From Limisphaerales bacterium (lineage in GTDB: Bacteria > Verrucomicrobiota > Verrucomicrobiia > Limisphaerales > UBA11358), in contig PMOA01000083.1 of assembly GCA_003161635.1 (NCBI GenBank), positions 1-49,729 on the forward strand: a stretch of DNA of 49,729 nt, written 5' to 3'. The notes beneath the pieces are model-generated. The model was not told the origin of the DNA, did not search any database, and saw nothing but the letters and a program-made list of their open reading frames with translations. Positions 1 to 49,729 of the stretch are shown in pieces. Position 1 is the first letter of the stretch, and each line of letters starts with the position of its first letter. A program made the position numbers and the translations under genes.

Positions 1-2
1 GC

Positions 3-629
3 GGCCCGGCGGTGAAGCCGATTGCCCTGAACATGGTTCAATGCTGCGCGGCGGATCCCGAGGTCCGGATTCCGATCTCCGGCATCGGCGGCATCTCGAC
101 CTGGCGGGATGCGGCGGAGTTCATCGCGCTCGGCTCGACGAGCGTGCAGGTTTGCACGGCGATCATGCACCATGGTTTTCGCATCGTGGAGGACATGGCC
201 GACAGTCTGAACGATTACCTCGATGGAAAGGGCATGAAGAGCGTGAGCGAACTCATCGGCAAAGCCGTGCCCGCGCTGCAAAAGTGGGAGAGGCTCGACC
301 TGCATTACAAGCGCATCGCCACCATCAACTACGACAAGTGCATCGGCTGCAATCTTTGCTACATCGCGTGCGAGGACGGCGCACACCAGGCCATCGCCCT
401 GATCAGCCCCGATGGTTATGGTCTTGGCCCCGGCCGCGTGCCGGGCAAGCCGATTCCGCAGATCAAAGAGAAAGAATGTGTCGGCTGCAACCTCTGCTCC
501 ATCGTCTGCCCCGTGGATGACTGCATCACGATGGTGAGCGTTGACACGGGGGAGCCGCACATGTCGTGGGACGACTACCAGGCCGCCCTTGCCCGCGGTG
601 AGGTGAAGCCGATACCGGCGCATCCGTAA
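3..629 (+). CDS. preA: NAD-dependent dihydropyrimidine dehydrogenase subunit PreA (5' end outside window)
   Basis: This is the C-terminal 208 residues of PreA, the catalytic subunit that reduces uracil or thymine to the 5,6-dihydro base with electrons from NADH delivered through PreT. The reading frame is open to the first bases of the window, so the start lies upstream. The end of the FMN-binding TIM barrel is visible (GIGGIST, then the G-S-T-S-VQV stretch). It is followed by a ferredoxin-like tail with two 4Fe-4S motifs, CIGCNLCYIAC and CVGCNLCSIVC, as in the family. The protein is cytoplasmic. The next gene, mmsA, starts 16 bp downstream on the same strand, and hydA follows it, which supports a pyrimidine-degradation role over other dihydroorotate dehydrogenase-like enzymes. 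The identification rests on the twin Fe-S tail plus this context. Confidence 0.92.
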   Translation, partial: GPAVKPIALNMVQCCAADPEVRIPISGIGGISTWRDAAEFIALGSTSVQVCTAIMHHGFRIVEDMADSLNDYLDGKGMKSVSELIGKAVPALQKWERLDLHYKRIATINYDKCIGCNLCYIACEDGAHQAIALISPDGYGLGPGRVPGKPIPQIKEKECVGCNLCSIVCPVDDCITMVSVDTGEPHMSWDDYQAALARGEVKPIPAHP

Positions 630-645
630 CCCTATTCCCTATTGC

Positions 646-2151
646 ATGAACAAGACACTCAATCCGGTCCCCGTATGTTTCGGTGGCGAGTGGCGCGAAA
701 TCAAAGACGTTGCCACGACGCCGGTTCACAATCCGTCCACTGGTGACGTCATCGCCGAGACGCCGCTGTGCACCGCGGCACACGTCAATGAAGCTGTCGA
801 AGCTGCCGCCGCCGCGTTTCCCGGCTGGATGGAAACGCCCGCGGTCGAGCGCGCCCGGGTTTTCTTCAAATTCAAGGCGTTGCTGGAGGAAAATTTCGAC
901 GACCTCGTGCGCAGCAACACGCGCGAGCACGGCAAGACGGTCGTTGAGTCGCGCGGCGATGTGAAGCGCGGCATCGAGATGGTCGAATTCGCCTGCGGCG
1001 TCCCGTCGCTGCTGATGGGCGAGACGCTGGAAAACCTCGCGCGCGGCATTGATTGCGAGACCATCCGCCAGCCGCTCGGCGTCTGCGCCGGCATCACGCC
1101 GTTCAACTTTCCCTGCATGGTGCCGCTCTGGATGTATCCCGTCGCCATCGTTTGCGGCAACACGTTCGTGCTCAAGCCGAGCGAAAAAGTCCCGCTCACC
1201 GCCATCAAAGTTGGAAAACTGTTTGAGCAGGCCGGCCTTCCGAAGGGCGTGCTGAACATCGTCCACGGCGGACGCGACTGCGTGCATGCGCTGCTCACGC
1301 ATCCGAAGGTGAGGGCGATTTCATTCGTCGGCTCGACGCCGGTGGCAAAATACATTTACGAAACCGGCACGAAGCACGGCAAACGCGTCCAGTCCAACGG
1401 CGGCGCGAAAAATTTCACGCTGCTCATGCCGGATGCCGACGTGGAAAATTCCACGCGCGGTGTCATCGAAGCCGCGTTCGGCTGCGCGGGCGAGCGGTGC
1501 ATGGCCGGCTCGACCGCAGTCGTTGTCGGCGCGGCGGAGAAAACGATTATGCCCACGCTCGTCGAAGCCACGAGGCGAATCAAGGTCGGCCCGACCGATC
1601 GCGACCCGCAACCCGACATGGGCGCGGTCATCACGCGCCAGCACCGCGACCGTGTTTTGCAATTGATCGAAACCGGCGTGAAGGAAGGCGCAAAAATCCC
1701 CGCCGATGGCCGCGGCGTGAAAATCAACGGTGCGCCGAACGGTTTTTTTGTCGGCGCGACGATTCTCGATCACGTCCAGCCCGGCATGACCGTGGCGAAG
1801 GAGGAGGTTTTCGGTCCGGTGCTGAACGTGATGCACATGGAGGATTTGGACGCGGCGATTGAACTGGCCAACAAATCCGCCTACGGCAACGGCGCTTCGA
1901 TTTTCACGCGCTCCGGCAAGGCCGCGCGCGAGTTCAAGCATCGCATCAAATGCGGCATGGTCGGCATCAACATCGGCGTGCCCGCCTCGATGGCGTGGTT
2001 CCCGTTCAACGGCTGGAACGAATCGTTCTTCGGCGATCTCCACATGCAGGGCAGGGAAGGTGTGCAATTTTTCACGCAACAGAAGGTGACGATGAGCCGC
2101 TGGTTCAGTTTTGGCGAAGGGGACGTGTGGCATACGGAAGCGAAGAAATGA
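646..2151 (+). CDS. mmsA: CoA-acylating methylmalonate/malonate-semialdehyde dehydrogenase
   Basis: A 501-residue aldehyde dehydrogenase superfamily protein of the usual MMSDH length. The family oxidises methylmalonate semialdehyde with NAD+ and CoA to propionyl-CoA and CO2, and malonate semialdehyde to acetyl-CoA. Visible landmarks are the cofactor-binding stretch ITPFNFPCMVPLWM, the PSEKVP segment, and the nucleophile in AGERCMAGS (Cys285, close to the position in characterised MMSDH). The ERCM motif with the downstream KEEVFGPVL segment favours MMSDH over generic aldehyde dehydrogenases. The ATG at 646 has no obvious Shine-Dalgarno sequence but gives the expected N terminus. It sits 16 bp after preA, and the first repeat element begins 3 bp after its stop. 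In this cluster it would be the last step of thymine and uracil breakdown, feeding propionyl-CoA to the prp genes. Confidence 0.93.
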   Translation: MNKTLNPVPVCFGGEWREIKDVATTPVHNPSTGDVIAETPLCTAAHVNEAVEAAAAAFPGWMETPAVERARVFFKFKALLEENFDDLVRSNTREHGKTVVESRGDVKRGIEMVEFACGVPSLLMGETLENLARGIDCETIRQPLGVCAGITPFNFPCMVPLWMYPVAIVCGNTFVLKPSEKVPLTAIKVGKLFEQAGLPKGVLNIVHGGRDCVHALLTHPKVRAISFVGSTPVAKYIYETGTKHGKRVQSNGGAKNFTLLMPDADVENSTRGVIEAAFGCAGERCMAGSTAVVVGAAEKTIMPTLVEATRRIKVGPTDRDPQPDMGAVITRQHRDRVLQLIETGVKEGAKIPADGRGVKINGAPNGFFVGATILDHVQPGMTVAKEEVFGPVLNVMHMEDLDAAIELANKSAYGNGASIFTRSGKAAREFKHRIKCGMVGINIGVPASMAWFPFNGWNESFFGDLHMQGREGVQFFTQQKVTMSRWFSFGEGDVWHTEAKK

Positions 2152-2154
2152 TTT

Positions 2155-2298
2155 CATTAACACCTGGCTTCAGCCAGGTGTGGTCGCAACGAAGAATGTT
2201 TAGCCGTTTCAACGGCTTTCCATGCGCCGAATAAACCGTTAAAACGGTTATGAGATTGCAGCCAGCAAGTCACCTGGCTGAAGCCGGGTGTTAATGAG
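2155..2298. repeat. REP/BIME-like element, copy A (non-coding)
   Basis: A 144-bp element between mmsA and hydA. Its ends are inverted copies of each other: the left reads CATTAACACCTGGCTTCAGC and the right ends in GGCTGAAGCCGGGTGTTAATGAG (quoted here only to show the mirror order). Each end is itself palindromic around a 2-base centre. Two internal hairpins, around 2202-2216 (CCGTTTCAACGG) and 2233-2250 (AACCGTTAAAACGGTT), complete a four-hairpin layout. The same layout recurs at 3753-4343 and 6775-6928. I see no coding potential in it. Confidence 0.85.
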
Positions 2299-2331
2299 AG
2301 ACAGAAACACGGAAATGTTTAGAGTTTGGTT

Positions 2332-3714
2332 ATGAGCCTATTGATTAAAAATGGAGAAATAGTGACCGCGAGCGAACGCTACGTGGCCGACATTTTTTGC
2401 GAAAACGAAACCATCACGCGCATTGATCGCAACATCACAGCGCCGCGCGGCGCGGAGGTGATTGAGGCTAAAGGAAAGTTTGTTTTCCCCGGCTTCATTG
2501 ATCCGCACGTCCACATTTATCTGCCGTTCATGGGCACGTTTTCGAAGGACAATTACGTGACCGGCAGCCAGGCCGCGATTGTCGGCGGCACCACGACACT
2601 TATCGAGATGTGCTGTCCGTCGCGCAAGGACGACGCGCTGGAGAGTTTCGAGCTTTGGATGTCGCAGGCCGTCGGCAAGTCCGCGTGCGACTTCTCGTTT
2701 CACATGGGTGTGTCGCGGTTCGACGACAAGACCGGGAAGCAACTTCGCGAAATCGTGAAGCGCGGCATCGGCTCGTTCAAAATTTTTCTCGCCTACAAAG
2801 GCGCGTTCGGCGTGGACGACACGGAACTTTATCGCATACTCAAACTGGCGAAGGAACTTGGCGTCATCGTCACCGCGCATTGCGAGAACGAAACGCTCGT
2901 GGCCGAACGCTCGAAGGAACTCCTCGCCGCCGGCAAGACCGATCCCGGCCAGCATTACGAGAGCCGCCCGCCCGCCGTCGAAGCCGAGGGCGTGCATCAC
3001 CTGATGACCTTCGCCGAACTGACCGGCGCGGCAACTTACATCGTCCACGTAAGTTGCCAGGAAGCGCTTGACCAGGCCATTGCCGCCCGTCAACGCGGCG
3101 TGCGAGTGGCGGTTGAAACACTGATTCAGTATCTCACGCTCGACAAAACCTGCGCGGAGCAGCCGAAATTCGAGGGCGCGAAATATGTCATGTCTCCGCC
3201 GCTGCGCGACAAGCGGAATCAGGCAATTCTCTGGAACGGCCTGCGCGACGGCCTCGTGCAAACCGTCGCCACCGATCACTGTCCGTTCGATTTCAAGACG
3301 CAAAAGACGATGGGCAAAAATGATTTCACCAAGATTCCCAACGGCATTCCGTCGCTCGAAGAACGCATCAACCTGCTCTACACTTGCGGCGTGAAGGCGG
3401 GGAAGATTGACCTGCACACGTTCGTGAACGCCGCCAGCACGCAGGTCGCGAAGTTGTTCGATCTCTTCCCGCGCAAAGGCACGATCCAGCCCGGCGCCGA
3501 CGCCGACCTCGTGGTGTTCGACCCGAATTATCGCGGAAAAATTTCCGCCAAAACGCAGCACATGAACGTGGATTATAGCGCGTTCGAGGGCTGGAAAATT
3601 GAAGGCCGTCCCAGCGTCGTCACCGTGCGCGGTCAAGTTGCGGTGCGCGATGGAAAATTCGTCGGCAAACCCGGCCGCGGAAAATTTTTACAACGGAAGC
3701 CGGGTCACTTTTGA
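2332..3714 (+). CDS. hydA: Dihydropyrimidinase (cyclic imide hydrolase)
   Basis: A 460-residue amidohydrolase that opens dihydrouracil or dihydrothymine to the N-carbamoyl-beta-amino acid. All binuclear zinc ligands of the family are visible: His59 and His61 in DPHVH, Lys150 (the carboxylated lysine) in GSFKIFLAYKG, His183 in VTAHCEN, His239 in IVHVSCQ, and Asp315 in ATDHCPF. The substrate-loop region and the C-terminal PGADADLVVFD segment are also typical. I chose ATG 2332 over the in-frame TTG at 2326 because MSLLIKNG is the usual amidohydrolase N terminus. The enzyme is cytoplasmic. It lies between two copies of the same repeat family. Hydantoinase or allantoinase are alternatives by family, but the preA/mmsA context favours dihydropyrimidinase. 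Confidence 0.93.
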   Translation: MSLLIKNGEIVTASERYVADIFCENETITRIDRNITAPRGAEVIEAKGKFVFPGFIDPHVHIYLPFMGTFSKDNYVTGSQAAIVGGTTTLIEMCCPSRKDDALESFELWMSQAVGKSACDFSFHMGVSRFDDKTGKQLREIVKRGIGSFKIFLAYKGAFGVDDTELYRILKLAKELGVIVTAHCENETLVAERSKELLAAGKTDPGQHYESRPPAVEAEGVHHLMTFAELTGAATYIVHVSCQEALDQAIAARQRGVRVAVETLIQYLTLDKTCAEQPKFEGAKYVMSPPLRDKRNQAILWNGLRDGLVQTVATDHCPFDFKTQKTMGKNDFTKIPNGIPSLEERINLLYTCGVKAGKIDLHTFVNAASTQVAKLFDLFPRKGTIQPGADADLVVFDPNYRGKISAKTQHMNVDYSAFEGWKIEGRPSVVTVRGQVAVRDGKFVGKPGRGKFLQRKPGHF

Positions 3715-3752
3715 AGGTTATCAGACTCTTACGAATGAAACAGTTGCTCAAC

Positions 3753-4343
3753 TCTCTTATTAACACCCAACTTCAGTTGGGTGTTTGTCACAGTAAACGG
3801 CTGAAACCGTTTTAACGGTTTCCTCAATCACCATGTCTACCGGCGCCTATTCCCGTTGCTGGCTTCATTTGATTTGGGGAACGCTCAAACGCGAAGGGAT
3901 GTTCGCGCCACCGGCAGCAGCAAAAGTGTCCGGTTTCCTGACTGCCTATTCCAAGGAGAATGGCATCTACATGAAAACCAATTTCGTGAACACCGATCAT
4001 GTTCACGCGCTGATTGATTTGCCTACGGGTATGACGATTGAGCAGGTGGTCAAGCTGTTCAAAGGCGCATCTTCTCATTGGATTAACGAACAGGATTTGG
4101 TTGCGGGAAAATTCGCATGGGGGCGTGGATACGGCGCATTTTCAGTTTCACAATCTGGTGTGGATGAAGTATGCGCTTACATTGCCGGACAAGCCGAGCA
4201 TCATCGGATGAAATCTTTCGCTGAAGAATACGAAAGAATTGTAAAAGTTTACGGACTTGAGTGGCACGATGAAGAAACCGTTGAAACGGTTTCTTCTCAA
4301 TCCACACGTCCGACACCCCTCGTTAAAACGGGGGGTCAATGAG
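3753..4343 (+). mobile_element. REP-type element carrying its own Y1 transposase (copy B)
   Basis: This 591-bp unit has the same layout as the non-coding copies A and C. The left end is TTATTAACACCCAACTTCAG followed by its mirror. Internal hairpins lie at 3803-3822 (a perfect 9-bp stem, GAAACCGTT with AACGGTTTC) and 4271-4296 (a 12-bp stem of the same core). A right-end palindrome lies around 4312-4335, and the unit closes in TCAATGAG. The transposase gene fills the space that is only some tens of bases long in the other copies. This suggests B is the autonomous or ancestral form and A and C are transposase-less derivatives. The exact end points are inferred from alignment with A and C. Confidence 0.75.
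3833..4342 (+). CDS. REP-associated tyrosine transposase (RAYT / IS200-like Y1 HUH protein)
   Basis: A 169-residue Y1 transposase domain protein. The HUH-type metal motif appears as DHVH (His56, His58) in [14 protein letters not shown]. The single catalytic tyrosine is Tyr116 in [12 protein letters not shown], the pattern typical of RAYT and IS200 TnpA proteins. The N terminus ([13 protein letters not shown]) also matches the family. These enzymes nick single-stranded DNA at hairpins next to short guide sequences. Here the gene is enclosed by hairpins of the kind repeated at 2155-2298 and 6775-6928, which suggests those are its substrates. The last residues are encoded by the element's right-hand hairpins, so the C terminus after about residue 145 is probably not part of the fold. 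The gene appears intact. Confidence 0.88.
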
Positions 4344-4353
4344 AAATTATCAA

Positions 4354-5865
4354 ATGGCGATCACTCACCACGTCAAAGTCCACCCGTCGAATGTTCCGCT
4401 GCCAAAGACGGGGCAACTGGCGTGGAAACTCGCCGGCATCGCGACGGACAAGGCGCCAATTCTTCCCAAAGTCGCGGAGATGGTCGTCAACCGCGTCATT
4501 GACAACGCCGCCGTTGCCATTGCGGCCATCAATCGCGAGCCGGTCGCCAATGCTCGCACGCAGGCGCTCGCGCATCCGCGGGCAAACGGCGCGGCGCTGT
4601 TTGGTGTGCCGGGCGAACAGCGATTTGATTGCGAGTGGGCGGCGTGGGCCAATGGCGTCGCCGTGCGCGAACTGGACATGCACGACACGTTTCTCGCGGC
4701 GGATTATTCGCATCCCGGCGACAACATCCCGCCGCTGCTCGCCGTGGCGCAGCAATGCGGTTGCACCGGCGCGCAGTTGCTTCGCGGCATCGTCGTCGCC
4801 TACGAAATTCAGATGGACCTCGTGCGCGCCATCTGTTTGCACGAGCACAAGAAGGATCACATCGCGCATCTTTGTCCGTCCGCCGCCGCCGGCATCGGCG
4901 CGATGCTCGGCCTCGACACGGACACGATTTATCAGGCGGTGCAACAGGCGGTGCATGTCGGTTTTTCCACGCGGCAATCACGCAAGGGCGGGATTTCGAG
5001 TTGGAAAGCCTGCGCGCCCGCCCACGCCGGCAAGCTCGCCATCGAAGCCGTGGATCGCGCGATGCGCGGCGAAAAAAGTCCGTCGCCGATTTACGAGGGC
5101 GAGGACAGCGTCATCGCGTGGATGCTCGGCGGCAAAGATGCCAGCTACGAAGTTCCGCTGCCCGCGCCCGGCGAGCCGTGCCGCGCGATTCTTGATTCCT
5201 ACACGAAGGAACATTCCGCCGAGTATCAGGCGCAGGCGTGGATTGATCTGGCGTTCCGGTTGCGCGGGAAAATTCCTGATCTGAAATCCATCCGTGAGGT
5301 GACGATTCACACCAGCCATCACACGCACGCGGTCATCGGCAGCGGCGCGAACGATCCGCAGAAATACGACCCGCGCGCCAGCCGCGAGACGCTCGACCAC
5401 AGTCTGATGTTCATCTTCGCCGCCGCGCTGCACACCGGTTTCTGGCAGCACATCAAAAATTACGCGCCTGAAGTCGTGCGGCATCCTGACGTGGTCGCGC
5501 TCTGGCAAAAAATCAAAACCGTTGAAGACTCGGAATGGACGCGTCGCTATCATTCGACCGACCCGAACGAAAAAGCCTTTGGTGGTCGCGTGGAAATTAT
5601 TTTCAACGACGGAAAAAAACTCGTTGACGAAATCGCTGTGGCCGACGCGCATCCGCTCGGCGCGCGTCCATTCGCGCGGGCTAATTACATCCACAAGTTC
5701 CAGACGCTCACGAAAGATTTGATTTCGCGCGAAGAAAGCGAGCGCTTCATCAAGGCGGCGCAGCGTTTGGGTGAATTGAAAGCAAACGAACTTGGCATGC
5801 TGAACGTCGTGCTGCCGCCGGGACAACTGACTTGCGCCGCGCGCGATAAACGTGGCATTTTTTGA
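4354..5865 (+). CDS. prpD: MmgE/PrpD family 2-methylcitrate dehydratase
   Basis: A 503-residue PrpD-type protein that removes water from 2-methylcitrate in the methylcitrate cycle. The hallmark segment [20 protein letters not shown] (residues about 107-126) and the later [11 protein letters not shown] segment match the family, and the length is normal. An in-frame ATG at 4339 exists, but it is formed by the closing bases of the upstream transposable element (TCAATGAG). I therefore place the native start at ATG 4354, which gives [12 protein letters not shown]. Its stop is separated by 3 bp from the prpB start, so the two are surely co-transcribed. The substrate assignment rests on the adjacent prpB and prpC. 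MmgE/PrpD homologues can act on other citrate-like substrates. Confidence 0.9.
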
Positions 5866-5868
5866 CTT

Positions 5869-6762
5869 ATGTTGTTCGCCAGAAAATCTTCTGCACAGAA
5901 ACGAGCCGGGCTTCGCGCGGCGCTGAAGTCGGGCAAGCTGCTGCGATTTCCCGGCGCGTTCTCTCCACTCGTCGCCATGCTCATCAAGCGTCAGGGATTT
6001 GAAGGCGTTTATGTTTCCGGCGCGGCGCTGTCGGCGGATTTGGGTTTGCCGGATATCGGGCTGACGACGTTGTCCGAAGTGGCTGCCCGCGGCGGCGCGA
6101 TTGCCCGCGCGACCGATTTGCCCGCGCTGATTGACGCAGACACGGGTTTCGGCGAAGCGCTGAATGTGGCGCGCACGATTCAAACGCTTGAAGACGCGGG
6201 GCTGTGCGGCTGTCATCTGGAAGACCAGGTGAATCCCAAACGTTGCGGCCATCTCGACAACAAATCGCTCGTGTCCGCCGCCGACATGGTTAAAAAAATC
6301 CGCGCCGCTGCGAGCGCACGACGCGACCAGAATTTTGTCATCATGGCGCGGACGGATGCGCGGGCTTCCGAAGGTTTGGACGGCGCGATTGCCCGGGCGA
6401 AGGCTTGCGTTGACGCCGGCGCGGACGCGATTTTTCCCGAAGCACTGGCGGACGAAGGCGAGTTTGAAAAGTTCCGCAAGGCCATCAAAGTTCCATTGCT
6501 GGCAAACATGACGGAGTTCGGCAAAACCAAATTGCTGACGGCAAAACAGCTTTCCGATCTGGGAATCAACATCGTGATTTATCCGGTGACGACGCTGCGG
6601 CTGGCGATGAAAGCGGTGGAGGATGGTCTGGCCGTTTTGAAAAAAGCGGGCACGCAAGAATCGTTGCTCAAGGAGATGCAGACGCGCGCGGCGCTTTACA
6701 AATTGATTCGCTACAAGGATTACGAGCAGTTCGACAAGGACGTGTTTAATTTCAAGTTGTGA
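5869..6762 (+). CDS. prpB: Methylisocitrate lyase (isocitrate lyase/PEP mutase superfamily)
   Basis: A 297-residue lyase that splits 2-methylisocitrate into pyruvate and succinate. It shows the PrpB catalytic signature KRCGH (residues 124-128, with catalytic Cys126) and the metal-binding DADTG segment (Asp89, Asp91). The substrate-loop sequence GVYVSGAALSADLGLPDIG is also present. The C-terminal FNFKL is close to the end of the family alignment, so the gene is full length. It starts 3 bp after prpD stops. Copy C of the repeat family follows 12 bp after its stop, before prpC. Isocitrate lyase itself is longer, and oxaloacetate decarboxylase variants are possible, but prpD and prpC on either side make methylisocitrate lyase the best call. 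Confidence 0.92.
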   Translation: MLFARKSSAQKRAGLRAALKSGKLLRFPGAFSPLVAMLIKRQGFEGVYVSGAALSADLGLPDIGLTTLSEVAARGGAIARATDLPALIDADTGFGEALNVARTIQTLEDAGLCGCHLEDQVNPKRCGHLDNKSLVSAADMVKKIRAAASARRDQNFVIMARTDARASEGLDGAIARAKACVDAGADAIFPEALADEGEFEKFRKAIKVPLLANMTEFGKTKLLTAKQLSDLGINIVIYPVTTLRLAMKAVEDGLAVLKKAGTQESLLKEMQTRAALYKLIRYKDYEQFDKDVFNFKL

Positions 6763-6774
6763 AAAGCGGATACT

Positions 6775-6928
6775 CTCATTAACTCCCGGCTTCAGCCGGG
6801 TGTGGGAGAGGTGGATGGCGTAAAACCGTTTTAACGGTTTTCTGACTGTCGAATGCGCGTGGAAACCGTTGAAACGGTTCTGCGATTCGGCGACATGAAA
6901 TCCCTGGCTGAAGCCAGGGGTTAATGAG
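6775..6928. repeat. REP/BIME-like element, copy C (non-coding)
   Basis: A 154-bp element between prpB and prpC with the same four-hairpin architecture as copy A. The left end is CTCATTAACTCCCGGCTTC with its palindromic partner. Internal hairpins lie at 6822-6841 (AAAACCGTT/AACGGTTTT) and 6861-6880 (AAACCGTTGAAACGGTT). The right end, CTGGCTGAAGCCAGGG then GTTAATGAG, mirrors the left. Overall identity to copy A is highest in the hairpins and low between them, as expected for structure-selected repeats. It has no coding potential. Confidence 0.85.
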
Positions 6929-6958
6929 AGGAAGCTACAATTTAATGGAAGACAAAAC

Positions 6959-8095
6959 ATGAGCGACGAAGCAGAAGTCATCCATCACGGACTCGACGGC
7001 GTGGTCGTGGACACGACGCGCATCTCGAAGGTGATGCCGGAGATCAACTCGCTGGTGTATCGCGGCTATCCAGTGCAGGAGCTAGCCGGGCAATGCAGCT
7101 TTGAGGAGGTGGCGTGGCTCATCTGGCACGGCGAGTTGCCGAATGCGTCCGAACTGAAATCTTTTCAGGCCGGCGAGCGGGCGCGCCGCAACATCAGTCC
7201 GGCGCTCCTTGACGTGATCCACAAATCTTCGCGCGCCGCGCACCCGATGGACGTGTTGCGAACGGCGGTCAGTTTCCTTGGCGTGGAAGACGCCGCGCCG
7301 GAAAAAACGGACGCCGCCGCGAATCTCAACCGTGCCGTGGACCTGCTGGCGAAAATCCCGACGGTGATCGGAGCGTTTTACCGCCTGCGCAAGGGGCAGA
7401 ATTTCATCCCGCCGCGCGGTGACTTGAGCATCGCGGAGAATTTTTTCCACGTGTGTTTCGGCAAAGTGCCCGCGCCGGAAGTGGTGCGCGCGTTCGAGGT
7501 GTCGCTGGTGCTCTACGCCGAACACGGATTCAACGCCTCCACGTTTTCCGCGCGCGTGGTCGTATCGAGTCTGACGGACATTTTCGGCGCGGTCACCGCC
7601 GGCATCGCGTCGCTCAAGGGCCAGTTGCACGGCGGTGCGAACGAGGCGGTGATGCGGATGCTGTTGGAAATCGGCGAACCGGCCCGCGCCCGCGACTGGT
7701 TGCTCGCCGCGCTCCGCGAGAAGCGCGTGGTGATGGGCTTCGGTCACCGCGTCTACAAGAAAGGCGATTCGCGCGTGCCGACGATGAAAAAATACGCGCG
7801 GAAAATGGCCGCCTTCACCGGGCACGAAAAATGGCTGGAAATCTCGGACATTCTCGAAGCCACGATGATTGAGCAGAAGGGCATTTTCCCGAACCTCGAT
7901 TTTCCGTCCGGCCCGACCTATTACATGATGGGCATTGATATTGACATGTTCACGCCCATCTTTGTGATGGCGCGCATCACGGGCATGACGGCGCACGTCA
8001 TGGAGCAACTCGCGAACAACCGGCTCATCCGGCCGTTGTCCAAATACACCGGGCCGGGCGAGCGGCGCGTCGTCCCGTTGAAGCAACGCGGGTAA
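6959..8095 (+). CDS. prpC: 2-Methylcitrate synthase / citrate synthase family
   Basis: A 378-residue type II short citrate synthase that condenses propionyl-CoA (or acetyl-CoA) with oxaloacetate. The catalytic residues are in place: His224 in QLHGGANEAVM, His263 in MGFGHRVYKKGD, and Asp314 in PNLDFPSG. An additional oxaloacetate-binding His189 lies in YAEHGFNAS. Its length matches PrpC and other short bacterial citrate synthases, which lack the N-terminal extension of hexameric GltA. Placement 196 bp after prpB, across only a repeat element, supports 2-methylcitrate synthase. Sequence alone cannot exclude a dual-function citrate synthase. Confidence 0.88.
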   Translation: MSDEAEVIHHGLDGVVVDTTRISKVMPEINSLVYRGYPVQELAGQCSFEEVAWLIWHGELPNASELKSFQAGERARRNISPALLDVIHKSSRAAHPMDVLRTAVSFLGVEDAAPEKTDAAANLNRAVDLLAKIPTVIGAFYRLRKGQNFIPPRGDLSIAENFFHVCFGKVPAPEVVRAFEVSLVLYAEHGFNASTFSARVVVSSLTDIFGAVTAGIASLKGQLHGGANEAVMRMLLEIGEPARARDWLLAALREKRVVMGFGHRVYKKGDSRVPTMKKYARKMAAFTGHEKWLEISDILEATMIEQKGIFPNLDFPSGPTYYMMGIDIDMFTPIFVMARITGMTAHVMEQLANNRLIRPLSKYTGPGERRVVPLKQRG

Positions 8096-8229
8096 GAAGC
8101 ACCAAATTCCAAGCTCCAACATCCAGAGAAGCTCCAAACTTCAAAATCCAATTGGGAATGCAGATCGCCCATTTTGAAGCTTGGTGCTTGGAGTTTCTCT
8201 GGAGCTTGGATGTTGGCGCTTGGTGCTTC
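8096..8229. repeat. Long imperfect inverted repeat, word-like (GAAGCACCAA family)
   Basis: Immediately after the prpC stop, the left arm (8096-8147) is built of short related words such as CCAAGCTCCAACATCCAGAG. The right arm (8171-8229) is its near reverse complement (CTCTGGAGCTTGGATGTTGG), separated by about 23 bases. The transcript could fold into one long stem. It is a different family from the hairpin elements upstream, and I see no gene in it. It may end prpC transcripts or separate prpC from the permease gene. Confidence 0.75.
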
Positions 8230-8260
8230 CCAAAGCTGATGTCGTTTGTTAGAAGACGTC

Positions 8261-9757
8261 ATGCCCGCTGAATCCGGCCTTGCCGCCAACGCGCCCGATG
8301 TCGAAGCCGGCATCGGGCAGAGCCGGCTGTTCAACGCCGACCTCGCGCCCGTGCCGCAATCGCGGCGCAAATGGGGCATGTTGAGTTTCGCCGCGCTGTG
8401 GGTTTCCATGTCCGCGTGCATCCCGACTTACATGCTCGCATCGTCGCTCATCGGCGGCGGCATGAACTGGTGGCAGGCGGTGCTCACGATTTTTCTCGGC
8501 AACCTCATCGTGCTGGCGCCGATGATTTTGAACGCGCACGCCGGAACGCTTTACGGCATTCCGTTTCCGGTCTATTGCCGCGCGTCATTTGGAACGAGCG
8601 GCGCGAACGTGCCGGCCATTCTCCGCGCGCTCGTCGCCTGCGGCTGGTTCGGCATCCAGACGTGGATTGGCGGCGAGGCGATTTACAAAATTTGCGTGAC
8701 GATTGCCGGGCTGCATCCCGCACCGGCGGCGAACTGGTTCGGCATCACCGGCGGACAATTCCTTTGTTTCCTGTTTTTCTGGGGCATCAACATGTGGGTC
8801 ATTTATCGCGGCATTGACACCATCCGGTTTCTGCTGAATGTCAAAGCGCCGCTGCTCATCGCGTTGGGATTGCTGTTGCTGTGGTGGGCCTGGCGCAAGG
8901 CGGGCGGGTTCGGGCCGATTCTCTCGCAGCCGTCGCAATTCGACGCGGGCCAGCCGCAGGCCGGAAAATTCTTTGCCTATTTCTTCCCGGCGCTCACCGG
9001 CATGGTCGGTTTTTGGGCGACGTTCTCGCTGAACATCCCCGACTTCTCGCGTTACGCGAAATCGCAGCGCGACCAGGTCATCGGCCAGGCGCTCGGCCTG
9101 CCGTTGACGATGGCGCTTTACTCGTTCATCGGCGTCGCGGTCACGTCGGCGACGATGATTATTTTCGGCCACACCATTTGGGACCCGGTGGACGTGCTGA
9201 CCCGATTTCAAAATCCCGTTGTGCTGGTCGGTTCCATGCTCGCGCTGTGTCTCGCGACGCTGGCGACAAACATTGCCGCCAACGTCGTCAGCCCGGCGAA
9301 TGATTTCGCGCATCTCGCGCCGAGGAAAATTTCCTTCCGCCGCGGCGGATTCATCACCGGCATCATTGGCGTGCTGCTGATGCCGTGGAAACTGGTCGCC
9401 GACCCGACGGGCTACATTTTTACCTGGCTCATCGCTTACAGCGCGTTGCTCGGGCCAATCGGCGGAATTCTGATCGCGGATTATTTTGTCTGTCGCCGGT
9501 GCAAACTGAACGTCACCGCGCTTTACCAAACCGACGGCGAATATCGCTTCACGAACGGCTTCAGCGTTGTCGCCTTGATTTCATTGACGATTGGCGTGCT
9601 GCCGAGTTTGCCCGGTTTTCTGGTGAACATAAACGCGCTGTCGGCGGAAAGCATTCCCACCTCGCTCGCGCAGCTTTACAATTACGCGTGGTTCATCGGG
9701 TTCGCGGTGGCGTTCGCCGTTTATCTTGTGCTGCGCAGAATCGCACCGAAGTCTTGA
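8261..9757 (+). CDS. NCS1 family nucleobase permease
   Basis: A 498-residue polytopic membrane protein of the nucleobase:cation symporter-1 family, with about 12 hydrophobic segments. Family marks include the N-terminal QSRRKWGMLSFAALWVSM segment, GWFGIQTWIGG in the third helix (the Trp stacks on the substrate in Mhp1), and SLNIPDFSRYAKS. NPANDF-like VVSPANDFAHL and GGILIADYFVCRR near the C-terminal helices also fit. I chose ATG 8261. A TTG at 8246 is possible. Known members import uracil, cytosine, allantoin or hydantoins. The preA/hydA context points to uracil or thymine (inference). Confidence 0.88.
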   Translation: MPAESGLAANAPDVEAGIGQSRLFNADLAPVPQSRRKWGMLSFAALWVSMSACIPTYMLASSLIGGGMNWWQAVLTIFLGNLIVLAPMILNAHAGTLYGIPFPVYCRASFGTSGANVPAILRALVACGWFGIQTWIGGEAIYKICVTIAGLHPAPAANWFGITGGQFLCFLFFWGINMWVIYRGIDTIRFLLNVKAPLLIALGLLLLWWAWRKAGGFGPILSQPSQFDAGQPQAGKFFAYFFPALTGMVGFWATFSLNIPDFSRYAKSQRDQVIGQALGLPLTMALYSFIGVAVTSATMIIFGHTIWDPVDVLTRFQNPVVLVGSMLALCLATLATNIAANVVSPANDFAHLAPRKISFRRGGFITGIIGVLLMPWKLVADPTGYIFTWLIAYSALLGPIGGILIADYFVCRRCKLNVTALYQTDGEYRFTNGFSVVALISLTIGVLPSLPGFLVNINALSAESIPTSLAQLYNYAWFIGFAVAFAVYLVLRRIAPKS

Positions 9758-9883
9758 CGCTAGAAACCTGGAAGCGCGGCACCAACTAGCGGAGTCACAT
9801 CAACCGGCAGCCTGATGCACGGGCGCGACCATCTGACTTGCATTTTTGCGGACTATCGCTATGGTTGCGAAAGATTGGAGCTT

Positions 9884-12604
9884 ATGAAAATCAGAAGCAT
9901 GCCTTTTGTTTTCGCCCTGTTGTGCCTTTGCACGGCGTCGGCAGTGGCAGATACCTACACATGGACGGGGAAAGCGCCTGCGGGGCATAGTCAAGACTGG
10001 TTCAACGTCCAGAACTGGTCGCCGTCCAATAATGTGCCCGGTGCGGGCGACACGGCCATCATCGTCCCGGTGAACGGCAGCGGATTCATTGTGAATGTGG
10101 ATTCTTCGGTCACGGTGGACAATCTAACGGTTATCACAAGCGTGTTGCAGGGCGGAGGCAGCCTTACGGTGAACACGGCCATGGAATGTCAAAACGCAGC
10201 ATTGTCGCCAGGCGGAGGCATTACCATGGGCGGCACGTTGACGGTGGATCCGGTGCCAAACATTCCCGCTTTCCGGACGACAACGTTGAGCTGCCCGCTG
10301 ACGATGAACGGCCTGACGATGATCAATTCGAACGGGATTTTGGAGTTTGGAGCAGCAGTCAGCCTGATCAACAACGGGACATTCATTCTGGAAGCCGGCT
10401 CGCAGCTGTCATTGTCGAGCGGTTCCGGGTCATCGTTCATCAACAAGTCCTCATTTTTTTGCCTGGGCGGACTGGCCACGGTGACCAGTGGTTCGTCGGT
10501 CTTCAGCAATGCGCCGAGCGGCAATGTCACGGCCGGCAGCGGCGCAACCTTGCAGCTTCAAGGAACGGTGGCCGAGAGCGGGACTTTCCAGCCCAGCGTC
10601 AACGGAATAATCATTGATACCGCCAACACGGCGTTTCACGGCGGGGCCACGTTGGGTGGCCAGGGGTTGACGTTGCTGGCGGGCGGCAGTCACACGCTGG
10701 ATGGAACGGTGACCGTCTCCGGCAGCCTGCAAATGGGCACGAACGGCATTCCCGTGATCACCTTGAACGGCACGCTGGAGGTGGTTCAGAATGGTAATTT
10801 CGCCTTGCTGGGCGGAGGGCTGGTCGGGGTCGGGACCAACTTGACCGGAACGATTTTGATAGACACCAACGGAGTCATGCAGATCAACAATTTGAACGGC
10901 CTGACGCTCAAGAATGTGGTCGTGACCAACAACGGTTCCATCAACTGGCTGGATTCGGGCGTGCTGTTCATGGGATACAACGCGCAGATCAACAACGGCG
11001 GGATCTTCAATGTCTTTGGCGACGGCTCGCTGGTGCCACTGGCCAACGGAAGCCCGGGTTATGGTGTGGCAACGTTTAATAACGGTGACGGCACGTTCCA
11101 AAAACAGCAAGGCTCAACCAACAGCAACGTCGGCACCAAGCTCGGCATACCTTTTTATGACGGTGGAGTCATTGTTGAGCAAGGCACCGTGATGTTTGCC
11201 GCAGGCGGAAGCATTGACACCTGGCAGGTCGCGAGCAATGGAGCCGTCCAGTTGAAAGGAGGAACTTTTAGTCTCAAATCGGAGAACGGTTTTGGTGGAG
11301 GCGGAAAGATTGAGGGACTGGTTGGGGATGGTGCCGGCGCGGTGACCATGAATTCCGGCGTGACGCTCACGTTTCCGTTACTGGCGGCCTTGATTGTTAA
11401 CGGGGGGAAATTCATCCAGTCCGGCGGAACCATCAATGGCGGCGACGGTTTGTATGTCGGAGCCGGCGGACTGTTTGTTTGGAACGGCGGAACCATCAAT
11501 TCGTTGTTTGTGTCCATCAGTTCCGACTCGGCCATGAACATATCCAGCGGCAGCACCAAGAGCATCTATGATTCCTTACTTGATAACAAAGGCACCGTCA
11601 ACTGGACCAACGCCAACAGCGTCGGGTTTGTCAGCGCGGGGGACGACGTGGTTTTCGATAATCCCGGGCTGTTCAACATTTTGTGCGATTCATATTGCAA
11701 TGATGTTTCCACCAATATCAACACGCGGCCGGTCATGACCAATGAAGTCACCGGCGTGATTACGAAGGCCGGCACCAGCGGCACCACTACGCTCGGAATC
11801 AAGCTGGTCAACCTGGGCAGGATCGTTCCGGTGCAAGGCAATCTTGAAGTCGGCCAATTTGAAGACGCCGCCAATGAACTTGCCGGCCTGGAGCTGGACA
11901 TGGAGGGCGGTAAAATCACGTTCGATAATGCGTCAGTCATCCATGGGGACGTCGATGGCAGCGGAACAATTGTCGCGAATCACGGATTGACCTTTTCCGA
12001 CGATGAAGTTGATATTTACCTGATCATCTTTTTTGGCGACATAACGAATGACGGGACGTTCATCCTGTTTTTTGGCGTGCCGGGGGACATCACTTTTCAA
12101 AACAATTTCATCCAGACGGCCAACGGAAAGGTGGTCATTCCCATCCGCGGCACGAACGCGGTCACGAAAGATTTCGGCCAGCTCATCGTTTCCGGTCTTA
12201 ACCAGGCCTTTTTGGGCGGCACACTGGAGACACATGTCATCAATGGTTATGCGCCGCCGGTCGGCGCCACTTTCCCCTTCCTCACCAGCTTTCAACGGAA
12301 CGGCACGTTCAGCAAGGTGATTGTGCCGCAAGGGATGCAACTGAACTACACGGCGGGCGGTGCAACGCTGGTGGTCACGGGCGCGGTGCCGGTGCAGATC
12401 CTCTCTCCGGCGGTGACGAACGGACAATTCCAATTCGGCTTCAACACCATCAGCAACCGCAGTTACACCGTGCAATACAAGGATGACCTGACCGCGACCA
12501 ATTGGACGACGCTCACCAACTTCACCGGCACGGGTTCTTACTGGCAGGTTCCACCGCTCTCACCGCTCGTGGCGCACCGTTTTTTCCGCGTCAGCAATCC
12601 GTAA
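9884..12604 (+). CDS. Large secreted repeat protein with C-terminal beta-sandwich-like domain
   Basis: A 906-residue protein with a clear signal peptide (MKIRSMPFVFALLCLCTASA, cleavage after AVA). I start it at ATG 9884, which has GGAG just upstream, rather than at the in-frame ATG 9815. After TYTWTGKAPAG, the body is rich in Gly, Asn, Ser and Thr with recurrent patterns such as NNGTF, NGGIFNV and DNKGTVNW, about 20-30 residues apart, as in beta-helical adhesin passengers. The last 75 residues (YTVQYKDDLTATNWTTLT, ending FFRVSNP) match a C-terminal module I recognise from many verrucomicrobial exported proteins. No autotransporter barrel, PEP-CTERM tail or LPXTG motif is seen. Its function is unknown, and its place between a permease and an aminotransferase may be incidental. 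Confidence 0.75.
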   Translation: MKIRSMPFVFALLCLCTASAVADTYTWTGKAPAGHSQDWFNVQNWSPSNNVPGAGDTAIIVPVNGSGFIVNVDSSVTVDNLTVITSVLQGGGSLTVNTAMECQNAALSPGGGITMGGTLTVDPVPNIPAFRTTTLSCPLTMNGLTMINSNGILEFGAAVSLINNGTFILEAGSQLSLSSGSGSSFINKSSFFCLGGLATVTSGSSVFSNAPSGNVTAGSGATLQLQGTVAESGTFQPSVNGIIIDTANTAFHGGATLGGQGLTLLAGGSHTLDGTVTVSGSLQMGTNGIPVITLNGTLEVVQNGNFALLGGGLVGVGTNLTGTILIDTNGVMQINNLNGLTLKNVVVTNNGSINWLDSGVLFMGYNAQINNGGIFNVFGDGSLVPLANGSPGYGVATFNNGDGTFQKQQGSTNSNVGTKLGIPFYDGGVIVEQGTVMFAAGGSIDTWQVASNGAVQLKGGTFSLKSENGFGGGGKIEGLVGDGAGAVTMNSGVTLTFPLLAALIVNGGKFIQSGGTINGGDGLYVGAGGLFVWNGGTINSLFVSISSDSAMNISSGSTKSIYDSLLDNKGTVNWTNANSVGFVSAGDDVVFDNPGLFNILCDSYCNDVSTNINTRPVMTNEVTGVITKAGTSGTTTLGIKLVNLGRIVPVQGNLEVGQFEDAANELAGLELDMEGGKITFDNASVIHGDVDGSGTIVANHGLTFSDDEVDIYLIIFFGDITNDGTFILFFGVPGDITFQNNFIQTANGKVVIPIRGTNAVTKDFGQLIVSGLNQAFLGGTLETHVINGYAPPVGATFPFLTSFQRNGTFSKVIVPQGMQLNYTAGGATLVVTGAVPVQILSPAVTNGQFQFGFNTISNRSYTVQYKDDLTATNWTTLTNFTGTGSYWQVPPLSPLVAHRFFRVSNP

Positions 12605-12796
12605 GCAACGGGGCTGGTTTTACTGGTCATAAGCCGGGTTTTATCAGCCGGTGCGCCCGGAAATCTATCAATGTTAATCCGTATTTATCGCAGTATGATC
12701 AAGCCGGGCTGAATATTGAGCGTTGAACATTTCACCTGAAACACCCAAGCTGCCTCTCGAAATTAAAAGGAACAGAAACGACACGCGTTTTACTTT

Positions 12797-14137
12797 ATGA
12801 AAAACATCCCGTTGCCCTCCACCAGCCACCAACCGCAAAAATATACCGGCCCGTCCGCCGCCGAAGTGCTGGCGCTGCGCAAGCAGTTCATGAACCCCGG
12901 CATCTTCCTTTATTACAAAAAACCCCTCATGCTCGTGGAGGGCAGCATGCAATATCTGTGGGACGACACGGGCAAACGATACCTCGACGGCCTCGGCGGC
13001 ATCGTGACCGTCAGCGTCGGCCACTGCCATCCGCACGTCGTCGCCGCGGCGCGGAAACAAAGTGAAATCCTCCAGCACTCGACGACGATTTATCTGCATC
13101 CGAACGTTGCCGAATACGCCCAGAAGCTCGCGTCCAAAATGCCGGGCGGCCTGAAGATTTGTTATTTCGTCAACTCCGGTTCGGAGGCGAACGATCTGGC
13201 GCTGCTCATGGCGCGGCTTTACACGGGCAACTACGACGTGATTGCGTTGCGCAACGCCTACCACGGCGGCAATGCGTCGGCCATGGCCGTCACCTCGCAC
13301 AGCACGTGGAAGTTCAACGTGCCGCACAGCTTCGGCGTGCATCACGCGCTCGCGCCGTATCCTTATCGCGGGCCATTTGGCTACGACGACGCGGACGCCG
13401 GGAAAAAATACGCCGACGACGTGAAGTCGCTGATTGATTACGCCACGCCGGGCAAGGTCGCGGCGTTCATCGCCGAGTCAATCCAGGGCGTCGGCGGTTT
13501 TGTGGAATTTCCGCAGGGTTATCTCAAGCACACTTACGAACACATCCGCGCCGCGGGCGGCGTGTGCATCGCCGACGAAGTGCAGACGGGTTTTGGCCGC
13601 ACGGGCACGCATTTCTGGGGCTTCGAGACGCAGGGCGTGATTCCCGACATCGTCACGCTGGCGAAGGGCATCGGCAACGGTGCGCCGCTTGGCGCCGTCG
13701 TCACCACGCCGCAGATTGCCGCCACGTTGCAGGGCAAAACCCATTTCAACACGTTCGGCGGCAATCCCGTCGTCAGCGCGATGGGCAAGGCCGTGTTGGA
13801 AGTCATCGAGAAGGAAAAGCTGCAGGCGAACGCGTTGAAAATCGGCGGCTACATCCTGGCCGGGCTGAACAAATTGAAGAAGAAACACAAAATCATCGGC
13901 GACGTGCGCGGCAAAGGCCTGATGCTCGGCATCGAAATGGTTAAAGACCGCGTGACGAAGGAACCCGCCAAGGCCGAGTGCGCGCAGGTTTTGGAAACGG
14001 CGCGCGAGCTGGGCTTGCTCATCGGCAAAGGTGGCTTGTGGGGTCAGACCATTCGTTTCGCGCCGCCGATGTGCATCACGCAGGCCGATGCGGATTTTCT
14101 GCTGGAAGTTTTTGACGAGGCGTTCTCAAGTTTGTAA
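12797..14137 (+). CDS. Class III omega-aminotransferase (beta-alanine/beta-aminoisobutyrate-type)
   Basis: A 446-residue fold-type I PLP enzyme of the class III group, closest in pattern to AGXT2-like alanine-glyoxylate / beta-aminoisobutyrate-pyruvate transaminases. Visible features are [11 protein letters not shown] (cofactor phosphate region), [12 protein letters not shown] with Asp260, and the Schiff-base lysine Lys290 in [23 protein letters not shown] follows. Characterised AGXT2 enzymes move the amino group of D-beta-aminoisobutyrate to pyruvate or glyoxylate. That is the step missing here between hydA/ureidopropionase and mmsA, so the context supports beta-alanine/beta-aminoisobutyrate:pyruvate transamination (inference). 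Ornithine or GABA aminotransferase activity is less likely but not excluded. Confidence 0.85.
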
Positions 14138-14193
14138 TCGCGCGGGAGGAAGCGTCATTTTACGAAATCGTTTATGAGCGTAAATTTCAACGA

Positions 14194-14394
14194 ATGGCTG
14201 CAATTGATTCTTCGCTGGGCGATCCGGCCCCGAACGCGCCCAAGTGGTTTGCCGCCGTCGAAATGATCCGTTTGGCCGCTGATCAAGACTGGCTGTACAA
14301 GGCCACCAAAGAGATTGCAAAATTCTGGCGGCACAAAAGGGAGCGACGCCTGAATCTCCTATCGAATGCGTCTGATGGAGCACGTCAGGTTTAA
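14194..14394 (+). CDS. Small hypothetical protein, possibly a decayed gene
   Basis: The roughly 325-bp gap between the aminotransferase and the IS630 element holds a 66-codon frame. Its middle (WFAAVEMIRLAADQDWLYKA, then KEIAKFWRHKRERR) looks like genuine helical protein. A better N terminus (MSVNFNEWLQLILRW) is encoded from 14174 in a different frame, so this may be one gene broken by a frameshift near 14215. I do not recognise a family. The 3' end lies about 70 bp from the insertion element. Confidence 0.3.
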   Translation: MAAIDSSLGDPAPNAPKWFAAVEMIRLAADQDWLYKATKEIAKFWRHKRERRLNLLSNASDGARQV

Positions 14395-14464
14395 GATGTC
14401 CCCATACCCCCAATCAACCTTGCCGTGTCCTCCTGCAATTTTTTACGCTCACGAGTTCAAAAGG

Positions 14465-15610
14465 TTCATACCAATTTTAGTTTGATATTGCATCATTCCG
14501 GCGATGCAGGTAAATAAGGGCATGCCGAAGCGATACCATCTGAACCGGCCTGATTTGGCGCAGGCTGTGGCCGTTGAGTTGCGGACTTGCCAGGATGTCA
14601 AAAACCAGCAGCGCCTGTTGGCTGCGCGACTGGCCGCCAGCGGGCAGTTGACCGCCGCGCAGATTGCCGAACAGTTGGGCATCAGCCGCCGCCGTTTTTT
14701 CGACTGGATGAGTGCGCTCAAGGCCGGCGGGCTGGCTGGACTGCTGGAGCGTCAGCACGGTGGCGGGGCCGTGCCGCAAGTGCAAGGCGACGCGCTCAAA
14801 GAACTACTGGCCGGACTGCAATCGGGCCGGTGGAAGCGGGCCAAGGAGATTCAGCACTGGCTGCGGGAGCGGCATACGATCCGCCTCAAGCTGGCCGGGG
14901 TGTATTACTGGCTGGGAAAATTGGGCGGGGTCTTGAAAGTGCCGCGCAAGACCCACGCGCAAAAAGACGCGGTACAGGCCGAAACGTTTCAGCGCACGCT
15001 CTGCGAACAGTTGGTGAACTTGAACGTGGCTGGTGGAAGGCCGGTGCGCCTGTGGGTGGCCGATGAACACCGTTACGGCTTAATCCCGGTAGTGCGCAAA
15101 TGCTGGACGCTGCGGGGTGTGCGTCCGACGGTGCCGTATCGGACCAAATATGAATGGGGTTACCTCTATTCGGCCTTGGAAGTGGACGGTGAAAATGCGG
15201 CGGAGTTTTTGTGTCTGCCGGAAGTGAGCTTGGAGATGAGCGGTTTATTTCTGAAACATCTGGCGACGAGCGACTCCGGAGCCGAACACATTGTCATCTG
15301 GGATCAAGCGGGGTTTCACCCCAAACCCGAGTTGCATGCCGTGCCGGAGCATGTGCATTTGGTGTCGTTGCCGCCGTATAGTCCGGAACTCAATCCGACG
15401 GAGGCCATCGGTGATGTAATCAAGGATCGGATTGGCAATGTGCTGTGGGAGAAGCTCGACGACCTGGAGCAGGCCATCGGCGAGGAACTGCGCCCGCTTT
15501 GTGAAAATGCCGAATGTGTGCGGAGGTTGGTTTCTCACCCCTGGCTGGTCCAACAAGCAAACGCTACCGCAACCGAGAATAGTGCAATTACGTGCTCAAA
15601 GTGGTATGAA
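14465..15610 (+). mobile_element. IS630-family insertion sequence
   Basis: The element is bounded by imperfect inverted repeats of about 34 bp: TTCATACCAATTTTAG on the left and CTCAAAGTGGTATGAA on the right. IS630 elements insert at TA. TA dinucleotides occur at 14469-14470 and 15605-15606, so the strict element may be 14471-15604 with TTCA/TGAA as part of the neighbouring symmetry. It carries one complete DDE transposase gene. It lies directly beside an unrelated REP-like hairpin on its right. Confidence 0.75.
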
Positions 15611-15637
15611 TCGTTTTCCGCCAAAACCCGGCGTTGA
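14504..15637 (+). CDS. IS630 family DDE transposase
   Basis: A 377-residue transposase with an N-terminal helix-turn-helix (LTAAQIAEQLGISRRRFFDW, residues about 49-68) and a second winged-helix-like region. A complete DDE catalytic domain follows: Asp187 in WVADEHR, Asp267 in IVIWDQAGFH, and Glu300 in SPELNPTE, with the family's PPYSPELNP motif. The length is normal. The frame runs through the right inverted repeat, and its stop at 15635-15637 lies in the flanking hairpin repeat. The last 8 or 9 residues are therefore supplied by target DNA. No frameshift is apparent, so it may be active. Confidence 0.92.
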   Translation: MQVNKGMPKRYHLNRPDLAQAVAVELRTCQDVKNQQRLLAARLAASGQLTAAQIAEQLGISRRRFFDWMSALKAGGLAGLLERQHGGGAVPQVQGDALKELLAGLQSGRWKRAKEIQHWLRERHTIRLKLAGVYYWLGKLGGVLKVPRKTHAQKDAVQAETFQRTLCEQLVNLNVAGGRPVRLWVADEHRYGLIPVVRKCWTLRGVRPTVPYRTKYEWGYLYSALEVDGENAAEFLCLPEVSLEMSGLFLKHLATSDSGAEHIVIWDQAGFHPKPELHAVPEHVHLVSLPPYSPELNPTEAIGDVIKDRIGNVLWEKLDDLEQAIGEELRPLCENAECVRRLVSHPWLVQQANATATENSAITCSKWYESFSAKTRR

Positions 15638-15671
15638 AACGCCGGGCTATTGTCAGTCGCCGCTCCGCGGC
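15627..15671. repeat. Two-hairpin REP-like repeat (CCCGGCGTTGAAACGCCGGG family)
   Basis: A perfect hairpin, CCCGGCGTT/AACGCCGGG, occupies 15627-15646. A second short one (GCCGC/GCGGC) lies at 15659-15671, with the linker CTATTGTCAGTC between. This is a different sequence family from the 3753-type elements. It supplies the transposase stop codon on one strand and abuts the 3' end of the pilin-like gene on the other. Confidence 0.7.
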
Positions 15672-16220
15672 TCAGGGCAAAACGTGGGCCCAGTTGTCGT
15701 TTGTGCCAAGCGAACAGGTCGGAGTATCGCCAACTTTTTTGATGGAATAAATGCCGCCTTGCGGACATGGCGGAATTTTGCCCTGACTATTGAGCTTAAT
15801 GTAAGGTGTCAGATTGTTGGGAAAATTGATTTTTTCTCCAGCTTTCAAATTCTTTTCCAGCGCGAACTCATTAGCTGCGGCATCAATCTGACGCAAATTG
15901 TTGACGCAGGCATTTGCCGCGGTGGTACTTCTTGCCTTGATGAAATTTGGAATAACAACCACCACGAAAATTCCGATACACAAAAATGCTAGGATGGTCA
16001 GGCCTCTTGCTTTCCACGACATTGCTAAAGCTCTCTGGACAATAAGAAACCAACCGACACTGGCAAGGCTTATGGCCAAAGCCGCCATGATAGAAACGAC
16101 GTAAAACGTGTGCAATTTCCCCGGGCCTCGTAAATAAGCACATCCCAATAACGCGAGACCACCCGGCAGAAGAGCAGCAACTAGGCATAGAATCCCAAGG
16201 ACAAGTTTGAGATTTCGCAT
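15672..16220 (-). CDS. Multi-pass membrane protein with pilin-like C-terminal domain
   Basis: A 182-residue protein. The first ~95 residues form three or four hydrophobic segments (for example LVLGILCLVAALLPGGLALL). The C-terminal half begins IPNFIKARSTTAANACVNNL, followed by RQIDAAANEFALE, and resembles the globular part of GspG-like pseudopilins common in this phylum. The usual prepilin-peptidase signature (GFTLIELLVV) is missing. Its place is taken by GLTILAFLCIGIFVVVV at the end of a multi-pass membrane domain. It therefore probably is not processed as a pilin. Its function is unknown. The final residues are encoded next to the hairpin repeat at 15627-15671. Confidence 0.6.
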   Translation of the reverse strand: MRNLKLVLGILCLVAALLPGGLALLGCAYLRGPGKLHTFYVVSIMAALAISLASVGWFLIVQRALAMSWKARGLTILAFLCIGIFVVVVIPNFIKARSTTAANACVNNLRQIDAAANEFALEKNLKAGEKINFPNNLTPYIKLNSQGKIPPCPQGGIYSIKKVGDTPTCSLGTNDNWAHVLP

Positions 16221-16262
16221 TCTATCAATTCAACACCGCCCCGCCAATTCCGTTGCTACGCT

Positions 16263-17501
16263 TTACCTTCTCCGCCCGCCGGGGGCGAAGTGGTAGCCGC
16301 CGTGGACGCGCCCGCCGCGCACTTTGCCGGGAAAACCGCCTTGAGGCTGCCCGGCTTTGGCTTCCTCAAACAGCATGGTGTATTTGTAATTGAAATTCTC
16401 CAGTTTCACGCGCGGGATTTTCTGGCTGATGAAACGTTCGATGGCGAAGACGTGGCTGCCATCCTCGGCGGTCATGATGGTGAAGGCGTCGCCGTGCGCT
16501 TCCGCGCGACCCGTGCGCCCGATGCGATGGATGTAATCCTCCGGATGCTGCGGCACGTCGTAGTTAATGACGTGGCTCACGTCCGCGATGTCCAGCCCAC
16601 GCGCGGCGATGTCCGTCGCCACGAGCACTTCAAAGCGTCCGTCGCGGAACCCCTTGAGCGCCTGCTCGCGTTCCTTCTGCGTGCGGTTCGAGTGCAGCAC
16701 GGCCACGGCGTGATTGTTGCGCTTGAGCAATCCCACGACGCGGTCGGCCCCGTGCTTCGTCCGGCAAAAGATCAGCACCGAGTTGAAATTCACGCGCTTC
16801 AGCAGTTCGAGCAGCAGGTCGGATTTCTGCGAATCGGAAACGGGATAAATGACGTGCTTCACCGTTTCGGCCGGTGTCCGGCGCGCGCCGATTTCAATCG
16901 TCTCCGGTTTGTTCATCGCCCATTGAATGAGCGTTTCGATTTGCGGCGGGATCGTCGCGGAAAACAGCGACGTGTGGCGCTGGCGCGGGCAGCGTTCGAC
17001 GATGCGGCGCACGTCGGGCAGGAATCCCATGTCCAGCATCCGGTCGGCCTCGTCGAGCACGAGAAATTGGACCTTGTCCAGACGCACCGTGCCGCGTTCG
17101 AGGTGGTCGAGCAAACGTCCCGGCGTGGCGGCGAGGACGTCCGTGCCCGCGCGCAACTCATCCAACTGCCGTCCGTAACCAACGCCGCCATAGACGACGG
17201 TGACTTTCAAATTGGTGAAGCGCGCAAAATCGCGGATGGCCGTTTCAACCTGCGCGGCGAGTTCGCGCGTCGGTTCGAGAATGAGCGCGCGCGGGCCGGG
17301 CGCGTGCCGGTCCAGTTTCGTGAGAATGGGCAGGGCAAACGCGGCGGTTTTGCCGGTGCCGGTCTGCGCGCTGCCGATGATGTCGCGTCCGGCCAGGATG
17401 AGCGGAATGCCGCGGAGTTGAATCGGCGTGGGCGTGATGTAACCCGCCGCGCGCACACCTTCAAGAGTCGCCGGAGAGAGACCTAACTTTGAGAAAGCCA
17501 T
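16263..17501 (-). CDS. DEAD-box RNA helicase (RhlE-like)
   Basis: A 412-residue ATP-dependent RNA helicase with all core motifs in order: the Q motif region (F..LGLSP...PTPIQ), Walker A AQTGTGKT (residues 45-52), and PTRELA. These are followed by VLDEADRMLDMGF, SAT, the helicase C domain with ATDIAARGLD, and HRIGRTGR. The C-terminal extension is short and basic (GGRVHGGYHFAPGGRRR). Such enzymes remodel rRNA or mRNA duplexes in the cytoplasm, often in cold adaptation or ribosome assembly. It is the last gene before a BIME repeat on its 5' side. No operon partner is evident. Confidence 0.94.
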   Translation of the reverse strand: MAFSKLGLSPATLEGVRAAGYITPTPIQLRGIPLILAGRDIIGSAQTGTGKTAAFALPILTKLDRHAPGPRALILEPTRELAAQVETAIRDFARFTNLKVTVVYGGVGYGRQLDELRAGTDVLAATPGRLLDHLERGTVRLDKVQFLVLDEADRMLDMGFLPDVRRIVERCPRQRHTSLFSATIPPQIETLIQWAMNKPETIEIGARRTPAETVKHVIYPVSDSQKSDLLLELLKRVNFNSVLIFCRTKHGADRVVGLLKRNNHAVAVLHSNRTQKEREQALKGFRDGRFEVLVATDIAARGLDIADVSHVINYDVPQHPEDYIHRIGRTGRAEAHGDAFTIMTAEDGSHVFAIERFISQKIPRVKLENFNYKYTMLFEEAKAGQPQGGFPGKVRGGRVHGGYHFAPGGRRR

Positions 17502-17555
17502 GGGGGCAGGTTAGCAGCGCACAGGATTAAGGAAAGCAAGGATTTATCCTGTTAA

Positions 17556-17624
17556 TCGTAGCCGCGGACGTCAGTCCGCGCTGATCAAAAGGAAGTTTGC
17601 GCCGACTGACGTCGGCGGCTACGA
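17556..17624. repeat. BIME-like pair of hairpins (GTAGCCG family)
   Basis: Two hairpins in mirror orientation: CGCGGAC/GTCCGCG at 17563-17580 and GCCGAC/GTCGGC at 17601-17616. They are enclosed by outer arms TCGTAGCCGC (left) and GCGGCTACGA (right). The right arm contains the stop codon of the convergently placed 573-residue protein gene (17619-17621), so the repeat reaches into a coding sequence end. Confidence 0.8.
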
Positions 17625-19340
17625 AGGCGACGGGGTATCCTCCGCCGACGGCTCATTCGCGGGGGCATCGGCAACCGGTTTATTTACAGGTGCATCGGCG
17701 GCAGGTTCGCCCGGCGCCGGAGTTTCAGCCGTTGCTTCCGCGACTGGTTCCGGCTCAACTGCCGGCTCCGGTTCCGACGCGGGAATTTCCGCCTCGGTCA
17801 AAATCGGGGTCTCTCCCTCCGGTTCAACCGTGGTGGGAGCGGCCTCGCCTTCCGTAACCGGCTTCGCCTCCGTCGGTTTTGCTTCCGGTTTGGGCGGCCG
17901 GGGCAGGGGCTTTTTGGCCGTATCCATCCGGCCGTCGGCAAATTCAATCACGTGACCCTGATGCACCAGCCAGTGCAAATCGCCGATGACGGCAGTCTGC
18001 TCCGGCGTCGGCTCGGCGTTTGTTGTCCCGTCCCGCACAATGCGGGACGGTTCCGCACCGCTGGCAGCCGGCGGCTCCTCCGGTTTAATTTCAATGACCG
18101 TTGGCCTGGGTGACGGCGCGAGGGCCTCGATCAATTGCCGCCGCGTGCACTTCGGGTGTGCGTTGATGTGGCCGACGATGCGTTTGATGCTTTCCGAAAC
18201 CGGCGTGGTGTCAAGGTCGAGAAATTGCGGACGCGCGACGCTGACGTGCGTGAAGGTCTTGTTGACCTTGAAAAAATGCAGGCCGTGCGTGGCGAATTGC
18301 CGGCTGAGGCCGGTGGCCAGTTGCAGCGGAAAATATTTCTGTTGTTCCCAATCGTTTCGCACGAGCCGTTGCAATTCGCGGCTACGCAGGTTGCGGCTCA
18401 ACACGCCGCCGACCGTGTGCGATTCCACCGGCTTGATAATGGTGTCCTTGTGGACGGCGCGGAAATGTTTCTCCACCTCCTCCAAGCTCGGGAGTTTGAG
18501 CGGCTCCGGCACGTTGAGGCAGGTGTATTCGGTCTTGAAACTTTGATCCTCAATCCATTTTTTGACGACTTCCTCGTCCCGCACAATTTTGACGCGCGAT
18601 TTGAAGGCATCGAACGGCATTCTGGAAAACCGCTCGGTGTGCAGCTTGCGCAACTGGTTCTGGTAATCGTGATGGTTGGGCGGGCCGAGAATCGCTCCAC
18701 TCAAACCGCATTGTGCCACAAAAGTGTAGGTGCCCTTCGGCGGTTCGGTGGCCGTGCGCTCAGCCTGGTAAAACGTGGCGAAATGAATTTTGAGCACGTG
18801 CGCGACCGCCTCGTCCTCGCTCAACCACGGCGTGTCGTCGAGCGCGCAGGCGAACAGGGGCTGTTTGACCGTGCCATCGGCGTTTTTCTTCACCCCGAGC
18901 TGGACGGCGTAGCGTTCCGGCTTCACCAGGACGATTTGCGCGATCTGGAAAAGCGGATACGCGCGGCCGGTCACCTTGATCTGGCGAGCGAGCGATTCGA
19001 CACCGTTTTCGTCCGGCAAAAAAGTGACGGTGATTTCCGGCAACGGCGCGGGCGGCGCGGGATCCCGCATTGCGGGACGGCGTTCACCCCGGTCATCGCG
19101 TTGGGAAAAACCCTGCTTGCGGTCGCCGAACTTTGGCCCGGAACGCGGCGGACGGGGTCCGCGGCGCTCGCCGAACGGCTCGGGACGCGGACCGCCCCGG
19201 CGGCCTTCGCGTTGGCGGTCATCGCGTCCGGCGGGTTCGCCTGCGAATTTCGCATAGCGATTGGCCGACGGCGCTTCCTGCGCCCAAGCGGGCAGGAAAA
19301 GCTTTTCCAGATCAATATCCACTTCGGAAATAGTGCTCAT
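17619..19340 (-). CDS. Unrecognised protein, verrucomicrobial-type, with low-complexity arms
   Basis: A 573-residue protein I cannot assign to a known function. I start it at ATG 19340 (MSTISEVDIDLEKLFLPAWA), 19 bp after recA ends, rather than at 19391, which would overlap recA. Residues about 30-85 are a Gly/Arg/Pro-rich arm (for example GRRGGPRPEPFGERRGPRPP) of the kind that binds RNA. A folded core follows, with segments such as KPLFACALDDTPWLSEDEAV. Conserved-looking Cys and His occur (VAQCGLSG, HTERFSRMPF). The last ~100 residues are an Ala/Pro/Glu-rich tail. Placement after recA on the same strand, with an RG-rich arm, hints at nucleic-acid binding (inference). Two copies of one palindrome are read in frame at 18028-18050 and 19063-19077, in the linker regions. 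Confidence 0.7.
   Translation of the reverse strand: MSTISEVDIDLEKLFLPAWAQEAPSANRYAKFAGEPAGRDDRQREGRRGGPRPEPFGERRGPRPPRSGPKFGDRKQGFSQRDDRGERRPAMRDPAPPAPLPEITVTFLPDENGVESLARQIKVTGRAYPLFQIAQIVLVKPERYAVQLGVKKNADGTVKQPLFACALDDTPWLSEDEAVAHVLKIHFATFYQAERTATEPPKGTYTFVAQCGLSGAILGPPNHHDYQNQLRKLHTERFSRMPFDAFKSRVKIVRDEEVVKKWIEDQSFKTEYTCLNVPEPLKLPSLEEVEKHFRAVHKDTIIKPVESHTVGGVLSRNLRSRELQRLVRNDWEQQKYFPLQLATGLSRQFATHGLHFFKVNKTFTHVSVARPQFLDLDTTPVSESIKRIVGHINAHPKCTRRQLIEALAPSPRPTVIEIKPEEPPAASGAEPSRIVRDGTTNAEPTPEQTAVIGDLHWLVHQGHVIEFADGRMDTAKKPLPRPPKPEAKPTEAKPVTEGEAAPTTVEPEGETPILTEAEIPASEPEPAVEPEPVAEATAETPAPGEPAADAPVNKPVADAPANEPSAEDTPSPS
18028..18050. repeat. In-frame palindromic unit within coding sequence
   Basis: A 23-bp palindrome with a 10-bp stem (CCGTCCCGCA/TGCGGGACGG) and a 3-base loop lies inside the 573-residue protein gene and encodes part of SRIVRDG. 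The same core recurs at 19063-19077 in the same gene. Confidence 0.75.
19063..19077. repeat. Second in-frame copy of the TCCCGCA palindrome
   Basis: TCCCGCA/TGCGGGA with a single-base centre, extended by GACGG as in the copy at 18028. It is read in frame within the N-terminal Arg/Pro-rich arm (coding for the AMRD region). Confidence 0.7.
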
Positions 19341-19359
19341 TTTGAGCGCGGGCGGGCAA

Positions 19360-20397
19360 TTAAGCCGCCGCGCGTTTGGCAAGAATAGCATCTACAATCT
19401 TTTTGGCCAGCGCGGGTTTTTCGGCCATTGCCTTTTGCGCGGCCTCCTTGCCCTGGCCGATCAACTCGCCCTCGAATTGCAGCCACGCGCCTTTTTTGTC
19501 CACGACACCGGCTTCGATGCCCACGTCGAGGATGCAGCCTTCCTTGTTGATGCCGTGATTGTAAATGATGTCGAACTCGGCCTCGGCAAACGGCGGCGCG
19601 ACCTTGTTTTTGACGACTTTGACGCGGACATGATTGCCGATGGCGTTGCCCGCGTCGTCCTTGAGCGTGTCCTTGCGGCGGATGTCGAGGCGGACGCTCG
19701 CGTAAAATTTCAGCGCCTTGCCGCCGGGCGTCGTTTCGGGATTGCCGAACATCACGCCTACTTTTTCGCGTAATTGATTGGTGAAAATGCACGTCGTCTT
19801 GGACTTGGCGAGGACGGCGGTGAGCTTGCGCAACGCCTGGCTCATGAGCCGCGCCTGCATGCCCATCGTGGCCATGCCCATCTCGCCTTCGAGCTCGGCC
19901 TTCGGCACCAGCGCGGCGACGGAATCAATCACGATGACATCGAGCGCATTCGAGCGGGCGAGCGTTTCACAAATGGTCAACGCTTCTTCGCCGCTGTCCG
20001 GCTGCGACACGAGCAAATCGTCGAGGTTCACGCCGAGTTTTTTCGCGTAGCCCGGATCGAGCGCATGCTCGGCGTCAATGAACGCCGCGAGTCCACCGGT
20101 CTTTTGCGCGCTGGCAATGACGTGGAGCATCAACGTGGTTTTGCCCGACGATTCCGGCCCGATGATTTCCACGACGCGACCGCGCGGGATGCCGCCGACG
20201 CCCAGCGCCAGGTCCAGCGCGAGCGCGCCGGTCGGAATCACGTCAATCTTGACCAGCGCCCGCGCGTCGCCGAGGCGCATGATGCTGCCTTCGCCGTAAC
20301 TCTTGGTGATGGTGGAAATGGCGGCGTCGAGTTCGCGCTGGTGCGACGCGGCGGCCTTGGTTTCAGCGGCGGGTTTTTCGGCAATTTTCGGCGGCAT
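19360..20397 (-). CDS. recA: RecA recombinase
   Basis: A 345-residue RecA, the ATP-dependent strand-exchange protein of homologous recombination and SOS induction. Walker A is GPESSGKT (residues 80-87). Walker B is [12 protein letters not shown]. The L1/L2 region and the C-terminal domain are complete, with [14 protein letters not shown] and the [17 protein letters not shown] segment as in all RecA proteins. The length is typical. A sigma70-like promoter can be proposed at 20437-20465. No clear SOS box was recognised. The following gene (573-residue protein) starts 19 bp after its stop. Confidence 0.98.
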
Positions 20398-20436
20398 AAC
20401 TTTCGGAGCCCTTTGTTGTTGGTTTTACGGAAGACG

Positions 20437-20465
20437 ACGGTAATGAATCACCGCGAAAGTGTCAA
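20437..20465 (-). promoter_or_regulatory. Candidate sigma70 promoter of recA
   Basis: On the minus strand, a perfect -35 TTGACA (20465-20460) is followed after 17 bp by TACCGT (20442-20437), leaving a leader of roughly 30-35 nt before the recA ATG. The -35 is strong and the -10 weak. It is inferred from consensus only. Confidence 0.4.
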
Positions 20466-20488
20466 ACGTCGGATGCCTTGATTTTAAT

Positions 20489-20510
20489 CCACCCCAAGCT
20501 TTTTGGGCGG
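20489..20510 (-). terminator. Possible terminator hairpin after the MarC-like gene
   Basis: Read on the minus strand just after the MarC-like gene's stop, CCGCCC pairs with GGGGTGG across an A-rich loop, followed by an A/T-rich stretch without a clean T run. It sits just upstream of the recA promoter. It could end the upstream transcript. Confidence 0.3.
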
Positions 20511-20521
20511 ACCATCGCGAT

Positions 20522-21190
20522 TTAGCCTGGACCGAGTTCGCCATGGAAGGCGCTGTAAACCATTTGCACCGCCACCGCTGACAGGATCATTCCCATCACC
20601 CGGCTCAGGATGCTGGCACCTGAATGCCCGATCAGCTTGATGAGCCGGTCGCCGAGCAGCATCAGGATCAACGTGGCGGCAAGCACCAACGCCATCATGG
20701 AGCAGGTGAGGGTTTGTTGCAGCAGGCTATGCGTGTTGTTGCCCGTGAGCACCACCACCGACAGCAACGCTCCGGGCGTGGCGATGGCCGGCATGGCCAG
20801 TGGAAAAACCGCCACGTCCTGCCCTTTATCCGGCATCCCATCATTCCCGGAAGACTTCTCAAAAATCATCGTCAGCGAAAACAGGAACAGCACAATCCCG
20901 CCGGCGATCTGGAACGAAAGCAATTCAATCCGCATCACGCCCAGCAACAACTGGCCGAAATAAAGAAACCCGGCCAGCAGCGTGAAGGCGATGATGGTGG
21001 CGCGGATCGCCGCCCGCCGCCGTTCCGCCGGCGGCAGATGTTTCGTCACCGACAAATAGAGCGGCACGGTGCCCAGCGGGTCCACCGTCACCCAAAAGGT
21101 CACGAAATCGAAAAATAATTCATTCCAGCTCACGCGCGCATGTTTTTTAACCAGCGTCCCAATATCCGCAATTCCCACCGCCGCTGACAA
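20522..21190 (-). CDS. MarC family integral membrane protein
   Basis: A membrane protein of up to 222 residues with six predicted helices. It has the family's conserved elements: VDPLGTVPLYL in the first helix, PLAMPAIATPGAL in the middle loop-helix, and GASILSRVMGMILSAVAVQM near the end. MarC (formerly linked to multiple antibiotic resistance) has no firm function, and the family is treated as putative transporters. The longest frame begins at a TTG (21190). A GTG near 21133 (VSWNELFFDFVTFW) would give a more typical MarC N terminus, so the start is uncertain. It is upstream of recA but separated from it by a hairpin and a promoter. Confidence 0.85.
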   Translation of the reverse strand: MSAAVGIADIGTLVKKHARVSWNELFFDFVTFWVTVDPLGTVPLYLSVTKHLPPAERRRAAIRATIIAFTLLAGFLYFGQLLLGVMRIELLSFQIAGGIVLFLFSLTMIFEKSSGNDGMPDKGQDVAVFPLAMPAIATPGALLSVVVLTGNNTHSLLQQTLTCSMMALVLAATLILMLLGDRLIKLIGHSGASILSRVMGMILSAVAVQMVYSAFHGELGPG

Positions 21191-21251
21191 GCATCGTGTA
21201 AAATCTCCCTGCCCAGGTAAAGTCTGCCAATGGAGATTAACCCGCCGCCAA

Positions 21252-21854
21252 TCAATCGGGACGAAGCATTTCGAAGCGATCCTGTGTGCGACAATACCAA
21301 TTCGGGCTGGCCATGCGCCCGATCACATGAAAATGCTCGCTTCGAATCCGCAGTGTTCTCGGATCGAACAATTCGTCGCGCACCTGCACCCGTTTCACCA
21401 ATCCGATGATGAGCCGGTTCCCGCCAATCTGCAGCGTTCCCCATTCCTGACATTCCAGACTTGCCGGCGATTCTGCGATGCGCGGTGGTTTTACCATGGA
21501 ACTCGGCGCGGTCGTGAGACCGGCGGATTGCAATTCACTCACACCATAAGGCAGCGACGCGGCGGTGCGATTCATCGCTTCCGCAACTTTTTCATCCACG
21601 AGATTGACCACAAACTCGTGCGTCAACCGGATGTTGCGCGCCGTGTCCTTGGGCGTTCCGTCCCCGCGATCTCCCGGACAAAATCCGAGAATGGGCGGGT
21701 TCGCGCCCAGCACATTGAAAAAGCTGAATGGTGCGGCGTTCACCACGCCATCAGGTCCGAGCGTCGTCACCCACGCAATCGGGCGCGGCGTGACCAACGA
21801 AGAAAGCATCGCGTAAGCGCGGTCGGCATGTTTGCCTTCAAGATCGAGTTCCAT
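21252..21854 (-). CDS. Flavin reductase family protein (FMN-binding split barrel)
   Basis: A 200-residue protein of the flavin reductase/DIM6-NTAB group, which binds FMN and reduces flavins or acts as the reductase part of two-component oxygenases. Typical segments are SLVTPRPIAWVTTLGPDGVVNAAPFSFFNVLGANPP (read around residues 19-54), KDTARNIRLTHEFVVNL, and the GIGRM-like HVIGRMASPNWY near the end. It lies 34 bp downstream of thrS on the same strand. The substrate cannot be told from sequence. Confidence 0.85.
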   Translation of the reverse strand: MELDLEGKHADRAYAMLSSLVTPRPIAWVTTLGPDGVVNAAPFSFFNVLGANPPILGFCPGDRGDGTPKDTARNIRLTHEFVVNLVDEKVAEAMNRTAASLPYGVSELQSAGLTTAPSSMVKPPRIAESPASLECQEWGTLQIGGNRLIIGLVKRVQVRDELFDPRTLRIRSEHFHVIGRMASPNWYCRTQDRFEMLRPD

Positions 21855-21888
21855 GATTCAAAAACTATTTTCGTCGTTGGCGAAATTG

Positions 21889-23991
21889 TTACGCCCGTCG
21901 CTCTTTGATGGCAGCAAGAATGTCGGTAATCACCTCACCCTTCGGCTTCGCACCGAGATTGCCTTTGCCGTGCAATCGCACCGAGACGTTGCCGGCGTCC
22001 ATGTCGCGGCCGCCAATGACGAGCATGGTGTGGACTTTCGCCTTCTCGGCTTCGGCAATCTTCGCCTTGATCGGGTCGGTGCCGAAGTCGGCCTCGCAGC
22101 GCACAAAGTTCGCGCGGAGTTCGCTGACGATGGCCTTGGCGTAGTTCAACAGCGGTTCCTCCTCGCCGAGGGTGAGGACGCGGACCTGCTCGGGTGCAAG
22201 CCAGAGCGGGAAATTGCCGGCGTAATGCTCGATCAAAAAGCCGATGAACCGTTCGTGCGTGCCCAGCGGCGCGCGATGGATGCACAGCGGCGTCTTGTCC
22301 GTGTTGTCCTTGTCGCGATAGACCAGGCCGAAGCGTTTGGGCACGGCGAAGTCCACCTGGTTGGTGGCCAGCGTGAACTCGCGGCCGATGACGCTCCAGA
22401 CCTGCACGTCAATCTTCGGGCCGTAGAATGCCGCCTCGTTCGGCACTTCAACGTAGGAAATCTTCGAATCAATCAACACCTGGCGAACCATGTCCTCGGT
22501 TTTCTTCCACAACTCGGGTTCGTTGACGTATTTCTTGCCGAGGCCCTCCGGCGCGGAGGTGCTGAAGCGCATGACATATTTTTCGATGCCAAAAATCTTG
22601 AAATATTTCAGGTACAAATCGTTCACCGCATTGAACTCCTGCGCGAACTGCTCCGGCGTGCAATAAATGTGCGCGTCGTTCATGTTGAGCGAGCGGACGC
22701 GCATGAGGCCGAACAGTTCGCCGGACTGCTCGTAACGGTAGTTGGTGCCGTATTCGGCGAGACGCAACGGCAAATCGCGATAACTGCGCGGCTCAGCCGC
22801 AAAAATGCGGTGATGATGCGGGCAGTTCATCGCTTTGAGGTAGTAAATCTCCGGCTTAAGTTTTTCCAATTCGGCATCCAAACGACGATATTCTGCAACC
22901 GCAGTTGTTAACTCGGAAATTGCCTGACCTTTATCCACCAATTCGAACGCAGCAGCCCGTATTGCATCTCCATGTTTCCCCTCGTGATCCGGTTTTGGCA
23001 AAAGCGCTGGGTTTAATTTGTCTTTAACAAATGGTTCAGCAAGAGTTTCAACTTGAACCTCCGCATTCAGCCATGCAGTGAAAACTTTTGCCCGCTCTTC
23101 TTTGAATTCATCGGAGTCATCATACTTTAATGGTGGGAACATTGACTCCGCGTAGTACGGCAGGTGGCCGGAGGTTTTATACATTTTCTCCTTGGCGATG
23201 TGCGGCGTTTTCACGCGCACGTATCCGGCGGCAAATTCGGTTTCCTTGGCCAGCTTTTCCAGTTCCTCACAGATCGCCGCACCTTTGGGCAGCCACATCG
23301 GCAGGCCAGGGCCGACAAATTCCGTGTCAATGACGAACAGGCCCATCTCCTGCCCGATTTTGCGGTGGTCGCGGCGTTTGGCCTCTTCGATCATCGTGAA
23401 GTAGGCCTCCAGCTCGGTCTTGTTCTTGAACGCGGTGCCGTAGATGCGCTGGAGCTGCGGGTTGCGCTCGTCGCCCTTGTAATACGCGCTGGCCACGGTG
23501 GTGAGCCGGAACGCGCCAACGTTGCCGGTGCGCATCACGTGCGGCCCGGCGCACAGGTCAATAAAGTCGCCGCTCTTGTAATACGTAATCGGCTCGCCTT
23601 CGGGAATGTCTTCGAGGTTGCCGATCTTGAATTTACTCGGGTTGCCCGGACGCTCGGCCAGCGCACCGAGCCGGCCTTTCTTGGAATCTTCCAGGGCCTG
23701 CTCGCGCGTGACGGTGATTTTCTCGAAGACGTGGTTCGCCTTGATTTCCTTTTTCATCTCCTCCTCGATCTTCGGAAAATCTTCCGGCGAGATGCGATGT
23801 TTCAGTTCGACGTCGTAGTAAAAACCTTTTTCCACCGCCGGACCGGAGGCGAACTGGGCGTCGGGCCAGAGCTTGACGATGGCGGTGGCCATGACATGGG
23901 CGGCGGAGTGCCGGATGCGTTCCAGCTCGGTCATTTTCTGGCGGTCGTCGAGGGTCTTGCGTTCTTTCGGCTCTGGTTGTTCAGCGGACAT
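21889..23991 (-). CDS. thrS: Threonyl-tRNA synthetase, TGS-less with an internal insertion
   Basis: A 700-residue class II aminoacyl-tRNA synthetase that charges tRNA-Thr. The N-terminal TGS domain of E. coli ThrS is absent. The protein opens directly with the editing domain (HSAAH, His28 and His32, and later DLCAGPHV). The class II core is present: motif 2 around YEQSGELFGLMRVRSLNMND, motif 3 around APLGTHERFIGFL, and the zinc-site Cys in KAMNCPHHH. The anticodon domain is complete (WLAPEQVRVLTLG). Between GHLPYYAESMFPP and YYLKAMNC there is an extra segment of about 90 residues (roughly 290-380, nt 22855-23125). It includes KVFTAWLNAEVQVETLAEPF and is about 46% GC against about 60% in its surroundings. 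No frame break is seen. Confidence 0.95.
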   Translation of the reverse strand: MSAEQPEPKERKTLDDRQKMTELERIRHSAAHVMATAIVKLWPDAQFASGPAVEKGFYYDVELKHRISPEDFPKIEEEMKKEIKANHVFEKITVTREQALEDSKKGRLGALAERPGNPSKFKIGNLEDIPEGEPITYYKSGDFIDLCAGPHVMRTGNVGAFRLTTVASAYYKGDERNPQLQRIYGTAFKNKTELEAYFTMIEEAKRRDHRKIGQEMGLFVIDTEFVGPGLPMWLPKGAAICEELEKLAKETEFAAGYVRVKTPHIAKEKMYKTSGHLPYYAESMFPPLKYDDSDEFKEERAKVFTAWLNAEVQVETLAEPFVKDKLNPALLPKPDHEGKHGDAIRAAAFELVDKGQAISELTTAVAEYRRLDAELEKLKPEIYYLKAMNCPHHHRIFAAEPRSYRDLPLRLAEYGTNYRYEQSGELFGLMRVRSLNMNDAHIYCTPEQFAQEFNAVNDLYLKYFKIFGIEKYVMRFSTSAPEGLGKKYVNEPELWKKTEDMVRQVLIDSKISYVEVPNEAAFYGPKIDVQVWSVIGREFTLATNQVDFAVPKRFGLVYRDKDNTDKTPLCIHRAPLGTHERFIGFLIEHYAGNFPLWLAPEQVRVLTLGEEEPLLNYAKAIVSELRANFVRCEADFGTDPIKAKIAEAEKAKVHTMLVIGGRDMDAGNVSVRLHGKGNLGAKPKGEVITDILAAIKERRA

Positions 23992-24048
23992 GGGAAAAGT
24001 TTAACCACAAAGGCGCAAAGAGACGAGGGGGAAAAGTTGGGGGAAGAG

Positions 24049-24146
24049 AACATCGAACATTGAACACCGAACATCCAACTTCGAAATTAACCGGCTTATG
24101 ACACAATCATTCGATGTTCGGCGTTGGATGTTCGATGTTCGATGTT
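24049..24146. repeat. Word-like inverted repeat (AACATCGAACATTGAACACC family)
   Basis: The left arm (24049-24085) is built from near-repeats of the word GAACATC. The right arm (24110-24146, TTCGATGTTCGGCGTTGGAT...) is its near reverse complement. The arms flank a 24-base spacer. The bases before it (24002-24027, CCACAAAGGCGCAAAGAGAC) resemble a further simple repeat. It lies between thrS and the MFS gene. A piece of the same word (TGAGCGTTGAACATT) also appears near 12717. Confidence 0.75.
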
Positions 24147-24158
24147 TCCCATTTCCTC

Positions 24159-25346
24159 TCACCGCGCCGTCTTCCAGATCGCCAGCAGCCCGCCCAGTCC
24201 GAACAGCAGCAACACGCTGACGGCAATCACGCTGTTGTGAGCGTATTGCGGAAAAAATTGCAGCGACGCCGCGCCCACGCCCGGGCCGACGAAATTGCCG
24301 ACACCGATGGCCGCTTCGTGGATGCCGCCCTGTTCGCTTTTCGCCTCGCCCGCGTCCATCGAGTAAAACAGCGACGAGTAGTAAATCAGGCCAATCGCAA
24401 CGCCGAAAAAGATTTGCGCGACGAGCACCACCACGAGATTCGGCACGGCGAGAATCACCGCGAACGAAGCGATGAGCAGGGCAAACGCCGTCACGAGCCA
24501 GCGAAACCGGTAATGCCAGCCCGGCCAAAACCACAGCGCGAAAAAAGTGCCGAGCCGCGCGAAGCCCCAAAGCGAGCAGGCAAATCCGGCGAACATCGGC
24601 GTGAGCTGGAAGCGTGCGGCGATGCCGGGCAGCACGGCAATGAGCGTGTTGATGGCGATATAAGCGAAGGGATTGGACAACCACGCCATGCGCAGGAACG
24701 CCCTGGTTTTCGCCGGCGAAGGCCGGTGCGGGTCGGGCGGCAGTCTGGGCGCGGGTTCATGGCCGGCATTTCGGGCGATTTCGTTCCCCTGCTTTTCCAG
24801 CCAGAATATCAGCGCCAGTTGCGTGATAAGAATCACGAAGGGGATGTAAAAAATGCAATTGAACCCGAATTTTTCCACGAGCGTACCGCCGCTGAAAAGG
24901 GCCAGCGCGTTCGTTCCCGCCCAGACAACGTTGTAAGTGCCGACGGCGCGCGGCAGGCCCGCCGCATCTTCGCCTTCGCTCACGAGCGCTTCGATCGTCG
25001 GCCACAAAAAACACATTCCGACGGTCAGCGCCAGGGTGGCCAGGATCAAGCCGGGCGCGGAGTGGAGTTGCGAACCGGCAGCCAGGGCAAGAATCATCAC
25101 GCTAAACCCAAGTTTCAGCGCGGTGAAGTAGCCGCACCGTTGGGCAAAGCGCCCGGCCTGCCACGAGGCGAAGACGTAAATGAAACCGAGCGACGCGGCG
25201 AGGGCGAGATTGTTTTTGTCGCCAAAGCCAAACTGCTGCTGCATTAAAAAATAGAGGTAGTAGGAATAGAACGACACGGAGAAGGAACTCATGCCTTCAA
25301 TCGCGAAACAAACGGCCTTAAATTGGCGCCCTTTTTTTGTGATCAT
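24159..25346 (-). CDS. MFS transporter
   Basis: A 395-residue protein with about 12 hydrophobic helices, of the major facilitator superfamily. A loop after helix 2 (ASWQAGRFAQRCGYFTALKL) fits the MFS A-motif region, and a charged central loop (EPAPRLPPDPHRPSPAKTRA) separates the two six-helix halves. The start at ATG 25346 overlaps the Nudix stop by 4 bp (ATGA), which indicates translational coupling. A longer start at 25388 would sit inside the Nudix gene. The substrate is unknown. It is the last gene of a compact fmdB-acp-nudix-mfs group. Confidence 0.85.
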   Translation of the reverse strand: MITKKGRQFKAVCFAIEGMSSFSVSFYSYYLYFLMQQQFGFGDKNNLALAASLGFIYVFASWQAGRFAQRCGYFTALKLGFSVMILALAAGSQLHSAPGLILATLALTVGMCFLWPTIEALVSEGEDAAGLPRAVGTYNVVWAGTNALALFSGGTLVEKFGFNCIFYIPFVILITQLALIFWLEKQGNEIARNAGHEPAPRLPPDPHRPSPAKTRAFLRMAWLSNPFAYIAINTLIAVLPGIAARFQLTPMFAGFACSLWGFARLGTFFALWFWPGWHYRFRWLVTAFALLIASFAVILAVPNLVVVLVAQIFFGVAIGLIYYSSLFYSMDAGEAKSEQGGIHEAAIGVGNFVGPGVGAASLQFFPQYAHNSVIAVSVLLLFGLGGLLAIWKTAR

Positions 25347-25825
25347 GCCCGGTTGGGAATCTCGCTGATGGCGGTGCGGCAATACCATTTCACCGCGTCC
25401 GACATTGGCGGTTTCAGCTTGTCCAATTCATCGGCGGAACACCAGCGAATGTCGTGATGCTCCTTGATAGCGAGTTTGGGGCCGGCGGCGTGGGCGCCGC
25501 CGCCACGCTTTGGCCGCGCCCAATAAATCATGCCGATATGCTCGTGGGTTTCGTTGATGCGGTGGATGTCCAGAAAACGCGGCGTGATAAGCGCGCGGGT
25601 GCCCGGCCCAGTCGTGGGCGGACGTTCGCCGAGCAATTCCACGTCGAGACCGCTTTCTTCCTGCGCCTCGCGCACCGCGGCCTGCTCCGGGTCTTCGTCC
25701 AGTTCGATGTGCCCGCCCAGCGGCAGCCATTGGTCCAGCTTGCGATGGTGGATGAGCAAAATTTTGCCGTCGTGAACGACAAAAATGGCGACGGTGAAGT
25801 CAATTTTTTCGTGGATGTGGGCCAT
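25343..25825 (-). CDS. Nudix hydrolase
   Basis: A 160-residue Nudix-fold pyrophosphohydrolase. The Nudix box is complete from Gly38 to Leu60 (GHIELDEDPEQ...REAQEESGL: G38, E44, R52, E53, E56, E57, G59). These residues coordinate the Mg2+ used to cut nucleoside diphosphate-linked substrates. The position of substrate-specific residues does not allow a specific call. It overlaps the MFS gene by 4 bp and starts 4 bp after the membrane-ACP gene stops, so it is in one operon with both. Confidence 0.9.
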   Translation of the reverse strand: MAHIHEKIDFTVAIFVVHDGKILLIHHRKLDQWLPLGGHIELDEDPEQAAVREAQEESGLDVELLGERPPTTGPGTRALITPRFLDIHRINETHEHIGMIYWARPKRGGGAHAAGPKLAIKEHHDIRWCSADELDKLKPPMSDAVKWYCRTAISEIPNRA

Positions 25826-25829
25826 GTTT

Positions 25830-26354
25830 TCAAACTGCTTTGGCTTTTACAGCTTCGGCAACGTAGTCAACGACGCTCTGAAACGTGAGCATTTTTTCCG
25901 CAGCGGCGTCTGGAATTTTGATTTCGAATTCCTTCTCAAGCTCGATGACAAACTCAACCGTGGACATGGAATCGAGTGCGTCCATTCGCAAATCTTCAAC
26001 GAAGCGATCGTTGGGTTGGAGTTGGGAAAGGTCAACGATGATGTGCCGGGAAAATATTTCCCGAAGTTTGGCGGCTATTTCGGCGCGATCTGGCGGAAAA
26101 TAGCGGTTGCCGAATTCTGTTTCACTCAGCGCCGGGCGACCAGCCATGTGGGCAAGAGCACGCTGTTTCTCGGCTTCATCGGTCAATTTTACAGCATAAG
26201 CACCACAAACCAGCGCAGCCAAACCCAAAAGCACACTCAAATACCAAGGTAGTCCCACGCCAGGAGCGTTGCCTACACCGACAACCAATAACAAGGCAGT
26301 GCTCAGAATGATCAGCAAACCTTGTTTACTGCTAATTTTAAACTCAGTAGTCAT
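25830..26354 (-). CDS. Membrane-anchored acyl carrier protein-like protein
   Basis: A 174-residue protein with two domains. Residues about 10-55 form two hydrophobic segments (GLLIILSTALLLVVGVG and WYLSVLLGLAALVCGAYAV). Residues about 90-174 are an acyl carrier protein fold. Ser129 in MDALDSMSTVEF stands at the 4'-phosphopantetheine site, and EKEFEIKIPDAAAEKMLTF is the typical helix II-III region. The motif is DSMS rather than the common DSL. ACPs are normally soluble, so the N-terminal anchor is unusual and would place the acyl carrier at the inner membrane. The start at ATG 26354 overlaps the FmdB-like gene by 11 bp. Confidence 0.8.
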   Translation of the reverse strand: MTTEFKISSKQGLLIILSTALLLVVGVGNAPGVGLPWYLSVLLGLAALVCGAYAVKLTDEAEKQRALAHMAGRPALSETEFGNRYFPPDRAEIAAKLREIFSRHIIVDLSQLQPNDRFVEDLRMDALDSMSTVEFVIELEKEFEIKIPDAAAEKMLTFQSVVDYVAEAVKAKAV

Positions 26355-26841
26355 ACAACCCGCTGTCCTTAGTGTAACCGCCGCCACCACCATCCTTCGG
26401 CCCGCCCATGAAATCGCCGAGCACGTCGCCCATGTCGACCTCGATTTTTTCCGGGTCTTCGCCGGCTTCGAGACGTTTGATGGCCGTGTTGAGTTCCTTC
26501 GGCACCGAGCCGGGCGGCATGAGGTCTTTCATCTTCTTCATCATGTGCGCCATGTGCCGCGGGTTGTTTTCGTCCAGATACTCCATGTCGCGTTCCATTT
26601 CCATCATGGCACGCCCAACCCGCGGATCGTCGAAGTCGGGTATCGGCGGTTCGCCGCCGGCCATTTCACCTTTTGCCGCCGGTTCCTTCAGTCCCTTGCT
26701 CATGGCGAAACGACTGACCTGCTTGGACATTTTTTTGCTGCCGCATTTGGGGCAGACGGGCGGGCGGGTGGGATTCACGCGCTTCGAGAGGAAGCTGAAA
26801 ATCCGGCGGCACTTCGGACAGGCAAATTCGTAAATGGGCAT
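26344..26841 (-). CDS. FmdB-type zinc ribbon protein
   Basis: A 165-residue protein beginning with the FmdB/CxxC zinc ribbon: Cys8 and Cys11 in YEFACPKCRR, Cys30 and Cys33 in PPVCPKCGS. It is followed by a long acidic and methionine-rich region (MMEMERDMEYLDE, HMMKKMKDLMPP) and a glycine-rich tail. The ribbon family is often described as regulatory, but its role is not established. It is the first gene of the group that continues with the membrane ACP, Nudix and MFS genes. Confidence 0.85.
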   Translation of the reverse strand: MPIYEFACPKCRRIFSFLSKRVNPTRPPVCPKCGSKKMSKQVSRFAMSKGLKEPAAKGEMAGGEPPIPDFDDPRVGRAMMEMERDMEYLDENNPRHMAHMMKKMKDLMPPGSVPKELNTAIKRLEAGEDPEKIEVDMGDVLGDFMGGPKDGGGGGYTKDSGLYDY

Positions 26842-26930
26842 GGCATTTTTTACCGCGGATTACGCGGACGGCGGGGGTAAATTGGGAGCTTGAACAGCGA
26901 GCGTCAAGTGGCGTGTAAAAAAACCTGAGC

Positions 26931-27043
26931 CCTAATGACTAATTCCTAAAGAAATCCCAAGCCCCAAGCCAGAAACTCGGAACAGCAACGACACCCCTTC
27001 GGATTTCAGAATTCTTTAGGAATTATGGTTTAGGCATTAGGAA
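26931..27043. repeat. Inverted repeat of CCTAATG...CTAAAG words
   Basis: The left arm (26931-26957, CCTAATGACTAATTCCTAAA...) pairs with the right arm (27001-27043, ending GGTTTAGGCATTAGGAA). About 43 bases lie between. It fills the gap between korB and the fmdB-like gene. It is another family of word-like inverted repeat, with no open reading frame. Confidence 0.7.
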
Positions 27044-27048
27044 TTTCC

Positions 27049-27990
27049 CTATCGCATCCGGTCGAAATTCTTCTGGAGAATCTGCCAGTCTTTCAAGCCT
27101 TTGACTTTTTCCATCATGCCGCGATTGATCTCGGCTTCCTTCGCGTTTTTGGTCGGCTTGTTGATGTTGTATAAAATTCCAAAGTAACCGGGGAAATCCG
27201 TGCCGGCGAGCTGGTAGGCGGCCTGTTCGTCGGTCGCGTCGTGATCCTTCGGAACTTCCTTGAACATGCCGCCTTTGCGGGGATTTGCGGCGTCAAACGC
27301 GCCTTCGTAAAATTCCACGCATTCACTGAGACATTCAACGAAGCCGAAACCGTCGTGGTTCATCGCGGCCTCCATCATCGCCAGCACGTGGTTTGGGTTC
27401 GTGGACGTGGTGCGCGCGACGAACGTGGCGCCGGCGGCGATGGCCTGTTTCATCGGGTTGATGGGATAATCCACCGCGCCCCATGGGTCGGTCTTGCTCT
27501 TGAAACCGAGCGGCGACGTGGGCGAAGTCTGCTTTTTCGTCAGGCCATAAACCCAGTTGTCCATGACGACATAAGTGAGCTTCACATTTTTGCGCGCGGT
27601 ATGACTGAAATGATTGCCGCCAATCGAATATGCGTCGCCGTCGCCGCCGAAAACAAACACGTGCAAATCCGGCCGGGAAAGTGAAATGCCGCTGGCAAAC
27701 GGCAGCGCGCGTCCGTGGATAAAATGCACCCCGTGCGCCTGCACAAAATACGGAAACCGGCTCGAACAACCGATGCCCGCGACACTGACGAATTGCTCGT
27801 GCGTGAGCTTGCTCTTTTCGATGAGCTTGAAGTAAAGCGCGAGCACCGAGAAATCGCCGCAACCGGGACACCACGTCGGGTGATCGGCGGCGAGTTCCTT
27901 TTTCGTCAGCCCCTTGCGCCCGGAATCGGGGGGCGGCGCCGCGACGGGAACATCCACACGCAAGGGACTTTCAGTAATCGTTTCGCTCAT
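27049..27990 (-). CDS. korB: 2-Oxoacid:ferredoxin oxidoreductase, beta subunit
   Basis: A 313-residue thiamine-diphosphate-binding subunit. It shows the N-terminal HPTWCPGCGDFSVL segment and the ThDP/Mg motif in GGDGDAYSIGG, followed by NVKLTYVVMDNWVYGLTKKQ, which is diagnostic of the KorB/PorB family. With the alpha subunit it oxidatively decarboxylates a 2-oxoacid to an acyl-CoA while reducing ferredoxin. It starts 21 bp after korA ends. 2-Oxoglutarate is the usual substrate of this two-gene arrangement with a fused gamma-alpha subunit, but pyruvate or branched-chain oxoacids cannot be excluded. Confidence 0.92.
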   Translation of the reverse strand: MSETITESPLRVDVPVAAPPPDSGRKGLTKKELAADHPTWCPGCGDFSVLALYFKLIEKSKLTHEQFVSVAGIGCSSRFPYFVQAHGVHFIHGRALPFASGISLSRPDLHVFVFGGDGDAYSIGGNHFSHTARKNVKLTYVVMDNWVYGLTKKQTSPTSPLGFKSKTDPWGAVDYPINPMKQAIAAGATFVARTTSTNPNHVLAMMEAAMNHDGFGFVECLSECVEFYEGAFDAANPRKGGMFKEVPKDHDATDEQAAYQLAGTDFPGYFGILYNINKPTKNAKEAEINRGMMEKVKGLKDWQILQKNFDRMR

Positions 27991-28011
27991 AAATCTTTTT
28001 GGCTTTGAAAA

Positions 28012-29841
28012 TTAGACGGTTTTGGCGGCCCGGCCGTTCGAGGACAATTTGAGTTTCACCGCCGCGAGAATTTCCTTCACCTTCCACGTCAGGCCGTCGG
28101 TTTTGTTGATGCCCCGGATCCGGGGATCGCAATAACGGGCGCGCAGCATGCCGGCAAGCTGGCCGTATCCGTAAAACCCTTCATCGTTCATCTCCACGAC
28201 GAACACGTGGTGGAAACCGGAGAAAATGTTGTCCAAACGATTCGGCAGCGGACTGAGATATTTGATATGCAGCGACGAGATGCTGTCGCCGGCGGCGCGG
28301 GCGCGATCCACGGCTTCGCGAATCGGGCCTTGCGTCGAACCCCAGCCGACGAGCAGGACGTTGCCCTCCGGCGGACCGTGAACCTTCGGCACGGGCACCG
28401 TCGCCTGGAGGGCCAGCAGTTTCTTGCGCCGCTTGGCGACCATGGCCTGGTGCATCTTGGGCGCGCCGGTCGGGTGGCCGGCTTCATCGTGCTCGAGGCC
28501 GGTCGCAACGGGATATTTGCCGCTGGCAATGCGCGTGCCAGGCACGACCCGCGGGACCACCCCGTCCGGGGTGGACAAATCATACGGCGTGAAATCGGGA
28601 ACCATCGTCAGGTCGGGCGAAATGTCCTGGCAGACTTTTTCGAGGTTCGGCTCTGGAAACGCCTCAATGCGCGTGGCGATGGCCTGGTCGCTCAAAATGA
28701 AAACCGGGACGTTGTATTTGCGCGCGATGTTGACGGCCTCGATGGCGGTGTAAAAACAATCTTCGACGTTGGCCGGCGCCAGCACGACACGGGGCGAGTC
28801 GCCGTGGCTGCCAAAGCGGGCAATGTTCAGATCGGATTGCTCGACGCTGGTCGGCAAGCCGGTGGACGGCCCGCCACGCTGGACATCCACAATCACCAGC
28901 GGCACTTCGGCCATGACCGCCCAACCCAGCGCTTCACTCTTCAGGGAAATGCCCGGTCCGCTGGAGCCGGTGACGGCCACCCGGCCCGCATAGCTCGCGC
29001 CCACGGCCATTGAGATGGACGCGATTTCGTCCTCGCACTGGATAAACGAGCCGCCGTATTTGGGCAATTCGCGCCGGAGCAATTCCATGACGTCGGTCCA
29101 TGGCGTAATGGGATAACCCGCGCCGAAACGGACGCCCGCCGCGATCAGGCCGTAACCCAGCGCTTCATTGCCGTTCATGACGACCTGATGGCCGCCTTTG
29201 CCCGGGCCTTCGGTGAATTTGAAAGTTTCCAGCAAATTGCCGGTGTCATAGGAATAACCCGCGTGAAACGCCACCAGCGCATTTTTCACGATGCTTTCAT
29301 CCCTGCCGCCAAAGCGTTCGGCAATCAGTTTTTCCAGTTTCGGCACATTGAGATCGAACGTCCGCGCGATAAGGCCGAGCGCGTAAATATTTTTGCCCTT
29401 GTCCTTGGCCGTGCCGCCAATGGCCTCGACGGCCAGCGTGGAAATGGGAATGCCGACGTGGTGATAGTCTTTTTGCCATTCGGGCTTTGGTTCGACGTGG
29501 TCGGCATCAAAAAGCACGATGCCGCCTTTTTTGAGCGAGCCGATGTGTTCTTCGTAGGAATGCTGGTAAAGCGCCAGCAGCACGTCGGCCTCGTCACCCG
29601 CGCTCAGGACTTCGCCCGAACCGATGCGCACCTGAAAAATGGACGGGCCACCGGAAATGGTGGGCGGAATCGTCATGAAGGTCATGACTTCCTGCTCGCT
29701 GCGGCCGGCCAGCCGCGCGAGGAATCCGCCGATGGCCTGGATGCCATCCTGCGAATTGCCGGCAATGCGGATCACCGCCTCGTTGATCCGCGAAACTTTC
29801 GGCGCGCCACCCGGCGACGCGGCTGTCATTGTGTCACTCAT
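28012..29841 (-). CDS. korA: 2-Oxoacid:ferredoxin oxidoreductase, fused gamma-alpha subunit
   Basis: A 609-residue protein. Residues about 20-195 are the gamma domain (VIRIAGNSQDGIQAIGGFLA, then PPTISGGPSIFQVRIGSGEV). From about residue 225 the alpha domain follows (GYPITPWTDVMELLRRELPK, then TGSSGPGISLKSEALG and VQRGGPSTGLPTSVEQSDL), with a C-terminal domain II. The fusion is the common bacterial form of KorA. The ATG at 29841 has GAGG a few bases upstream. A promoter candidate lies at 29923-29952. Together with korB it would supply reduced ferredoxin or feed the TCA cycle. Confidence 0.93.
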   Translation of the reverse strand: MSDTMTAASPGGAPKVSRINEAVIRIAGNSQDGIQAIGGFLARLAGRSEQEVMTFMTIPPTISGGPSIFQVRIGSGEVLSAGDEADVLLALYQHSYEEHIGSLKKGGIVLFDADHVEPKPEWQKDYHHVGIPISTLAVEAIGGTAKDKGKNIYALGLIARTFDLNVPKLEKLIAERFGGRDESIVKNALVAFHAGYSYDTGNLLETFKFTEGPGKGGHQVVMNGNEALGYGLIAAGVRFGAGYPITPWTDVMELLRRELPKYGGSFIQCEDEIASISMAVGASYAGRVAVTGSSGPGISLKSEALGWAVMAEVPLVIVDVQRGGPSTGLPTSVEQSDLNIARFGSHGDSPRVVLAPANVEDCFYTAIEAVNIARKYNVPVFILSDQAIATRIEAFPEPNLEKVCQDISPDLTMVPDFTPYDLSTPDGVVPRVVPGTRIASGKYPVATGLEHDEAGHPTGAPKMHQAMVAKRRKKLLALQATVPVPKVHGPPEGNVLLVGWGSTQGPIREAVDRARAAGDSISSLHIKYLSPLPNRLDNIFSGFHHVFVVEMNDEGFYGYGQLAGMLRARYCDPRIRGINKTDGLTWKVKEILAAVKLKLSSNGRAAKTV

Positions 29842-29922
29842 GGAACCTCACGGTTAAAAATGTCTGCGATGCAAGGTGAGATGGCTGCTGAAGACATATC
29901 AGTGCGACACCGTTGCCTTGTT

Positions 29923-29952
29923 ACAGTAAGCCTCTTGATGCGAGTGTGTCAA
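29923..29952 (-). promoter_or_regulatory. Candidate sigma70 promoter of korAB
   Basis: On the minus strand, TTGACA (29952-29947) is followed by an 18-bp spacer and TACTGT (29928-29923), about 80 bp upstream of the korA start. The rest of the 372-bp gap between korA and the next gene shows no other structure I can support. Confidence 0.4.
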
Positions 29953-30213
29953 ATTCTAATGAAAGGTTTATCTCATTGCAGACAAGCCAGTTATAGCGCG
30001 CCCGCGAAACCCATTTTTAGTCCTTAAAATTTTGATTAGTAAATCTGATTAACGCCCGCGTCCGGGAAAAATTTTCTTTTGGCTGATATTGTCGCCGCTT
30101 GCACAAACCAAGCCGTGTGCGTAGCGTTGCGGGGATGGAGATTCACCTGACGCAATACGAGCCATACGACGGCGCGATTAATTCATAATCTGCAACCTGA
30201 AATCTTAAATCGA

Positions 30214-30495
30214 ATGAAGACGGCCTACGAACTCGCAATGGAACGGCTCAGCAAAGCCGCTCCTGCCACCAAACTCACCAGCGCGCAGAAAAAACAGCTC
30301 GCGGAGTTGGATTCAACCTACGCCGCGAAAATTGCCGGGCGCGAAATCGCATTGAAGGACGAAATCGGAAAGCTGGCCGCCGCGGGTGATTTCGAAAAAG
30401 TCGAGACGCTCCAACAGCAATGGGTCAACGAGCGAAAAAAACTTCAGGCCGGGCTGGAAGAGAAAAAGGAACAGGTGCGTCAGGGCAAACGGTAG
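30214..30495 (+). CDS. Small conserved-type hypothetical protein, coiled coil
   Basis: A 93-residue, highly charged, helical protein (for example KLTSAQKKQLAELDSTYAAK and NERKKLQAGLEEKKEQVRQG) with no signal peptide and no Cys. Heptad-like spacing suggests a coiled coil through most of its length. I recall similar short proteins in verrucomicrobial genomes but know no function. It stands alone, divergent from korA. Confidence 0.6.
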   Translation: MKTAYELAMERLSKAAPATKLTSAQKKQLAELDSTYAAKIAGREIALKDEIGKLAAAGDFEKVETLQQQWVNERKKLQAGLEEKKEQVRQGKR

Positions 30496-30692
30496 CCGCA
30501 AGTTTTATTTGGCGGACTTGGGAAGCCAACCTGTGGCGTACCGTTTTAATCCTAAATTCAGCAGTTCATTTAGGCCTGCCTTAGGAATTCAACAAGGCTG
30601 GCCATTGAGCGTCGGAATTTCTTCTGGTAATTGACCTTTACGTCTTTGCTGACTTGCTGTCGTATGAATTCGTAGTTCGGACCTTTGAATAG

Positions 30693-31046
30693 GTCGAGCA
30701 AATCAGCGAAGTTCTTGGTGGAAGCGAAGTCGATTATTTCCCCACAAAAAACGGTCGTATAGTCTGCGGTTGCTTCACTCTGGAGCACAATCCCGAAGCG
30801 CCAAACAGCATTATATCCGGCTCTGGCCCGATCATTGCGCATGAAGCCGATCTTTTCTGCAGACAGAATTCACTCGTTCCCATCTTCATTAAGCGCCGTC
30901 CCAATGAATGGGAATATGTCGGCGACTACAAGGCCGTGCGCTATTCAAATGACCCGGCTGAAATTGCTGCGCACCACAATGGTTCAATCATACCTTTGAA
31001 CGAAGCCACCCGTGTCATTTTCTTGCAGCGCGCAGCGATGTCGTAA
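30693..31046 (+). pseudogene. C-terminal gene fragment (DUF6697-like), no start codon
   Basis: A 117-codon open stretch with convincing protein character: PTKNGRIVCGCFTLEHNPEA, then IIAHEADLFCRQNSLVPIFI, KRRPNEWEYVGDYKAVRYS, and RVIFLQ near the end. The frame is closed by TAG at 30690-30692, and there is no ATG, GTG or TTG in its first part. The pattern (CGxF..NP..P.I..G.GP then P.FIKR..NEWEYVGDY) recalls a domain of unknown function seen in restriction- or HNH-associated proteins; I believe DUF6697 but cannot verify. It looks like the 3' remnant of a larger gene. Confidence 0.55.
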
Positions 31047-31064
31047 CAACCAACAGGCAAAACC

Positions 31065-31268
31065 ATGCGCTTCACGATTGAACGTAAACGGCTGGTCAAA
31101 ATGCTCGAAAGTGTCCGGCGCACAAGTTGCGGACAAAAGAAAAAGGACAAAGAGGTGCGGTTGTATGCGTGTGCGGCGCGCGTGTTCGTGGAGGCGAACG
31201 GCGGCGGCGCGGGCGTTTTCGGAGTGGACGACCAGGCGGTCAGCCGGGCGGCACGGGCGCGGGTCTGA
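31065..31268 (+). pseudogene. Fragment resembling the N terminus of a sliding-clamp-like protein
   Basis: A 67-codon frame beginning MRFTIERKRLVKMLESVRR, much like the start of DNA polymerase III beta-type proteins (MKFTIER...L...L..V). It continues KEVRLYACAARVFVEANG before becoming low-complexity and stopping. A full clamp is ~360 residues, so this is a fragment or a decayed gene. A 14-bp tandem duplication overlaps its stop. It could also be an independent small protein. Confidence 0.4.
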
Positions 31269-31288
31269 AGTAGTGGGTCTGAAGTAGT
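31261..31288. repeat. 14-bp direct tandem duplication
   Basis: GGGTCTGAAGTAGT occurs twice in a row. The first copy contains the stop codon of the small clamp-like frame. It is probably a replication-slippage scar in decaying DNA. Confidence 0.8.
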
Positions 31289-31375
31289 TGACGCCACGCA
31301 GGGTTCACGCTAAAGCTTCGATTAAGCAACCTTCGTAGCCGCCAAAATATCCCGGCATTTGCGGGGGACGACAAT

Positions 31376-31948
31376 ATGCAAACGATTCTGCCATCCGAGT
31401 TCAAACGCCAGATGGTTCTGCTGCTGGAAGGCGCCCCTCATGTCATCGAGGATTTGCACACCAGCGGCACCGCCCAGACCCGACACAAACTCCACACCCG
31501 CCTGCGCCACCTCACGACCGGCCGCCTCATTGACCGCGTTTTCGCCGAAAACGAGCGCGTGGCCGTGGCCCCACTGGAAACCCGCCGCGTTACTTACAGC
31601 TACGCGCAGGCCGACCGGCAGGTTTTCATTGATGCCGAGACTTTCGAGGAGTTCGAGTTCAGCAACGAACAACTCGGTGAGCGCCGCTGGTTTCTCAAGG
31701 AGAACGAGGAATATAAAGCCTTGCGGCTCGATGGCCGGCTCCTCGACATCGTCTTGCCGCCGCAAATACCGCTCAAAGTTGTGGACACCGCTCCGCCCGG
31801 TCGTGGCGGCTTGAACTCGTCATGGAAGGAGGCGAAGCTCGAAACTGGCCTCCAAATCATGGTTCCGCTGTTCATCGCCAACGGCGAAATAATCCGCGTT
31901 GACACCGCCGAAAAGAAATACTTGGGCAGGGAAACGTCCGGGGAATAG
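31376..31948 (+). CDS. Elongation factor P family protein with Gln at position 34
   Basis: A 190-residue three-domain EF-P family protein, which normally relieves ribosome stalling at polyproline. The fold marks are present from start to end: SEFKRQMVLLLEGAPHVIED, TETY-like DAETFEEFEFSNEQLGERRWF, LETGLQIMVPLFI, and the terminal VDTAEKKYLG. Aligned without gaps to E. coli EF-P, the tip loop reads GTAQTRHK. The modifiable Lys34 is therefore Gln34, and Arg is absent from the same site too. A good Shine-Dalgarno (GGGGGA) lies 7 nt before ATG 31376. The gene is intact although both sides hold decayed genes. It may be a specialised paralogue in addition to a standard EF-P elsewhere. Confidence 0.88.
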   Translation: MQTILPSEFKRQMVLLLEGAPHVIEDLHTSGTAQTRHKLHTRLRHLTTGRLIDRVFAENERVAVAPLETRRVTYSYAQADRQVFIDAETFEEFEFSNEQLGERRWFLKENEEYKALRLDGRLLDIVLPPQIPLKVVDTAPPGRGGLNSSWKEAKLETGLQIMVPLFIANGEIIRVDTAEKKYLGRETSGE

Positions 31949-32013
31949 GGAAAAGGTCCTAGAATTGTGACATTTTCTGGTCTTGTTTGCTCCCGACTTT
32001 TTCATGCCACGAT

Positions 32014-32290
32014 TTACCAAATGAATTCATTGATAAGGTTCTCCAGGAATTCCTGGCGACCGCTGACATTCGGCGCCGCTTCGCCCTGCTTGAGCAGGTA
32101 GCTCTCGAGTTCCACCAAACCCACCTTGCCGCCCCGATTTTCGCACCGATACCGGAATCCCACGAGGCGTAGCGTTGTTCCACGAATTTCGCGGGCCGGT
32201 GGCGGCGGGGTCCATGACGTTGTCGAAGGCGAGGTGCCGTTCGTAAAGCCCGTCCGTACCGGTGAACTGGGCCGGGCAACAGACTTCGCT
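32014..32290 (-). pseudogene. Frameshifted remnants: xylose isomerase-like tail and a second gene fragment
   Basis: Reading the minus strand, three frames each carry a plausible piece. KFVEQRYASWDSGIGAKI is in one frame. GGKVGLVELESYLLKQGEAA is in the next and ends SGRQEFLENLINEFIW before a TAA at 32016-32014. These two join into a typical xylose isomerase C terminus (the SGRQE.LENL motif is characteristic) if a 1- or 2-base shift near the CGGGG run at about 32130 is undone. Just upstream, in a third frame, DGLYERHLAFDNVMDPAATG resembles the N-terminal region of an alpha-glucan phosphorylase, so a deletion may have joined two genes. I see nothing else in 31949-32426. Confidence 0.5.
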
Positions 32291-32426
32291 TTCCGCCGCA
32301 CAATCATTATCAGAAGCGGATATGATAACGCTGAAACCAAAGAACGACCCAATCTGCATTGGCTTTCTCTGGCTGTTGTTGTGAAAACTACGGGCACTAA
32401 AACGGGCGCTAAATCCGTTATATTTC

Positions 32427-33896
32427 TTAAATCACCAGTGTAATAATGGAATGGGCCGGGCTGCCGGTTCTTGTGGCTTTACCACCCAACCAGAGGATGA
32501 AAGGCTGTGCTTGATTGGAAAGATTTAGGATCACAACTGCAATTTTTCCGTCTGTATTTAGGAAGGCGGTGGTCAGCAATTGATCAGTCGTTGATGAACT
32601 GATAATCCGTTTTGCGCCCGGACGGATGAATTTTGAAAAATGGCCGATGTAGTAATAGGAATTCATGTAATATAATTTCCCGGTTTTGGTATCGGCATGA
32701 ATCGGCGCAAAACAAAAATTCCGAACGTGGTTTGGGCCGCCCTTTTTATCCAGCAACACATTCCAATCCGTCCAGCCTTCGGCGCCATTGTTGAAATCGT
32801 TGATCATTGATTTGGCATAGGTCTCGCCCCCCTGCCAATCGTTGATTTTGCTGAAATCAAAAGGATAGTTGCAAGCTTCGGTAAACAAGAGGTGAGTCTT
32901 TGGATAAGCTTCCTTGACGCGTTTGACGTTCTCGAAGTCGTCTCCCATATACCAATGGAAACCGACGCCCCATACATATTGGGCGGCAGCCGGATCATCC
33001 AAAACCACCGATGCGCGTTGATACATCAAACTGCGGTTGTGATCCCAAATGATGATTCTTTTATCTTTCAAGCCGTCTTTTTGCAAAGCCGGGCCAAGAT
33101 AATTTTTAAGAAAATCGCGCTCTTCCTCAGCCGTGTAAATACAGGACTCCCAAGACTGAATGGCCATCGGCTCGTTCTGCACCGTTAATCCCCAAATCGG
33201 AATGCCTTCCTTTTCATAGGCATGAATGAACTTGCCGTAATAGCGCGCCCACGACTCGTAATATTCCGGTTTCAGTTTGCCTCCATGAAGCATACTGCCG
33301 TTGTCCTTCATCCAGCCGGGCGGACTCCAAGGACTGACGAAAAGCGTGAAATTATTTCCTGCTTTCGCCATCGCCGCCTTGATGAACGGGATGCGATATT
33401 TCAAATCATGGGAGATGTCGAAGCTGTCCAGTTGCTTATCGCCATCCTTGACGTATGTGTAACTCTCGCTTGAAAAATCGCAACTGTGGATGTGGGTTCG
33501 TCCGAGCGTATATCCGATGCCATTTTGCGGATCAAAATAGGCCCTCAAGATTTCCTGTTGTTTATCCTTGGGAAGTTTATAGAAAGTTTCCGCCGAGGCA
33601 TCCGTCAAAGCGCCGCCGATGCCGAGGACGGTTTGAAATGTTTTTGAAGGGTCTATGTAAATTTCTGCGTCTTTTTCGGTTGGCGATAATTTATCATTAA
33701 ATCCAATTTCTTCAGATTTTGCCAGCCGTTGTCCCGTATCTTTCGCTGTCAGATAAACCTCGGCATATTTTTTCGAATCGTCTGAACCGGCATGAGAAGG
33801 AATGCGGGTCGCAAGCAAAATCAATGCGGTTAGCAAAGCTGAAGAAAGTGCCTTTGAAGCTAAATTGTCCACGAAAGCCGTTGTAATTCTGTTCAT
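32427..33896 (-). CDS. GH30 family glycosidase (glucosylceramidase/beta-glucanase type), secreted
   Basis: A 489-residue glycoside hydrolase family 30 enzyme. The N terminus has a signal peptide (ALSSALLTALILLATRIPSHA, residues about 16-36). The clan-A catalytic pair is visible: acid/base Glu242 in LTVQNEPMA and nucleophile Glu340 in LLFTEACNY. Other family marks are FQTVLGIGGALTDASAETF and WSPPGWMKDNGSM. The C-terminal beta-sandwich (IAVVILNLSNQAQPFILWL) is complete. GH30 members act on beta-1,6- or beta-1,3-glucans, xylans or glucosylceramide. This sequence fits the glucanase/glucosidase subgroups best, as inferred from pattern only. It is last in a 17-kb same-strand carbohydrate locus, 41 bp after the GH2 gene. 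Confidence 0.9.
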   Translation of the reverse strand: MNRITTAFVDNLASKALSSALLTALILLATRIPSHAGSDDSKKYAEVYLTAKDTGQRLAKSEEIGFNDKLSPTEKDAEIYIDPSKTFQTVLGIGGALTDASAETFYKLPKDKQQEILRAYFDPQNGIGYTLGRTHIHSCDFSSESYTYVKDGDKQLDSFDISHDLKYRIPFIKAAMAKAGNNFTLFVSPWSPPGWMKDNGSMLHGGKLKPEYYESWARYYGKFIHAYEKEGIPIWGLTVQNEPMAIQSWESCIYTAEEERDFLKNYLGPALQKDGLKDKRIIIWDHNRSLMYQRASVVLDDPAAAQYVWGVGFHWYMGDDFENVKRVKEAYPKTHLLFTEACNYPFDFSKINDWQGGETYAKSMINDFNNGAEGWTDWNVLLDKKGGPNHVRNFCFAPIHADTKTGKLYYMNSYYYIGHFSKFIRPGAKRIISSSTTDQLLTTAFLNTDGKIAVVILNLSNQAQPFILWLGGKATRTGSPAHSIITLVI

Positions 33897-33937
33897 AATT
33901 TTTTAGGTTTGCCCCCTCCCGTTAGTGAAGGGGCGGT

Positions 33938-36900
33938 TTACTTTAATGTGGTTGCGGGATTGAAAGGATTGTTATTTCCGCTGCGTCCTTCGAAACCACT
34001 CGGGGGGTATGGAGAGCGAGTTGGGTTTGCCATCGTTGACAACTGTTCCGATTGAATGACCTTGGTACTTGCGATCAGGCCGACGCCCCCTGGCGGCACT
34101 GACGCGAGTGTGTGAATCTCGGCATCGCTCAGGAGGCGGTTGTAGATACGCACATCAGCAATTGCGCCCTTCCAAGCCCGGCTCAACCCTGACTTGTTGC
34201 CAATGTATCCCGTACCAGCACTCGTGGGGACACTGCCGGATGGTGTGGTAATGGTTTCGGGAGGCAGCCTGACACCGTTGATAAATAATGTCGGGGGATT
34301 TAGTAAATTATTGGGGTCATAACGCACGGCGATGTGATGCCACGCGCCGTGACTGATCGTATTCACCCCCGAAAACCAATCGCCATTCCGGGTTGTTGTA
34401 CAAGTGGCAAAATCAAAACCATTGGTACCCTGGCTGTCAAATCGGAAAAATAGTCGATAACCCGGAGTGTCCAAAATGTGCGGGTAGGCACTATTGCCCC
34501 GCCCTTCGGAACGCACCCAAGCGGCCAGAGTGACCTGGCTGCTGGTGTCTGGCGAAGCAAAAGTCGCAACACTGGTCGTGCCATTAAAGTAGAGTGCGTT
34601 GGAAAAACAACCGGTGTTGAACACCGCTCCATTCACAGCTGCATGGAGACCGTTCCCCGACGAATCAGCCGCAGTAGTGCCCCCCGCCTCATCCATCTTC
34701 CACCACGTCAATAGCCCGTTGGTCACCCCAAAATCGGGCCCCACCACCACGGTCAGATCGACGTTCGTCACCCCCCCGTTGTTGGCGTTGAAAGCCAGAC
34801 CATAAATGCCATTGGCACTGAAACTCGCAATCGTACCGAGGGCGTTGGTGCTACCGAAGGTGACGCTGCCAGGGCCGCTGAGCTGAGTCCACATGGTAGT
34901 CAAAGAGTTATTCGGCACGGTATTGCTAACTGTGGCGGACAGTTGCAAAGTGTCATTGGTGCTGTTCAGATAAACGATGGAGGCAGCGGGACTAATAATC
35001 GCAGCCACAGGCGGCAAGAATGGAGCAATCCACACCAAGGAATCACTCACCTTGACGTTGACTTTGGCACCAATCGCCTGAACGACATTTGTTCCCCCGA
35101 GCAGCTTTACAGGCCAAATAAAGATACAATTCGTGCTGGTGCAACTACCTTGTGAAATTCCGTTGAGAAATAGTTCGACTGAATCGCAATTGGCATAAAC
35201 TTTGGCTGTAATGGTATTGGTCAGCCGATTAGTAAAAGTGTGCCCCGTGATATATACCATCGGATTCGTTGTCCAGTTGGCTTTGTAATAGTAGAAAGCG
35301 TCCTTGCGCACCTGACGGTCGTAAGTTACCAGTCCCTTGTCATTGCGCCCCGGTGTGTCACCTTCGTTGCGACCGGCAACCGCGAAATCAAACATGTTCC
35401 AAACGAACTTGCACCAAAGGAGTGGCCGCGCCTGCATCTCTTGCCAATAAGTTTCATGAAAAAGATTTTGGTATTCTTCGGGGTGATAATGGCCGGCGTT
35501 TGCAGGTTCACGCACCGGATCTTCGCTGTGCTGATAAATGCTGGCGCCGGCGCCGTACTCGCTGATACCAAGCCGACGGTTGGGATATTTCGCGTGAATC
35601 CCATCGGCCCAAGCCCCCAATTCTCCAAGCTTGCCGTTATACCAGCCAAAATATTTATTGAAGGAATTTAATTCAGTGCACCAATTGGACGGCTCGTCAT
35701 CACTCGCGTTGGCGGCGGATGTCGAAGGGCGTGTGGGGTCTTCCTGTGCGACAAGCTGTGCCAGTTGGCGGACCAGATTGGCAGGCTTGGGTCCGGGTTT
35801 CATGGTAATCTCATTGAACACGCCCCAGCAAACCACTGACGGATGATTATAGCGTTGCCGGATGAGTTCGATAAGCTGCTGTTTGGCATTGGCGTAAAAG
35901 GCGGGCGATTCAGTGATACGATTAACCAGCGGAATCTCGCTCCAAAGAATAATCCCATTTTGATCTGCCAATTGGTAAGTATAATCATTGTGTTCGTAGT
36001 GCGATAGACGAACAGCCGTAACTCCAATCTCTTTCAGCAACATGAAATTCGTGTTCCGCTGCACATCGGCGATGGCCCAGCCGCGATCCGGCCAATCCTG
36101 ATGCATACTCACACCGTGAAGATCGTAATGTCGTCCATTCAGAAAAAAACCTTTGTTCGCATCTACGCTGAAATAACGAAAGCCCAGCGGCTGGGCGACC
36201 ACGTCAACCACCTTCGAGCCTTTCCATACTTCAGTAAAGGTCTGATATAAATATGGGTCGGAAAGTCCGTTCCATAAATGCGGTCTGGTAATCGTTGTAG
36301 AGGCAACAATGTTTGACGCAATCGCCGGTGGCAGGGTCACGACATTAGTAAGAACAGCCACGATATTTGTCGCCGCATCGGTGACAACGCTTCGGACTGT
36401 TACAATCTGCGCCATCGCGGTTGAGTTTGAAAGAACAGCCGTCACTTGGAGGTTCGCGGAATTGGAACTGACACTGGTCGTTTTCAGATAGATTCCCGGC
36501 GAACCGTAGTCCAGCGGTGAAATCTGCACCGGGTCGGTCGCGAGCAGATGCACGTCACGATACAATCCACCGAAGAAAGTAAAGTCCGCCGACAGCGGGG
36601 GGATATTTGTATTCACGGCGTTGTTCACCTTCACGGCGATAAGATTATCCGCGCCGACATTGAGGTAAGGAGTAACATCATAAACAAATGCCGAGAACCC
36701 GCCTTGATGCTCGCCGACAAAGCTGCCGTTGACATAAACATCGGCAACGGAAGATGCGCCGTCAAATTTCAAAAAGAATTGGTGGCCCGTGAAGTTCTTG
36801 TCCACCGTGTAATGCCTTCGATACCAGCCTGCGCCACGATAGTAATTTTTCACACCGTCTTGACCGTCGAGATTGTTCCATGTGTGCGGCAAGTTTATTA

Positions 36901-37135
36901 CTGACCAGGCCGAATCGTCAAAGTTGCTGTTCTGCGCACCGGCCACATCCTCCCGGATAAACCGCCAGCCGGGATCCAGAATCACGTCCACGCGTTCGTT
37001 CGCTGGCGGGGTGTAGGGCTGGGCAGTAATCGATGCCACTGTACACAAAAGGATCAGGCAAATATTCATCACGCTCCCCACTGAGCGAGGAACGATGCCA
37101 GCAACAGGACAGTAACTTCTTGGCTTTTGCTTCAT
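33938..37135 (-). CDS. GH2 family beta-glycosidase with C-terminal LamG domain, secreted
   Basis: A 1065-residue protein. Domain order: signal sequence (NICLILLCTVASITA); GH2 sugar-binding domain (WRFIREDVAG..., RRHYTVDKNFTGHQFFLKFD, DVYVNGSFVGEHQGGFS); immunoglobulin-like domain; TIM barrel with acid/base Glu in CWGVFNEITM and nucleophile Glu in LGISEYGAGA; then a GH2 C-terminal region. It ends with a LamG/concanavalin-like domain (LLTWWKMDEAGGTTAADSSG, LAAWVRSEGRG). I favour ATG 37135, which gives a basic n-region (MKQKPRSY). ATG 37069 has a better Shine-Dalgarno (GGGGAG) and is an alternative. Beta-galactosidase, beta-glucuronidase or beta-glucosidase activity are all possible. The LamG module suggests polysaccharide or cell-surface binding. 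Confidence 0.88.
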   Translation of the reverse strand: MKQKPRSYCPVAGIVPRSVGSVMNICLILLCTVASITAQPYTPPANERVDVILDPGWRFIREDVAGAQNSNFDDSAWSVINLPHTWNNLDGQDGVKNYYRGAGWYRRHYTVDKNFTGHQFFLKFDGASSVADVYVNGSFVGEHQGGFSAFVYDVTPYLNVGADNLIAVKVNNAVNTNIPPLSADFTFFGGLYRDVHLLATDPVQISPLDYGSPGIYLKTTSVSSNSANLQVTAVLSNSTAMAQIVTVRSVVTDAATNIVAVLTNVVTLPPAIASNIVASTTITRPHLWNGLSDPYLYQTFTEVWKGSKVVDVVAQPLGFRYFSVDANKGFFLNGRHYDLHGVSMHQDWPDRGWAIADVQRNTNFMLLKEIGVTAVRLSHYEHNDYTYQLADQNGIILWSEIPLVNRITESPAFYANAKQQLIELIRQRYNHPSVVCWGVFNEITMKPGPKPANLVRQLAQLVAQEDPTRPSTSAANASDDEPSNWCTELNSFNKYFGWYNGKLGELGAWADGIHAKYPNRRLGISEYGAGASIYQHSEDPVREPANAGHYHPEEYQNLFHETYWQEMQARPLLWCKFVWNMFDFAVAGRNEGDTPGRNDKGLVTYDRQVRKDAFYYYKANWTTNPMVYITGHTFTNRLTNTITAKVYANCDSVELFLNGISQGSCTSTNCIFIWPVKLLGGTNVVQAIGAKVNVKVSDSLVWIAPFLPPVAAIISPAASIVYLNSTNDTLQLSATVSNTVPNNSLTTMWTQLSGPGSVTFGSTNALGTIASFSANGIYGLAFNANNGGVTNVDLTVVVGPDFGVTNGLLTWWKMDEAGGTTAADSSGNGLHAAVNGAVFNTGCFSNALYFNGTTSVATFASPDTSSQVTLAAWVRSEGRGNSAYPHILDTPGYRLFFRFDSQGTNGFDFATCTTTRNGDWFSGVNTISHGAWHHIAVRYDPNNLLNPPTLFINGVRLPPETITTPSGSVPTSAGTGYIGNKSGLSRAWKGAIADVRIYNRLLSDAEIHTLASVPPGGVGLIASTKVIQSEQLSTMANPTRSPYPPSGFEGRSGNNNPFNPATTLK

Positions 37136-37193
37136 ACCAAATGTCGAGGCGGTCTGATATTGCGTGTTCGCAGGTTGCGGGGGCGCATTTTTT

Positions 37194-37211
37194 ACTTTGT
37201 CAATACAAAGT
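37194..37211. promoter_or_regulatory. Perfect 7-4-7 palindrome upstream of the GH2 gene (candidate operator)
   Basis: ACTTTGT-CAAT-ACAAAGT is a perfect inverted repeat about 60 bp upstream of the GH2 start at 37135. Read on the minus strand its middle also contains TTGACA, a -35-like hexamer. It could bind a dimeric regulator, the neighbouring NarL-type protein being the obvious candidate (inference). Confidence 0.4.
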
Positions 37212-37267
37212 GTCACCGCATACCATTTGAAAACGCCTCCCATGCTAGAATTTTGGGGAATTCTTAC

Positions 37268-37287
37268 CATCCCTCTTTCGGGGGATG
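37268..37287 (-). terminator. Possible terminator hairpin after the response regulator gene
   Basis: CATCCC pairs with GGGATG across an 8-base loop about 80 bp downstream of the response regulator stop on the minus strand. No T run follows, so it may equally be a processing or pausing hairpin. It lies in the 230-bp gap before the GH2 gene, consistent with a separate GH2 promoter. Confidence 0.3.
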
Positions 37288-37365
37288 CGCAAAGGCAGCT
37301 GGCATGATACAAAGCTTCTTGATTGCAAATTCTTTTGAGCTTGATGGCCATTGGAAATACAAAGA

Positions 37366-37995
37366 TCACAAATGAATGATTCCCCGTTGAATCGCTGTCG
37401 TGACTGCTTCTGTTCTATCTGCCACACGGAGTTTGGCGAGAATGTTTTTTAAATGGTCCTTCACCGTATGCTCGGAAATGTTAAGAATATCGGCGATTTC
37501 CTTGTTTGCCAATCCCTTGGCGAGTTCGTCCAACACCTGCACCTCGCGGGAGGTTAATTCTTCAAATGATTCCCGGGCTGCCAGTCGGCTGGCGACCTCT
37601 TTCGGAATCCAGCGTTGTCCGGCCACCACGGCTCGCAGTGCAGGAATAAGTTTTTCTCCGGAAGAATTCTTAAATACATATCCTTGGGCCCCGGCTTGAA
37701 GTGCCTTGTGAATTTCTTCATCGCCATCAAATGCGGTCAGCATTATAATTCGTGCAGAAGGAAATTGGGCTCGGATTTCCATCGTGGTCTGAATGCCATT
37801 TTTGACCGGCATCCGCATGTCCAACAGCGCAAGGTCCGGTTTGCATCGGACAAAGAATTCGAGTGCTTGAGCACCATCCGACGCTTCCGCCACGACTTCC
37901 ATGTCCGGTTCGGTGTTCAGCAGCGCGATCAACCCCATCCTCACAATGTAATGGTCGTCAGCTATCAGGATGCGTATCTTCTCTGGTTTCTTCAT
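37366..37995 (-). CDS. NarL/FixJ-type response regulator
   Basis: A 209-residue two-component response regulator. The receiver domain has the acidic pocket (IADDH, Asp13-Asp14), the phosphorylation site Asp59 in ALLDMRMP, and the conserved Lys in GYVFKNS. The C-terminal LuxR-type helix-turn-helix is EELTSREVQVLDELAKGLAN followed by ISEHTVKDHLKNILAKL. I start it at ATG 37995 (MKKPEKIRIL), which overlaps the 3' end of the kinase gene by 38 bp and suggests coupling. A start at 38016 is possible. It likely controls the surrounding glycosidase genes (inference from position). Confidence 0.93.
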   Translation of the reverse strand: MKKPEKIRILIADDHYIVRMGLIALLNTEPDMEVVAEASDGAQALEFFVRCKPDLALLDMRMPVKNGIQTTMEIRAQFPSARIIMLTAFDGDEEIHKALQAGAQGYVFKNSSGEKLIPALRAVVAGQRWIPKEVASRLAARESFEELTSREVQVLDELAKGLANKEIADILNISEHTVKDHLKNILAKLRVADRTEAVTTAIQRGIIHL

Positions 37996-40255
37996 GGGAA
38001 TATTGCTGGTCGACAATTCCTGGCAAGAGTGTTTCCTGAGGTTGATCTAATTGAATTGCAACCTGCACGGTTGTTCCCTTGTCCGGAACACTGACAAGAT
38101 TAAACTGGCCGCCGAGTCGTTTGATTCTTTCCGACATGCCAAGCAGGCCGAAATGGCCTTCGCGCGGGCCGACGGCATTTTGCGGAACAAAGCCGTGGCC
38201 ATTATCCTGGATCCGTAAAACCACCTGCTGCGGCTCAAACTCCAGATGGATATTCACAGAAGTCGCGCGGGCGTGTTTAACAACATTAGTAAGCGCCTCC
38301 TGTCCGATGCGCAGGATGTTTTCTTCAACGACTTCCGGCAGCGCGCGCACCTGGCCCTTGATTTTGAGGTCAACGTGGATGCTGGTACCGCTGGTGACTT
38401 GCCGGGCTCTCTCCAGCAAGGCGCTGGAAAGGTCAAATTGTTCCTGCACCAGACACCGCAAATCCCACACCGACTGGCGTACCTCCATTTGGCTTCTGAA
38501 CATCAGATTGCGAGCCAGTTCAAGGTGGCTAAGTGCGTCAGTCGGATTTTGCGCGTACAACTTGGCAGCGATGTCCAGTTGCAAGGCAATGCCCGTAAGT
38601 GTTTGTTCGACGGTATCGTGTAGCTCTTGGGCTAGGCGGGTTCGTTCACCCAAAACGGCCTTGAATTGAAGCTCAGATTCCTTGCGCGCCGTAACTTGAA
38701 ACTCCAATTGCTCCGTCCGTGCTCTGACTCTTTCCTCAAGTTGATCATTGGCCTGCTGCAACGCTATCTGGGCCTTGTCCCGCTCACGGATCAGGACGTT
38801 CAAAACCAAATTCTTCCGCGAGACCATGACCGTCCAGCTCACAAACACAATCAATACCGAACAAACAATTGCAAAACCGATCAGGAGACGTTGAGGCGTA
38901 AGCCAGCTTGGTTTCTGAATGATCCGGAAATCCTCCGGACCCTGCATCAGAATTCGAAAGGATCTTAACTTGCCATCGCTATCAATCTCCGTCAGACAAA
39001 TCCCGCTTACTTCGACAACGCTGCTAATCGGGATCGTTCCCAATTCCAACTGACCCTGCCCGTCATCAGCTTCAGCAGTAAACGTGACGTTAGTACCTTG
39101 CAGAACCAGAGTGGTGGTGTTTAAACGGCGTCCTTGTCTGACCGTACGTTCGATCAACTTGCCTGTAAGCGAGACATACTCCGCGTGGTGGAGTCCGTTT
39201 TGTAACTCTTCGATCGATACAGGCTTGGGTTTTACGCGAACCCGGGGGTCCTGCGTCTTTCGGAAAACAGCATCCTGCAATACCGGCAGGTAGTTTTCGA
39301 AACTCGGATAGCCAACCGCTTCAACAACATCACCCGACGAAAAAAAAACAAGTTGACGGCTCTTAACTTGAAGGCCGCCGACCGCATCCTGAAGGAACAT
39401 ATTGTCGCCTGTTTTTTGGAAAGTAACAACTCCTCGAACATGGACCCGTTGACCAAGCGAATTATCCCGGCGGTATTGTGCCAAGTTATTGAGAGGGATT
39501 ACAGGTTTGTCAAAAGGGTTGATTGGCTCAGGTTTTTCGACGATCAAATCCGCAAGGTTGGGGATGTAGATTTCCACATTGATTAACTGTCGCAACGATC
39601 GGTTGTGAGCTTCAGCTGCGGTGCCGCGTACGCGCACCTGCGACCCGACCAATTTCTGGGGCTGATAGTCAGCGGGAATGGTCGCATAGGCTCGAAACCG
39701 GTATCCACCCGCGGCAAGATCAATCGACAGTCGTGAGCCATCCACTCGCGCATCTCGCACAACGCCCGAGATTTCGATACGTTGACTATCTTCAGTCCCT
39801 GACATCAACTGTTCAATGGAAACGTGCTTTGCCGGTGGCAGAGGGGCGGTCCCAATTGTGCGCACAGAGGGGGCGGTGATTGTTGGAGCATAAGCGCCAG
39901 CGTATGTTATGCCGGAGACTTCAACCAATTCACCAGCCTCATGGCGGCGACCATTGACGTTGTCCACAAACACCCCGCCCGATGAATCTTGAACAAAGAA
40001 TCTCCCTTTTAAAGTCGGATCGGAGGCGGTGACCACACCAGTCACAGATACTTTGAAGGAGCGAGAGGCCATTTCTGCCGGAAGGGAAATGACATCAATG
40101 GCGTTGGTCAAAGGTTCATTTTGTTGCTGTGCCAAGACAACTGGTTTTCCGATGATCAAAGTCCAGATAAAGAGCAACAGAAGAGCTGAAGCAAACCGCA
40201 AACTCCGACGCTTTGCCAGATGACGAGTAAATTTATGTCTTTGGATGACGCTCAA
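37958..40255 (-). CDS. Sensor histidine kinase with periplasmic OB-like repeats
   Basis: A roughly 765-residue membrane sensor kinase. After an N-terminal hydrophobic segment (FASALLLLFIWTLIIGKPVV), a large periplasmic part of ~440 residues contains two or three repeats of a beta-rich module. The repeats are VSVTGVVTAS...GRFFVQDSSGGVFVD and VHVRGVVTFQ...NMFLQDAVGGLQV, an OB-fold-like pattern. A second transmembrane helix (LLIGFAIVCSVLIVFVSWTV) is followed by a coiled coil, a HisKA_3 dimerisation domain with the phospho-His in AQELHDTVEQTLTG, and a HATPase (NVVKHARA, DNGHGF, GHFGLLGM). The long frame to 40423 would overlap the upstream enzyme by 150 bp. I therefore propose TTG 40255, 16 bp after the upstream stop; this start is uncertain. 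Confidence 0.88.
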   Translation of the reverse strand: MSVIQRHKFTRHLAKRRSLRFASALLLLFIWTLIIGKPVVLAQQQNEPLTNAIDVISLPAEMASRSFKVSVTGVVTASDPTLKGRFFVQDSSGGVFVDNVNGRRHEAGELVEVSGITYAGAYAPTITAPSVRTIGTAPLPPAKHVSIEQLMSGTEDSQRIEISGVVRDARVDGSRLSIDLAAGGYRFRAYATIPADYQPQKLVGSQVRVRGTAAEAHNRSLRQLINVEIYIPNLADLIVEKPEPINPFDKPVIPLNNLAQYRRDNSLGQRVHVRGVVTFQKTGDNMFLQDAVGGLQVKSRQLVFFSSGDVVEAVGYPSFENYLPVLQDAVFRKTQDPRVRVKPKPVSIEELQNGLHHAEYVSLTGKLIERTVRQGRRLNTTTLVLQGTNVTFTAEADDGQGQLELGTIPISSVVEVSGICLTEIDSDGKLRSFRILMQGPEDFRIIQKPSWLTPQRLLIGFAIVCSVLIVFVSWTVMVSRKNLVLNVLIRERDKAQIALQQANDQLEERVRARTEQLEFQVTARKESELQFKAVLGERTRLAQELHDTVEQTLTGIALQLDIAAKLYAQNPTDALSHLELARNLMFRSQMEVRQSVWDLRCLVQEQFDLSSALLERARQVTSGTSIHVDLKIKGQVRALPEVVEENILRIGQEALTNVVKHARATSVNIHLEFEPQQVVLRIQDNGHGFVPQNAVGPREGHFGLLGMSERIKRLGGQFNLVSVPDKGTTVQVAIQLDQPQETLLPGIVDQQYSHEETREDTHPDS

Positions 40256-40271
40256 ATTATGGGCATCGGGT

Positions 40272-43200
40272 TCAATTAAGTCCAGAGTGTTTTTCGTGAC
40301 AAAAGTCTTTCCTCTCACTGAGTGTAACAACAATTCGGCTGACTCTGCCGGTACGGTTAAATATAAACTGACTCGTGACAGCATCAAGGCGCAACTCTTT
40401 ACAGGGGATTGTCGGTTTTCCATTAAAGAAGATGCGCAGGCCGTTCTGTCGACCCAACCGATAAATGACGGGAACCTGACAGTAAGTGTAGGCGAGAGAG
40501 CCGGGTTGGAGGCGGAGGCGCCGGGCAGATCCCGTCAGGTCGTAGTAATGAAAGTTGGCCGGTTCAGAAAGAAATTCCTCCCGCCGCAAGAGCGCCGGAC
40601 AGAAATAAATTTCCCCCTTTTTGACAAAGACCCCCAACTCACCCATGCGGCAAAGGATGTCTTCCTTGACCTGCCCGGTCAACCCCGGCTGGCGGGCGCC
40701 AGCATGGGCGGGTGTGTGCGAATATGGATCCATCGGAAAAGCTCCGTATTCGGAGGGTGATTTGTAGTCGCCGATGCCAGCGCGTATGTCGTAATAACAT
40801 TTCGCCAGTTTTTGGAGAATGGGCCGCGGAGCACCCGAATCAACGCCGCGGAAAAAGGTTTCCTGCGCGGCCAGAAGGAGTTTGGAGACCATGTGCCAAT
40901 AGATGCAACCCAGACCCTCGTAGCCGAAGAAAGTGCCCGAACGGCCGGTAAACGACTGGTGATCGAACAGACGTTCGAAGAGGTCCAGAACCAGCCGGGT
41001 CTCGCTCTTGACGAGGCGGGCATACCCCGCTCCAGTCAGTTTTTCGAGGATTTGAGCCACATCACGGCCATTGGTGATGAAACCATTGAAGTGATAGCGG
41101 CCAACCGCATCCCGTTCCACCAGCAGCCGGTTGCCATCCGCAATCAGCTTCTGCAGCAGCCTGGATCGGTTGAGCTCTTTTCGTGGAATGTTGTTCTTCT
41201 CCACAAACCGTGGCAGCCGGCGATTCGGGTAAAGCAAATAGCTCCGTTGGTCGGGGCGATACATCGCGCTTCGCTTGAGGGCAACCAGCAGATCCAACGA
41301 TTCCCGCGCGGTCAGACGTCCCGAACTAAGAACAGCAACCTGGCCCTCCAGCATTTCGTAAAGACGACGGATGGGAATTTCCCGTGGGTTTTCCAGCTTG
41401 ATGAGGTTATACGCGTGATAAAGCCCATCCGGTCTCCGGTTCGCGCGAATGGACTCGTCTGCAAACGCGAGGGCGACCTTGAAGAAATCGAGCAACTGGC
41501 CGCCTCTGATCCGTGTTCGCCGGCCCGAGAATCCCCGGGCGTAAATTTGTTCGCGATACTGGCTGCCGGCGCGCGCCAGCCCGTCGAGCACGCGCTTGCG
41601 CTGGCGGTCATTGATGCGGTGCGAGAGCAAGGGGCGATGGCTTTGCAAAATGCGGCACACTGCCAGCAGAAGCCTGGCGACTTCATCCGACAGGTTCACC
41701 TCGGATTTTTCCAGCGGGCGGAAAACTTCCAGGCAGAAGGCCAAATAGCGGCGCAGATAACAGAGAGTGACCACGGAAGTGCCGTTGCCAACCAAGGCGT
41801 TATTGGCGTCGTTCCATTCCGGTCGCTGGGTGTTCAGCCAGATGCCCGCCTCCGGGATAAAGTTGGAGAACTTGGCGAGCAACGAAACGAGGAGTTTTTC
41901 GCTCAGATTGACGAGGCGCACATGGCCCTGACGGTCCCAAACGAGCTTTCCATCGGAGCCTTTCAAATGGTTGCGTCGGCGCACCATTTCCTCGTGTTTC
42001 CGGTCGAAAACCACTGTTTCCTTGGGATCCTTGAGCAATTCCTCGTATGGCTTGATCCGGTAAGGAACATCGGCGCAGGAAAAGATTTCCCGCGTCAGGA
42101 AATCACGCAAGGTGGCGGACTCGTGCCGCTCCAGGATCTCCAGCAACTTGAGCAAATAGATGACTTGGTGATCGCCCCAGTAGCCGATATGGGTCCACGG
42201 GTCGGCCGGATCAATGACCTCCCAATCAATGCCGTCCCGGGTGATGCGATAAGGGTTGTAGCCATCGACGGTGGAGGCGTTGGCGAACTTGCAAATCATG
42301 CTGGCCGTGTAGCCCGGGAAGGAAAGCGAGAGGGCCTCCCAGTTCTGGAAAATGTCACGCCAGTTGCCCTCGTAATTCAAAATCCTCGTCCCATCCGGAT
42401 TTTTCGTAGCGATGGAGAAGCGATTCCAGGGGCGGCTCGGATCGCCGTGCCGCCGGCTGAAGGTCAGCGGCAGATATTCCCGGCAAAGCCGTTCCAGGTT
42501 GGGGTCTCCGTTTTCGACCGCCAGCGCCAGCAGGCGTGAGTGGTCAATGCGTTTGCCAAGCTTGCGGAAAAAAGCAGTGTGACGGGCGGCGACCTCTTTG
42601 TTCACATGGCGGACAAAGGCTTGCAAGTCGTCCGGATTCACCTGGTAGTCATCATAAAAAATGCCGCCTCGCATCACATTGAACAACACATTGCTGTAAT
42701 GCCGCGCGTTGCCAAGCGGCTGGGCGGTCTTTTGCAGCCCATCCGCCTTGCCGACGATGCGCTGTAGTTCCTCGGTACCGCGGGCAATGTCTGCATCCAC
42801 CAACTTTCGCAGCCTGGCGGGCTGACGCAGCAAGCGGTTGAGTTCGGCCACATCGGACGGCCCCCGGTTGACGTCGGCAACAAGATACCAATCCCTGGTC
42901 TGCCCGCGCGACAGCGCCAATGTCGTGTGGAGGAAGTAGGCCCCGCGTTCGGCCCGGACTTCGGTTTCCTGCCGCAGCGGCAACCCCTGCCGGAAGGAAT
43001 TCAGCTGGGTTGAGGAAATCAATTTGAGGTTTTTGCCCAGACCGAAAGACCAGACGGTGTTGGTCCTGAGCGCCTCGGCGGGCTCCGGACGATCAATCGG
43101 AATGGCGCTGAGCCGGAACAACCCAAGGCCAGTTTCGGCGATCAGTTCGCTCTTCTTGTAGGCGTCAAGCAGCGTGCTGTATTCGAGCTGGAATTGGCTG

Positions 43201-43766
43201 CCGATGCAGCAGGGCATCAGATTCTGAAGGCCATCCAGCAGCCTGACCCGCACGGTTGCCGGCCCGGAATTGGTCAGCCAGGCGCGCCGGACCCAGCCAA
43301 AGCGGTCGCTGTTGAACCAGCCGTAACGGAAGGTGAGGCCCAAATCCGCATTGGTTTCCTCAAAAAGCAGTTTGTTGCCCCAAAACCCTTTATAAAGGTT
43401 GCGCTGCAGCCGATAAATGCTCCGGTAACGATCCGAGAATGGTTCCCAAAGATGGCTCCGGCCTTGTTTTTCAACGATGATCAGGGTTTTGCTGCCGGTG
43501 ATTTCGGCCGAGTCATGGATTTTATCATCGGTGTAGTAAGGAAAGAGCGCGAGATCCGCGTTGCGGCGTCCAGCGGTCACCGCGCCTGAGCTGGAGATAA
43601 ACATCCAATGGTCGGCGCCACTGACGATACTCATGAAGAAGGGCCGCATCCGGTCATAATTGGCAATCTGATAAAAGCTCTCGCCCCCCAGGTCAACTTG
43701 GCGTCCCTCGATGGGAACGGAGTTGAACTGGAGCGGATTTTTGCCGACGTATAAAGTCCTTTTCAT
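40272..43766 (-). CDS. Large GH94-like (alpha/alpha)6 enzyme, putative beta-glucan phosphorylase
   Basis: A 1164-residue protein without a signal peptide, so presumably cytoplasmic. The N-terminal region (YQIANYDRMRPFFMSIVSGA, VSSxG-like MFISSSGAVTAG, then FPYYTDDKIHD) resembles the beta-sandwich of GH94-type enzymes. The helical core contains LNYEGNWRDIFQNWEALSLS and DPWTHIGYWGDHQVIYLLKL. RPEWNDANNALVGNG follows, where Asp653 stands in the WND position of the catalytic acid of clan GH-Q phosphorylases. It is longer than cellobiose phosphorylase (~820 residues), closer to the ~1100-residue GH149/GH161 beta-1,3-glucan phosphorylases. I cannot name the family with confidence. It is flanked by a sensor kinase and a secreted GH5 enzyme, which suits intracellular breakdown of imported oligosaccharides. 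Confidence 0.65.
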   Translation of the reverse strand: MKRTLYVGKNPLQFNSVPIEGRQVDLGGESFYQIANYDRMRPFFMSIVSGADHWMFISSSGAVTAGRRNADLALFPYYTDDKIHDSAEITGSKTLIIVEKQGRSHLWEPFSDRYRSIYRLQRNLYKGFWGNKLLFEETNADLGLTFRYGWFNSDRFGWVRRAWLTNSGPATVRVRLLDGLQNLMPCCIGSQFQLEYSTLLDAYKKSELIAETGLGLFRLSAIPIDRPEPAEALRTNTVWSFGLGKNLKLISSTQLNSFRQGLPLRQETEVRAERGAYFLHTTLALSRGQTRDWYLVADVNRGPSDVAELNRLLRQPARLRKLVDADIARGTEELQRIVGKADGLQKTAQPLGNARHYSNVLFNVMRGGIFYDDYQVNPDDLQAFVRHVNKEVAARHTAFFRKLGKRIDHSRLLALAVENGDPNLERLCREYLPLTFSRRHGDPSRPWNRFSIATKNPDGTRILNYEGNWRDIFQNWEALSLSFPGYTASMICKFANASTVDGYNPYRITRDGIDWEVIDPADPWTHIGYWGDHQVIYLLKLLEILERHESATLRDFLTREIFSCADVPYRIKPYEELLKDPKETVVFDRKHEEMVRRRNHLKGSDGKLVWDRQGHVRLVNLSEKLLVSLLAKFSNFIPEAGIWLNTQRPEWNDANNALVGNGTSVVTLCYLRRYLAFCLEVFRPLEKSEVNLSDEVARLLLAVCRILQSHRPLLSHRINDRQRKRVLDGLARAGSQYREQIYARGFSGRRTRIRGGQLLDFFKVALAFADESIRANRRPDGLYHAYNLIKLENPREIPIRRLYEMLEGQVAVLSSGRLTARESLDLLVALKRSAMYRPDQRSYLLYPNRRLPRFVEKNNIPRKELNRSRLLQKLIADGNRLLVERDAVGRYHFNGFITNGRDVAQILEKLTGAGYARLVKSETRLVLDLFERLFDHQSFTGRSGTFFGYEGLGCIYWHMVSKLLLAAQETFFRGVDSGAPRPILQKLAKCYYDIRAGIGDYKSPSEYGAFPMDPYSHTPAHAGARQPGLTGQVKEDILCRMGELGVFVKKGEIYFCPALLRREEFLSEPANFHYYDLTGSARRLRLQPGSLAYTYCQVPVIYRLGRQNGLRIFFNGKPTIPCKELRLDAVTSQFIFNRTGRVSRIVVTLSERKDFCHEKHSGLN

Positions 43767-43858
43767 GCCAGTTGTGATTCTATTGGGCTGCCGGGTTAAG
43801 CTGCTGCATATTCTCCCGATTCAGGTCCTTTTTTCCAGGAACGCTGAACGATGTTTTA

Positions 43859-46063
43859 TCAAGGCTGCCTGACGAACGACAAATAATCGATGTTCATTCC
43901 GCCGGCATTCTCGATCTTGACCGTCATGACGTAATCCCCTGCGGGAAGGTCAATGTCCGCCAGATTGTCGAGCGTTTCCCAGACATGGTAAACTTCGACT
44001 CCCGGCTGATAGCCGGCGGTTGTTGGAATGGCGATCGGCCCGGTTTTGATCTCCGGCGTGAACGTCACGGAAAGCATTGCGTCTTTGTCGCCGGCGGCGA
44101 AATGCCCGCCCAACCGGTAGGTGCCTGTCTCTTTGACATGCACCGAGTACCTCATCCACTGGCCGGTCTCGGTCCAGCCGACGTAAACCTGGTCCGGCTT
44201 TTCCGGCTCGCCCTTAATGTTCACGTGGCCGTTCCCGAAGCTGGCCAGTCCGATGGAATCACCCGTGACGCGCAAATTGGCGTTCCTGGCAGGGCCGTTG
44301 TAATGGAACGTAACCCCATCCACGCCATCCGGGGCGACGTCATACTGCTCGGCCTGGATGATGCCGGGAATCTGGCGCACTTCGCCACCATAGGGCTTGC
44401 TCGCGTATCCGGGGGGAACCGCGCTGAGACTAGCCTGGTCGGCCTTGGATTGAACCGCTGGCTCGCTGCTCTGAGGAGTCTGTGACTGCGCGGGAAGTTC
44501 GTCAACCGTCATGCTGCTGGCATCGCCCTTCATCAACCGCTGCAGGGCAGCAGCCATCGGTTTGTCCATCTCGAAATTGTCGCTGTTGAACGAGCGCCCG
44601 AGCGCGGCCAGTTCTTCGGCCGTCAGACTCTTCATCTGCTCGACCAGTTTCCGAAGGGTTTGCATTTGCAGTTCGCGCCGCGTCTCCTGCTCCAGCCAGA
44701 CGCGATCTTTGGGGTCAAGCGGCAGAAAACCGTTAACCTGTGCAAGATAGGCTTTGATGGCCGCGCTGGACTGTGTCTGCAAACCAGACGTGCCGAGGCG
44801 TTCGAGCAACTTCATCCAGGGAGTTCCCTCGCGCATGTGCCACAAGCCCATGCCCCGGACATCCTTCCAATGCCAGAGACACCAATTCACGTTCTCCCGC
44901 TCGCACCAACCAATTATGGTTTCGACAATCTTGCGCTGTGAATCGACCGCCGGACTCCAGTAGTGGAAGCCAAATTCGTCCAGATATTCCGGGCGGGCAA
45001 TGCGCCCGCGATCGGAACGCTCAGTCAGCCCGGTGTGATGGATTACAAAGTCGGCGTCGATCGTTTGACCGTCATGGATGGAGGGAAACGACGTGATGTT
45101 CCGCAATGGCGGTGTGAACTGATAATAAAAGTGAAATGCAGCCATCACCTGAGGGTCTTTGAAAGTGGCCGCGTCGAGCGCCCGCAGGTCCGTGGCATGT
45201 TTGTCGCCGTCAACCACGATGATGTGCCGCTTGTCCACCTCGCGTATGGCGCGGATGCAACGAAGATGGAAGGCGTTGAGGCTGGCCACCTGGCGCGGGA
45301 AGGTCGTATCCGGCTCGTTCAGTATTTCATAGGCCATGACGGTGGGTTCATTACGATAGCGTCGGGCGATTTCATGCCACAGAGCCGCCACCCGCTTCTG
45401 ATCGTCGGCGTTGTCCCATAAAAACACTTCGCCGTGAGCGCTCTCGGCATTCCAATCGCTTGCCTGACACCCGGGTGCGCTATGGAGATCCAGCAGAACC
45501 CACAAGCCTTGACGCCGACACCAGCCAATCATGCGGTCAAGCCGGCGAAAACCTTCCTCGCGCCACTGGCCGGGCTGCGCATCGGACTCCAATTGCCGAT
45601 AGCTGAAGGGCAGTCGCACATGGTTAAAACCCAGCTCCCGAATACGGGCCACATCCTTTTCGGTGAAATAGTTATCCATGTAGGCGTCCCAGAATGCCGC
45701 GGCGCGCTCCGGACCGAGCACCTCGGTAAACGTCTGGCGCATCACATAATCCACCTGGGGCAAGCCGATCATGAAATGTTCAACGAGCATCCAGTTGCCC
45801 AGTCCGATGCCCCGCAGCTGGACGGGTTTCCCATCGGCAACCAAAGTGCGGCCCTCAATCCGCATCCACTGAGGCGCAGCCTCTGCGCGTTGGGGGTTGT
45901 CCGCCTGACTGTGTACATCGCCCGGCCTGGCTTCGGCCGGGACCTGGCCGGCGCCGGCCGCGATGGCACATGCGACCATCCAGCATATGCGCGCGCGGCG
46001 TATGGGCATCATCAAAGAAGACAGCATCATGGAGTTGGGCCGAGTGGTGTTTTCACTTTTCAT
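43859..46063 (-). CDS. GH5 family endoglucanase-like enzyme with C-terminal carbohydrate-binding module
   Basis: A 734-residue protein with an N-terminal hydrophobic signal (ICWMVACAIAAGAG, residues about 26-39). Its GH5 TIM barrel (about 68-450) shows NHVRLPFSY, VLLDLHSAPGCQ, acid/base Glu250 in YEILNEPD, and nucleophile Glu363 in EYLDEFGFH. A helical linker of ~120 residues follows. The C terminus (about 590-734) is a CBM6/CBM35-like beta-sandwich: PGIIQAEQYDVAPDGVDGV, then VGWTETGQWMRYSVHVKETG and a final MNIDYLSF. GH5 acts on cellulose, beta-1,3/1,4-glucans, mannans and others; the exact activity is unknown. It is exported and presumably releases oligosaccharides for the downstream GH94-like enzyme. 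Confidence 0.87.
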   Translation of the reverse strand: MKSENTTRPNSMMLSSLMMPIRRARICWMVACAIAAGAGQVPAEARPGDVHSQADNPQRAEAAPQWMRIEGRTLVADGKPVQLRGIGLGNWMLVEHFMIGLPQVDYVMRQTFTEVLGPERAAAFWDAYMDNYFTEKDVARIRELGFNHVRLPFSYRQLESDAQPGQWREEGFRRLDRMIGWCRRQGLWVLLDLHSAPGCQASDWNAESAHGEVFLWDNADDQKRVAALWHEIARRYRNEPTVMAYEILNEPDTTFPRQVASLNAFHLRCIRAIREVDKRHIIVVDGDKHATDLRALDAATFKDPQVMAAFHFYYQFTPPLRNITSFPSIHDGQTIDADFVIHHTGLTERSDRGRIARPEYLDEFGFHYWSPAVDSQRKIVETIIGWCERENVNWCLWHWKDVRGMGLWHMREGTPWMKLLERLGTSGLQTQSSAAIKAYLAQVNGFLPLDPKDRVWLEQETRRELQMQTLRKLVEQMKSLTAEELAALGRSFNSDNFEMDKPMAAALQRLMKGDASSMTVDELPAQSQTPQSSEPAVQSKADQASLSAVPPGYASKPYGGEVRQIPGIIQAEQYDVAPDGVDGVTFHYNGPARNANLRVTGDSIGLASFGNGHVNIKGEPEKPDQVYVGWTETGQWMRYSVHVKETGTYRLGGHFAAGDKDAMLSVTFTPEIKTGPIAIPTTAGYQPGVEVYHVWETLDNLADIDLPAGDYVMTVKIENAGGMNIDYLSFVRQP

Positions 46064-46231
46064 ATTCGTGATAAGGTGGTTTGTATCCTGCCATGGTCAG
46101 AGGATTGCCTTCGCAAAATCAGCCGCGCTCTGGCTCGACCGGGAGTTCTCGCTGTTTCTTGTGAATTCGCCCAAATTGCGGCAAGAGTAGCCTTTGCCAC
46201 GGCCATAATGAAACCGGATGGTCCTGTGGTG

Positions 46232-47638
46232 TCATCTACCCCGTTCCTTCTCTCTTCTTGTATCGAGATCTTTTTTCATCAAGTCGGTGGTCTTGGAATC
46301 AATGCTGTAAAAGAACATGAATATTGCGCATGACATGTACAAAATTCCCGGGATGACGGAAATCAACAACTTGATTCCCATTAAAGCTCTCTCGGTTTGA
46401 ACGGCGTTAGGAACGTAGTTGAACGCGGTCAACAGCCAGCCGGCTATGGCAGCGCCGATGCCCCAGCCGGCCTTTTGCGCGAACGTCGCGGCTGAAAAAT
46501 ACAGGCCGGTGGCCCGCCGTCCGGTTTTCCATTCCGAATAATCCGCGGAATCAGCGATCATGGTCCAAAGCAGGGGAACAGCGGGAGCGTAGGCCATTTT
46601 TGCAAGGATGTTCAGCGCATAAACAGTGATGATGTCCTTTTCTCCGGGCAGGTAGAGCGAAATAAAGAAAGCGCCCGATATCAGGGAACTGGCAATGAAG
46701 ACGTTTTTATTGCCGAATCTTCTGGCCAATGGCTTTGAAAACGGCAGGGCAACAATCAGGGCAACCGTGCCGATGACATTGAACAACTGAACGTTGTCCT
46801 CTTTGCCGATGTAATATTTGAAATAGTAGGCAATGGCCGAGTTCTGCACGGCAAACATCACGAAGGAAACAATGCCCACGATGGCCAGGATGATCCACGG
46901 CGGATTCTTGAACAGGTTCCCGATGTCCTCGCCGACCGAGCCTTCCAGTGACTTTAACGGCTGCACTCTTTCTTTGGAAGTTTTGAAGGTTATGAAAAAG
47001 AAAACCAGGCTCAGGAATCCAAACAAGATAGCAGTGTGTTGCCACCCTCGCGCTTTGTCGGCACCGCCTAAAAACTTCACTAGCGTCAGGACAAGGCCGC
47101 CCACCACCAACATGCCGCTAAAAGCGCAGATAAACCGGTAAGTGTTCAGACCGGCTCTCTCATACGTGTCGCCAGTCATAACAGCGGCCAACGAAGAGTA
47201 AGGCAGGTTGACTGCGGCATAGGCGGTCATCAAAAGAGCGTATGTGGCGCAGGCGTAAATGATTTTGCCCGTCACCCCAAAATCAGGCGTGCTAAAGGCT
47301 AGAACCGCCAGGATGGCATAGGGGAGGGCTCCAAACAAAATATAAGGCCGGAATTTTCCCCACCGGGTCCGGGTCCGGTCTGAAATGAGACCGATTACAG
47401 GGTCAATGCCCATGTCCCAGAACCGGGCGATTAACATGATGGTGCCCGCGGCGGCGGCCGGAATTTTATAGACGTCGGTATAAAAAAACAGGAGCCAGAA
47501 GCCGACCATGTCCCACACAAAATGGGATGCGGTGTCGCCAAGGCCATAGCCCAGCTTCTCTTTGAACGTTAGGCCGGCACGGGGTTGTGTTTGCGAAGTC
47601 AGGCCGGCTGTGGATGGCGTGTTTTCGCGCAAGCTCAT
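46232..47638 (-). CDS. GPH-type sugar:cation symporter (MelB-like MFS)
   Basis: A 468-residue transporter with about 12 helices, of the glycoside-pentoside-hexuronide family. It has the signature stretch KLGYGLGDTASHFVWDMVGF, the helix 2-3 region GIDPVIGLISDRTRTRWGKFRPY with the Asp used for cation and sugar binding in MelB, and NLPYSSLAAVMT in helix 4. I start it at ATG 47638; a TTG at 47674 also exists. It lies 50 bp after the next glycosidase gene on the same strand. It likely imports the di- or oligosaccharides produced by the exported enzymes. Confidence 0.9.
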   Translation of the reverse strand: MSLRENTPSTAGLTSQTQPRAGLTFKEKLGYGLGDTASHFVWDMVGFWLLFFYTDVYKIPAAAAGTIMLIARFWDMGIDPVIGLISDRTRTRWGKFRPYILFGALPYAILAVLAFSTPDFGVTGKIIYACATYALLMTAYAAVNLPYSSLAAVMTGDTYERAGLNTYRFICAFSGMLVVGGLVLTLVKFLGGADKARGWQHTAILFGFLSLVFFFITFKTSKERVQPLKSLEGSVGEDIGNLFKNPPWIILAIVGIVSFVMFAVQNSAIAYYFKYYIGKEDNVQLFNVIGTVALIVALPFSKPLARRFGNKNVFIASSLISGAFFISLYLPGEKDIITVYALNILAKMAYAPAVPLLWTMIADSADYSEWKTGRRATGLYFSAATFAQKAGWGIGAAIAGWLLTAFNYVPNAVQTERALMGIKLLISVIPGILYMSCAIFMFFYSIDSKTTDLMKKDLDTRREKERGR

Positions 47639-47688
47639 GGCGGAAGTTATATTGCTTGCCGTGAACGCCGTCAAGATTGCGCAGACAT

Positions 47689-49083
47689 TTATTGGCTGGC
47701 GGTCTTGGCGGAGTTTTCTGCCGGTGGATCCACATAAAATGGAATATTCGCATGGGCGGCGTGCCCTTTGCCGTCGAAGATATAGACGAACAGACGATAA
47801 GCGCCGGGTTGGGTCGGCGGTTTGAGAGCAATTTCACTCCTCTTCGGGTCTTCGATCAATCCAGACAGTTGCCTGGGTTTGGACTCAGCATCACCGCCCG
47901 TCTTATGTTCCGTGCTTTCCTCCATGACATCCCAGAAATAGGTGAGCGAATCCTGGTCGGGGTCGCTGGCCTGCACCTTGGCGACGTAAGTTTGGCCCGG
48001 TTTCAACCGGACGCTCTGGTTTGCAGTTTTGCCATCCAGCCAGGCGCCTTCCAGGCGTGGACAGCGATTGGCAGGCCAGGCGCCGGTCCAAAAATAATGC
48101 ATCATATCAACCGGTGCGGTCTCCTCGCCGGTGTCGAGGAACATGCCGTACCAGGTCGGGGTGCGTTCCTGCTTGTTTCCCCACAGAAAAACATACGAGC
48201 CGAGGCACAGCTTCTGATCAGACAGAATGACCTTTTCAAATCGCATTTTATACAAATCCGCCTTGGTTGTGCTGTCGTTTTCAATCGGGGCGCCCCACTC
48301 GGTTTTGCCGCACTCCCAATGCCCGGTCGCACCCCATTCAGTCACAAGGTAGGGCTTGTCCCAGGCGGCTTCGCGCAGATACTTCGGCAGATTGATGATG
48401 TCGTAGTACATTTGGAACGAAAGAAAATCCAAATCCGGTGCCCGGGTTTTGACCAGATTCACCGTATCCTGCTTGAAGCCGGCCAGGGCGGTGGTGGTCA
48501 GGTGATTGGGGTCAATCTTGTGGATCATCTTGGAGAGGTCGTTCACGGCATCCCAGACCTTTGGATTCTTTTCAAAGTTCAGTTCATTGCCAATGACCCA
48601 GATGATTAAGGCCGGGTGGTCTTTATACTCCCCGACCAGGGCCGTCAAAGACGCAAATTGCCTGGCGACTGCGTTGGTGTTGTCGTAGTCGAAGCCGCGG
48701 CGTTCGTGGTCCACGTCCAAGCCCATCGCGACATACAAGCCGTTGGTCAAAGCCCGGTCCAGAATCTTCTGACCGCTGTCACAGCCGTTATCGGTGGTCC
48801 AAGTGCGGAATGAATTGCCGCCATGTTCCTTCAGTTTTTCCTGGGAGCCGTATTCGATGCCGGCGCCTTTGATGTAAAACGGCTTGTTGTCCACGTAGAG
48901 CTGGTAGCGCCCGTCGGACGACTTGCGGATTTCCACCTTGGCTGGGCCGTCGGATTTTTGCGGTCCATCGGCCCAACATTGAGTTGTGCCGGCGGCCAGC
49001 AGGCCGGTTGCGATGATGGCTGCCAAAACCATCGCCCGGAGGCGTGTCGCTCGTTGAATGAGAAGCTGCTTGCTTGGTTTCAT
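47689..49083 (-). CDS. Clan GH-A glycosidase with Ig-like C-terminal domain, secreted
   Basis: A 464-residue protein with a signal peptide (MVLAAIIATGLLAAGTTQCWA). Its compact TIM barrel is related to GH2 C-terminal or GH5 barrels: QLYVDNKPFYIKGAGIEYGS, NSFRTWTTDNG, acid/base Glu167 in IWVIGNELNF, and nucleophile Glu249 in YLVTEWGATGHWE. The last ~110 residues form an Ig-like/cadherin-like beta domain (YVAKVQASDPDQDSLTYFWD). The GH2 sugar-binding domains are absent. Size and layout recall GH158 endo-beta-1,3-glucanases, first described in PVC bacteria and Bacteroides, but I could not verify this. Confidence 0.7.
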   Translation of the reverse strand: MKPSKQLLIQRATRLRAMVLAAIIATGLLAAGTTQCWADGPQKSDGPAKVEIRKSSDGRYQLYVDNKPFYIKGAGIEYGSQEKLKEHGGNSFRTWTTDNGCDSGQKILDRALTNGLYVAMGLDVDHERRGFDYDNTNAVARQFASLTALVGEYKDHPALIIWVIGNELNFEKNPKVWDAVNDLSKMIHKIDPNHLTTTALAGFKQDTVNLVKTRAPDLDFLSFQMYYDIINLPKYLREAAWDKPYLVTEWGATGHWECGKTEWGAPIENDSTTKADLYKMRFEKVILSDQKLCLGSYVFLWGNKQERTPTWYGMFLDTGEETAPVDMMHYFWTGAWPANRCPRLEGAWLDGKTANQSVRLKPGQTYVAKVQASDPDQDSLTYFWDVMEESTEHKTGGDAESKPRQLSGLIEDPKRSEIALKPPTQPGAYRLFVYIFDGKGHAAHANIPFYVDPPAENSAKTASQ

Positions 49084-49117
49084 AGTTAGATTCGGATGGG
49101 TTGCTAAATGGCGGTGC

Positions 49118-49729
49118 TTATCCTTTTCGCATCAGGAAACCTTCCAGTTCCTCCAGCGTCTTGCCTTTGGTTTCCGGGATGAACAGGAGGACAAAAATCA
49201 TGGCAGCGGCCGCCATCAGACCGTAGCCCAGAAAAGTGCCTGCGGAACCCCAATGAGACAATTCCCAGGGAAAAATGAACGTGACACTGGCGCTGACGGT
49301 CGCATTCCAGAAGCCGGCCAGCGACATGGCCATGCCCCGGTATTGATTGGGAAATATCTCTGACAACAGCACCCACATGACCGGCCCCAGCGAAATGGCA
49401 AACGAGGCCACAAAGCCGATGATCGCAATCAAAACCAGCGAAGCCCGGATGTTCAGCCCCGCGGTGACCAGTGGATCATGGTAGGGTTTGATCTGATCGG
49501 CGCCGAACTTCTTCTCGAGATCGGCGATGAATTCCTTGTCTGTGCCGAAGACGTTTTTTTCTGAATTCTTTAGGTCGGCGATCAGACCGGCCGGCACTTT
49601 GTTCTCTTGGAGCACGACAAATGACTTCTCCGTCAATTGGTAACTTGAAGCGTGAAACGCCCAACTGCACATCAGCAGCGACACCGCCATCCCCGTCGTG
49701 CCAATCACCAACAGCGGCTTGCGGCCCAG
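49118..49729 (-). CDS. Sugar porter family MFS transporter (5' end outside window)
   Basis: The C-terminal ~200 residues of a sugar:H+ symporter or facilitator; the frame is open to the window edge. Family motifs are GRKPLLVIGTTGMAV (helix 8 loop), PVMWVLLSEIFPNQYRGMAM (helix 10), and the terminal PETKGKTLEELE. An unusually long loop (about residues 20-85 of the visible part, charged, with FGTDKEFIADLEKKFGADQI) lies between two helices and is not in XylE-like proteins. It may be periplasmic. It starts the same-strand carbohydrate locus seen here, with 34 bp to the next gene, and probably imports a monosaccharide. Confidence 0.9.
   Translation of the reverse strand: MGRKPLLVIGTTGMAVSLLMCSWAFHASSYQLTEKSFVVLQENKVPAGLIADLKNSEKNVFGTDKEFIADLEKKFGADQIKPYHDPLVTAGLNIRASLVLIAIIGFVASFAISLGPVMWVLLSEIFPNQYRGMAMSLAGFWNATVSASVTFIFPWELSHWGSAGTFLGYGLMAAAAMIFVLLFIPETKGKTLEELEGFLMRKG

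Follow-up and report, generated by a model that had tools for sequence, protein, structure and literature searches.

A conserved Gln34-type EF-P paralogue of Verrucomicrobiota with an altered domain-3 loop

The described systems closest to the gene reported here are EF-P and EfpL (YeiP) of Escherichia coli. E. coli EF-P carries Lys34 in a seven-residue loop formed by residues 31–37 (PMC6544042), and the GDT motif in loop I of its third domain (residues 144–146) touches the E-site codon at its first two bases (PMC11611912). EfpL has Arg33 at its tip and a Pro three residues earlier, and its loop exceeds that of EF-P by two residues; mass spectrometry found Arg33 to be unmodified, and EfpL relieves stalling (PMC11611912). 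How EF-P acts without tip modification has so far been addressed with EfpL and with the EF-P of actinobacteria. EF-Ps with Gln at the tip are already present in two surveys (Volkwein 2019, PMC6544042; Sieber 2024, PMC11611912), where the residue is only listed in the parts covered here. In the covered part of the first survey, Gln at the tip is never combined with Pro32 (PMC6544042). The literature searched contained no experimental work on an EF-P with Gln at the tip.

The window (the whole stretch of 49,729 nucleotides that was analysed) contains the gene for a Gln34-type EF-P paralogue at 31376–31948 on the + strand. Its product shares with E. coli EF-P the three domains, the length, the seven-residue loop and the placement of residue 34 at the apex. 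However, the two proteins are only 27% identical, Gln34 and Thr32 replace Lys34 and Pro32, and the GDT of domain 3 has been replaced within a loop that is one residue shorter. The paralogue is similar to EfpL in accompanying a main EF-P as an additional EF-P-like protein, in having no modified lysine, in its altered GDT (KGASA in EfpL) and in its modelled fold (highest TM-score 0.87, to PDB 8S8U). Yet the Arg33 tip and the preceding Pro of EfpL are absent from the paralogue, which has Gln34 and Gly31 instead in the alignment, and so is the longer loop, as the model has seven loop residues and the alignment a two-residue gap versus EfpL. The Asn34 main EF-P of the same genome resembles the paralogue in pairing an amide residue at 34 with Arg36 (PGNLR versus TAQTR in the paralogue), but it is 30% identical to the paralogue and retains Pro32 as well as a GDS motif. 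As in the surveyed Gln-tip EF-Ps, within the part of the survey covered, Gln occurs in the paralogue without Pro32. A subfamily that combines a conserved Gln loop with loss of GDT beside an Asn34 EF-P appears to be new; we found no description of it in the literature searched, although the Gln-tip EF-Ps of the surveys may include members of it.

Family assignment and register of the tip loop

The reading frame runs uninterrupted from ATG to TAG and encodes 190 aa, so the gene is intact, as a sequence-only reading of this DNA had claimed. The three Pfam domains all score above their gathering cut-offs, with 25.3 bits for EFP_N (cut-off 23), 48.7 bits for EFP/OB (cut-off 27) and 62.5 bits for Elong-fact-P_C (cut-off 25). 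The protein is a full three-domain EF-P in the broad sense of the family, having the KOW-like, OB and C-terminal domains.

The NCBIfam models for EF-P and EfpL also give strong matches, every one of them under its curated cut-off. This applies both to canonical EF-P (150 bits against 185.8 for TIGR00038 and 148.5 bits against 161 for PRK00529) and to EfpL/YeiP (110.6 bits against 216 for PRK04542 and 99.8 bits against 264 for TIGR02178). As all scores stay below the cut-offs, the product is an EF-P-like protein outside any existing named subfamily. By sequence, the closest solved structures are EF-Ps. The AlphaFold2 model has a mean pLDDT of 87.3, and its full-length matches in the PDB are EF-P or EfpL, with EfpL 8S8U at the top.

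Gln34 (codon CAG, 31475–31477, + strand) lies opposite Lys34 of E. coli EF-P in an alignment that is gap-free up to and through the tip. Between the conserved Gly19 and the tip, zero shifts are required against either E. coli EF-P or EfpL. In the AlphaFold2 model, β3 spans residues 20–30 and β4 residues 38–45, leaving residues 31–37 (GTAQTRH, 31466–31486, + strand) as the loop with Gln34 at its centre; confidence near residues 31–40 averages 72. The loop is thus predicted to have the canonical EF-P length of seven residues. The earlier proposal of an EF-P paralogue lacking Lys or Arg at position 34, with Gln34 in the Lys34 register and with Arg36 and Lys38 near the tip yet off its apex, is borne out by the domain matches, the alignment and the modelled loop limits. 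An improved alignment bringing Lys or Arg to position 34, which that proposal had named as refuting it, did not emerge, and a register with Arg36 or Lys38 as the true tip is excluded by the gap-free alignment and the loop limits.

A subfamily beside an Asn34 EF-P

From GTDB contigs and whole genomes we collected 38 distinct paralogues. Wherever their origin is known they come from Verrucomicrobiota, mostly from Limisphaerales (Verrucomicrobia subdivision 3); one belongs to a different lineage of the same class (genome G066) and two belong to a different class of the phylum (G284 and G323). Hits were also obtained in records of the culturable relatives Limisphaera and Methylacidiphilum. Residue 34 is Gln in 36 of them and Lys in the other two, and Gln34 is therefore neither a sequencing error nor a chance substitution. 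Gly31, Ala33 and His40 are present in 38/38. Position 36 is always basic (Arg in 25, Lys in 13), as is position 38 (Lys in 31, Arg in 7), and most of the loops resemble GTAQT[R/K]HK.

In a maximum-likelihood tree all 38 paralogues form a single clade (support 100/99), apart from the clades of Asn34 EF-P (100/100), Lys34 EF-P (100/96) and EfpL (100/99). EfpL appears as the sister of the paralogue clade (99/86), a join that the long branches render unsure in a tree whose bootstrap fell short of full settling. The two Lys34 paralogues nest within the group, and the tree is compatible with a change between Lys and Gln in either direction. The tip could be modified in that sub-lineage, and these two members offer a natural one-residue comparison. 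They are found in G323 (L078) and G284 (L079), have the loop GTAKTKHKLH and are each one of three EF-P homologues in their genome.

Both of these genomes contain a Lys34 EF-P, an EfpL and the paralogue, and this co-occurrence means that the paralogue is distinct from EfpL. Together with the scores under the EfpL cut-offs and the separate clades, it led us to reject membership in EfpL. The paralogue clade is a small EF-P subfamily of Verrucomicrobiota that coincides with neither the main EF-P nor EfpL.

The paralogue was found in only 26 of the 293 sampled genomes of the order (17 of 118 genera) and must therefore be dispensable. Two copies, or fragments of two, are present in five of the genomes used. 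Some genomes have the variant loop GAAQAKPKMH in one of their two paralogues (L061/L062/L070 and L067/L069), hinting at additional diversification.

The genome from which the window derives (94.6% complete) has exactly one further EF-P, located on contig C114 (7964–8550, − strand), with the tip RTPGNLRAF, that is Asn34 and Arg36. Asn34 with Arg36 is common to every main EF-P of the order read in this analysis and, unlike the paralogue, this type of EF-P is present in nearly every sampled genome. A search for a second EF-P of the Lys34 type, which the sequence-only reading had put forward as a check, gave none in the 94.6%-complete assembly, where the two EF-Ps found carry Asn34 and Gln34. The contrast with a Lys34 EF-P that this reading implied is thus unsupported, and both tips lack a modifiable Lys or Arg. 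A strongly conserved Gln-tip subfamily beside an Asn-tip EF-P offers natural proteins for testing if a position-34 amide can replace a modified Lys or Arg.

Domain-3 loop, tip modification and proposed function

A second change, missed in the earlier reading, concerns loop I of domain 3. The codons for residues 139–151 (APPGRGGLNSSWK, 31790–31828, + strand) align with the region that holds GDT in E. coli EF-P, and a GDT-like motif is absent; the protein of the window has RGGL instead. In the paralogues as a group, loop I is one residue shorter than in E. coli EF-P and mostly reads GGS...WK, with Gly145 in 34 of 38, an aromatic residue at position 150 in all 38 (Trp in 32, Tyr in 5, Phe in 1) and Lys151 likewise in all 38. 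The AlphaFold2 model is less certain here than elsewhere (pLDDT about 69 at residues 141–150). The replacement of GDT suggests, from the alignment, that codon preference may differ as well as tip chemistry, and these are natural proteins for asking if the domain-3 loop determines the codons served.

We consider it probable that the gene encodes a working and separate EF-P paralogue of Verrucomicrobiota, an accessory factor with other or broader stalling contexts than those of the Asn34 EF-P, since its loop I has lost the codon-contacting GDT. Most likely, by analogy, it would be an unmodified, EfpL-like anti-stalling factor with an altered context preference. By homology it would bind the E site beside the peptidyl-tRNA. 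In the simplest reading, the Gln34 loop and the conserved basic residues would contact the CCA end without modification, and the changed domain-3 loop would give the protein other contexts than the main factor. The earlier reading had offered action without modification or the use of another residue or chemistry, and the former appears the likelier option. The analogy to EfpL is incomplete because EfpL compensates through two extra loop residues and Arg at its tip (PMC11611912), both absent here. The Lys34 of two members and the occurrence in few genomes of the order also weigh against the proposed role. More tentatively, an unmodified loop of the form GTAQT[R/K][H/P][K/R] combined with a rebuilt codon loop may direct the paralogue to different stalled ribosomes, in bacteria whose two EF-Ps both have tips devoid of a modifiable Lys or Arg.

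Alternatively, the paralogue could be active on the ribosome with a loop modified at Gln34, Arg/Lys36 or Lys/Arg38 by an unrecognised enzyme, for example a deoxyhypusine-synthase-like (DHS-like) protein. The Arg or Lys at positions 36 and 38 of all 38 members and the Lys34 of two members are consistent with this, as is a DHS-like gene in the genome itself (contig C50, 11941–12837), a type of gene also described from bacteria whose EF-P has Lys or Asn at its tip (PMC6544042). Yet across 14 genomes the DHS-like genes do not follow the paralogue: none was found in G032, which has two paralogues, or in G323, and some paralogue-free genomes have one; the DHS-like gene was accordingly rejected as the partner of the paralogue. 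Nor is there a candidate modifier among the neighbours. Setting aside EF-P itself and its shadow frames, no gene recurs in more than 4 of the 28 loci compared, and an operon or a neighbouring modifier gene was rejected on this basis. As residues 36 and 38 also lie off the apex in the model, we regard a modified loop as unlikely.

Among the known modification enzymes, EpmA gave no match over the TIGR00462 cut-off in the 94.6%-complete genome, the top match being a full-length lysyl-tRNA synthetase of 482 aa. EarP gave no match across 59 genomes, with the control genomes equally silent. The DHS-like genes of the order are of two kinds, scoring ∼210–231 bits and ∼131–144 bits; some genomes have both, and G032 and G323 have neither.

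A competitor or regulator is another conceivable role, in which the protein would bind the E site without stimulating peptide-bond formation and thereby slow chosen codons or spare idle ribosomes. Both functional ends are changed, namely the tip with Gln34 and the codon-contact loop without GDT, and even EF-P and EfpL can induce pausing (PMC11611912). However, the tip loop shows strict conservation and no drift, as would be expected if it touched an unchanging partner, for instance the peptidyl-tRNA, and nothing points positively to inhibition. We therefore give this role little credence compared with that of an accessory anti-stalling factor.

Selection and surroundings of the gene

Comparison of the paralogue with three relatives gave dN/dS values of 0.22, 0.10, and 0.08. 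Against the sister-species genome G032, dN is 0.044 and dS 0.203 for the paralogue, and 0.041 and 0.221 for the main EF-P. This shared pace speaks against decay and favours joint vertical descent of the two genes over that interval. The paralogue is under ordinary purifying selection, in agreement with the selection on the gene suspected earlier. Its annotation as a Gln34-type EF-P paralogue gene thus combines these ratios with the open reading frame, the three Pfam domains and the 38-member clade.

The same reading had described the surroundings as decaying, which agrees with the degraded look of the flanks. For the two closest relatives that have flanking sequence, similarity at the DNA level is confined to ∼31263–31953, i.e., the gene plus 110 bp, and a DUF6697 fragment lies upstream. 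This fragment (30693–31046, + strand; 25.1 bits) appears to be a truncated gene that lacks a start of its own, within a debris-like stretch at 30500–31370. A relic gene on its way to being lost, with Gln34 as a degenerative change, would fit the degraded flanks and the patchy presence, but it is contradicted so clearly by the intactness of every completely sequenced member, by dN/dS and a pace equal to that of the main EF-P, and by Gln34 in 36 of the 38 members, drawn from many families, that we consider it highly improbable. Carriage by phages or plasmids was also rejected, as only distant EF-P/YeiP matches (<60% identity) were obtained.

Upstream of the gene, the Shine-Dalgarno sequence, earlier called strong, turned out to be only moderate: the possible motif GGGGGA (31363–31368, + strand) lies 7 nt before the ATG and is not conserved in relatives. 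Further upstream, inside the shared 110 bp, we found a promoter-like pair, TTGACG and TAAAGC with a 17-nt spacing (31288–31316, + strand). TTGACG and the spacing are common to the window and to three relatives (L045, L046, and L048), with TAAAGC, TACAGC, TAAAGC, and TAAGAG, respectively, as second hexamers. The TTGACG/TAAAGC pair scores under the threshold of the consensus scan, and the sharing with relatives suggests that the paralogue gene may have its own promoter.

Downstream, xylose-isomerase-like debris was suspected by eye at 32014–32397, a segment in which no Pfam match was found. The window also contains genes for a two-subunit 2-oxoacid:ferredoxin oxidoreductase (27049–29841, − strand), next to a GH30 gene (32427–33896) and a GH2 gene (33938–37369).
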